A DNA stretch of 36,235 bases, from positions 1-36,235 of IMG/VR virus record IMGVR_UViG_3300040801_000596; one strand, given 5' to 3'. The position numbers were made by a program, and so were the translations under genes. Source of the DNA: a virus. Under the pieces are notes generated by a model. The model had not been told where the DNA came from and made no database searches. It saw only the letters and a list, made by a program, of their open reading frames with translations. Shown piece after piece: positions 1 to 36,235 of this stretch. The stretch's first letter is position 1; every line of letters begins with the position of its first letter.

Positions 1-42
1 AAGTTCCGTAACACTTTCGGTTTCGAGGGAGGCCACATCTAA
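1..42 (+). CDS. C-terminal end of an upstream gene (partial)
   Basis: Reading from base 1 in frame 1 gives 13 residues (ending FEGGHI) and then TAA at 40-42. The stop shares one base with the ATG of the next gene, giving the TAATG junction used repeatedly in this genome. That junction is the only argument that this fragment is the end of a real gene, because the rest lies outside the window. No function can be assigned. Confidence 0.45.
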   Translation, partial: KFRNTFGFEGGHI

Positions 43-461
43 TGAGCAAGACTTACCGCGTGAACACTCTCAACACAGTTAAGTGTGCCTGGGATACTAC
101 CTGCCACTCACTTCCTTACGAGACTATCGAGTTCTCGGACGGAAAAGTTGTGGCGCTTTGTCCTACGCATATCGCCACGATGAAGAAGTCTCTTGAGGTC
201 TCTGGCTATACTGAGGGACCTGTTAGGTCTCCCCAGGCTTACGACTCTCAGATGGTTAATGACGTTGTAACTGTCGTCAAGAATCAGCAGTCAGTGTATC
301 CCGAGGCATATACAGGTACTCGTGACGCTAGAGCCGAGTTCATTATGAAACTCTTTTGCATCAACAATACTCTTATGGCGACAGACATTGTTGACCGTCT
401 GATGCTTATTCAGAAGTTGACAAAGAACCAGAGCCAGAGTGGGAGTAACGACTGTGCCTGA
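42..461 (+). CDS. Hypothetical protein with possible N-terminal zinc-binding motif
   Basis: The protein has 139 residues. The ATG follows a GAGGGAGG ribosome binding site at 25-32. Near the N-terminus are two cysteines (about residues 16 and 22) followed by a CPTH motif (about 40-43), which could form a small zinc site. The rest looks helical and has no motif I recognise. The gene overlaps the next by 8 bases, so the two are probably translationally coupled. It is the first complete member of the series of small cysteine-containing proteins in this arm. Function unknown. Confidence 0.75.
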   Translation: MSKTYRVNTLNTVKCAWDTTCHSLPYETIEFSDGKVVALCPTHIATMKKSLEVSGYTEGPVRSPQAYDSQMVNDVVTVVKNQQSVYPEAYTGTRDARAEFIMKLFCINNTLMATDIVDRLMLIQKLTKNQSQSGSNDCA

Positions 462-705
462 GCGTACTGAATACTTCGTGGGAAACCTATTCATCGAGGA
501 TATGGTCACCCCTATCGCCATTGGTAAGAACTATCTTGTCCAGAGTGAGACTGACGCTCTGGACTTCTTTGCTGCCAACTGGTTTTATGGGGAAGGTCCA
601 GAGTTAGACGGCAAGACTCTTTGGGCGTGGCAGATTAAGATTAACCGCGTGCCTGTAGATCGGCGCGCTATCCCGACCGGCACCGTTGTTTATAACGCCA
701 TCTAA
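454..705 (+). CDS. Hypothetical protein, GTG start
   Basis: The protein has 83 residues and begins MPERTEYFVGN. I chose GTG at 454 because GGGAG at 441-445 lies 8 bases upstream. An alternative in-frame GTG at 439 would add five residues but lacks an obvious ribosome binding site. The 8-base overlap with the upstream gene supports coupled translation. It has no cysteine pairs, membrane segment or recognisable domain. It precedes the SNF2 helicase directly. Function unknown. Confidence 0.7.
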   Translation: MPERTEYFVGNLFIEDMVTPIAIGKNYLVQSETDALDFFAANWFYGEGPELDGKTLWAWQIKINRVPVDRRAIPTGTVVYNAI

Positions 706-723
706 CACTAGGAGCAGGTAGCC

Positions 724-2754
724 ATGAGTGAAAACATCGACGTTGCTGGTTTGTTCGGGACTGGCGATTCTACACCAGATGCAATAGCAAAAGAGTTGGC
801 TGAGTTGCGTGAGTTGCTTACGCCGCTCGCTGCCACTATTGCTGAGGCAGAGGAAACAAAGAAAGAACTAAAGCGCGAAGAGATTGCTCTCAACGAGCAG
901 ATCAGAGAAATCCGCAATAAGGCTTACGACATTGATAACTCTGTTAGGGATGCCCGCCGGAAAATGCAAGATGCCGAAAGAAAGATGGCATCTGCTGAGA
1001 GGCGTTATCAGGAATCCCTAGTCGCCGCACGTCAGCGCGAAGAACTCCGCGCACTTTCTGACGAGTTGGACAAACTTACTGCTGGGGCGCCGTGGCGAGA
1101 GTTTGCTTTCGACCACCAAATCTCTGGCGCTAAGAAACTCGCTGTTGCACGCCGCGCTATTCTTGCCGATAAGCCTGGTTTGGGTAAGACCCTTACTGCC
1201 ACCATCTATCTCGATATGGTGAAGAGCAAGAAGGCAATATGTGTTGTGCCTAACGACACTCAAGATAACTTTATCCAGGAGATTTCCCACTGGGCGCCTC
1301 ACCGTGCGCCTCACGTTATCCGCCTAGGCAATCTTTCTAAGGGCGAGCGGTCCATTCTTCTTAACATGGTCCTCCCTACTCTCGATGAGTTTATTATCGT
1401 CATTAACTTCGAGGGATGGCGACGTGACCAGGAAGTTCTTATGGGCCTTATTAACCTACAGGCAGACACTCTTATCATCGACGAGTCCCACAACGCAAAG
1501 AACCGCCAGACTAAGGCTTGGAAAGGTCTGCGTAGTATGGTGACTTCTTCTAACCAGTGCCCTTCCTGTAGGGGAAGTAATATCCGCCGGCATGAGTCTG
1601 CTATTGGTGTTAGCAGCGAAGTTTGTGGTGACTGCGGATATGCACCTAAGCATGGAGATTTCTTCACCTTTAACTCTGTGCAGAATGTTCTGCCCATGAC
1701 GGGTACTCCTATTCTTAACAGGCCACAGGACCTTAGTGCTCAGTTGGCACTAATCGACCCTGTGGCTTTTGGTAGTGAGCGAGACTTCCTTCGAGACTAT
1801 TGCTATGAAGGTTTCGATGGTAAGTGGCGATTCCGTAAGGGTGGCCTTGAGTCTCTATCAAAGAAGTTGGCCGCTCGTTTCGTAATGCGTGACCGGAAAT
1901 CAGCGGGTATCGTGATTCCGCCTCAGGGTATCCAATACCACAACGTAAATCTTGACGCTCAGGATTACCCGAAGCAGTACGAAATGCTTAGGGCACTTAA
2001 CGAGCGTGCACTTATTCTCCTAGAGCAAGAGGGACAGGCTATGCCAGTTTCTCACGTTATTGCTCTGATTACCCGTAAGCGTCAAGCAGTTACTTGGGGC
2101 CAAGGTATTGAGTTTAAGGACCCAAAGACTGGCGTAGTTCTTTTCCGCGCCGACTGTGACGAGTCTATTAAGATCGACAAGGTAATCAACGTAGACCCTG
2201 AGCGTACTGGTAATGGCCCTACAGGTCTTATCCCTGATCTTATTGGGGACTACGACTCGGATACTCACCGTTGGATTGGCGGTGAGCGAGTTGTTCTATT
2301 CTCTCAGTTTAAGCAGCCGTTGCACGAGATTAAGCGTCGGCTAGACGTTGCCGGTATCTCGTCAGTTATCTTCGACGGCGATACTCCCCAGGATATTCGT
2401 AACGAGATTCGTCTCGATATGGATGCTCGCACCGCTGACCCTGAGAATTATAAGTATCAGGTCATTCTTGCTAACTACCGTGTTGGCGGTGTTGGCCTCA
2501 ACTTTACTGCCGCTTCTCAGATGATTATTCTCGATGAAGAATGGAACCCAGGTAAGGTTGAGCAGGCTTATGGTCGCATCGACCGTATGGGCCAGACCAA
2601 AGAAACTACCGTCCACGTTATTCGACTTAATAACTCGATTGATACTTGGATGGCTGCTCTTATCGAAGAAAAACAAGACATTGTGGACGGTCTGGAATCG
2701 TCCATTGATATGCAGCAGCGACTGATCGACGGTATCGAGGGAGGTATGCTCTAA
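724..2754 (+). CDS. SNF2-family DNA helicase/translocase
   Basis: This 676-residue protein is an SF2 helicase of the SNF2 type, expected to hydrolyse ATP and translocate on or remodel DNA during replication or recombination. Residues ~18-118 are charged and coiled-coil-like. The ATPase core shows Walker A GLGKT (K155), a DESH box (D253-H256), motif III MTGTP, and C-terminal motifs V/VI with GGVGLNF and QAYGRIDRMGQ (from Q614, arginines 618 and 621). Between the DESH box and motif III sits a zinc ribbon with C279/C282 and C301/C304. AGGAG at 710-714 supports the ATG. The stop overlaps the next ATG. SNF2 proteins are common in phage replication modules, but this one's DNA target is unknown. Confidence 0.93.
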   Translation: MSENIDVAGLFGTGDSTPDAIAKELAELRELLTPLAATIAEAEETKKELKREEIALNEQIREIRNKAYDIDNSVRDARRKMQDAERKMASAERRYQESLVAARQREELRALSDELDKLTAGAPWREFAFDHQISGAKKLAVARRAILADKPGLGKTLTATIYLDMVKSKKAICVVPNDTQDNFIQEISHWAPHRAPHVIRLGNLSKGERSILLNMVLPTLDEFIIVINFEGWRRDQEVLMGLINLQADTLIIDESHNAKNRQTKAWKGLRSMVTSSNQCPSCRGSNIRRHESAIGVSSEVCGDCGYAPKHGDFFTFNSVQNVLPMTGTPILNRPQDLSAQLALIDPVAFGSERDFLRDYCYEGFDGKWRFRKGGLESLSKKLAARFVMRDRKSAGIVIPPQGIQYHNVNLDAQDYPKQYEMLRALNERALILLEQEGQAMPVSHVIALITRKRQAVTWGQGIEFKDPKTGVVLFRADCDESIKIDKVINVDPERTGNGPTGLIPDLIGDYDSDTHRWIGGERVVLFSQFKQPLHEIKRRLDVAGISSVIFDGDTPQDIRNEIRLDMDARTADPENYKYQVILANYRVGGVGLNFTAASQMIILDEEWNPGKVEQAYGRIDRMGQTKETTVHVIRLNNSIDTWMAALIEEKQDIVDGLESSIDMQQRLIDGIEGGML

Positions 2755-2918
2755 TGGCTACTAAGTGCGCGCTTATCGTGGACTCTAACTTTGTTGCTCA
2801 TAGTAGTACCGGATGTATCTACTTCTTTGGAGCAGCCGAATATGGAGGTCCCTGGGAGTTAGTTACTAAACATACCATTGTTTGTGCTGACTGTACCGAA
2901 GAGGAAGGTATCTACTAA
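2754..2918 (+). CDS. Small cysteine-containing protein
   Basis: A 54-residue protein beginning MATKCALIVD. Its ATG shares a base with the helicase stop (TAATG), and GAGGGAGG at 2737-2744 provides the ribosome binding site. It contains Cys5, Cys21 and a C-terminal CADC pair (residues 44-47), a plausible metal site. It ends in another TAATG junction with the next gene. Coupling at both ends and the good binding site make it very likely translated. Function unknown. Confidence 0.7.
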   Translation: MATKCALIVDSNFVAHSSTGCIYFFGAAEYGGPWELVTKHTIVCADCTEEEGIY

Positions 2919-3019
2919 TGAGTTACGAGATTCTAGCAGTTACTGTGTTAATAATCGTAGGCGTACTTAGCCTAGTGGTCTCTATCGAATATCGAATTAG
3001 GAAAGGAAAGTGGAAGTAA
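2918..3019 (+). CDS. Single-pass membrane microprotein
   Basis: A 33-residue protein with one hydrophobic segment at about residues 5-23, followed by a basic tail (RIRKGKWK). This pattern suggests a small inner-membrane protein with its C-terminus in the cytoplasm. It overlaps both neighbours by one base, forming a three-gene chain of coupled microgenes. It could be an accessory lysis, superinfection or host-interaction factor, but nothing in the sequence decides this. Confidence 0.6.
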   Translation: MSYEILAVTVLIIVGVLSLVVSIEYRIRKGKWK

Positions 3020-3150
3020 TGTATACAGTCAAGTTCTGCCCTAGTTGGTACGCTGTTATTGGACCAGATGGTTTTGCAGTAGGGGTCTTTAAGGACCTCG
3101 AAGATGCTCTTAACTACATGGCCGAACTTAACGAACTAGCCACCCTCTGA
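3019..3150 (+). CDS. Small hypothetical protein
   Basis: A 43-residue protein starting MYTVKFCPSWYAV. Its ATG overlaps the upstream TAA, and AGGAAAG lies just upstream. The sequence looks like a compact strand-strand-helix fold: a hydrophobic N-terminus with GPDG and then an amphipathic helix rich in Leu, Glu and Ala. No known domain is recognised. It is the last of three coupled microgenes after the helicase. Confidence 0.6.
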   Translation: MYTVKFCPSWYAVIGPDGFAVGVFKDLEDALNYMAELNELATL

Positions 3151-3167
3151 GAAAGGTCTCACCGGAA

Positions 3168-3629
3168 ATGTATTCTAAAACTGATATTGACCATGCTGTT
3201 GCTACTTACAGGGCTGCGGAGCCTGCTGAGTTTGCGTGGGCTACTCATTTTCCGATGGCAGGTAAGCCGGTTGTAGTAGATTGGCTTAAGGTACTAGATG
3301 GTGAGATTGTAGCAGACGTTATCGTTAGGGACCCTTCTCTTACTAACTGGTGGGTTAGAGTCGCTAACTTTGTCTGGTCTGTTTACAATGACCCAAAGAG
3401 CGCTCCTGGTGCCAGGCCCGAAATCGACCCTGTTCTAAAGATTCAGGAGTTTGTAGTTACTAAGGAGGCTGATGAGTTTGGTCACAAGGTTTTTCTTCAC
3501 TTGACATATAACACCAACCACAACGGCTGTGCTTTGGCTTTTCCTGGCAACCTCTTTCTTAAGTACCTCGCCGGAAAAGATGTAACCCAGGCACAGTTTA
3601 ACAAGTTGGTCAGCATCTATCTCGACTAA
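3168..3629 (+). CDS. Hypothetical protein
   Basis: A 153-residue protein. The ATG is preceded by GAAAGG at 3151-3156, a somewhat long spacing. The composition is that of a soluble globular protein with many Trp and Val, and no CxxC motif or membrane helix. I do not recognise the family. Its place between microgenes and other small unknown genes is typical of a phage early accessory region, where such proteins often act on the host, but that role is only inference. Confidence 0.72.
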   Translation: MYSKTDIDHAVATYRAAEPAEFAWATHFPMAGKPVVVDWLKVLDGEIVADVIVRDPSLTNWWVRVANFVWSVYNDPKSAPGARPEIDPVLKIQEFVVTKEADEFGHKVFLHLTYNTNHNGCALAFPGNLFLKYLAGKDVTQAQFNKLVSIYLD

Positions 3630-3654
3630 TCTCTATCTACAGGAGGTCACTGAA

Positions 3655-4020
3655 ATGGCGCACGTCGAACTAACTTCTAACTGGCAGGCTCGGGAACTTA
3701 CTTCTTGGTGGGATTTGCCTGAGAAAGAGCGAGCAGAGTTTGGCTATATCTTTTCACATGCTTCGAGTCTAGACAGGTTTACAGAACTTCTGACAGAGAA
3801 GCGTTTCGTGAACTATAAGGGTGATTGGTATGATGTTCACGACACTGAAGGTAAGCCTCCTGAGTCTATTCTAGAAAATCTCCCTCAGAATGGGACGCTA
3901 TGGAACTATGCCTCTGACTCCTTCTTTAGTGGTCTTTTGTTCGGGCTACCTTACGACAAGAATTATGACGGCTATCTTTGGAACCACGTTATCGTTGCTC
4001 GCTACATTGTGGTAGGTTGA
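3655..4020 (+). CDS. Hypothetical protein
   Basis: A 121-residue soluble protein whose ATG follows a strong AGGAGG at 3641-3646. It is rich in aromatic residues (several Trp and Tyr, especially near the C-terminus) and has no cysteine. No domain is recognised. Its stop is one base from the next ATG. The strong binding site suggests good expression. Function unknown. Confidence 0.75.
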   Translation: MAHVELTSNWQARELTSWWDLPEKERAEFGYIFSHASSLDRFTELLTEKRFVNYKGDWYDVHDTEGKPPESILENLPQNGTLWNYASDSFFSGLLFGLPYDKNYDGYLWNHVIVARYIVVG

Positions 4021-4021
4021 T

Positions 4022-4279
4022 ATGAAGCCTAAAGTTGTAAAACTTGCTAGAAGTGTTAGAGGTATTATCTACCCTAATACTGCTCAGTGGGTGGTTATAT
4101 ATGAACAAACAGTGGGTGACAGCACCACAAATAAAGTTATCCATAGTTATGATTGGCGTAGTGCTTTTGATATAGCCTACGCTATTGCTAAAGGCTATTA
4201 TCCTGATTACGGGTACGTTTATGCTACTATAGAGTTTTATGCACGATGGAAGCCGGTGAAAAATCATGGGAAGAGGTAA
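4022..4279 (+). CDS. Small hypothetical protein
   Basis: An 85-residue basic, Tyr-rich protein. The ATG lies one base after the previous stop and has only a weak binding site (TAGGT), so it is probably translated by coupling. Its last 14 bases overlap the start of the next gene. No domain is recognised and there is no membrane segment. Function unknown. Confidence 0.68.
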   Translation: MKPKVVKLARSVRGIIYPNTAQWVVIYEQTVGDSTTNKVIHSYDWRSAFDIAYAIAKGYYPDYGYVYATIEFYARWKPVKNHGKR

Positions 4280-4952
4280 AAGTTATACTGACGAGCATCT
4301 TATTACCAACCTACAAGAAGGTGATACAGTTGCTATGTGGTCAGAACGTACTGGGGTTTCTATGGGAACGCTCAGAAATCGTATTCCCACTCTTGTAGAG
4401 CGAAACCAGATCGAAGAACTAGAGCCGCATTCTTCGGCGGACGAATCTTCCGGTAGACCTGCTAAGCGTTATCGCAGAGTTAGCGCTAAGAGTCCTAGCA
4501 TTCTTCGAGAAGGTGGGGCTATTAGCATTAAGGGTAAGCGATGGACATACGATGAACATGGTCGTATTCTCCAACTAGGTACTAGATCGTTTAACGAAAT
4601 GCCTACAGGCGCGCAACGGTATCTTAACCTAGCAGAAAACGCTCCCCATCTGTTTACCTACCTTCTCTCTATGGCTGCTGGGTTGCCTTATGACGAATTC
4701 CTTAAGACTAGGGACAATCTAGTGCTGCAAGGAGAAAAGACAGTAGAAGCACTAGAGAAGCGAATAGCCTTTATTAAGGAACTAATCTACTCTCCGCAGA
4801 TTGTAGAGCCTTTTACTAGTGGTTTCGTGCCGTGGGCGCATGACTTTATTGCTTGGCTAGAATCTCACGACCCTTCTTTCTCTACACCACAAGAGAGGAT
4901 TGCTTACCTTAATCTACTGTGGAACCAGGCTATCGACCCGGACCTAACTTAG
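4266..4952 (+). CDS. Winged helix-turn-helix-like DNA-binding protein
   Basis: A 228-residue protein. Residues ~8-52 look like a helix-turn-helix domain, with WSERTGVSMGTLRNRI around residues 25-40 fitting the turn and recognition helix. After a Ser-rich loop, GRPAKRYRRV at 63-72 resembles the basic beta-wing of winged-helix regulators. Residues ~120-228 are mostly helical and may dimerise or bind a partner. It is the only clear regulator candidate in the left arm. It overlaps the upstream gene by 14 bases. The target site and role (transcription or replication) are unknown, and the domain call rests on sequence pattern alone. Confidence 0.65.
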   Translation: MGRGKSYTDEHLITNLQEGDTVAMWSERTGVSMGTLRNRIPTLVERNQIEELEPHSSADESSGRPAKRYRRVSAKSPSILREGGAISIKGKRWTYDEHGRILQLGTRSFNEMPTGAQRYLNLAENAPHLFTYLLSMAAGLPYDEFLKTRDNLVLQGEKTVEALEKRIAFIKELIYSPQIVEPFTSGFVPWAHDFIAWLESHDPSFSTPQERIAYLNLLWNQAIDPDLT

Positions 4953-4965
4953 AAAGGTTAATACC

Positions 4966-5286
4966 ATGTATCTTCCTGTAGGTACTATTAAAGACCTAGT
5001 TAAGCGTAGGCAGCGAAATGCTCCTGAGCATCATCAACATCTAGACACTTGCTCTTATAACCCTACATCAGATACTGTCATTCTATACAGTTTTGATTCT
5101 GGTTTGGGTGGTCCTAAAACTTTTGAGGTCAACATTACTACGGCTATGATTATGGTCCTTGATCTTAAGGAAGCGATTAGCCGTCTTGAGTTTAGAAGTT
5201 TCTGTAATGTCTGTGGAGAGCCTATTAATAAAGACAATAAAGACAAGTTCGGTAAGGCTCACGAAGGGCAGGCTCATGGCAACTAA
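4966..5286 (+). CDS. Small zinc-finger-like protein
   Basis: A 106-residue protein starting MYLPVGTIKDL, with GAAAGG just upstream of the ATG. The C-terminus holds CNVC, a lysine/aspartate-rich spacer, and two histidines (GKAHEGQAH), a CxxC...HxxxxH arrangement that fits a zinc site. The N-terminal half also has HHQHLDTC, possibly a second metal site. It overlaps the next gene by 11 bases. It is the first of four overlapping genes for cysteine-rich proteins. Function unknown. Confidence 0.72.
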   Translation: MYLPVGTIKDLVKRRQRNAPEHHQHLDTCSYNPTSDTVILYSFDSGLGGPKTFEVNITTAMIMVLDLKEAISRLEFRSFCNVCGEPINKDNKDKFGKAHEGQAHGN

Positions 5287-5536
5287 GTTTGTGGGTATTA
5301 ACCACGTTATTTGTTCGTTCTGTAAGATGGGGCAGCACGGCTTTTGTATAGTTGAGTATCCTCTATATATCCCTATCCCAAATTTTGACGATGAGAAAAA
5401 TAGTATTACCCTTGACGTAGAAATTTCCAGGGTGTACTGTAGTTGTGAGTGTAGTGATGAACCTACAGAAGAAGATATCACTTTCTATCTACAGGAAGCC
5501 AATGGTGACTCATGGGTAAGCAGCCCGGCAAACTAA
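5276..5536 (+). CDS. Small zinc-ribbon-like protein
   Basis: An 86-residue protein. I chose ATG 5276 (MATKFVGINHV) because GAAGGGCAGG lies just upstream and it gives a short overlap with the preceding gene; longer in-frame starts would run deep into that gene. Cysteines are in two groups: CSFCKMGQHGFC (C13, C16, H21, C24) and YCSCECSD near residue 62. This resembles a treble-clef or B-box-like zinc site. It overlaps the next gene by 25 bases. Function unknown. Confidence 0.72.
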   Translation: MATKFVGINHVICSFCKMGQHGFCIVEYPLYIPIPNFDDEKNSITLDVEISRVYCSCECSDEPTEEDITFYLQEANGDSWVSSPAN

Positions 5537-5916
5537 AGTGTAATGCCTGTGGTGGTTACGAAAGTATTGCAAGCGTTACAGAAGATGGACAGTTTATCGT
5601 TAACTGTTCTATGTGTCTAACTTGGCACTTCTACAGACCCAATAAGCGAAGAGCGGTCGCTCCTAAAGCCTTTGAGGACGGGATTCTGTTGAGACAAATT
5701 ACAGTATCTACAGGCGGGGTTTTCCATGTAGACCCTGAGTGTCCTAATATTGATAGACGTACTTCTATCTTGTGGGCCAGTATGAGTGATAAGGCTCTGC
5801 AAGGTATTGCTAGAGATACGCACGGTAGATGCTGTACCTTGTGTGTTACGGATATTTCCCAAGAGTCTCTACTTAACATCGACAACGAGGAAGAAGATAC
5901 TTCAGATGGCGCGTAA
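5512..5916 (+). CDS. Double zinc-ribbon protein
   Basis: A 134-residue protein. C10/C13 (CNACGG) and C32/C35 (CSMC) form a standard zinc ribbon. The second half has another group, FHVDPEC with HGRCCTLC, which may form a second site. The C-terminal tail is acidic (NEEEDTSD). It overlaps neighbours on both sides, so it is likely coupled with the other cysteine-rich genes. Zinc ribbons usually bind nucleic acid or RNA polymerase subunits, but no specific target can be inferred. Confidence 0.75.
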   Translation: MGKQPGKLKCNACGGYESIASVTEDGQFIVNCSMCLTWHFYRPNKRRAVAPKAFEDGILLRQITVSTGGVFHVDPECPNIDRRTSILWASMSDKALQGIARDTHGRCCTLCVTDISQESLLNIDNEEEDTSDGA

Positions 5917-6232
5917 GAATGTTATTACTCCCGGATGGAATACTGAAACTGACCCCTCTAGAGTTGCTCTTAGATTTCCTTTGCGTTATGTTTACAAAGC
6001 CTTTCATACTCTGTACAGGAGAGCAGAAGATATTCCAGTAACAGATAAGGATACCTTGTTCCCTACTAGGACTCTAACTAATCTTACTCTCGAAGATTTA
6101 GAAGAAATGTCTAGTCGTCAGCAGTATACTTTCTTCCATAAGACGGGAGAAATTCAGCGTATCGTTCTATGTCCTAAGTGCCGTAAGTATAAGGATACGG
6201 ATGAGAGTGTGCCCCATGAGTGCCGAGTCTAA
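5906..6232 (+). CDS. Small protein with C-terminal zinc knuckle
   Basis: A 108-residue protein. I chose ATG 5906 (MARKNVITPGWN) because of the short overlap with the upstream stop and the GAGGAAGAAG purine tract before it. The N-terminal ~85 residues are basic and helical. The C-terminus carries CPKC followed by HEC, enough for a zinc knuckle. It overlaps the next gene by 17 bases. Function unknown. Confidence 0.7.
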   Translation: MARKNVITPGWNTETDPSRVALRFPLRYVYKAFHTLYRRAEDIPVTDKDTLFPTRTLTNLTLEDLEEMSSRQQYTFFHKTGEIQRIVLCPKCRKYKDTDESVPHECRV

Positions 6233-6536
6233 GCAAACTATGACACACCACAAGCAAGGTATTGGTGGTGGCTTCTTAGAGGTAGAGTTTAACGTAGATG
6301 CTGCAACTAAGTGTCGAGACATTAAAAAGTTGACAGTGACACTTCTACTCTGGCAGAAAACAGATGTTGATACTAGTAACGCTTTGTCTGTTGGAGTTAA
6401 TATTAGTAACCCGACCATTGAGATTCCTGTGGAAGATACTCCCCAGTTTAATCAGTGGCTCACCCGGCTGGTGTCCAGTCCTAGCCTCACCCGTACCCTC
6501 TCGTTGCTCGATGAGCGAGGGTTGGGAGACTGGTAA
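6216..6536 (+). CDS. Hypothetical protein
   Basis: A 106-residue protein if it starts at ATG 6216 (MSAESKQ). In-frame ATGs at 6201 and 6240 are alternatives, and no ribosome binding site decides clearly. The sequence alternates strands (EFNVDA, KLTVTLLLW, ISNPTIEIPV) and ends in a helix, suggesting a small beta-rich fold. It is the last gene of the tightly overlapping cluster and is followed by a 110-base gap. Function unknown. Confidence 0.68.
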   Translation: MSAESKQTMTHHKQGIGGGFLEVEFNVDAATKCRDIKKLTVTLLLWQKTDVDTSNALSVGVNISNPTIEIPVEDTPQFNQWLTRLVSSPSLTRTLSLLDERGLGDW

Positions 6537-6576
6537 AAGTTTCTGCCGCCCAATAGCCCTACTTTGGCTCAGGGCG

Positions 6577-6618
6577 TGCTAGAGTTGCACTAGCAACAAG
6601 GACAAGGGGAAGGTCCCC
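6577..6618 (+). other. Two small hairpins in the leader of the 6647 gene
   Basis: The intergenic stretch 6537-6646 holds no gene or tRNA that I can see. It contains TGCTAG/CTAGCA (6577-6582 with 6590-6595, 7-base loop) and GGGGA/TCCCC (6606-6610 with 6614-6618, 3-base loop). Neither is followed by a T-run, so they are not classic terminators. They may shape or stabilise the leader of the apparently highly expressed gene at 6647. Confidence 0.35.
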
Positions 6619-6646
6619 AGTCCCGAACAGACCGTAGGAGGTCAAA

Positions 6647-7015
6647 ATGTCCAAGGCTACCGCCACCGCCGACGCTGGTACTCTCTCGCTTGAGTCCCTG
6701 GGTATTGAGTTTGTCGATGAGTCCCAGGTTCCCGAGCCGCCCGCCCGTAAGGAGCGGCACGATGAGGTCTGGGCTGTTATTCAGGCAGTTTTCCCGCAGA
6801 ATCCTGGTCAGTGGGGCCGCGTTCTTACCTTTAACTATGCTACTGGCGCTGCTTCTCAGGCCAACAAGATTAACAAGGGTGAGAACAAGAAGTTCCCTGC
6901 CGATAAGTGGGAGGCTCGTTACGAGGTCACCGAGAAGGCTACTGAGGCCGACGAGGAGAATGGCGTCGAGGCTTCTAAGGGTGAGAGCGTTCTTTACATG
7001 CGCTACACTGGGTAA
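6647..7015 (+). CDS. Probably abundant hypothetical protein, GC-rich codons
   Basis: A 122-residue protein. The ATG follows TAGGAGGT at 6636-6643, a strong ribosome binding site. Its codons (GCC, ACC, CTC, GAG, AAG) are markedly more GC-rich than neighbouring accessory genes and resemble those of the SSB and capsid genes, suggesting high expression. The N-terminus is Ala/Thr-rich. The middle (RKERHDEVWAVIQAVFPQ, then NYATGAASQANKINKG) looks like a small helical domain, and the C-terminus is acidic before a final YMRYTG. I do not know the family. A DNA- or nucleoid-associated role is possible but not shown. Confidence 0.8.
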   Translation: MSKATATADAGTLSLESLGIEFVDESQVPEPPARKERHDEVWAVIQAVFPQNPGQWGRVLTFNYATGAASQANKINKGENKKFPADKWEARYEVTEKATEADEENGVEASKGESVLYMRYTG

Positions 7016-7055
7016 GTAGGCCCCAAGAGTATTTAGTCTCTATAAAAACTAAGGC

Positions 7056-7097
7056 GGGTTAAAGGCATACACTTAGGTTCGAGTCCTAAGAACCCAC
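7056..7097 (+). pseudogene. tRNA-like relic (T-arm and acceptor remnant)
   Basis: TTAGG-TTCGAGT-CCTAA at 7073-7089 is a perfect tRNA T-arm, followed by GAACCCA (7090-7096) as a 3' acceptor strand. The matching GGGTT lies only 16 bases before the T-arm, at 7056-7060. Between them, AAAGGCATACAC resembles the D-loop end of the tRNA-Leu at 10390. No anticodon arm fits. The simplest reading is a tRNA gene that has lost its D-stem, anticodon and variable arms. A tRNA 3' end used as an attachment site is an alternative, but no integrase is visible. Confidence 0.4.
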
Positions 7098-7100
7098 GGT

Positions 7101-7146
7101 AGGTAAGGTCCGGTAAGACGGCCATCTTATACGCCGGGCCTTACCT
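7101..7146 (+). other. Long stem-loop upstream of the HNH gene
   Basis: A 13-bp stem (7101-7113 with 7134-7146, one G-T pair) encloses a second 5-bp stem TAAGA/TCTTA (7114-7118 with 7125-7129) and a 4-base bulge. It sits 15 bases before the AGGAGG of the next gene. No T-run follows, so it is not a standard terminator. It may be an RNA-processing or translational control element, or a DNA replication structure. Confidence 0.5.
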
Positions 7147-7170
7147 CCGGGATTTTAACCAGGAGGTTAA

Positions 7171-7833
7171 GTGTCTGAAAAGTTCTGCTTTCCCTGCGGC
7201 CAAGGTTATCACTTTGAGTGTGAGAGCCATCCTTGTTGCTGCGGGGCTTTTTCGCGCCCAAAAACAGATACTTACTCTGATGAGCCTAAAACTCCCTCTA
7301 CTGGTAGTCGTGACGGTATGACGTGGAGTAAAGCTGACACAGATATTAAAGACCTCAAATCTACAGGGCGCAAAAGAGCAGCCAAACTATATCCACTGGA
7401 AAAGACTGAGCCGTGTGAGTGGATGAATCTTGCTTATGCTGGCGGAGGAATGTTCCCTATTCCTGGCTGCTTAGAAGCGAGTGGTACTCCTGGTAAACAA
7501 GAACACAGGCACCACGGCCCTATTCTTCTAACTACGGCTAACGTAGAAGGCAACGTACATAGAATTTGTACGGCGTGCCACAATCGTTGGCACAGTCTTA
7601 ATGACGCTTTCGTTAAGCGGTATATGTCCACTATTCTTTGGCGCGCCCATGATGCAGAGACTCTTCTTTCTGTAGATGAAATTGTGGAAATAGCCAAGTT
7701 AGGACATACAGAGTATGCAAGAGTTCGTCTTGCTCCTGTAGGTTATAACAAGACAGCCCACAACTACAAAGACTATCTCGAAGAACTACGAGAGAAAGGA
7801 GTAGAACTAGTAAATCCATATCTTGGTGTCTAA
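7171..7833 (+). CDS. HNH endonuclease-like protein
   Basis: A 220-residue protein with a GTG start 4 bases after AGGAGG (7161-7166). The N-terminus is cysteine-rich (CFPC at 6-9, CCC at 22-24). The HNH core is HRHHG at 112-116, then GNVHRICTACHNRWH at 127-141, with N128, H137 and H141 as likely catalytic or metal ligands. C82, C100, C133 and C136 could hold a structural zinc. The protein probably cuts or nicks DNA. It lies just after a tRNA-like relic and a long hairpin. It may be a homing-type or accessory nuclease; a packaging role is less likely because terminase is in the other arm. Confidence 0.75.
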   Translation: MSEKFCFPCGQGYHFECESHPCCCGAFSRPKTDTYSDEPKTPSTGSRDGMTWSKADTDIKDLKSTGRKRAAKLYPLEKTEPCEWMNLAYAGGGMFPIPGCLEASGTPGKQEHRHHGPILLTTANVEGNVHRICTACHNRWHSLNDAFVKRYMSTILWRAHDAETLLSVDEIVEIAKLGHTEYARVRLAPVGYNKTAHNYKDYLEELREKGVELVNPYLGV

Positions 7834-7850
7834 GATACTTACTAATGCTC

Positions 7851-7879
7851 TTGACACCAGACTTTTCACAGAGTAAGGT
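7851..7879 (+). promoter_or_regulatory. Candidate promoter for a leaderless transcript
   Basis: A perfect -35 box TTGACA (7851-7856) is followed by a 17-base spacer and TAAGGT (7874-7879), which fits the actinobacterial TANNNT -10. The expected start point 6-7 bases downstream falls on the ATG at 7886. It lies in the short gap after the HNH gene and would drive the 7886 gene and the recombination/replication block. TAAGG could instead act only as a weak ribosome binding site. Confidence 0.55.
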
Positions 7880-7885
7880 AGTCCT

Positions 7886-8203
7886 ATGAGTCAACAGTCC
7901 TACAAGCCCGGTCACTTTCCACCAGAGTTCTATAAAGACCTACCGCCTAGTGTTCAGTTGCGTATCTGTAGATGTATTCAGAAAGATGGTTGGTCTCTAG
8001 ACCCTAAAACCGGCTGGTGGGTTTGTGGTAAATGCAAACTTCCTAGTCGGTATTGTGCTGTCCGGTTCTGTGAAAACTGCGAGAAGCCTTTTGTGCCTCT
8101 TGTAAATCCCGGAACTATCGCTACAGACTGGTCAGATGCTTGTGCTAGTTGCCATCCTCGTCCTGGTTATAATGTCCCTAAGTCAGAAGGAGAGACACCA
8201 TGA
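7886..8203 (+). CDS. Cysteine-rich zinc-binding protein
   Basis: A 105-residue protein with many cysteines in pairs: CRC near residues 28-30, CGKC near 47-50, then C...CENC near 57-64 and CASC near 86-89. This suggests two or more zinc ribbons. The ATG lies where a candidate promoter would start its transcript. The stop overlaps the next gene's ATG (ATGA), so it is coupled with the nuclease gene. It may bind nucleic acid or a nuclease partner, but this is inferred only from position and motif type. Confidence 0.72.
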   Translation: MSQQSYKPGHFPPEFYKDLPPSVQLRICRCIQKDGWSLDPKTGWWVCGKCKLPSRYCAVRFCENCEKPFVPLVNPGTIATDWSDACASCHPRPGYNVPKSEGETP

Positions 8204-9138
8204 CTGCTACTCTTCCAGCCCACAAGGAGATTGCAATGGGCGTTGTTTCTAACAGCGAAATTAGTACATTCAGAACTTGTCAAATGCAGCACTTCTATAA
8301 TCACGGTATGAAATTGCAGCCAAAGCAACGTGGTCGCGCCCTTTCTATGGGCATTATCGGCCATGATGTTTTGGCTACTTTCTTTTCTGCCCTTAAGTCT
8401 GGTGAGAATGTAGAGAAGGCAGCAGCAGAGGCTTTTACAGTTATTGATAAGTTGATTGTAGAAGCCATTGGCGGTGAGCCAGAGGTTATGGATATGCTGG
8501 CTGACCTGCGTAAGCGTATCTCTGAATATATGCTAGAAGAAATCCCTGAGCAGGATTTCCTCAGTGTGTACGATATTGAGGAAGTAGAGCGTGATTATCG
8601 TATCACGCTTCCTTCTGGTGTAGAATACGCTATGCGACTCGACCTCTTGCTTACTGCTAAGACTGGCCCTTACAAGGGTCAACTTATCCTCATGGACCAC
8701 AAGTTTGTGTGGGACTTCTACACTCCTGCTCAGGTTCGCTTTAACTCTCAGATGCCTAAGTATATTGGTATTCTGAGGCAGAATGGTATACCAGTTAAGA
8801 CGGCTATTCTTAATCAGATTCGTACTCGCGTTAACAAGGGTCCGATGCCTAGGGATAACCGATTTAAGCAAGCGGCACTTACGCCTAGTAAGCGGCGTAT
8901 TGAGCAGTTGTTTGTTGATGATGCTAAGACTGCTGCTGAAATTGAGTTTCTTCGCGGCCTTTCCTTGGATAACTGGGAACAAGATGTAACTCGTAATATG
9001 AGCACTATGGCATGTAAGTTCTGTTCCTACAAGACTCTATGCGACGCTAAACTCGAAGGCGAAGATGTTACGGTTATGCTCAAGCATGACTACGAGCCTC
9101 TTGAGTACGGTTACGAGCATTCTTCGGCTAGCGAGTAA
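8200..9138 (+). CDS. PD-(D/E)XK nuclease with Fe-S cluster motif (Cas4/RecB-like exonuclease)
   Basis: This 312-residue protein matches the RecB/Cas4 nuclease family. It shows H55 in a GH motif, D148 in RLDLLL, D166-H-K168 in place of the usual ExK, and Q184...Y188 (QMPKY). Cysteines C27, C272, C275 and C281 match the four-cysteine Fe-S cluster of Cas4 and AddB. It is expected to resect DNA ends, making single strands for recombination. GAAGGAGAG precedes the ATG. The ATPase gene follows after 2 bases and an SSB-like gene after that, a typical phage recombination cassette. It is not evidence of CRISPR: no array or other cas gene is present. Confidence 0.88.
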   Translation: MTATLPAHKEIAMGVVSNSEISTFRTCQMQHFYNHGMKLQPKQRGRALSMGIIGHDVLATFFSALKSGENVEKAAAEAFTVIDKLIVEAIGGEPEVMDMLADLRKRISEYMLEEIPEQDFLSVYDIEEVERDYRITLPSGVEYAMRLDLLLTAKTGPYKGQLILMDHKFVWDFYTPAQVRFNSQMPKYIGILRQNGIPVKTAILNQIRTRVNKGPMPRDNRFKQAALTPSKRRIEQLFVDDAKTAAEIEFLRGLSLDNWEQDVTRNMSTMACKFCSYKTLCDAKLEGEDVTVMLKHDYEPLEYGYEHSSASE

Positions 9139-9140
9139 CA

Positions 9141-9881
9141 ATGGATATGAAAGAGCGTAAGGCTTACGAAGCCTTCTTAAAGAGTCTGGAAGATAAAGAA
9201 CCAGACGATGAGAATTTTAAGGGAATCATTTACGGCCCTCCCGGTGTAGGTAAGACAGTGTTAGCCTGCACACTTGGTCAGAAGATTCTATATGTTGATT
9301 CGCTGGTTAACTGGGTTTCACTGAAAAATCATCCAGAGTTGCGAGACAAGATTACTCGCATTACTTTCCAGGGGCTTAGCCAACTTAACGGTCTAGTTAC
9401 TGCGGCCAATAATGGCGACCTTGACGAGTACGATACTATTGTGCTTGACGAGGCTTCTAGCATGGCAGTAGATGATCTAGACCTAGTTATGGAAAAGCGA
9501 GCCAAGGGAGACATTGAGTTTTCTGGTGCGTCGCAACCTGATTACGGTATTAACACTGAGCGTATTCGCAGAGCCATTAAGCCTGTGCTTATGCTCCCTA
9601 AGCACGTCATTTTGGTAGCCCATACTAGGGAAGATAAAGACGAACGTACCGGAAAGGTAGAAGTTCGGCCAGCCTTTTCCCCTAAGATGCGCCAAACTCT
9701 TATCAAAATGACGCACATGGTTGGGTATATGGCGGCAGACCAGAAGGGAGAGACAGTAGTCCGTACCTTGCAGACCCAGCCATCTAGAGGTATAGAAGCC
9801 AAAAGTAGAATTGGAGGTTTGCCTAGTGTAGTAACAAGTCCTAATCTACAAGACATCCTAGCCGACTGGCTAAACAAGTAA
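9141..9881 (+). CDS. RecA-like/Sak4-type ATPase (AAA_24 family)
   Basis: A 246-residue ATPase with Walker A GPPGVGKT at 32-39 and Walker B TIVLDEASS (D103, E104). The segment VILVAHTRED after it fits a sensor strand. The layout matches the AAA_24/Sak4 group, which promotes single-strand annealing or strand exchange in phages, usually with an SSB partner. That partner is probably the next gene, 15 bases downstream. The nuclease gene lies 2 bases upstream, so the three form one operon: resection, annealing and ssDNA protection. Confidence 0.85.
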   Translation: MDMKERKAYEAFLKSLEDKEPDDENFKGIIYGPPGVGKTVLACTLGQKILYVDSLVNWVSLKNHPELRDKITRITFQGLSQLNGLVTAANNGDLDEYDTIVLDEASSMAVDDLDLVMEKRAKGDIEFSGASQPDYGINTERIRRAIKPVLMLPKHVILVAHTREDKDERTGKVEVRPAFSPKMRQTLIKMTHMVGYMAADQKGETVVRTLQTQPSRGIEAKSRIGGLPSVVTSPNLQDILADWLNK

Positions 9882-9896
9882 CTAAGGAGAAAAGTA

Positions 9897-10331
9897 ATGA
9901 GTGAAGAGAACGTTTTTGCTGAGATTGACTGGGACGAGATTCCTGAGGACCCATTCTCTGTTCCGGCTAACACCTATGAGGCATATCTGACGGAGGCTGT
10001 TATCCGCCAGGTTTCTGCTGAGAAGGGTGGCGGTCACGGTCTTTCTCTGACGTTCACTATTAGTGATGGTGACTACGAGGGATACAAGGTTCAGGACTGG
10101 AAGTCTATTCCTGAGGTTGAGGACCCGAAGAATCCGACCACAGAAGAGCGTAAGGCTTTGTCTTGGGTTAAGCGGCGCCTTAATGATCTGGGCGTTCCTA
10201 GCGACAAGATTAAGCAGGCTCTTGGTAATCCTGCTGAGTTGGAGGGTACTCACGTCGCTCTTCGAGTTACCGTCAACGAGAGTAATGGTCGTAAGTACAC
10301 CAACATTACTTCCGTGGAGGTTATTGAGTAA
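9897..10331 (+). CDS. DUF669-like single-stranded DNA-binding protein
   Basis: A 144-residue protein. The pattern of an acidic N-terminus, PANTYEAYLTEA, GLSLTFTISDGDYEGYKVQDW and C-terminal VALRVTVNESNGRKYTNI fits DUF669-type OB-fold proteins, which serve as SSB in many phages and neighbour Sak4 ATPases as here. AAGGAG lies upstream of the ATG. Its codons are more GC-rich and regular than those of flanking small genes, in line with the high expression expected of an SSB. The residue-level assignment of the OB strands is by eye. Confidence 0.75.
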   Translation: MSEENVFAEIDWDEIPEDPFSVPANTYEAYLTEAVIRQVSAEKGGGHGLSLTFTISDGDYEGYKVQDWKSIPEVEDPKNPTTEERKALSWVKRRLNDLGVPSDKIKQALGNPAELEGTHVALRVTVNESNGRKYTNITSVEVIE

Positions 10332-10338
10332 CTAGACC

Positions 10339-10385
10339 CCTCCCCTCTGTAGGCTGCTACTCTTGCTCAGTTTGCAGGGGGGAGG
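10339..10385 (+). other. GC-rich hairpin before tRNA-Leu
   Basis: CCTCCCCTCTG (10339-10349) pairs with CAGGGGGGAGG (10375-10385), 11 pairs with one G-T, around a 25-base loop. It lies between the SSB stop and the tRNA 5' end at 10390. No T-run follows. It may attenuate transcription or be a processing signal that frees the tRNA. The loop contains no gene. Confidence 0.45.
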
Positions 10386-10389
10386 CCAC

Positions 10390-10472
10390 GGCTCTGTGGT
10401 GAAATGGCAAACACAGTTGACTTAAAATCAACCGACAGAAATGTCTTGTGGGTTCGAGTCCCACCAGAGCCA
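10390..10472 (+). tRNA. tRNA-Leu (anticodon UAA)
   Basis: This is a complete class II cloverleaf of 83 bases. Acceptor GGCTCTG (10390-10396) pairs with CAGAGCC (10465-10471), with discriminator A. The D-arm is GTG...CAC, the anticodon stem GTTGA/TCAAC encloses loop CTTAAAA (anticodon TAA), the variable arm is GACA/TGTC, and the T-arm is GTGGG-TTCGAGT-CCCAC. CCA is not encoded. It reads UUA codons, which occur often in this phage's AT-richer genes. Confidence 0.95.
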
Positions 10473-10474
10473 CT

Positions 10475-10490
10475 ACCGCGCTAAGGCGGT
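10475..10490 (+). terminator. Weak terminator-like hairpin after tRNA-Leu
   Basis: ACCGC (10475-10479) pairs with GCGGT (10486-10490) over a 6-base loop, followed by TTACCTT, a poor T-tract. The hairpin starts 3 bases after the tRNA, so it may instead mark the 3' processing boundary. Confidence 0.35.
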
Positions 10491-10511
10491 TTACCTTACA
10501 AGGAGGTCTGT

Positions 10512-10715
10512 ATGTGGTGGAAACGTAAGAAGTATAAGGAAACACAACTTCATGTATATATTGACGGAAAGTATTTAGGAGTATTTCACCCTAGCCAGTC
10601 CCGTATTGTAGATTTTACAAATGAAGTAAGTATTACTGATAACGGTAAGTCTGCTAAAGCAGAAATTACTATTCCAGCATCTATGACAATCTACGTAACG
10701 CACGTTTCCCATTAG
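10512..10715 (+). CDS. Small beta-rich hypothetical protein
   Basis: A 67-residue protein starting MWWKRKKYKE, with AAGGAGGT at 10500-10507 just upstream. After the basic N-terminus the sequence alternates hydrophobic and polar residues (LHVYIDGKYLGVF, KAEITIPASMTIYV), suggesting a small beta sandwich or barrel. No family is recognised. It lies between the two tRNA genes with two other small genes. Confidence 0.68.
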   Translation: MWWKRKKYKETQLHVYIDGKYLGVFHPSQSRIVDFTNEVSITDNGKSAKAEITIPASMTIYVTHVSH

Positions 10716-10724
10716 GAGGTTGTA

Positions 10725-10940
10725 ATGCCCGGTGAAGGTTTCCCTAAGTTTAATGATGTTCCTATGAGAGCAGTTGACCCTGGTGAGAGGCGCTTTCCAT
10801 TAGAAGGTCGTATCTCTAAGTTAGAGCAGCGAATCGCAGAACTAGAAGAACAACTAGCCGTACAAATCCAAAACCACCAAGAGTTGTTTAATTCGCATCA
10901 GCAGTTAACTATTGACCTGTTTGGTGGACCGGAGCGCTAA
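10725..10940 (+). CDS. Small coiled-coil protein
   Basis: A 71-residue protein with AGGAGGTTGTA before its ATG. The N-terminal third is Pro/Arg-containing and unstructured. Residues ~27-60 (ISKLEQRIAELEEQLA and on) form a clear heptad coiled coil, so it is likely oligomeric. Its stop overlaps the next ATG (TAATG), and the next gene is also helical, so the two products may act together. Function unknown. Confidence 0.7.
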   Translation: MPGEGFPKFNDVPMRAVDPGERRFPLEGRISKLEQRIAELEEQLAVQIQNHQELFNSHQQLTIDLFGGPER

Positions 10941-11146
10941 TGGCTACTAAATCAGCAGCAGAAGTTCAGTTAGAGGCTTTACTTTTTCAGGCTAAGAATC
11001 AAGAAGAAATTGCTCTTGATAAAGTTAAATTTGCTGAAAAAGAGTTAGAAATAAAGCGGGCTTTGTATACTCTTGCCAGTGACCATACTGACACTATTGC
11101 AGAGGCTTTGACTGCTGTTCGTAAAATTAAGTCTCATAAAACCTAA
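10940..11146 (+). CDS. Small helical protein
   Basis: A 68-residue protein translationally coupled to the preceding coiled-coil gene. It is almost wholly helical and highly charged (LDKVKFAEKELEIKRAL), with a second helix near the C-terminus (IAEALTAVRKI). It may form a heteromeric coiled coil with its neighbour. No family is recognised. The tRNA-Lys gene starts 6 bases after its stop. Confidence 0.68.
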   Translation: MATKSAAEVQLEALLFQAKNQEEIALDKVKFAEKELEIKRALYTLASDHTDTIAEALTAVRKIKSHKT

Positions 11147-11152
11147 AAGGTA

Positions 11153-11223
11153 GGGCCGCAAGCATTGTGGTGATGCAATAGACTTTTAATCTGTGGAGCA
11201 GGGTTCGATTCCCTGGCGGCCCA
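11153..11223 (+). tRNA. tRNA-Lys (anticodon UUU)
   Basis: A 71-base cloverleaf. Acceptor GGGCCGC (11153-11159) pairs with GCGGCCC (11216-11222), with discriminator A. D-stem GCAT/ATGC, anticodon stem ATAGA/TCTGT (one T-G pair) with loop CTTTTAA (anticodon TTT), short variable GGAGC, and T-arm CAGGG-TTCGATT-CCCTG complete the fold. CCA is not encoded. The D-arm is short but all stems pair. Confidence 0.93.
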
Positions 11224-11246
11224 CTCTCTACTATAAGGGAGATAGC

Positions 11247-11525
11247 ATGGAAGAGAGTAGTCAGTTTACAAAGTCAGATATCTTAGTCATTAGTCTATTC
11301 TTAGCCAGTGTTGTAAGTGTCTGGTACTTCATGTATCAAGTAGCCATGTGGCTCTACAGGGCACTAGCAGAAATCTCTGTACCTATGCTAGTTACTACTG
11401 TGGCTATCCTTGCAATACCTGTTGCAAGTTTTATCAGTTTTCGTGTAGGACAATACCAGCGCGGGTACATGCACGCTAGAGGAATTCGTAAGAGCCACTT
11501 TAATGCTATTAGCGGCAAGCACTAG
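11247..11525 (+). CDS. Two-pass membrane protein
   Basis: A 92-residue protein. ATG 11247 (MEESSQFTKSD) is chosen because AAGGGAGA precedes it; a longer in-frame start would lie inside the tRNA-Lys gene. Two hydrophobic segments are seen at ~11-37 and ~46-66, then a basic tail (GYMHARGIRKSH). Size and topology would suit a holin, but such small membrane proteins occur in many phage roles, no endolysin gene is adjacent, and it sits in the replication arm. Function unknown. Confidence 0.68.
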   Translation: MEESSQFTKSDILVISLFLASVVSVWYFMYQVAMWLYRALAEISVPMLVTTVAILAIPVASFISFRVGQYQRGYMHARGIRKSHFNAISGKH

Positions 11526-11553
11526 AGATTGTTAGGAGGTATTTTGACCGCCT

Positions 11554-13356
11554 ATGACACTGGCTGAGCAGCAGAGCGCAAAGGCCGAAGTAACGGATTT
11601 CGTTAACCGGCTGTATAGGTCACAAGAAGGATATGTCTACGCCCCCACTCTTAATCGAGAGTCGGGGGCTTGGGCAACTCATTTCTATGAATGGCCTAAA
11701 GAACGAGACAGACTCGTTCACGACATTACGGTTCAGAGTGAAACTTTAGACGTCTATATCGGCCCTTGTATGTATAAAGAGCCGACTAAGCCAGATAAGA
11801 GTAATGTCCTAGGTTCTCATGTAGTTTATACAGAAACGGACGGCGAGTATGATCCGCAGGGTGCTCCGACAAAGCCTTCATTCTATCTACTGTCCTCAGA
11901 GCAAAAAGATCATATCCATTTCTATTGGGAGATGGAATCCTTCAGCACAGACGTTGCCCAGATTGAGGCTATCAACAAGGCAATTGCCTATTCCATGCGA
12001 GCCGATTTTTCTGTTTGGGATGCAACTCAGGTTCTTCGACCACCGCTTACTGTTAACCACAAGCGTGGACAGAGAGTTAGCAAACTTCACAAGAATCCTA
12101 CGGCTAGACATAACTTCTGGAACACTCTATCAGACTTAGAGATTCCAGAAGATCACAATGTTTCCGTTAGCGACGTAGAGTTAACGGAACTTCCTGACCC
12201 TAAGCGGGTTATGGCTAAGTACGCTATGCCAGATGGTCTATATGACTTAATGCACAGTAAGGTACCAGAAGGTAAGCGTTCAGAAGCATTAATGAAGATA
12301 GGCTATTACGGCGCTGAACTTAAAATGTCAGACGCTGAAATCTATAGCCTTCTCTATAATGCCGCTATGATGTGGGGGAAGTTTAAGCATCATCAGCGGC
12401 CCTTAGCCACGATGCGAAACATTATTCGTAGGGCGCGAGCAAAGTACCCTCTACAGGGAATGCCCGAAGATAGACCGTATGCGCTTTATGGCTTTGATTC
12501 TTTCCTTAAAGAAACCTTTGATGTAGAGTGGGTTATCCAAGACCTTCTTGCTGCTCAGACAATTATGGTGTGGTCTGGTAAGGCTGGTGTAGGTAAGACT
12601 CAAAGTGCTATTCAGGCCGGCATCCACTTAGCGCTCGGGCGCAATTACTGTGGCTTTAATGTTAATCGTCAGTGGCGAGTTATGTTCATATCTCAAGAAA
12701 TGGCATACCCACCACTCCACAGCATTCTCAACAAAATTTCTACTGGTCTGAATCTTTCTCCTGTAGAGAAAGCAACTCTACAGGAGAACTTCTTAATCAC
12801 TAAGGTAGATAAAGGCTCGTTTAGGTTAGATACTCCTGCTGGACAAAAGATTCTAGAACGTATGGTAGCCGAACATAGGCCAGACGGAATTCTGATTGAC
12901 TCTCTAGGTCAGATTGCTCCTGGTGATCTTAATGACGATCAAGTCATTCGCGGCACTATGAACTTTCTAGACGATCTAGTAGAAAGGGAGAATCTCTTTG
13001 CATGGCTTATCCACCACAATCGTAAGGCACAGTCTGCAAACAAGAAACCTAATAGCCTGGACGATATTTACGGGAGCCAGTATATTGGCGCTATTGCGTC
13101 CACCGTTGTCTCCATGTGGAGTGGTGCGCGCTCAGACAGACTCAAGGAAGTCTCCATCGTTAAGAATCGTCTAGGTTTGCAGAAGGTAATGCATTGGAAA
13201 CATGGTGATGATCTGATATTCCGCCCTGTAGAGGCACCGGGTATTACAGATATCGCTTCTGCTTTTACTGGTGAGACTTCTACAGAAGAAACAGAGTCAC
13301 CCAAACCCAAGCACGGACTTTCTATCGGAGAGGTATTCGAGGATGATGAAGATTAA
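11554..13356 (+). CDS. Primase-polymerase (AEP-like)/RecA-fold helicase fusion
   Basis: A 600-residue replication protein. The N-terminal ~200 residues fit an archaeo-eukaryotic-type primase: ETD at 94-96, HIHFYW with H122, and WDATQVLRPPLTVNHK (D156, R162, N168, K170) as the third motif region. From ~320, a RepA/AAA_25 helicase domain has Walker A GKAGVGKT (342-349), Walker B with ILIDS (D449) and the HHNRKA motif. It should unwind the fork and make primers for the polymerase encoded next. AGGAGG lies unusually far from the ATG (14 bases); an in-frame TGA at 11545 rules out any earlier start. It overlaps the polymerase gene by 14 bases. Confidence 0.82.
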   Translation: MTLAEQQSAKAEVTDFVNRLYRSQEGYVYAPTLNRESGAWATHFYEWPKERDRLVHDITVQSETLDVYIGPCMYKEPTKPDKSNVLGSHVVYTETDGEYDPQGAPTKPSFYLLSSEQKDHIHFYWEMESFSTDVAQIEAINKAIAYSMRADFSVWDATQVLRPPLTVNHKRGQRVSKLHKNPTARHNFWNTLSDLEIPEDHNVSVSDVELTELPDPKRVMAKYAMPDGLYDLMHSKVPEGKRSEALMKIGYYGAELKMSDAEIYSLLYNAAMMWGKFKHHQRPLATMRNIIRRARAKYPLQGMPEDRPYALYGFDSFLKETFDVEWVIQDLLAAQTIMVWSGKAGVGKTQSAIQAGIHLALGRNYCGFNVNRQWRVMFISQEMAYPPLHSILNKISTGLNLSPVEKATLQENFLITKVDKGSFRLDTPAGQKILERMVAEHRPDGILIDSLGQIAPGDLNDDQVIRGTMNFLDDLVERENLFAWLIHHNRKAQSANKKPNSLDDIYGSQYIGAIASTVVSMWSGARSDRLKEVSIVKNRLGLQKVMHWKHGDDLIFRPVEAPGITDIASAFTGETSTEETESPKPKHGLSIGEVFEDDED

Positions 13357-15118
13357 GCCTAAAGCCCCTCTGTTTAAGAGTGAAGGTATTCCTGCTTGGG
13401 GTATGCAAGGAAAGCAGTTTGACGATTTCTTAGTATCTATGTCTATGGCCGATAATGTAGCAGTAGACACTGAGTCTAATGCTGAGGATTTAAGAGACGG
13501 TACAGGCTTTGTACTAGGCGTAAGCGTTTCTTTCCGTGTAGGCGGTTCTGAGCCTCATCGAGTATACTTCCCAGTTAATCATGGGGATGAAAACTACGAC
13601 AAAGAATCTATTGACAGACTCTTTGAGGAACTCTATAAGCATACTCTTATCTTTCATAATGCTAAGCATGACCTTGTAGCGTTAGAAGTATTAGGGTACA
13701 AGTTTACAGGTAAGTTTTATGACACTATGCTTATGGTGCATATGATAGATGAGAACCTGCCTAGCAAAGCTTTAGATTACACTAGTAGGCATTACTTAGG
13801 AGCAGAGTTTCACAAAGAGCGTTCTGCTGAAATGCAAGCGTGGATTGATTTATTTGGCTGGGGACAACTACCGGCTAAAATGACAGAAGAGTATGCTTCT
13901 CACGATGCTTATTTAACTCTTCTTCTTTGGGAGCGTCTGTTCTCTAAGTTTAAGAAAGACGTGACAGAAGAAGGCTGGGAGTTTGAGCAAGAGTTTATTC
14001 GTACTATTATTGATATCGAGGGTAGAGGAATCTTAGTAGATGTAGATTTCGTAGAGCGTGAGATTAACAGAGGCACGCATACTATGAACGATCTAGTAGA
14101 TACTCTAGGTTTCGTTCCTTCTGGTAATGATTTAGTAAGTTATCTATTAGATGATCTAAAGTTGCCAGTATTAAAGAAAACAGCCAAAGGTAATCCGTCA
14201 TTTGATAAGGAGGCTATGGAACAGTATGAACACCTTTTGGAACAAAGAAACGATGCATCAGCGCAATACGTTCTGGTGTATCGAGGATGGCAAAAGACAA
14301 TTAGTGCTTCCTATCGTGGATTCCTTAACTATCTATCCTCTGACGGACGTTTACGTGCCAACTACAAGATTCACGGTACTCGTACAGGACGGCTTTCATG
14401 TGAGAAGCCAAACCTCCAGCAGATTCCCCGATCTTCGAGTAAGGATTGGAATGGAGGGCTTAAGCGCGCCTTCATTGCAGCACCAGGCTTTAGGTTAATT
14501 GACTTTGACTACGGTCAGTTGGAGTTACGTTTAGGTGCGGCATACGCTCACGAATCTAAGTTGATTACAGTCTTTGCTGAAAATCGTGACGTATTCCAAG
14601 AAATGTCCAACGAGACAGGAATGCCTCGCCAAGACTGTAAGACTCTAAACTATACTATCCAATTCGGGGGCGGCGTAAATCGTATTGCTACCGTCTTTGG
14701 GGTAACAGCAGCAGAGGCTCAAGAAATCCTAGAGAAGTATTACGCTAGGTATCCTAGGATTAGGGCTGCTGCTAAGAAGGCTGAATTGATTGTTAAGCAA
14801 AAAGGTAAGATTCAGGTCTGGTCTGGTAGATATCGCCACTTCACTAAAGCCGAACAGCGTACCAAGGCTTACAAGGCGTTTAATGCAATGATTCAGGGCG
14901 GTGCCGCAGACATTGTTAAGCGACAAATTGTTAAGGTCAATAAAGCCCTAGACCCGGAAGTTGCTCGCATTGTTCTAACTGTTCACGACTCAATCGTAGT
15001 AGAGATTCGAGAAGATAAAGTAGATGAACTAGTACCTCAAATCAAAGAAATGCTTGCAGATGTTAAGCCTAACTTTGGTGTTAAGTTTGCTGTAGATGCA
15101 AAAGAATGGGGGTCGTAA
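13343..15118 (+). CDS. DNA polymerase I (family A) with 3'-5' exonuclease
   Basis: A 591-residue replicative polymerase. ATG 13343 is chosen because AGAGG lies 9 bases upstream and it gives a short overlap with the helicase gene. Exonuclease motifs are DTE (D42, E44), HNAKHD (N106, D110) and YASHD (Y184, D188). Polymerase motif A is DYGQLELR (D389), and motif B (O helix) runs R429, K433, Y437, F441, G442. Motif C is VHDSI (H548, D549). There is no 5' nuclease domain. The residue at the nucleotide-selecting position is Tyr, as in T7 polymerase, and motif C has Ser where Glu is usual. It works with the primase-helicase and SSB of the same arm. Confidence 0.95.
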   Translation: MMKIKPKAPLFKSEGIPAWGMQGKQFDDFLVSMSMADNVAVDTESNAEDLRDGTGFVLGVSVSFRVGGSEPHRVYFPVNHGDENYDKESIDRLFEELYKHTLIFHNAKHDLVALEVLGYKFTGKFYDTMLMVHMIDENLPSKALDYTSRHYLGAEFHKERSAEMQAWIDLFGWGQLPAKMTEEYASHDAYLTLLLWERLFSKFKKDVTEEGWEFEQEFIRTIIDIEGRGILVDVDFVEREINRGTHTMNDLVDTLGFVPSGNDLVSYLLDDLKLPVLKKTAKGNPSFDKEAMEQYEHLLEQRNDASAQYVLVYRGWQKTISASYRGFLNYLSSDGRLRANYKIHGTRTGRLSCEKPNLQQIPRSSSKDWNGGLKRAFIAAPGFRLIDFDYGQLELRLGAAYAHESKLITVFAENRDVFQEMSNETGMPRQDCKTLNYTIQFGGGVNRIATVFGVTAAEAQEILEKYYARYPRIRAAAKKAELIVKQKGKIQVWSGRYRHFTKAEQRTKAYKAFNAMIQGGAADIVKRQIVKVNKALDPEVARIVLTVHDSIVVEIREDKVDELVPQIKEMLADVKPNFGVKFAVDAKEWGS

Positions 15119-15210
15119 TGAGGGCTTTCTACTACAGAATGTTAGCCGGCTTCGTCACTACTATGATACTCTTAATTCTTGCACTATACCCGATCGAGGT
15201 TGCTAAATGA
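15118..15210 (+). CDS. Membrane microprotein
   Basis: A 30-residue peptide starting MRAFYYRMLAGF, linked to the polymerase stop by TAATG and to the next gene by ATGA. Residues ~9-24 are hydrophobic (VTTMILLILALY), enough for one membrane pass, with a basic N-terminus. Only the double coupling and hydrophobic pattern support it. Confidence 0.5.
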   Translation: MRAFYYRMLAGFVTTMILLILALYPIEVAK

Positions 15211-15659
15211 TTATCGCAATTGATCCTGGTAAGACTTCTGGCTGGGCTGTTTTTACAGGTGATGGAAACCTAGTAGAAGTGCAGCAAGGCGATGCAAAAA
15301 CACTACATTCTTTTCTTTCTCAATTTGAGGACACCTACGGTTCTGAGCCTACTACTGTAGTTATCGAAGAGTATATTATTCTACCTACAAAGCGTGGCCT
15401 ACAGGCAAACGTAGGTACTAAAGGCGAAACAATGCAGATTATTGGGCTAATCAAGTCGTTTACGCTCGGATGGAATTGTACCGTAGTAATGCAGCCGCCT
15501 AACATCAAGAAACTAACTTCGATGCAGACAGGTGTTAAAGTGCCTACCAATCACAAGTTTTCTCATGGGGCCGATGCAATCCTTCATGGCTATCATTACT
15601 TCATTAAGAATGGTATTATGACCTTCGATGCAGAGGCAGTTAGAAGGAGCCTAGCATGA
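15207..15659 (+). CDS. RuvC-like Holliday junction resolvase
   Basis: A 150-residue RNase H-fold nuclease. It begins with the strand-turn IAIDPGKTSGWA (D6), then VIEEY (E54/E55), and ends with HGADAILHGYHY (D123), matching the acidic residues of RuvC-type resolvases. It would resolve recombination or replication junctions, or trim branches before packaging. The ATG overlaps the stop of a microgene, and its own stop overlaps the next ATG. The proposed ligand residues are assigned by position in the motifs. Confidence 0.82.
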   Translation: MIIAIDPGKTSGWAVFTGDGNLVEVQQGDAKTLHSFLSQFEDTYGSEPTTVVIEEYIILPTKRGLQANVGTKGETMQIIGLIKSFTLGWNCTVVMQPPNIKKLTSMQTGVKVPTNHKFSHGADAILHGYHYFIKNGIMTFDAEAVRRSLA

Positions 15660-15835
15660 GTAACTTTCTATATTCTGAAGAAAAAACTGGGGGTCGTACT
15701 ATTCAACTTGCAATTCCTTGGGATACCAGTGGGTCTGGACTGATTCCCCCAGGAAAGATTACATTCATGCAATGGGTAGGTCCTAAAGATGAGCATGTAC
15801 CAGTTGAGTTTTTCTATGTCGGTCTAAATGGATAA
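15656..15835 (+). CDS. Small hypothetical protein, last gene of left arm
   Basis: A 59-residue protein starting MSNFLYSEEKTGG. Its ATG overlaps the resolvase stop (ATGA), so it is coupled. The pattern (TIQLAIPWD, ITFMQWVG, VEFFYVGLNG) suggests a small beta-sheet domain. It ends 23 bases before the bidirectional terminator. Function unknown. Confidence 0.62.
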   Translation: MSNFLYSEEKTGGRTIQLAIPWDTSGSGLIPPGKITFMQWVGPKDEHVPVEFFYVGLNG

Positions 15836-15852
15836 CTAAATAGTCAGCACGC

Positions 15853-15889
15853 AAAAAGCCCCCCGGCCCATCCCAGGACCGGGGGGTTT
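15853..15889. terminator. Bidirectional rho-independent terminator
   Basis: CCCCCCGG (15859-15866) pairs with CCGGGGGG (15879-15886). On the plus strand it is followed by TTT; on the minus strand AAAAA at 15853-15857 gives TTTTT. The left and right arms converge here, so it would end both. The remaining gap to 16006 is GC-rich and holds no gene I can support. Confidence 0.88.
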
Positions 15890-16006
15890 CTGCTGGTCAG
15901 AGACCTACTCAGGCGTCACAGGAGGCCGCAGGAGCGAGTCTCAGACTTCCGGTGGGTGACTGGCTGGCAAGAACCGAGGCCACCCTCTCCGGGCTTTCAT
16001 AAATTA

Positions 16007-19000
16007 TCACTCTACACTATTAATTCTACGCAGACGCTTTAACTCGTCAAATTCCCCTGAGGTTTCATATTCGCCGCTCGGAATAAGACCCGTAGCGCCA
16101 CCCCAGTTAAGTGCGTCCATCCAAGCAGGGTTTTTGTTCTTAACGCCTAGACGGAATGCTTCACCAATAATAGGAATCTGCTCTAACAAGTAACTAGAAT
16201 AATCTGTGTATCGCGTATTCTTACTGTAGTCTCCGTGAATAGGTGCCCCAGTCCGTACTTCCCTATTAGCGGCCAACTCAAAGGGAACACGTAATGCCGG
16301 GCTTGTAGAACCGCCTAACTCTGCAAGTGCTTCTGGTAGGATTTCTCCGGGAGTATTAGCACTTCCAACCATAGTTCTTAACTGATCGATACCGGGAGTA
16401 GAAGGACCTAATCCAAGTAAAGAACCAAAAGCAGGATCATCAGGCCCACCTGTAGCAATCTTAGGTAACACCATCCAAGGAGAGTTTCTAATCCAGTCAG
16501 GATAGAATTGGTCACCAGGCAATTCACCTTCGGGATTAGTGGGGTCTACTGCATAACTTCCAGCACGCTGCATACGAGGATATGCAGTAGTTAAGGCTGG
16601 ACGCATAGCCATTGTTTGTAAAACTAATGGTGTGGCTTTGCGTAGCCAGGAATAGAAGGGAATAACTCGCCTACCTACAGAGCGCTCGAAGTTAGTCATA
16701 TCCAAACCATCAGGGTGCCACTTACGAGTACGGCGTGCTGCATGGTTAAAGATATACTCAGCAACCTTTTCGTCGCCTTCTTTAAGAATAGCCTTAGGAA
16801 CCTTTACAGTCCTAGTGGCTGCTAAGAAGTGGGCAAGTCTAACTGAGTGTTCTCGCGCTTCTGCTGTACCACTTGCTATGTCATGCCCTTTACCTCCTAG
16901 TGGCCGGATACCTGCAAGGCTCTCTCCAAAGTCAATTTTCTCTAAGCCTTTGTAGGTAATATCCTCAATGTTAGCCGCGCTCTGGAAAATACCCCTAGAG
17001 TGGGCGGCTGAGATAATCTCATGCTCAGTGAACTCTCTACCTGTAGCACTATTGCGGAACTTAAGAGGGCCGCTAGAAGCAGATTCTGCACCACCCTTAA
17101 GCATACCTTCGCGGGTCATGCCTCGAATGATTGCATCTTCCGGCTGCATATTACGCCAACGAGAACGGTTACGACTCATAATACGAAGAGCATTAGCATA
17201 GTCCATAGTCCTACCACCATCAGCAAGAAGGAGATAGAAGTCTCCAACTAAGTTACGAATGTGGTGAGCAGGACGATAGATAGTAACACCAGTTTTCCAC
17301 AGACGGAGACCAGTGTCATAAGTAGCCAGAATGTTGTTGTGAGTTAAGTTCTGTGCCTTCTTAAAGTTACGCAGAAGTTGATTAACTTCCTGAGCAATTT
17401 CTGGAAGAAGGTAAACATCTTCGCCGCCCTCAAAGTAAGGGTGACCTTTCACCTTAATCATACCAGGAGCAGCCTTAGTGTGACCAAAACGCACAACCAT
17501 ATCATCAAACAAAATACGCTCTGCGATGGCAGAATACATACCTTGCTCTACCCCATGTAAAGCACTAACAACGTCAGCAGCGTTTTCGTCAGTAATATTT
17601 GCAACAAGGTTGCGCCAAGACATATCCCAAGTACCGCCAGGAACGTCCTCAAACTGGAAGATTTTACCATCAGTACCCCTAACGCCCTTAGTGCGTAACC
17701 AGTAGTTAGCACGCTCTAAAGAGATACCCGTCTTGGATACTGTAGTGGTACCCTTACCGTAAGCCTGGAACAACTCACTTCTAAAGAACGTACCAATTAG
17801 CTGCTCGAACTGATTGTGAATAGCAATAGCCTCGTCAGAAAGAGTCTCTACAGGGAAAGAACCCTTAAGAGCATACGAGATTAAGCCTTCTTTAACCATA
17901 CTAGCATTTGCAGGGTCTTTGGCTAAGTCATGCAGAGTACGCCAATGCCTAGTAGAATAAGACTGAGCAGCCTGCATACGCCCAAAAGCATCCTGCTCAA
18001 TAGTACGAACATGAGGCATACGATAGTGTGGAATAAAAGCCTCTGCTAAACGAGCACCAATACTATTGTTAAAACTGTCTGGACTGACCGTTACTTCATC
18101 TACAGTAACAGGCTTAGCACCAGAAGCCCTAGCAACTTCTCTGGCAGCATTGTTATCGGCCTCATCTAACCTGCCGGCTACTCGCTTAGTAGTAACACCA
18201 ACAGCGTTCATAGTATTGATGCTACCTACAGAAGTAGTGTGAGCAGTAACTCCGGCAGCCTTCCCGGCTTTTTCTGCTACAGGAACAGAAATACCTGGCA
18301 TTAAACCAGCACTCTTAGCCGCTACCTCTTCTGCTTCGTCTACTACCTTAGCAACCTTAGCAGGACTGCCCTCAGTAATAACTTCATCTACATGCTTGGC
18401 GGCACTTTCTACAGCAGCAGGAACAGCAATCTGCTCTTGACGCTTAATCATATCGTCAACATAAGCAGTATTGTCCCATGAAGGGTACTTCTTAGCCCAC
18501 GCTGCTAATTCCTTCGGCAGAGTAGCAAGGTACTCTTCACCCTTATATAGAGCGGCGCTCGCAAGATGAATTAAACTAACTGTCGGCTCTGTAGGTGTTC
18601 CAATAAACAGCCTAGACAAAAGGTCTGGCCTAGCAATAGCCGAAATATGAGCACTAACGTCCGTAGTCGTGCCTCTAGCGACCCCGCCTAAATGCTCCAT
18701 CATAAGCCGCATAGAGAAGTACGGGTTAAGGTTATACGCTTGCTTAGGGTCAATCTTCTGTGACCAATTACCAGTAACAATGTCTAAGCGGTCACCGACG
18801 CTAGGAATGTGATAGCCACCATTAGCGCCCTTAGCCCTAGCAGTCTTACTTAAGCCATTCCAAACAGTAGGAGGATAAATCTTTTCCATTGCTCGTAAGG
18901 AAGCAATAGCGATGTTATACTCCATAGTAGAAATAACAGAAGCCTGAGCATCTAAACCCTCAACTGAACGAAGGCCGGTCATACGCTTACGCAAACCCTT

Positions 19001-21739
19001 AATGGCAGACTCTACAGTCTTTTGCTGCACCATCTGGTTAAAGTAGCGACCGCCTACCTTGCGAGCAGTATGCGTTAAATGCTTGTCTAGAGTATCTGTA
19101 ACAGCATCCTTTACGGCACCCCTAGCGATAGATAACCAAGCATCAGGATTATCCATACCAGAAATGAGTACGGGGTCTAACTCCTGCCAAATAGGGTCTG
19201 TACTATCCTGAATACGTCCCCTAAAGACTGCCTCAACTGTTTCAGGAGTAGAAGTAGCATTAACGGCCTTAGCCTTGTTTTCTGCTAACTCCATATCCTT
19301 AGCGACTTGAGCCTTAACATTCTCAAGAGTAGCCTCATCCTGCTTAACAGTAGCCTCTGCCATAGCATCATCAGCACGCTTGGCAGAATTCTCAGCAGCA
19401 GCCTGGTCGCCCTTCTGTAGAGCCTTGAGAGTGCGCTCAGCGCGTGTCATAGACTTCTTAGTGGCTTCGGCGCTTTGGGCAATAAGAGCCTCTGTATTAA
19501 GCACCGTAAGGCGAGACTGCAATTCAGCCGGAGACATAGCCTCCTGAGCAGCCTTACGCATAATGTCAGTAGCCTCAGTTAACCGGCCCATACTTAAGAA
19601 CTGCTTATCGGGGTCTGTAGTCCTGAGGAAATTCTGCCACTCTCTATCTAAGAATTCTCGGGCAGCATCAAAAGCAGCGTCGGCAACTTCGTCAGTAACA
19701 CCTAAGTAGTCAGTAACCTGGGCTTTCCACTGAGCCTTGTATTGCTCAAACTGACCCATGTAACCCTTTTGAATAGCAGCGTGCTGACGAGCAACTGCAT
19801 CTGCCCAACGCTTAGGATTAGCGCCAGAGGCTAAATCGTTAGTCTCTTCGATAGCCTTTGCCCACCACTTAGGGTCAGCAAGAGTCTTATCATCAATGCG
19901 CTTAACATCAGACAGTTTAGTCCAAGTACGCTCTCCGGTCTTACTGCCTACAGAAGTAAGAATTTCTAAATCTTCTAAACGATAGCGCATAAGATCATCA
20001 GGAGCAGACTGGGTACGGATAACGCTACCCTTAGTCATTAACTCCCAATACTCTTTAGCAGAGAAACCCTTTTTAGCAGTAGTACCTACAGGGCGCAGAG
20101 AGACACCAAACTCTTGTTTAGCCCGCTGGGGAGTTAATGGCAAACCAGAGTAAGGATTGCTAGACTGCTTAACCTTAAGCCGGAACTTCTCAGGATAGAG
20201 CGACCACGGAACATACTCGCCCTTGCGAGCAGTAGTAGTAGCAACCTCTTCCCAATTGCCTTCCTTAGTCCTTCGCAACTTAGTGCTGATAAAGGGGTTC
20301 ATAACTTCCTGGAAAGACTCACTAAAAGCAATCTCAGCAGGAGAGTCTAGTACGACTTTATCAACAGCACCAGTATTACGCAAAGCCTCAGCACTAGCAG
20401 GAGTAACGCTTACTTTACCATCTTTGACCTTATATGAAGCACTCATATTAAGGTCTAAAATACTGTCAGAAGCACTTCTCTGTAGGGAACCTAAGATTTC
20501 CTGCCCAAACTCACCCAACTGAGGATAGTCATAAGTAGAGTCCATCCTAATAATATCGCCCTCAGGAATAGTGTCAGGGTCAATATTATCAATCGACCGC
20601 TCAGGGCGAGCAAGCCTAACGGATACGCCTCCCTCTGTAGTTGCGAAAACATCTTCCACAGTCTCCATACGCTTAGGGTCTGGTAAAGCCTCCGCAGGAC
20701 TTCTACCTACAGGGGGCATAATTCCAGAGAATCTACGCAGGGCTTCTTCTTGTGCCCCGTCTAATGCCCATTGAGAAGGGTCAACGCCTTCTAACTTAGA
20801 AGGGTCTAAAGGACTGCTAGGAAACTCAACTTCTCCCCTAAGAAACTGCTCACGAACATTCTGAGCCTCGGCTAATTCAGCAATCTGTCGCTGAATTTCC
20901 TCGATCTGAGCGGTACTATCTACAGGAGCCTGAGCAGCAACTTGAGCAGGGGCAGCAGAAGTTGGGGCATTACTTAAGGGTTCGCTCGGAAACTCTTGGA
21001 AACCTTCTCGTTCCCAAGCCTGACGCTCTAAATCATCGGCCTTGTCTTTTAAGGCCATTTCCTTAACGCGGGGGTCAACAATAGGATTCTGCTGTAAAGC
21101 AACTTCCTCAGCAGTAGAAGCAGCGCGAGACTCTGCCGCCACACTTTCTAAGTCCTTAGTCCTAATCGCTTCTGGAACAGCTTTATTAGCACCGATCTTA
21201 CTTAAGCCTGCTCGAACAGCACCAACGCCTACATAAGAAAGAGGATCAGTAGCAATTTCACCAGCAAGGCTAGCACCAAAGCGAGCAGCAGGAGACCACT
21301 CACTTACGGTTGCAGGAGAGTTGTATTCATTTAAGGCTTCGGCAAAAGTAGTGTAACCTTCGCCACCAGGTAAAGCGCCCCTAACACCTTGTCCAAACTC
21401 TCCTAAGTTATTAACAGACCTACCGATAGACTCTACCTGCTGATTCCAAGATAAAGAAGCATCGTCGGCAAGACCATAGTCGCGCTTAGTTTCCTTAGCA
21501 CCTTCGATAAGCATAGCATTAGTGCCAGAGCCTAAAGCGCCAAGCGTATCAAGAATAGTCATTAATACGCCGCGCTCTTCTCCGCCAATGCTAGAAGAGG
21601 CTAATTGGTAATCAGAACCGGGCAGAGTACCGCCAGTTAACTCACCTGTACGAAAGGCTGCATTATTTTCACGCAGCCTACGCTGAACGACCTGATGCCG
21701 TAAATTCATCAGGTCGGTTCCAGTAACCCTACTGACCAT
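16007..21739 (-). CDS. Giant internal virion (ejection) protein
   Basis: A protein of about 1910 residues, the largest in the window, at the end of the structural operon where T7-like phages encode their largest ejection protein. ATG 21739 overlaps the upstream gene by 11 bases; GTG 21760 is possible but has no binding site. A long charged helical stretch, rich in Ala, Glu and Lys, lies around residues 690-830. Residues ~1430-1490 hold a NILATYDTGLRLWKTG...PAHHIRNLVGD block, and RRVIPFYSWLRKATPLVLQ near ~1690 resembles a motif I know from large virion proteins of other phages. I see no lysozyme or transglycosylase motif. It is expected to be packed in the head and ejected with DNA. Confidence 0.72.
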   Translation of the reverse strand: MVSRVTGTDLMNLRHQVVQRRLRENNAAFRTGELTGGTLPGSDYQLASSSIGGEERGVLMTILDTLGALGSGTNAMLIEGAKETKRDYGLADDASLSWNQQVESIGRSVNNLGEFGQGVRGALPGGEGYTTFAEALNEYNSPATVSEWSPAARFGASLAGEIATDPLSYVGVGAVRAGLSKIGANKAVPEAIRTKDLESVAAESRAASTAEEVALQQNPIVDPRVKEMALKDKADDLERQAWEREGFQEFPSEPLSNAPTSAAPAQVAAQAPVDSTAQIEEIQRQIAELAEAQNVREQFLRGEVEFPSSPLDPSKLEGVDPSQWALDGAQEEALRRFSGIMPPVGRSPAEALPDPKRMETVEDVFATTEGGVSVRLARPERSIDNIDPDTIPEGDIIRMDSTYDYPQLGEFGQEILGSLQRSASDSILDLNMSASYKVKDGKVSVTPASAEALRNTGAVDKVVLDSPAEIAFSESFQEVMNPFISTKLRRTKEGNWEEVATTTARKGEYVPWSLYPEKFRLKVKQSSNPYSGLPLTPQRAKQEFGVSLRPVGTTAKKGFSAKEYWELMTKGSVIRTQSAPDDLMRYRLEDLEILTSVGSKTGERTWTKLSDVKRIDDKTLADPKWWAKAIEETNDLASGANPKRWADAVARQHAAIQKGYMGQFEQYKAQWKAQVTDYLGVTDEVADAAFDAAREFLDREWQNFLRTTDPDKQFLSMGRLTEATDIMRKAAQEAMSPAELQSRLTVLNTEALIAQSAEATKKSMTRAERTLKALQKGDQAAAENSAKRADDAMAEATVKQDEATLENVKAQVAKDMELAENKAKAVNATSTPETVEAVFRGRIQDSTDPIWQELDPVLISGMDNPDAWLSIARGAVKDAVTDTLDKHLTHTARKVGGRYFNQMVQQKTVESAIKGLRKRMTGLRSVEGLDAQASVISTMEYNIAIASLRAMEKIYPPTVWNGLSKTARAKGANGGYHIPSVGDRLDIVTGNWSQKIDPKQAYNLNPYFSMRLMMEHLGGVARGTTTDVSAHISAIARPDLLSRLFIGTPTEPTVSLIHLASAALYKGEEYLATLPKELAAWAKKYPSWDNTAYVDDMIKRQEQIAVPAAVESAAKHVDEVITEGSPAKVAKVVDEAEEVAAKSAGLMPGISVPVAEKAGKAAGVTAHTTSVGSINTMNAVGVTTKRVAGRLDEADNNAAREVARASGAKPVTVDEVTVSPDSFNNSIGARLAEAFIPHYRMPHVRTIEQDAFGRMQAAQSYSTRHWRTLHDLAKDPANASMVKEGLISYALKGSFPVETLSDEAIAIHNQFEQLIGTFFRSELFQAYGKGTTTVSKTGISLERANYWLRTKGVRGTDGKIFQFEDVPGGTWDMSWRNLVANITDENAADVVSALHGVEQGMYSAIAERILFDDMVVRFGHTKAAPGMIKVKGHPYFEGGEDVYLLPEIAQEVNQLLRNFKKAQNLTHNNILATYDTGLRLWKTGVTIYRPAHHIRNLVGDFYLLLADGGRTMDYANALRIMSRNRSRWRNMQPEDAIIRGMTREGMLKGGAESASSGPLKFRNSATGREFTEHEIISAAHSRGIFQSAANIEDITYKGLEKIDFGESLAGIRPLGGKGHDIASGTAEAREHSVRLAHFLAATRTVKVPKAILKEGDEKVAEYIFNHAARRTRKWHPDGLDMTNFERSVGRRVIPFYSWLRKATPLVLQTMAMRPALTTAYPRMQRAGSYAVDPTNPEGELPGDQFYPDWIRNSPWMVLPKIATGGPDDPAFGSLLGLGPSTPGIDQLRTMVGSANTPGEILPEALAELGGSTSPALRVPFELAANREVRTGAPIHGDYSKNTRYTDYSSYLLEQIPIIGEAFRLGVKNKNPAWMDALNWGGATGLIPSGEYETSGEFDELKRLRRINSVE

Positions 21740-23147
21740 AGTAACCAGTATCCTGTCCACGTCGAACGTAGGGGAGAATATCGTACTCGCTTAAGTAGCG
21801 CTGTAATTCAGGAGTTGCAGCAAGAGTATCAGCCATAGTACGGGCTAACTGCTCAGGGCTAACAACATTTGTACGGCTAATAACTGCCTGTTCTAACTGA
21901 CGTGCAGCCTGAGCCTTCTGCCTAGCCTCCGTGTCAGTAAAGCCCTCACCTAATAACTGGTTATAGAATCCCTGCTGCTGAGCATCAAAACCACTAGGCT
22001 CTTGTGCCTCGCCAGGGCCATACATATCGTTAAACATAGCAAAAGCATTCATACGTTCAGAAGGACTTAAACCTCCGGCGCCAGCCTCCCCAGGAACATA
22101 CTGTGGCTGATTCTCTGCATTAAACCTAGCAGCCTGCATCTGCATATCGGCGTTCTGAGAAGCGACACTAGCCTGGGCACGGAACTTATCCATTAGCATA
22201 CCAGCATACTGACCGTACTGCTGATTATACATATTCTGCCCTTGCATTAAAGCCTCAAGCATAGCGGAACCTTGAGTCTGTTGAGCCTGAGCAATACGTC
22301 CCTGATTACGGAAGATTAACTCGTTAACACGCTCCTGTAGAAGAGCAATATCAGCAGCCGCAGCAGTATCCTGAATACCCGCAATAGTGTCTGCGTAGTT
22401 GGCAGCGTTACTGCTCTGCTCTGCAATCATATTACCAACAAGAGAACCTTCGGCACCTACAGTAGCCTGAGACTCAGAAGCCCTATCCTGAATAGCCTGA
22501 GTATCAGTATCTCCGCGTAACTCGCGTAAACCTAAACGCTCTAGATTACTCTGCATTTCTCCTTGGCTTTCGCCCGCAGAGGCTTCTAATGCGCCAATAA
22601 TATCCTGCACACCCTGAGACTGTGCAGCAGAAGTTTCCTGAGCGCCAGTACGAATACGCCCAGCAGTATCAACCCAAGACTGTTCCGCAATATTGCGAAG
22701 GTCTCGAATCTCTCCTGAGTTAGCCTCCTGGCGCTTTTCGTAGTATGGCGTAACAGACTTGCCAAAATCAATCATAGGCTGATATGCCTTCTGAGCGGCA
22801 GTCTGAAACTGGTTAGCCATATTAGTAGGTGCAGCAGGAAGATTAATGTTAGGCATAGCAATCTGCGGTGCGTTAATACGAGCACCACCAGTCATATACC
22901 CGCCAGAACCAGGAGTAGACGGCCCAGCAACAAAGTTCATAAAGTCGTCTAAATTCATCTGAGACTGACTAGAGCCACTAGCACCTAAACGTCGCTGAGC
23001 AGCACTCTGCATAGAAGTAGGATTAACAGGGGCAGGAGCAGGAGTATTGCCCCTAAAAAGTCCCCGAGTAAAGTTTACAATACCATTAACGATATCTTCA
23101 CCAGGGCTACCAATATCCCACCAGCCGCGCTTTTCTCTCTCAACCAT
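21729..23147 (-). CDS. Internal virion protein, Gln/Ala-rich
   Basis: A 472-residue protein. The N-terminus carries a Pro-rich linker (APAPVNPT) and a short PQIAMPNINLPAAP motif. Residues ~110-330 are a long, low-complexity helical region rich in Ala, Gln, Ser and Glu, and the end (YDILPYVRRGQDTGYYGQ) is polar. No enzymatic motif is seen. It overlaps both neighbours by a few bases and lies between another low-complexity protein and the giant protein, matching the group of ejection proteins in short-tailed phages. A tail or scaffold role is less likely. Confidence 0.65.
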   Translation of the reverse strand: MVEREKRGWWDIGSPGEDIVNGIVNFTRGLFRGNTPAPAPVNPTSMQSAAQRRLGASGSSQSQMNLDDFMNFVAGPSTPGSGGYMTGGARINAPQIAMPNINLPAAPTNMANQFQTAAQKAYQPMIDFGKSVTPYYEKRQEANSGEIRDLRNIAEQSWVDTAGRIRTGAQETSAAQSQGVQDIIGALEASAGESQGEMQSNLERLGLRELRGDTDTQAIQDRASESQATVGAEGSLVGNMIAEQSSNAANYADTIAGIQDTAAAADIALLQERVNELIFRNQGRIAQAQQTQGSAMLEALMQGQNMYNQQYGQYAGMLMDKFRAQASVASQNADMQMQAARFNAENQPQYVPGEAGAGGLSPSERMNAFAMFNDMYGPGEAQEPSGFDAQQQGFYNQLLGEGFTDTEARQKAQAARQLEQAVISRTNVVSPEQLARTMADTLAATPELQRYLSEYDILPYVRRGQDTGYYGQ

Positions 23148-23899
23148 TAGTAAATCACCTCTGTCGGGTTAACCCTAGTAGACAGATACCTGTTAATAGC
23201 GTTCTGTCGGGCAGTAGTAGCATTCTGCTCAGATTGGTTAGTAACGGAAGAGCGCTGACCCATTAAGCCCGAAAGCGTTTGGTTTGCTGCTCGCTGGTAA
23301 TCTCCACGCTGCTCTTGATATCCTGCGCGAAGCCTACCTTCTCGATCTGGCGTAATACTAGACCTGAGCGCGCCGCTTCCAGCCATTTCTTCCATAAGGC
23401 TTTCCACACCGCTATCTTCTGCTCTACCTAACTTCTGTAGGCTAGCATCTAAGTCGGTGCGAACTAAACCTTCCTGAGCAGTAAGGGCAGAAAGAGCGTC
23501 AGCCCTAGTCTGGTTAATACCTGCTTTTTCCTGTAGGTAACCAGGATCGTTCTGAATACGAGCAAGTAACTGCTCATAAGTTAAACGAGTAACAGGGGGC
23601 GGTGTAGGAGGGGTATAAGTAGGAATTCTAATTTCAGGCATCTGAAAAGCAGGAAAGTTAATAGACGGCATAGAAACGCCGCCCCCACCAAAAGTACCTC
23701 CACCCCCGCCAAAACTACCTCCACCTACCTGCCTAACAAAAGCAGAAGAAGGCGTAGGAGCATCTGCGTGTCCCGGCTCAAAAATACCGCCATTACTAAC
23801 GCGACCCTGCTGCTGTAGGCTTTGCCTAACTAATTCAGGACTCATCATCCTAGAGCCGCGAGTGCTAGTAGAAGAACCGCTGATCTTAGGAAGTACCAT
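23147..23899 (-). CDS. Internal virion protein, Gly/Pro-rich N-terminus
   Basis: A 250-residue protein. ATG 23899 is chosen because AAAAGGTGG lies 5 bases upstream and it forms a TAATG junction with the preceding gene; a GTG at 23908 is less favoured. Residues ~60-75 are a run of Gly with Phe and Ser. Next comes a Pro-rich stretch with MPSINFPAFQMPEIRIP, echoed in the following gene, then a charged helical half. Similar layout to the next protein suggests a shared function or origin. Its role in the particle is inferred from position. Confidence 0.65.
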   Translation of the reverse strand: MVLPKISGSSTSTRGSRMMSPELVRQSLQQQGRVSNGGIFEPGHADAPTPSSAFVRQVGGGSFGGGGGTFGGGGVSMPSINFPAFQMPEIRIPTYTPPTPPPVTRLTYEQLLARIQNDPGYLQEKAGINQTRADALSALTAQEGLVRTDLDASLQKLGRAEDSGVESLMEEMAGSGALRSSITPDREGRLRAGYQEQRGDYQRAANQTLSGLMGQRSSVTNQSEQNATTARQNAINRYLSTRVNPTEVIY

Positions 23900-24093
23900 T
23901 ACAACCACCTTTTAGCATCTGGATGATTATAGTTTCCTGTAATCATTTTCTGTAATCTTTTAAGTACGGCGTTTCGACGGACCTGTGCCTGCCTGTCCCT
24001 CTCAGCATACCCCATCGGGTCTACAGGACCGATATTGGGGGCCGACCTTCCCCCGCCATAATACTTTTTGCCGGCAGAATAGGGATTAAACAT
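23899..24093 (-). CDS. Small basic virion-region protein
   Basis: A 64-residue protein coupled by TAATG to the fibre gene before it and to the gene after it. The N-terminus is Gly/Tyr-rich (YSAGKKYYGGGRSAP), followed by a basic helix (RDRQAQVRRNAVLKRLQKM). It might be a minor virion component or assembly factor. No family is recognised. Confidence 0.62.
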   Translation of the reverse strand: MFNPYSAGKKYYGGGRSAPNIGPVDPMGYAERDRQAQVRRNAVLKRLQKMITGNYNHPDAKRWL

Positions 24094-25670
24094 TATGGTC
24101 CTACCCTCTCTAATGCTATGTAAGATACATAGATGCCCGAAGTGTTATCACCTTCAGCGGTTAACTGTATTTCTAAGGGAGTTATGGCACCTACAGGAAC
24201 AGAAGTATATGCGGCATAGACTTGGTTTTTCTGTGTCTCAGTCCAAGCAGACCCTATTGCTCTATGGTTTAAAAAGGTTTGAGATAGGCTAGTTGAGTCA
24301 GGATGGGTGTCTAAACTTTTATAAATAAAGAAAGAATTAGCATCTGTAAACCTAATTCTAGTAAAGCAGTATTGAGTATCCATGTTTGCTAGTCTTACAA
24401 GTACGCTAGCGTTCTCAAACCAATCAGGACTATCTACTTCTGCAACTCTAACTAGTCCAAAGTTTGCAGAAGCAATAAATTCTCCTGTTCGCCAGTAGAT
24501 AGGATTAGAGTCATCTAAAGGATTGTCCCAAGAGCCGCTAATATCAAAAGATACACTATTGTCTATTCGTACTGAACTAGGCACTATTAACTGAGAACAG
24601 TTATATGGGATTACATACCCGAAACTTTCCCAGTAGGGGTCAAACTCGTAGTCTAAGCCTGCTCTACTAATACCTACTCTAGAATCATCTAAGAAATATA
24701 CATTATCTGTAACGCTTGGGTGTGGCGCATAAGTAGCATCTTTAGCAGAGTCTGGAATAGCAATAATGCCGCCTTTAAGGTCTACGCTTTGTCTATAAGC
24801 ACCTAAACGGACTCTATACGCATCAAAAAAATCTGGACTTTCGATTGTATTAATGTAGATAGGTAGCCAGTTATCAGAAAACTGTTGTCCTGGAAATACG
24901 GTGGTACTTGCATCTACACCGTTAAAACTCCAAGACATTTGGTTAATTTGATAAGTATCTCCGTCGCCAGTATATGGCTGAATTAAATACATTTCTTCTG
25001 ATAAAGATATATCATAAACATTAGGTAAGAAAAGCAATCGTACACGTAATTGACTAGCGTTAGTATTTAACTCTATAGTTTCTCTGCCATCGTAGTACCA
25101 AACATTAGGACTAAAATCAGTTGGGTTAGAAGTATAGCCTGCTACAACGGGATTTGCTCCACCGCCAAAAGATACAGAATGTCCCCATACGTCAATAGGG
25201 TCCCCGCCAGGGCATAAACCTTCGTAAGTACCTTGCCATCTAAAAGTGTAAGCACCTACAACCATATCTCCAGGCATAACGCTAGGAGGCATAGGTATAC
25301 TATATCCATCTGCTTCTGCATCCCAATATATTTCCGTTATAGGTCTTGTAGCACAGCGAGAATACACCGGAGTATAGAAAGTACCACCGGGCCAAGTCCA
25401 GGGAGGGATAAAGCCGCCAGGAACAATAGTAACGCCGTAATTACCTACTAAATCCCAAATCTTGTTGATCTGATCTTGAGGGTCTGTAGGGTCAATAACT
25501 ACTTCGATACCATTAAATAAAGGAACACTGTTAGGATCACTCTTAGAGTGGTTGTGGTTACCAGGACTTAACTGAAATCGTCCAGTACCTAAAGTATGGT
25601 GCCCGGCTAAAGTAGAACTGTCGTGGTCCTCATGTATATGCTCTACAGGGAAGGGAGTATTCTCAGTCAC
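24093..25670 (-). CDS. Tail fibre/receptor-binding protein paralogue B
   Basis: A 525-residue protein starting with GTG, whose GTGA overlaps the previous stop. Residues 16-84 contain STLAGHHTLGTGRFQLSPGN and DPNSVP, matching the first fibre gene at 49 of 69 positions. The rest is beta-rich with many aromatic and Ser/Asp residues and no similarity to the first gene that I can see. The shared N-terminus is probably the attachment domain and the C-terminus probably binds the host surface. Glycan binding is possible, but no catalytic motif is visible. Confidence 0.72.
   Translation of the reverse strand: MTENTPFPVEHIHEDHDSSTLAGHHTLGTGRFQLSPGNHNHSKSDPNSVPLFNGIEVVIDPTDPQDQINKIWDLVGNYGVTIVPGGFIPPWTWPGGTFYTPVYSRCATRPITEIYWDAEADGYSIPMPPSVMPGDMVVGAYTFRWQGTYEGLCPGGDPIDVWGHSVSFGGGANPVVAGYTSNPTDFSPNVWYYDGRETIELNTNASQLRVRLLFLPNVYDISLSEEMYLIQPYTGDGDTYQINQMSWSFNGVDASTTVFPGQQFSDNWLPIYINTIESPDFFDAYRVRLGAYRQSVDLKGGIIAIPDSAKDATYAPHPSVTDNVYFLDDSRVGISRAGLDYEFDPYWESFGYVIPYNCSQLIVPSSVRIDNSVSFDISGSWDNPLDDSNPIYWRTGEFIASANFGLVRVAEVDSPDWFENASVLVRLANMDTQYCFTRIRFTDANSFFIYKSLDTHPDSTSLSQTFLNHRAIGSAWTETQKNQVYAAYTSVPVGAITPLEIQLTAEGDNTSGIYVSYIALERVGP
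25419..25625 (-). repeat. Fibre N-terminal adaptor, copy B
   Basis: This codes for residues 16-84 of the second fibre-like protein. Aligned without gaps to 26831-27037, 49 of 69 residues are identical, including the HHTLG and PGNH motifs. The duplication is limited to the N-terminal domain. Confidence 0.85.
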
Positions 25671-27094
25671 CTAGCCCACCCCGCTCTTAACTGGATATTG
25701 TCCCTATCGTCTGTGTAGGCTAAGATAAAGTATCCCTCAGTAAGACCGGCAACCCCGTAGTTACCCCAGGGCTGAGCAGCCATAAAGTCTGCTTCATCGT
25801 AAGTGTCGTCTAGGCTATTGTAGTAGACAAGTCTAATAAAACTGTTATCTCTAAATAGCCCTAATACAAATCCTCGTAGTCCCTCGGCTAACCAGTTAAA
25901 GTGATTAAAGTAGTCTACATGAGCAGCCTCAACGACATAAAAACCGTTTAAAGAAGGAGTAGGTAAAGGCCCAGCAATAGGTACATTCTCAAATACATCT
26001 AAACGCCTACCTGTATCTTCTCCGGCAATAGTAAAAGTGCCAGAAGTACGTCCAGGCATTAAAGCACTTTCACGCCAAACATCGGATGGATCATACCCTG
26101 CAAAACTAATAGTATTGTCTAAAGTAAATTGAGTAGACCAGTCTGTTGACCAAATCTGTACCTCGGTACTATCTCTTACAGCGCACTTATTTGCTTCTCC
26201 TGTTATGGCTGTGATATTGCCACTTTGCGCGGCTAATCTGTAATCGTTAAACCCAGTCGGAGAAGATACTGTAGTGATAGTCGGGGAAGCACCATCACTA
26301 GCAATATCTATAAAGTACGTTTCGCTAGGGTCTCCACCATTACTAGCAGTCCATACAATAGCCGCTTTGCCTTGACCGTTAGTAAATACGCCATAGTTGC
26401 CATAGTAACCTGTGGGTAAAGCCGTAACAGTAACTTGTAGATCATCACTTGCTTGCAAGACCCAGCCTGTAATTTCTCCATTAGCCCCTAATAGTCTAGG
26501 TAAAACAATAGCACCATTACCTACACTATGAGGTCTATTAGTAACTACATACCTATCTCCTGTAGCCACCGTAACTACAGGACCTGTTAGTACTTCCCCA
26601 GCAGAGTTAGGGTCAAGAGTAACTGCCATAGCAAATATCTTGCCAACGTCTGTAGAGAAGTTTTGATCTGACCAAACTACAATAGCGATACCTGGCTTTG
26701 CTGTAGCAATAAAAAGACCATCAATTTCTTGCTGAGTATACTCTGAAGCAATAACAGTCTCTAACTCAGATAGGCCAAACTCTACACCGCCTACGTCCCA
26801 GTTGACGGGAGGCCATACCCAAGGATAGTTAGGAATCACTGTAACTCCGTACTGACCAAATAAATCCCAAAGAGCGTCTAGTTGGCTCTGAATATCTGTA
26901 GGGTCAATAGTAACATCAATGCCGGTAAAGATAGGAACACTATTGGGATCGTTTACAGAATGAGTATGATTACCGGGCGAACCCTGAAAACGATAAGTCC
27001 CTAAAGTATGGTGACCGGCTAATGTCGAAGCATCATGGTCACTATCGGAGTGCTCATTAGGAAGGGGAGAGCCTGCCCCCGCTGGTGGCCTCAT
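25667..27094 (-). CDS. Tail fibre/receptor-binding protein paralogue A
   Basis: A 475-residue protein. Residues 20-88 form the adaptor shared with the next gene; histidines (HH, NHTH) in this motif could bind metal along a trimer, as in other fibre repeats. The remainder is beta-rich, with repeated short strands and Gly/Asn turns that could form a beta-propeller or sandwich. The ATG overlaps the upstream stop (ATGA), with no strong binding site, so translation is probably coupled. Receptor binding is inferred from domain layout and position after the nozzle gene. Confidence 0.72.
   Translation of the reverse strand: MRPPAGAGSPLPNEHSDSDHDASTLAGHHTLGTYRFQGSPGNHTHSVNDPNSVPIFTGIDVTIDPTDIQSQLDALWDLFGQYGVTVIPNYPWVWPPVNWDVGGVEFGLSELETVIASEYTQQEIDGLFIATAKPGIAIVVWSDQNFSTDVGKIFAMAVTLDPNSAGEVLTGPVVTVATGDRYVVTNRPHSVGNGAIVLPRLLGANGEITGWVLQASDDLQVTVTALPTGYYGNYGVFTNGQGKAAIVWTASNGGDPSETYFIDIASDGASPTITTVSSPTGFNDYRLAAQSGNITAITGEANKCAVRDSTEVQIWSTDWSTQFTLDNTISFAGYDPSDVWRESALMPGRTSGTFTIAGEDTGRRLDVFENVPIAGPLPTPSLNGFYVVEAAHVDYFNHFNWLAEGLRGFVLGLFRDNSFIRLVYYNSLDDTYDEADFMAAQPWGNYGVAGLTEGYFILAYTDDRDNIQLRAGWAR
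26831..27037 (-). repeat. Fibre N-terminal adaptor, copy A
   Basis: This codes for residues 20-88 of the first fibre-like protein and is the partner of 25419-25625. The conserved core is STLAGHHTLGT, PGNH, DPNSVP, IDPTD and YGVT. Confidence 0.85.
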
Positions 27095-28575
27095 ACAGCG
27101 CTCACAGGGCTGCCTACGGGCTTCTGAGTCGGTCGGAGGGTGGCAACCACTACATAGATAGTTGCGGGGCTTGTACCGTCGCTGGTGCCCTCGGCCCTAA
27201 ACGAAACCTGCTTAAACCTGTAGGCTTTATTAAATTTAAAGAAGTGTCCATAAACAGAGGTGGTAATAGTGTCTGGCTGAGAAAGACTATCCCAAACTAC
27301 TGAAGGCTCAAATGCCTCTCCAACAGCATCAATTCCTCCGGTAATTACAAACTGGCTTTTCGCGTGTAGGCCCCAACCAAATAGCCTCTTAAAATCGTAA
27401 GTGCCCATAAAATAATACTTAGTCTGAGCCTTAAATGCAAAAGACTCAGTACGCAAAGCAGAGTAAGTACTCTGAATATTTACTAGATCATTCTGCCCTA
27501 CTCTACCTCCTACATAGAATAGTTCAGTAGTGTTCAGCACAGCAGGACGTTCTACTAGCCAATTAAAAGGACGAGTAGTTACCCAAGTAGTCCATGCGTC
27601 TACATAGAAATTATAGGCATAATAAACATTTCCCCGCTTAGCGATTAAGATATCATTAAAAACTGATAAGGTACCGCTATCAGCGCCCTCAATGATAACT
27701 TTTTCGCTAATGGGTGCAAAAGACTGTCCAGTAAACCTGTAGATATAACGCTCATGTAATACGTAAACTACGTCGTTGTAAATAACAACTACATGGTCAT
27801 TGTTAGCGCCAACAGTATCAGAAATAGCCTTAATCTGTAACCTATCAATTGTCGTGTCGTAGGTTACAATATGACAACTTTCGTCTTTAAAGACTAAAAT
27901 AGTATCCCTGTAAGTAATAATTGCATTGACAGTTTCACCATCATTAGGATTAACTGTAATGAAACCAGAACCTCTGTCAGAAGCATCAGTCTGGTCAAAA
28001 TCTGCGTTATCTACAGGGGCAATTGCGCTGAAAGCAATAAGGGAACCAGAGATACCTACAGAGCCGCCGACAATACTTCCCATCCAAACGCGCTCTTTGT
28101 ATAGAGCCATCGTGCGGCATTGAGGAATATTGCTAAGAGTGGTTATTGCAGTATCTCCTATTTCCCAATAACCACCGGTTTCAGTGAGGTCAGGAGAAGC
28201 ACCGAACCATAATACGCTATCTTGCCCTCTTGCACCCTGAACACAGGCTGGGTGATAGTAGTCGCTAACCTTGACAAATGCGGCGCTGTTTGTAGAAATC
28301 CATGTTCCATCCCCACTACTAACAACAAGGACATCATAAACCTCCGGGGATGCAACACCGCTAGGCATTAAAGTCCAGAGAATAACCTCTAACTCTTCTG
28401 TGCCCAAGTTAACATTATTCTCTACAATAGGCGGTCGGCTAACTAAGTTGCCTCTAACGTCGTAGACAAAGTTTTGTCCTACTAGTAAATCTGTATCTTC
28501 TAGTAAGGAAAAGTCGTCAACACGGTTAGTAACTCCACCGGAAAATGGTCCTAAAGTAATCGCGGTTCCAGACAT
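27091..28575 (-). CDS. Probable tail nozzle/tube protein
   Basis: A 494-residue protein beginning GPFSGGVTNRVDDFSLLEDTDLLVGQNFVYD. This start (a short loop, then strands that set up a barrel) and repeated beta segments through residue ~400 resemble the beta-propeller-like nozzle proteins of short-tailed phages (T7 gp12 type). It follows the adaptor gene directly (TAATG) and precedes the fibres, the usual order from head to tail tip. A minor tail or stabilisation role is an alternative. Confidence 0.65.
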   Translation of the reverse strand: MSGTAITLGPFSGGVTNRVDDFSLLEDTDLLVGQNFVYDVRGNLVSRPPIVENNVNLGTEELEVILWTLMPSGVASPEVYDVLVVSSGDGTWISTNSAAFVKVSDYYHPACVQGARGQDSVLWFGASPDLTETGGYWEIGDTAITTLSNIPQCRTMALYKERVWMGSIVGGSVGISGSLIAFSAIAPVDNADFDQTDASDRGSGFITVNPNDGETVNAIITYRDTILVFKDESCHIVTYDTTIDRLQIKAISDTVGANNDHVVVIYNDVVYVLHERYIYRFTGQSFAPISEKVIIEGADSGTLSVFNDILIAKRGNVYYAYNFYVDAWTTWVTTRPFNWLVERPAVLNTTELFYVGGRVGQNDLVNIQSTYSALRTESFAFKAQTKYYFMGTYDFKRLFGWGLHAKSQFVITGGIDAVGEAFEPSVVWDSLSQPDTITTSVYGHFFKFNKAYRFKQVSFRAEGTSDGTSPATIYVVVATLRPTQKPVGSPVSAV

Positions 28576-29207
28576 TAAACATCTTCCAATCGGACTTTAA
28601 TGAATGGATACTCGTCCTGAGCGTCGTGACTCTCCTGTCCGTCTAAATCTGCAAGAGAAGCACTAGCCTGATTCCGCATTAGATTGTGCGCCTCAAAGTT
28701 TTCATCTAAAGCATATGCAGAGGCTAAAACTAACTCTACAATCTGCTGATGATACCTTAACGGAAGAGTAAGGCTATCTAACTCAGACGAAACAGGAGCA
28801 GGAAAACAAACATAACGAATCTCTAGCGTCTTACCCTCTTCAACGGCAGGGTACAGAGAAATCTTGTCGCCCCAAGAAGTGTAGTAAATAGGCTGAGTAT
28901 TAACACTAACAGCCCTATCGCTATCAATACGCCTAACGTACTCATCAAACTCTTGCTGAGTTAAATAGTGTAACTTATAGTTATCGTAATAGACAGCCCT
29001 AAACTCAATAAAGTTAGCAGGCAAGTCGTACTCTAGCGTACCTTCTGTAGTACTTTGAGTACCTGTAGTCTCTGCTAACTTCTGAGTCTGCCCAATCTCG
29101 TTCTGAGCATCATTAATCCAACGAATAATATCGTCGTCAGTGATTTGAGTACCGGACTCGTCACCAAAAGTCCGTTTAACTCTAATCATCACGTCTTTTA
29201 CGTTCAC
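28575..29207 (-). CDS. Head-tail adaptor protein
   Basis: A 210-residue protein. The N-terminus (MNVKDVMIRVKRTFGDESGTQITDDDIIRWINDAQNEI) is a typical helical start of phage adaptor proteins that ring the portal. The middle is beta-rich (YDLPANFIEFRAVYYDNYKL, ISLYPAVEEGKTLEIRYV), and a helix (YHQQIVELVLASAYAL) follows. It sits between the capsid and nozzle genes, as expected for a T7 gp11-like gatekeeper. Start and stop overlap neighbours. Confidence 0.78.
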   Translation of the reverse strand: MNVKDVMIRVKRTFGDESGTQITDDDIIRWINDAQNEIGQTQKLAETTGTQSTTEGTLEYDLPANFIEFRAVYYDNYKLHYLTQQEFDEYVRRIDSDRAVSVNTQPIYYTSWGDKISLYPAVEEGKTLEIRYVCFPAPVSSELDSLTLPLRYHQQIVELVLASAYALDENFEAHNLMRNQASASLADLDGQESHDAQDEYPFIKVRLEDV

Positions 29208-29587
29208 GAGAAACTCCTGCGACGCATAGTTCTAGCCACATCCTCTGCGTGCTCAAAACGCTCAATCTGCTTTTTCATATCAACTAACTGTCTTGCGGCT
29301 TCTTCGGCAGCGAATCGTGTGTTAAGATCGCTAACCCTTTGGTCAGCCTCAATGACTCTGGCGATAATCCGTTCGTCACAAGTATCTGCGTGAAAGATAA
29401 CGTGAGGCTCTCTCTGTCCATTACCCATGTCAAGGACAGCAAAAGGCTTCTCGTTAGGATCATCGGGATTTCGCTTGCCTTCTGGAATAAACGCAAGCCT
29501 AAGATTGGGGTCGTACTCAGCGATAATTTCTGCAATACGCGCATGATCTTGGCTCACAAATCCTATGTCTGTGGCGATCATTACCAT
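29204..29587 (-). CDS. Hypothetical protein after the capsid gene
   Basis: A 127-residue protein. ATG 29587 is preferred because AAGGAG lies 6 bases upstream; a second ATG at 29581 is possible. The first 70 residues look like a mixed fold (LRLAFIPEGKRNPDD, PFAVLDMG, PHVIFHADT), and residues ~75-120 form a charged coiled coil ending in basic RRRSFS. It is the first gene after the capsid terminator and may be a minor head or assembly protein. No family is recognised. Confidence 0.7.
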   Translation of the reverse strand: MVMIATDIGFVSQDHARIAEIIAEYDPNLRLAFIPEGKRNPDDPNEKPFAVLDMGNGQREPHVIFHADTCDERIIARVIEADQRVSDLNTRFAAEEAARQLVDMKKQIERFEHAEDVARTMRRRSFS

Positions 29588-29611
29588 AATAAACTCCTTA
29601 GGTAGAAAAGG

Positions 29612-29659
29612 AAAAAGCGGGATACGGAGATGGGGAGGTCATCCAAATCCGTATCCCGC
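29612..29659 (-). terminator. Rho-independent terminator after the major capsid gene
   Basis: A perfect 12-bp stem, GCGGGATACGGA (29617-29628) with TCCGTATCCCGC (29648-29659), is followed on the minus strand by TTTTTCCTTTT. It lies inside the structural operon, 46 bases after the capsid stop, and would lower transcription of later genes relative to the capsid gene. Confidence 0.85.
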
Positions 29660-29704
29660 CTTCCCTTCCGTAATACGGGAGGCCCCTACCCGATATTAGG
29701 AAAC

Positions 29705-30949
29705 TTATCCCTCAATCAGATCACCGAGGAAGAAGTGGGCGTTACGACGGTGAGTACCTAACTCAGAATACTGGTACATCGTCGCCTCGTAAGCGTCACG
29801 GTTAGAAACGCGCGCCCAACGAGAACCGTCGCGGTTCATAAAGGCCCAATCCGCGTCGCGGTAGACCTTAACTTCCTTCTCGTTAATGCCGTAGATGCTG
29901 AACAGCGGAGCGTCAACATCGACAACCATAGGAATATCGCCCTTGTCGTAAGCAAAAGCAATACCCGAGAAGCCGCCCTTAAACTCCGTAGTACCAACGT
30001 ACCGACGAAGGCTAGTAAGCAGAGCCGCATAAGCCCGACGAACACCAAGGTTCATAAACATGGCAGAAACAGTAGAACCGTTCTTCCGAACCTTGTCGGC
30101 TGCCCCAGTAATAAGGGTCTCAGTAAGTGCGCGGGGAGTACCACCGTTATCCTCGATAACAGAGTTCCAAACCCGAACACTAGCGCCATCAATACCGAAC
30201 AGCGAATCGCCCGAACCCACTAACTTACCAAGACCAGTCCACTCACGCTGAGCAGGACCAGTAGTAGTAGCGTTACCGGCGCGAACAATAACGTGACCAT
30301 TAGCAACAGAACCAGTACCGCCAGATAACTGAACAGTACCCGTACCGTCACCGTCGTCAACAATATTAGCGACAACCTTGTTAGTAGCAACAATAGTAAC
30401 TACGCCACCAGCAAGAGTACCAGTGTCAACAACCATACCCTCCTGAAGCCACTGAACACCGCCATCAACCGGCCAGTCGCTACCAGAAATCGCACCAGTA
30501 ATAGTAGCGATAACACCAGTACCGTTACCGTAAACCTGACGGTTAAGGTCCTTCGCTAAGTCGTCCTTAAGACGCCGCGTCTCATCTTCCATAACCGACG
30601 CAAAAGCCTGAGCGTTAGAAGCAGCCAGAGCAATAGTCTGACCAGTTAAACGCAGACGACCATACTGATAACGAAGCGGAACCTGCGCCCGCTCATAACC
30701 CTGAGCGCCAGGAGTCGGAAGGTCCTCATCCTCTAACCGAGCGCCAATACCAGTGTTCCTCTTAACGTGAATCGGGAACACAACGTAAGAGCCACCAACA
30801 TTAGACGAGACACCCTCAGAAGTACGCTCAATACGCCTAAGCGCAACAACTTCCTCGTTTAACTGGTCTCGAATAGAAGGCTCGTAAACTTCCTTTAAAA
30901 TCTCGTCGGCGGTAACAAGCGTAGCCCCGCCCTGCCCATACTGAGCCAT
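29705..30949 (-). CDS. Major capsid protein
   Basis: A 414-residue protein located between scaffold and terminator. An N-terminal arm (LVTADEILKEVYEPSIRDQLNEEV) precedes a region with VVFPIHVKRNTGIGARLEDE, typical of the E-loop of HK97-fold capsid proteins. A Gly/Val/Thr-rich segment (~140-230) may be an inserted surface domain. The C-terminus (KVYRDADWAFMNRDGSRWARVSNRDAYEATMYQY) fits the P and A domains. GC-rich codons and a dedicated terminator fit very high expression. The binding site is AGAGGAATTAAG. Confidence 0.88.
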   Translation of the reverse strand: MAQYGQGGATLVTADEILKEVYEPSIRDQLNEEVVALRRIERTSEGVSSNVGGSYVVFPIHVKRNTGIGARLEDEDLPTPGAQGYERAQVPLRYQYGRLRLTGQTIALAASNAQAFASVMEDETRRLKDDLAKDLNRQVYGNGTGVIATITGAISGSDWPVDGGVQWLQEGMVVDTGTLAGGVVTIVATNKVVANIVDDGDGTGTVQLSGGTGSVANGHVIVRAGNATTTGPAQREWTGLGKLVGSGDSLFGIDGASVRVWNSVIEDNGGTPRALTETLITGAADKVRKNGSTVSAMFMNLGVRRAYAALLTSLRRYVGTTEFKGGFSGIAFAYDKGDIPMVVDVDAPLFSIYGINEKEVKVYRDADWAFMNRDGSRWARVSNRDAYEATMYQYSELGTHRRNAHFFLGDLIEG

Positions 30950-30952
30950 TTC

Positions 30953-31846
30953 TTAATTCCTCTCTAAAGATGCTTTAGCCATTTGCATTACTAAGTCCTT
31001 GCGCTGTGCAGGACTTAACTTGCGTGGGTCTACAGGGGGTTGTGTGGGTGCTGCACCGCCAGAACCTAAAACCTTAGGAGCGGCTGCCTGCCCGTTACCT
31101 TGCGGAGTAGTAGTAGTTTGCTGCTGAGTAACCTTCGGAGCAATACGTCCCACTAACTGAGTGTAACGCTCAACGGCCTTCTTAGCGTCCATGCCATTTG
31201 CCATTAAGCCTAAAACGTATTCCTCGTCAAATTCTCCATGTGCTTCTCGCAAGTCAGACAGTTCCTTTTCTAAGGCTGCCTGCTCACGCTGCTCTTGCTC
31301 AGTCTGCTGCTGAGTAACTAAGTACCTAGCAACAGCCTCAACCTGCTTTCGGAGATCCGCTAATTCACTAGCAGGAATACTCCCCGGCGCAGTCTCGTCA
31401 CCGTCTAACTCAAAAGAATTGCTTGTAGCCGCTGGCTGAGAAGCAGGCGGCCCCTGAGCGAAACCATAATGATTAGCAAGTGCCTCGTAAAAAGCCTTGG
31501 GATCAGTCTGCAACTGCTGAAACATAGTAAGTGCAGCCTGTACCGTCTTAGGCTCTAACTCGGCCTGACGAATAAACTCATACTCTTGCCACGGTTGTAA
31601 CTTCTGCTCATACTCAGACTTAACTGACGCAATCTTACCTTCGACTCCCTTATCCCACTCCTGCAACTTAGGACGAAGCCTGTCACGAAAAACCTCGGGA
31701 ACTTCCTCTAAAATAGTTCCCCAAGCAGGGTGATCTGCCGGAGGCAATTCATTATCTACAGGGGGAGTAGTTTCTCCTACAGGAGCAGGAGTTGCTTCTC
31801 CCTCGCTCGGAACAAAACCTTCAGTCTCAACGGGGCCTGTGCTCAT
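30953..31846 (-). CDS. Scaffolding protein
   Basis: A 297-residue protein. The N-terminus is acidic, Pro/Thr/Glu-rich and disordered. The middle is helical, with coiled coils at ~75-110 and ~155-200 (QQQTEQEQREQAALEKELSDL). After a Gln/Thr/Gly/Pro linker the end is a basic helix (KLSPAQRKDLVMQMAKASLERN), the standard capsid-binding element of scaffolds. It lies directly upstream of the capsid gene. It would guide procapsid assembly and leave the head before or during packaging. Confidence 0.85.
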   Translation of the reverse strand: MSTGPVETEGFVPSEGEATPAPVGETTPPVDNELPPADHPAWGTILEEVPEVFRDRLRPKLQEWDKGVEGKIASVKSEYEQKLQPWQEYEFIRQAELEPKTVQAALTMFQQLQTDPKAFYEALANHYGFAQGPPASQPAATSNSFELDGDETAPGSIPASELADLRKQVEAVARYLVTQQQTEQEQREQAALEKELSDLREAHGEFDEEYVLGLMANGMDAKKAVERYTQLVGRIAPKVTQQQTTTTPQGNGQAAAPKVLGSGGAAPTQPPVDPRKLSPAQRKDLVMQMAKASLERN

Positions 31847-31855
31847 AATAAATCC

Positions 31856-32014
31856 TTACTTCTTCTCAGTCTTAGTGTCAGCCTTTACCGGAGGCTTACG
31901 TCCAACAGCATCAAAAGTAACGGGAGAAGTACGCGCATTGTGATTACCGCCCGACTGGTCGGAACCCTCATTAACAGGCGAAACTCCTAGAACCTTAACC
32001 TTCTTAGTAACCAT
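31856..32014 (-). CDS. Small basic protein between portal and scaffold
   Basis: A 52-residue protein starting MVTKKVKVLGVSP. ATG 32014 is chosen because GGAGGG lies 7 bases upstream; a longer in-frame start would run into the portal gene. It is rich in Lys, Ser, Asn and Pro and ends in KADTKTEKK. It is probably mostly unfolded. It may be a head-interior or assembly factor, but nothing specific is seen. Confidence 0.65.
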   Translation of the reverse strand: MVTKKVKVLGVSPVNEGSDQSGGNHNARTSPVTFDAVGRKPPVKADTKTEKK

Positions 32015-32015
32015 A

Positions 32016-34058
32016 CTACATTCCCTCCAAGGGTTGTCCACCTGCCGGTGGCGCTTGTTCTGTCTCCATGTTACCCTGGCCCGGCTCCATCGGCATCATA
32101 CCTGCGGCCATTTGCTGCATCATTAAAGCCTGGTCGTGCATAGAAACGTGATCCTGAAATGCGGCCTTAATAATATCCGGGAGAGCCTCAAAAGTTTGGC
32201 TCTTCCTGAAATTATTGTGAACCTCAATATGAACAGCATGGTTATCCCAGTCATTAACCGGGACCGGCGGGGGAACAGGGGGAATATTCTGTGCCCCGGA
32301 AGCCACAGCCTGCTCATAGATTTGAATAGCCATACCGTACTGCTCAATAACTTCCATAGGCATACCTTGAATCCTAAGATTCTCTCGCTGAGCCTGCCTA
32401 CGGTCAACCTGAATCTGGTCGTACAACTTATTGAGTCCGCCAACTTCCATTAACTCTAGACCCCGATCAGATGAGATAAAGCCCATCTTCATGAGGTCCA
32501 TTAAGAATGCCTGCTTAGCGCTACGAGAAGTAGGTAACGCTGAGTCCTTCTCTACTCGGATATCTGTGTTGCCATTTAACTGAGCGCCCTCAAAGACTTT
32601 AGCGTCAAAACTACCATCAGTACCTGTGACTTTAACCATTCGCGGAGTGTCCCAAAACTGCACGACTAGAGATAGGCTAATCTTAGCAATCTTTTCTGCG
32701 GCAGTCTCAATCTCTCTAACAGTAGACGATAACATAGTATCGTCCTGCTCCTGTAGATAAGAAATTGCTGTAGCCGCACTAACACCAGGAGGAACAGTTC
32801 CTCTAGAAACATCGTGCTGACCGGAAATATCGTCCATATCTTCTTTAATCCGCTGAGTCTCATCAATCACATACTGAGGAAGAGGCTGCAACGGTAAAGG
32901 AGAGGGCGGAGGTAAGCCGATACGATAAAAGATTACCTGTCCAGGTTCCGTAGTAATCTTAGAAGCATCAATAGAACCCTTAGCAGCAAGCAACTGAGGC
33001 TTAGCCATACGGTTCTTTGCTTCCTGAATCTGGCCCCTGGTGCGATTAAACTCTCGCTGTGGAGAGATTAAGTCGTTAATAACGCTATCCCTGTAGAACC
33101 CACCAGTATCAATGTGCCCAATGTGAGCGTAAGGATACTTGTTGTGGGAGTAAGGGTGGCCCTTAATATATTGCACTAACTGGTCATTAACTAGGGTTAC
33201 CATACCGCCTTCGGGAAAGAGTTTAAACTGTCCCGGCTTAATCCACATTTCTACAACTTCGACAGATTCTAACGGCGGGTCCTCTGCTCCAATTAACTTT
33301 AAGAAGCCTGAATCCATAATAGCATCAGAGCGACCAGAAGCCTGGATAGGCTCAGTAACCTTATCTCCCCAGTTTAACTGTGCCCACTCTAGATCACGCA
33401 TCTGTGCTTCGATAACGTAAGGCTGCTTCTCAATATCTTCGACAGTAAGGCTAGGAACAAAGATGCTAAAAGGATTGATAGCGTAGTAGGCTAAATCACC
33501 TAAAACTGTAGGGTTATCAGGGTCAATAGCCGTGGGGTCCCAGTAAGCCTTGATAAACGAATTGCCTGTAATACTAGTCCAAAAAGCAGCCGACCGAATA
33601 ATCTTATGTAACTTGTGCTTGTCGTACAGACTCTCCCAAATATTCTGACCAGCCTGTGCCGCAAACAAATCCTGATCTTCTGAGGAAGCAGGAACAACAT
33701 AAGCCGTAGGTTCCGTACTTAGAAGTTTAGCCAACTCCCTACGAATGATAGGCTTAATCTTGTTAATAACAGGTCGTGCCCGCCAATAAGGAGCCTGGGG
33801 AGTATTTAACCTAAAGCCAGCGGTACGGCTATAGGATAAAGACACATTCTGCTTGCCGAAGTAAAAGGCTAAATTAACGTACCACTGAGCCTCCTGCTTG
33901 TGCCGAGTATCCTTACACTTCTGGTACTGCTTACGCACAAAACTAACAATCTCAGCACGCTCAGACGGCTTTAACTGAGTTAACACATCAGGAGCCAATT
34001 CTGGACGTGCTACAGGCTCAGAAAGTGAGGCCGAGGCTTCTAAGGTCGGAATCGTCAT
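32016..34058 (-). CDS. Portal protein
   Basis: A 680-residue protein. Its size, place after terminase, and core (ARPVINKIKPIIRRELAKLL, then AFWTSITGNSFIKAYWDP and YAINPFSIFVP) fit the portal family of short-tailed phages. A helical region rich in Arg/Glu (RTRGQIQEAKNRMAKPQ, EIETAAEKIAKISL) matches the stem and wing. The C-terminus is rich in Met, Gln and Pro and likely flexible. It would form the dodecameric DNA gateway and bind terminase, scaffold and adaptor. It overlaps the upstream gene by 41 bases. The binding site is GGAGATAAGG. Confidence 0.88.
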   Translation of the reverse strand: MTIPTLEASASLSEPVARPELAPDVLTQLKPSERAEIVSFVRKQYQKCKDTRHKQEAQWYVNLAFYFGKQNVSLSYSRTAGFRLNTPQAPYWRARPVINKIKPIIRRELAKLLSTEPTAYVVPASSEDQDLFAAQAGQNIWESLYDKHKLHKIIRSAAFWTSITGNSFIKAYWDPTAIDPDNPTVLGDLAYYAINPFSIFVPSLTVEDIEKQPYVIEAQMRDLEWAQLNWGDKVTEPIQASGRSDAIMDSGFLKLIGAEDPPLESVEVVEMWIKPGQFKLFPEGGMVTLVNDQLVQYIKGHPYSHNKYPYAHIGHIDTGGFYRDSVINDLISPQREFNRTRGQIQEAKNRMAKPQLLAAKGSIDASKITTEPGQVIFYRIGLPPPSPLPLQPLPQYVIDETQRIKEDMDDISGQHDVSRGTVPPGVSAATAISYLQEQDDTMLSSTVREIETAAEKIAKISLSLVVQFWDTPRMVKVTGTDGSFDAKVFEGAQLNGNTDIRVEKDSALPTSRSAKQAFLMDLMKMGFISSDRGLELMEVGGLNKLYDQIQVDRRQAQRENLRIQGMPMEVIEQYGMAIQIYEQAVASGAQNIPPVPPPVPVNDWDNHAVHIEVHNNFRKSQTFEALPDIIKAAFQDHVSMHDQALMMQQMAAGMMPMEPGQGNMETEQAPPAGGQPLEGM

Positions 34059-34317
34059 CCTTATCTCCCGTTAGTTTCTCATATTGTAGGGCCTCAGATA
34101 CATCATCTTTAGCAAGGTAAACTTCTTCATCGTATTCCTGGGGGCTAATCGTCTGCTGTAACGTCGAGAACACTAATGGGTCGCCGGACACTACTAAGTT
34201 TGTCAGCGTCTGATTCTGCCGAATCACCAGCGTTATCAAAAAGACTAGACTGCCCGTTAGCAACAGGGATAGGACGCTCAGCACGCCTAAGAGCGTCCAA
34301 GTAACTGTCTCTGTCAT
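34018..34317 (-). CDS. Membrane protein overlapping out of frame with its neighbour
   Basis: A 99-residue protein. Its ATG at 34317 has a perfect AGGAGG 6 bases upstream, although this lies inside the 34145-34552 gene. Residues 7-32 form one long membrane segment, followed by a polar and then acidic C-terminal domain (DKDDDSDLRSLG). It overlaps the upstream gene by 173 bases in another frame and the portal gene by 41 bases. The membrane segment is encoded almost wholly within the overlap. A holin- or spanin-like role can be imagined, but no lipobox, partner or endolysin is seen. Confidence 0.65.
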   Translation of the reverse strand: MTETVTWTLLGVLSVLSLLLTGSLVFLITLVIRQNQTLTNLVVSGDPLVFSTLQQTISPQEYDEEVYLAKDDVSEALQYEKLTGDKDDDSDLRSLGLTF

Positions 34318-34552
34318 TTGTAACCTCCTGTAGTTCTTTCGTTAACTCTGAAACACGCTTAGTCAACTTCGCAACCTTGTCACCTTCGAGATTATCAATC
34401 ATATCACGGAGACAAAGTTCGCATAGATAGACCACGCCGTAGTAGTCTAAATTAAGGCCGAAGTCATAATACCTACGCTTATTTCCTCCATAGCCACAAG
34501 AGGCATTAGAGCAAACAGCCGGCATAGCCAAAGGCTGAGTTACAAATCCCAT
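34145..34552 (-). CDS. Zinc-ribbon and coiled-coil protein after terminase
   Basis: A 135-residue protein coupled to the terminase stop by TAATG. C14/C19 and C44/C47 form a zinc-ribbon-like site. Residues ~56-92 form a coiled coil (VAKLTKRVSELTKELQEV). The C-terminal part is acidic and probably unstructured, and it is this part that is overlapped by the membrane protein gene. It may assist terminase or portal, as inferred only from position. Confidence 0.72.
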   Translation of the reverse strand: MGFVTQPLAMPAVCSNASCGYGGNKRRYYDFGLNLDYYGVVYLCELCLRDMIDNLEGDKVAKLTKRVSELTKELQEVTNDRDSYLDALRRAERPIPVANGQSSLFDNAGDSAESDADKLSSVRRPISVLDVTADD

Positions 34553-36051
34553 TACCAGATACCTCCAACGTATTCATCAATTGCGCTTACTTCTTGATTA
34601 GGGTACTGCGGGGCCGATAGTTGCCAGTCCCTATCGGTGGCATACGGTACTGCCTCTGGCATAGCCAAGGTATCACGGTTTTGGGCAGAGGCCGGGCTTT
34701 GCGGGTCATAGGAAAGATCGGGAACCATAGAAAAGAAATACCTGGCAGAGTCACAAGCGTGGTCATTTTTCTTTTCGATTACTTCATGCTTGTTATATTT
34801 TTCTGCGGTTCGTTTATTCTGCCATGTTTTCCAGCGAAGCCGTTGCATTTCTGAAATTAAATTAGGACAGTCCTCAGTAATTTGCCATTGTTTCTGTGCT
34901 AAATATCCTTGGATTTTAGCAACTCCGGCTTGTACCTCATTGCCGCCAGGTACAATATAAATACCGTGCTTAGCGTATTCCTCAAAAATAGAGGTTCCAG
35001 TAGCGCCATTACGCTGAGCCATAGCAGGGTCACCTACAGTAACGTCAACTGGCCTACCAAAAGCAACTGTCATAGCATTAATGTAAGCAGCGTGCTGGGC
35101 TACTGTCATTTCAGACTGATAGTGTTCATGGAAAGTCATAACATACCCTGTAGGTGATACTGCGTGCCACAAACATGCAGTAGGATTGTTATATCCATGA
35201 TCTATAGAGAGATACCACTCCCAGTCTAACGGGGGCTTACTTGGCTTGATAACATGAATTTCTTGCTGAAATTTCTTGTAGACCAAACCACCAATCTGAA
35301 CGAACGTACCGTGAATACGTGCGTCTTGTTCATCTTGATCTAGTAAGCCTAAGAACCTATTAATCTCACCAGGAGACAGATAAGGGTTCTCTGTCATATC
35401 AACTTCGATAACCCCAATGTTAGGGTCTTTCTTCTTCTTGGCTCTTTCATAAATATCATCATAAACCCAGGTCATACCTTCGACCGGAGTCATAGTAAGC
35501 CAAACCCTACCACCAGTATCAACAACACGAGCCTGGTTCTCAATATAGATTGACTTAGGCGGCTCTTCATCAAAGTGAACAAAGTGTCGTGATGTTCCTG
35601 CAAACTTTTCTAACTTTTGCTCATAGCCCATAAACTCAATAGTAGAACCATTTGCTAGTGTTAAAACTCTATCGCCTTTAGAGTACGAATCTTCCCAAGA
35701 ACCATTAGTTAACTCAGACAAAGGTAACCACTGAGCAAACAAAGGTAAGATAATCTGCTCAATACCCTGAATATAGTCAACTGCAATAACACGTCCCCGA
35801 ACAGGGGGCGGGGGAGTCTCAATATAAGGATGCTTTCCTGTAGCCCACCAAATATCTTCGACTACCCCACCCACTGACTTCCCTGATCGGTTACCTCCAA
35901 TATACAAACGAGTTTGCCTATCCATACCGTGAAAGGCTAACTGCTTCTTGTGTGGTTCATAGTTAATAATACTTGGGGCCGAAGCAGCGCGAAGCAGCAA
36001 CGTACCCAACTGATCGTTAAGATCAATTCTCGGTGCTTGCTTCTTTGCCAT
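34552..36051 (-). CDS. Terminase large subunit
   Basis: A 499-residue packaging motor. The ATPase domain has Walker A GGNRSGKS (52-59) and Walker B FVHFDEE (D161, E162), with TMTP near 187-189 as the coupling motif. The RNase H-type nuclease domain has D284 (LSIDHGY), D341 (VGDPAM) and D434 (HACDSARYFF). It cuts concatemeric DNA and pumps it through the portal encoded two genes later. The small subunit is not visible and may lie beyond the right edge. The gene begins inside the end of the upstream partial gene. Confidence 0.95.
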   Translation of the reverse strand: MAKKQAPRIDLNDQLGTLLLRAASAPSIINYEPHKKQLAFHGMDRQTRLYIGGNRSGKSVGGVVEDIWWATGKHPYIETPPPPVRGRVIAVDYIQGIEQIILPLFAQWLPLSELTNGSWEDSYSKGDRVLTLANGSTIEFMGYEQKLEKFAGTSRHFVHFDEEPPKSIYIENQARVVDTGGRVWLTMTPVEGMTWVYDDIYERAKKKKDPNIGVIEVDMTENPYLSPGEINRFLGLLDQDEQDARIHGTFVQIGGLVYKKFQQEIHVIKPSKPPLDWEWYLSIDHGYNNPTACLWHAVSPTGYVMTFHEHYQSEMTVAQHAAYINAMTVAFGRPVDVTVGDPAMAQRNGATGTSIFEEYAKHGIYIVPGGNEVQAGVAKIQGYLAQKQWQITEDCPNLISEMQRLRWKTWQNKRTAEKYNKHEVIEKKNDHACDSARYFFSMVPDLSYDPQSPASAQNRDTLAMPEAVPYATDRDWQLSAPQYPNQEVSAIDEYVGGIW

Positions 36052-36235
36052 AAGGATGATGCCCTCTCATTTGCTTTTGTAGATCATCTACTTTTTCTTC
36101 AACTCTTAATAAGCGTTGTCGATCAGTAGCCTGAGAAGATTTTAACTCAATTAAACTTCCTTTAACGGTACTGCCATCATTAGTATGAGTAACCTCGTAC
36201 TTAATGTCATTAATCTTCTCAGCAAGTCCGTCTTG
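36023..36235 (-). CDS. Coiled-coil protein upstream of terminase (partial)
   Basis: This open frame enters from the right edge and ends at TGA 36023-36025, giving 70 C-terminal residues. The sequence is charged and helical (LLRVEEKVDDLQKQMRG) and ends in HHPYGKEASTEN. It overlaps the terminase start by 29 bases. A small terminase subunit or minor structural protein is possible, but the fragment has no diagnostic motif. Confidence 0.6.
   Translation of the reverse strand, partial: QDGLAEKINDIKYEVTHTNDGSTVKGSLIELKSSQATDRQRLLRVEEKVDDLQKQMRGHHPYGKEASTEN

Follow-up and report, generated by a model that had tools for sequence, protein, structure and literature searches.

Can one stretch of phage DNA between the terminase and portal genes encode two proteins in different frames, and if so, which of them is the older and what might the second one do? 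The question is raised by IMG/VR virus record IMGVR_UViG_3300040801_000596, of which a stretch of 36,235 nt (the window) was analysed here.

Gene arrangement between terminase and portal

On the minus strand of the window, a gene for the large terminase subunit (34552..36051; PF03237, 2e-9; phrog_2, 2e-34) is followed by a gene for a 135-residue protein with a zinc-ribbon-like N-terminus, termed ZR (34145..34552), by a gene for a 99-residue protein with a single transmembrane (TM) segment, termed MP (34018..34317), and by a P22/SU10-like portal gene (32016..34058; PF16510, 4e-24; phrog_156, 1.6e-49). The assignment of ZR draws on the open reading frame, its homologues and an AlphaFold model, and that of MP on the same sources and on the ratio of nonsynonymous to synonymous change (omega). 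MP lies in the +1 frame with respect to ZR, and the two genes share 173 nt (34145..34317), in which the end of the ZR coiled coil and the entire ZR tail are encoded by the same nucleotides as MP residues 1-57. These coordinates agree with an original prediction, made from the DNA alone, that the first 173 bases of a 99-residue frame lie in another frame inside a 135-residue gene. The perfect AGGAGG that the prediction placed before the shorter frame is present at 34324-34329, as part of a Shine-Dalgarno sequence, AGGAGGT (34323..34329), that lies within the ZR coding sequence and ends 5 nt upstream of the MP ATG. At its other end, MP overlaps the start of the portal gene by 41 nt (34018..34058).

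Several other features of the window were recorded. The 3' end of the portal gene has a 26-nt overlap with a 61-residue ORF (31856-32041), and the virion gene region holds a 1917-residue ORF (16007-21760) with no Pfam match. Two adjacent proteins (24093-25670 and 25667-27094) have near-duplicate starts of the form DASTLAGHHTLGT...SPGNHxHS; a motif akin to this one, HHTLG...SxGxHxHDG, occurs in small ORFs upstream of the terminase gene in three related loci (L011:1972-2304, L013:3651-3971 and L014:2962-3279).

Features of the two proteins

Four cysteine columns of ZR, C14, C19, C44 and C47, are conserved among 40 relatives. The AlphaFold model of ZR contains strands at residues 28-35 and 39-44 and helices at 45-54 and 57-91, the last of them the putative coiled coil, followed by a disordered tail (residues 92-135) with a pLDDT of about 55. 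The name zinc ribbon is given on account of the conserved paired cysteines and the modelled beta-hairpin; ZR has no consistent family match in Pfam, PHROGs, NCBIfam or the PDB. A fold search of the PDB found nothing, and the best viral match in the fold search (E 1.1e-3, of borderline significance) is as long as the ZR protein of Cellulosimicrobium phage DS1. Thus the earlier description of this protein as a zinc ribbon with a coiled coil holds for the paired cysteines, the hairpin and the coiled coil, but finds no counterpart among Pfam or PHROG zinc-ribbon families. In the ZR homologues of Jasmine-type phages and of Microbacterium phage Shocker (L098:2654-3334, L100:2396-2773, L101:2565-3248 and L103:2632-3312) the zinc-ribbon cysteines have been lost and the overlap with MP has been retained. 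A KSTSSSGR-type patch present in some ZR tails was considered as a ZR feature and set aside; it faces the conserved motif of MP in the other frame and is more plausibly an out-of-frame shadow of that motif.

MP is modelled as one long N-terminal helix (AlphaFold residues 2-44) that carries a membrane segment and is followed by an acidic tail. The membrane segment (approximately residues 8-32; 34222..34296), located by hydrophobicity and flanking charge, lies wholly within the overlap, and its Kyte-Doolittle maximum of 2.46 bears out the N-terminal membrane segment of the original prediction. Also within the overlap is a conserved juxtamembrane motif (34156..34206), found by alignment and dual-frame read-out, with the consensus LLNRLxSxDxxTFxxLQ and the sequence LTNLVVSGDPLVFSTLQ in the window. 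Lysine and arginine are richer after than before the membrane segment in 94 of 98 loci, which favours a predicted N-out/C-in topology; with this charge bias, the conserved motif is expected on the cytoplasmic side. No consistent match for MP, and none to a family of known function, came from Pfam, PHROGs, NCBIfam or the PDB; one member matched a membrane-protein PHROG weakly.

Distribution of the overlap among related phages

Terminase and portal searches, together with phage records, yielded 103 distinct loci with enough upstream sequence, and homologues of both ZR and MP are present in 98 of them. In all 98 the MP start lies inside ZR in the +1 frame, and the overlaps span 122-332 nt, with a median near 222. 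The start codon is ATG in 88 of the 98, and a Shine-Dalgarno sequence is often present; matches of at least 5 nt are modestly enriched (0.45 vs 0.22), which is weak evidence because the starts were chosen partly by Shine-Dalgarno score. The five remaining loci are those of Shocker, in which the ZR/MP pair is present and ZR is too diverged for the profile; ctEqG8, with an ORF in the MP frame that lacks a TM segment; and three distant phages (L181, L182 and L184), with MP-like ORFs and no overlapping ZR. In three relatives, which form one well-supported subclade, ORFs without a TM segment occupy the place and frame of MP over ZR (L186:2079-2423, L188:2087-2401 and L102:2607-2891); profile comparison found no homology between these ORFs and MP, the match being one of place and frame only.

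A search of a phage collection with the locus DNA and a search of IMG/VR with MP alone returned nothing beyond the identical contig. Nonetheless, judged from the terminase and portal relatives, the overlapping gene for a predicted membrane protein is confirmed to extend well beyond the window to a large phage group. At least 545 portal relatives are found in public data, so that a portal-adjacent gene is added to a group with hundreds of members. Metagenome contigs make up most of the relatives, and where hosts are known, those of the overlap clade are mostly actinobacteria.

Selection on the MP frame

Given the ZR protein, an MP frame at the window locus would stay open by chance with a probability of about 0.07, which falls to 0.014 if a membrane-like segment is also required; on its own this locus is only suggestive evidence for MP. 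Across relatives the picture is much sharper. When ZR codons were resampled synonymously, an open MP frame was expected in 5.7 of 90 loci and observed in all 90, and an open frame with a membrane-like segment was expected in only 1.7 of the 90, although the loci share ancestry and per-locus counts are not fully independent. In none of the 98 loci does the third forward frame stay open across the overlap, and one antisense frame is open in 30. Stops in the 99-residue frame of close relatives, which the original prediction had said to look for, were not found.

The second check that it proposed, synonymous constraint, gave an equally clear result. In 23 pairs, with every sequence used once, divergence at fourfold-degenerate third positions of ZR is 0.423 outside and 0.114 inside the overlap, a ratio of 0.27 (bootstrap 0.17-0.37); variation in the overlap is thus about 27% of that in ZR-only sequence. 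When substitutions were counted by their effect in both frames in 13 pairs, omega of MP within the overlap was 0.36 (0.28-0.41), and MP is clearly under purifying selection. Taken together with the evidence on the ZR tail given below, the sequences indicate that both frames almost certainly code.

A proposed history and role

In the explanation that we favour, MP would be a small protein of long standing that crosses the membrane once and is encoded close to the portal gene. The ZR gene would have arrived just upstream of MP in the ancestor of a large podovirus clade, whose hosts are mostly actinobacteria where these are known, and overprinting would have lengthened the C-terminal tail of ZR across the 5' half of MP, in the other frame. 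MP would be translated from a start codon of its own within ZR. The MP product would sit in the host membrane and expose its conserved C-terminal part to the cytoplasm, where it would tether or nucleate portal, procapsid or packaging components, and ZR may be its cytoplasmic partner. Taken whole, as two real genes, a ZR tail laid over an older MP and a putative portal role at the membrane, this explanation is assigned a probability of roughly 0.78.

Its functional component is held far more tentatively. MP lies beside the portal gene in the ingroup and in most outgroup loci, and this position is only suggestive of a role in assembly of the portal or packaging complex at the membrane. A precedent exists in phage T4, whose gp40 acts at the inner membrane as a chaperone of portal assembly (PMC9958956, PMC4493910). 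MP would act alike, as a membrane-located aid to portal assembly, a functional parallel with no claim of kinship; unlike MP, gp40 has no known overlapping zinc-ribbon gene. From gene position, predicted topology and this analogy, a portal-assembly role for MP is possible, on balance doubtful. More speculative still is a broader proposal: that MP stands for a family, common yet so far missing from annotations, of membrane anchors that face the cytoplasm and seed the assembly of portals or packaging complexes at the membrane in P22/SU10-like podoviruses, the overprinted ZR tail being a partner encoded together with MP.

A lysis function for MP, as a holin or spanin-like protein encoded outside the usual lysis cassette, is an unlikely alternative. 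The small size of MP and its one N-terminal TM helix with a helical region behind it would suit such a protein, as would the weak match of one member to a membrane-protein PHROG. The neighbourhood speaks against it: MP adjoins the portal gene rather than an endolysin gene or lysis cassette, and two relatives (L025 and L028) encode an amidase and then a multi-TM ORF just upstream of the terminase gene, an arrangement that lowers the likelihood of MP being a holin. Shocker likewise has an annotated peptidase and membrane protein just upstream of its terminase gene, and the amidase of DS1 is encoded elsewhere, on the other strand. The remark in the original prediction that the interval between terminase and portal is not the usual place for lysis genes fits the amidase and multi-TM protein upstream of the terminase in some relatives.

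The comparison with spanins is instructive, because Rz/Rz1 spanin genes also overlap, and in both systems a small membrane protein is encoded in a different frame over another gene. MP and ZR differ from Rz and Rz1 in predicted topology, in neighbourhood and in the lack of a lipoprotein partner, and the TM protein is the product of the downstream gene. The predicted N-out/C-in orientation of MP is opposite to that of an i-spanin, whose C-terminus lies outside, and ZR has neither the lipobox of an o-spanin partner nor, by eye, a signal sequence; its conserved cysteines are paired in the manner of zinc ligands. Known actinobacterial hosts, moreover, have no Gram-negative outer membrane, which counts against a spanin-like MP.

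Probable origin and direction of overprinting

The original prediction held that one of the two genes probably arose by overprinting; the relatives support this and add a direction. MP-like proteins with the same kind of motif occur alone in the Bacillota-type loci L181, L182 and L189-L194, and in L184. They are usually encoded just before the portal gene, with MP directly after the terminase gene in L190 and more than 1 kb from the portal gene in L194. On a portal tree, whose outgroup branches are long and whose root was assumed, all MP-alone rows fall outside the overlap clade, on one side of one branch, and a single origin of the overlap is required. Because MP occurs alone in the outgroup, the ZR tail is read as overprinted on MP, and MP is most probably the older gene.

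The reverse order, a younger MP overprinted inside an older ZR gene, is quite improbable. It would account for the location of the MP start within ZR throughout the overlap clade, and the TM-less variants of three relatives might be taken for a forerunner; those variants, however, sit within the TM-bearing overlap clade, where the tree places one change to the TM-less state, and every sampled outgroup lineage has MP without ZR, usually next to the portal gene and with a motif of the same DLLDRLMARD type. With the ZR tail as the overprinted part, the ZR/MP pair would offer an unusually clear natural example of overprinting whose origin can be polarised, with a membrane segment under purifying selection lying over a freely varying disordered tail.

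Two further proteins were noted in these loci. A small basic protein (HPGFKAVAAxIAKxxGxP...) is encoded near the terminase and portal genes in both ingroup and outgroup (L011:1781-1975 and L191:2288-2452), and an ORF between terminase and MP in the Bacillota-type locus L193 (1829-2152) has a GGQ sequence and, by eye, resembles a peptide-chain release factor.

Maintenance of the ZR tail and probable mode of MP translation

Overprinting of the ZR tail raises the issue of whether the tail itself is selected. MP might be the only functional product of the overlap, with the ZR frame open by happenstance. In keeping with that possibility, fourfold-degenerate divergence of MP is alike inside and outside the overlap (0.307 and 0.312, a ratio of 0.99), the ZR tail has an omega of 0.74, whose interval reaches above one (0.51-1.22; 13 pairs), and the tail is predicted to be disordered. 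Yet when MP codons were resampled synonymously, an open ZR frame was expected in 2.8 of 90 loci and observed in all 90, whereas stops should have shortened a neutral tail in many lineages. In addition, fourfold wobble bases of MP are shifted towards G (+0.26) and away from T (-0.24) inside the overlap relative to outside it (P ~1e-17), as expected if these wobble bases double as first positions of ZR codons. An unselected tail is therefore improbable. The ZR C-terminus is kept open and hydrophilic and is otherwise variable, and since the omega interval extends to 1.22, the exact sequence of the tail may matter little.

Programmed frameshifting to yield a ZR-MP fusion, for which the fixed +1 relation in every locus might be cited, is highly improbable given that MP has its own start codon (ATG in most loci), followed at once by the TM segment and often preceded by a Shine-Dalgarno sequence, and that it is a separate gene in the outgroups.

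Annotation of the overlap in isolated phages

At MP, the annotations of isolated phages, Jasmine and Shocker among them, are in error. Arthrobacter phage Jasmine resembles the window in gene order and in the +1 overlap, there of 329 nt, between gp13 and an ORF (7005-7460) for a TM-bearing MP homologue that starts at position 7005 of NC_041875; it differs in that gp13 has no zinc-binding cysteines and in that MP is unannotated. The same frame is unannotated beneath the ZR and portal genes in all eight Jasminevirus records, at 88.7-100% identity to that of Jasmine. Gene numbering in the Jasmine record jumps from 13 to 15, which suggests, without proving, that a gene 14 was once called there. DS1 has the overlap as in the window, and MP is missing from its annotation. 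In Shocker the overlap, between gp18 and gp19, is likewise as in the window, and gp19 is annotated from a start 99 nt downstream of that of MP, with the result that the membrane segment is lost.
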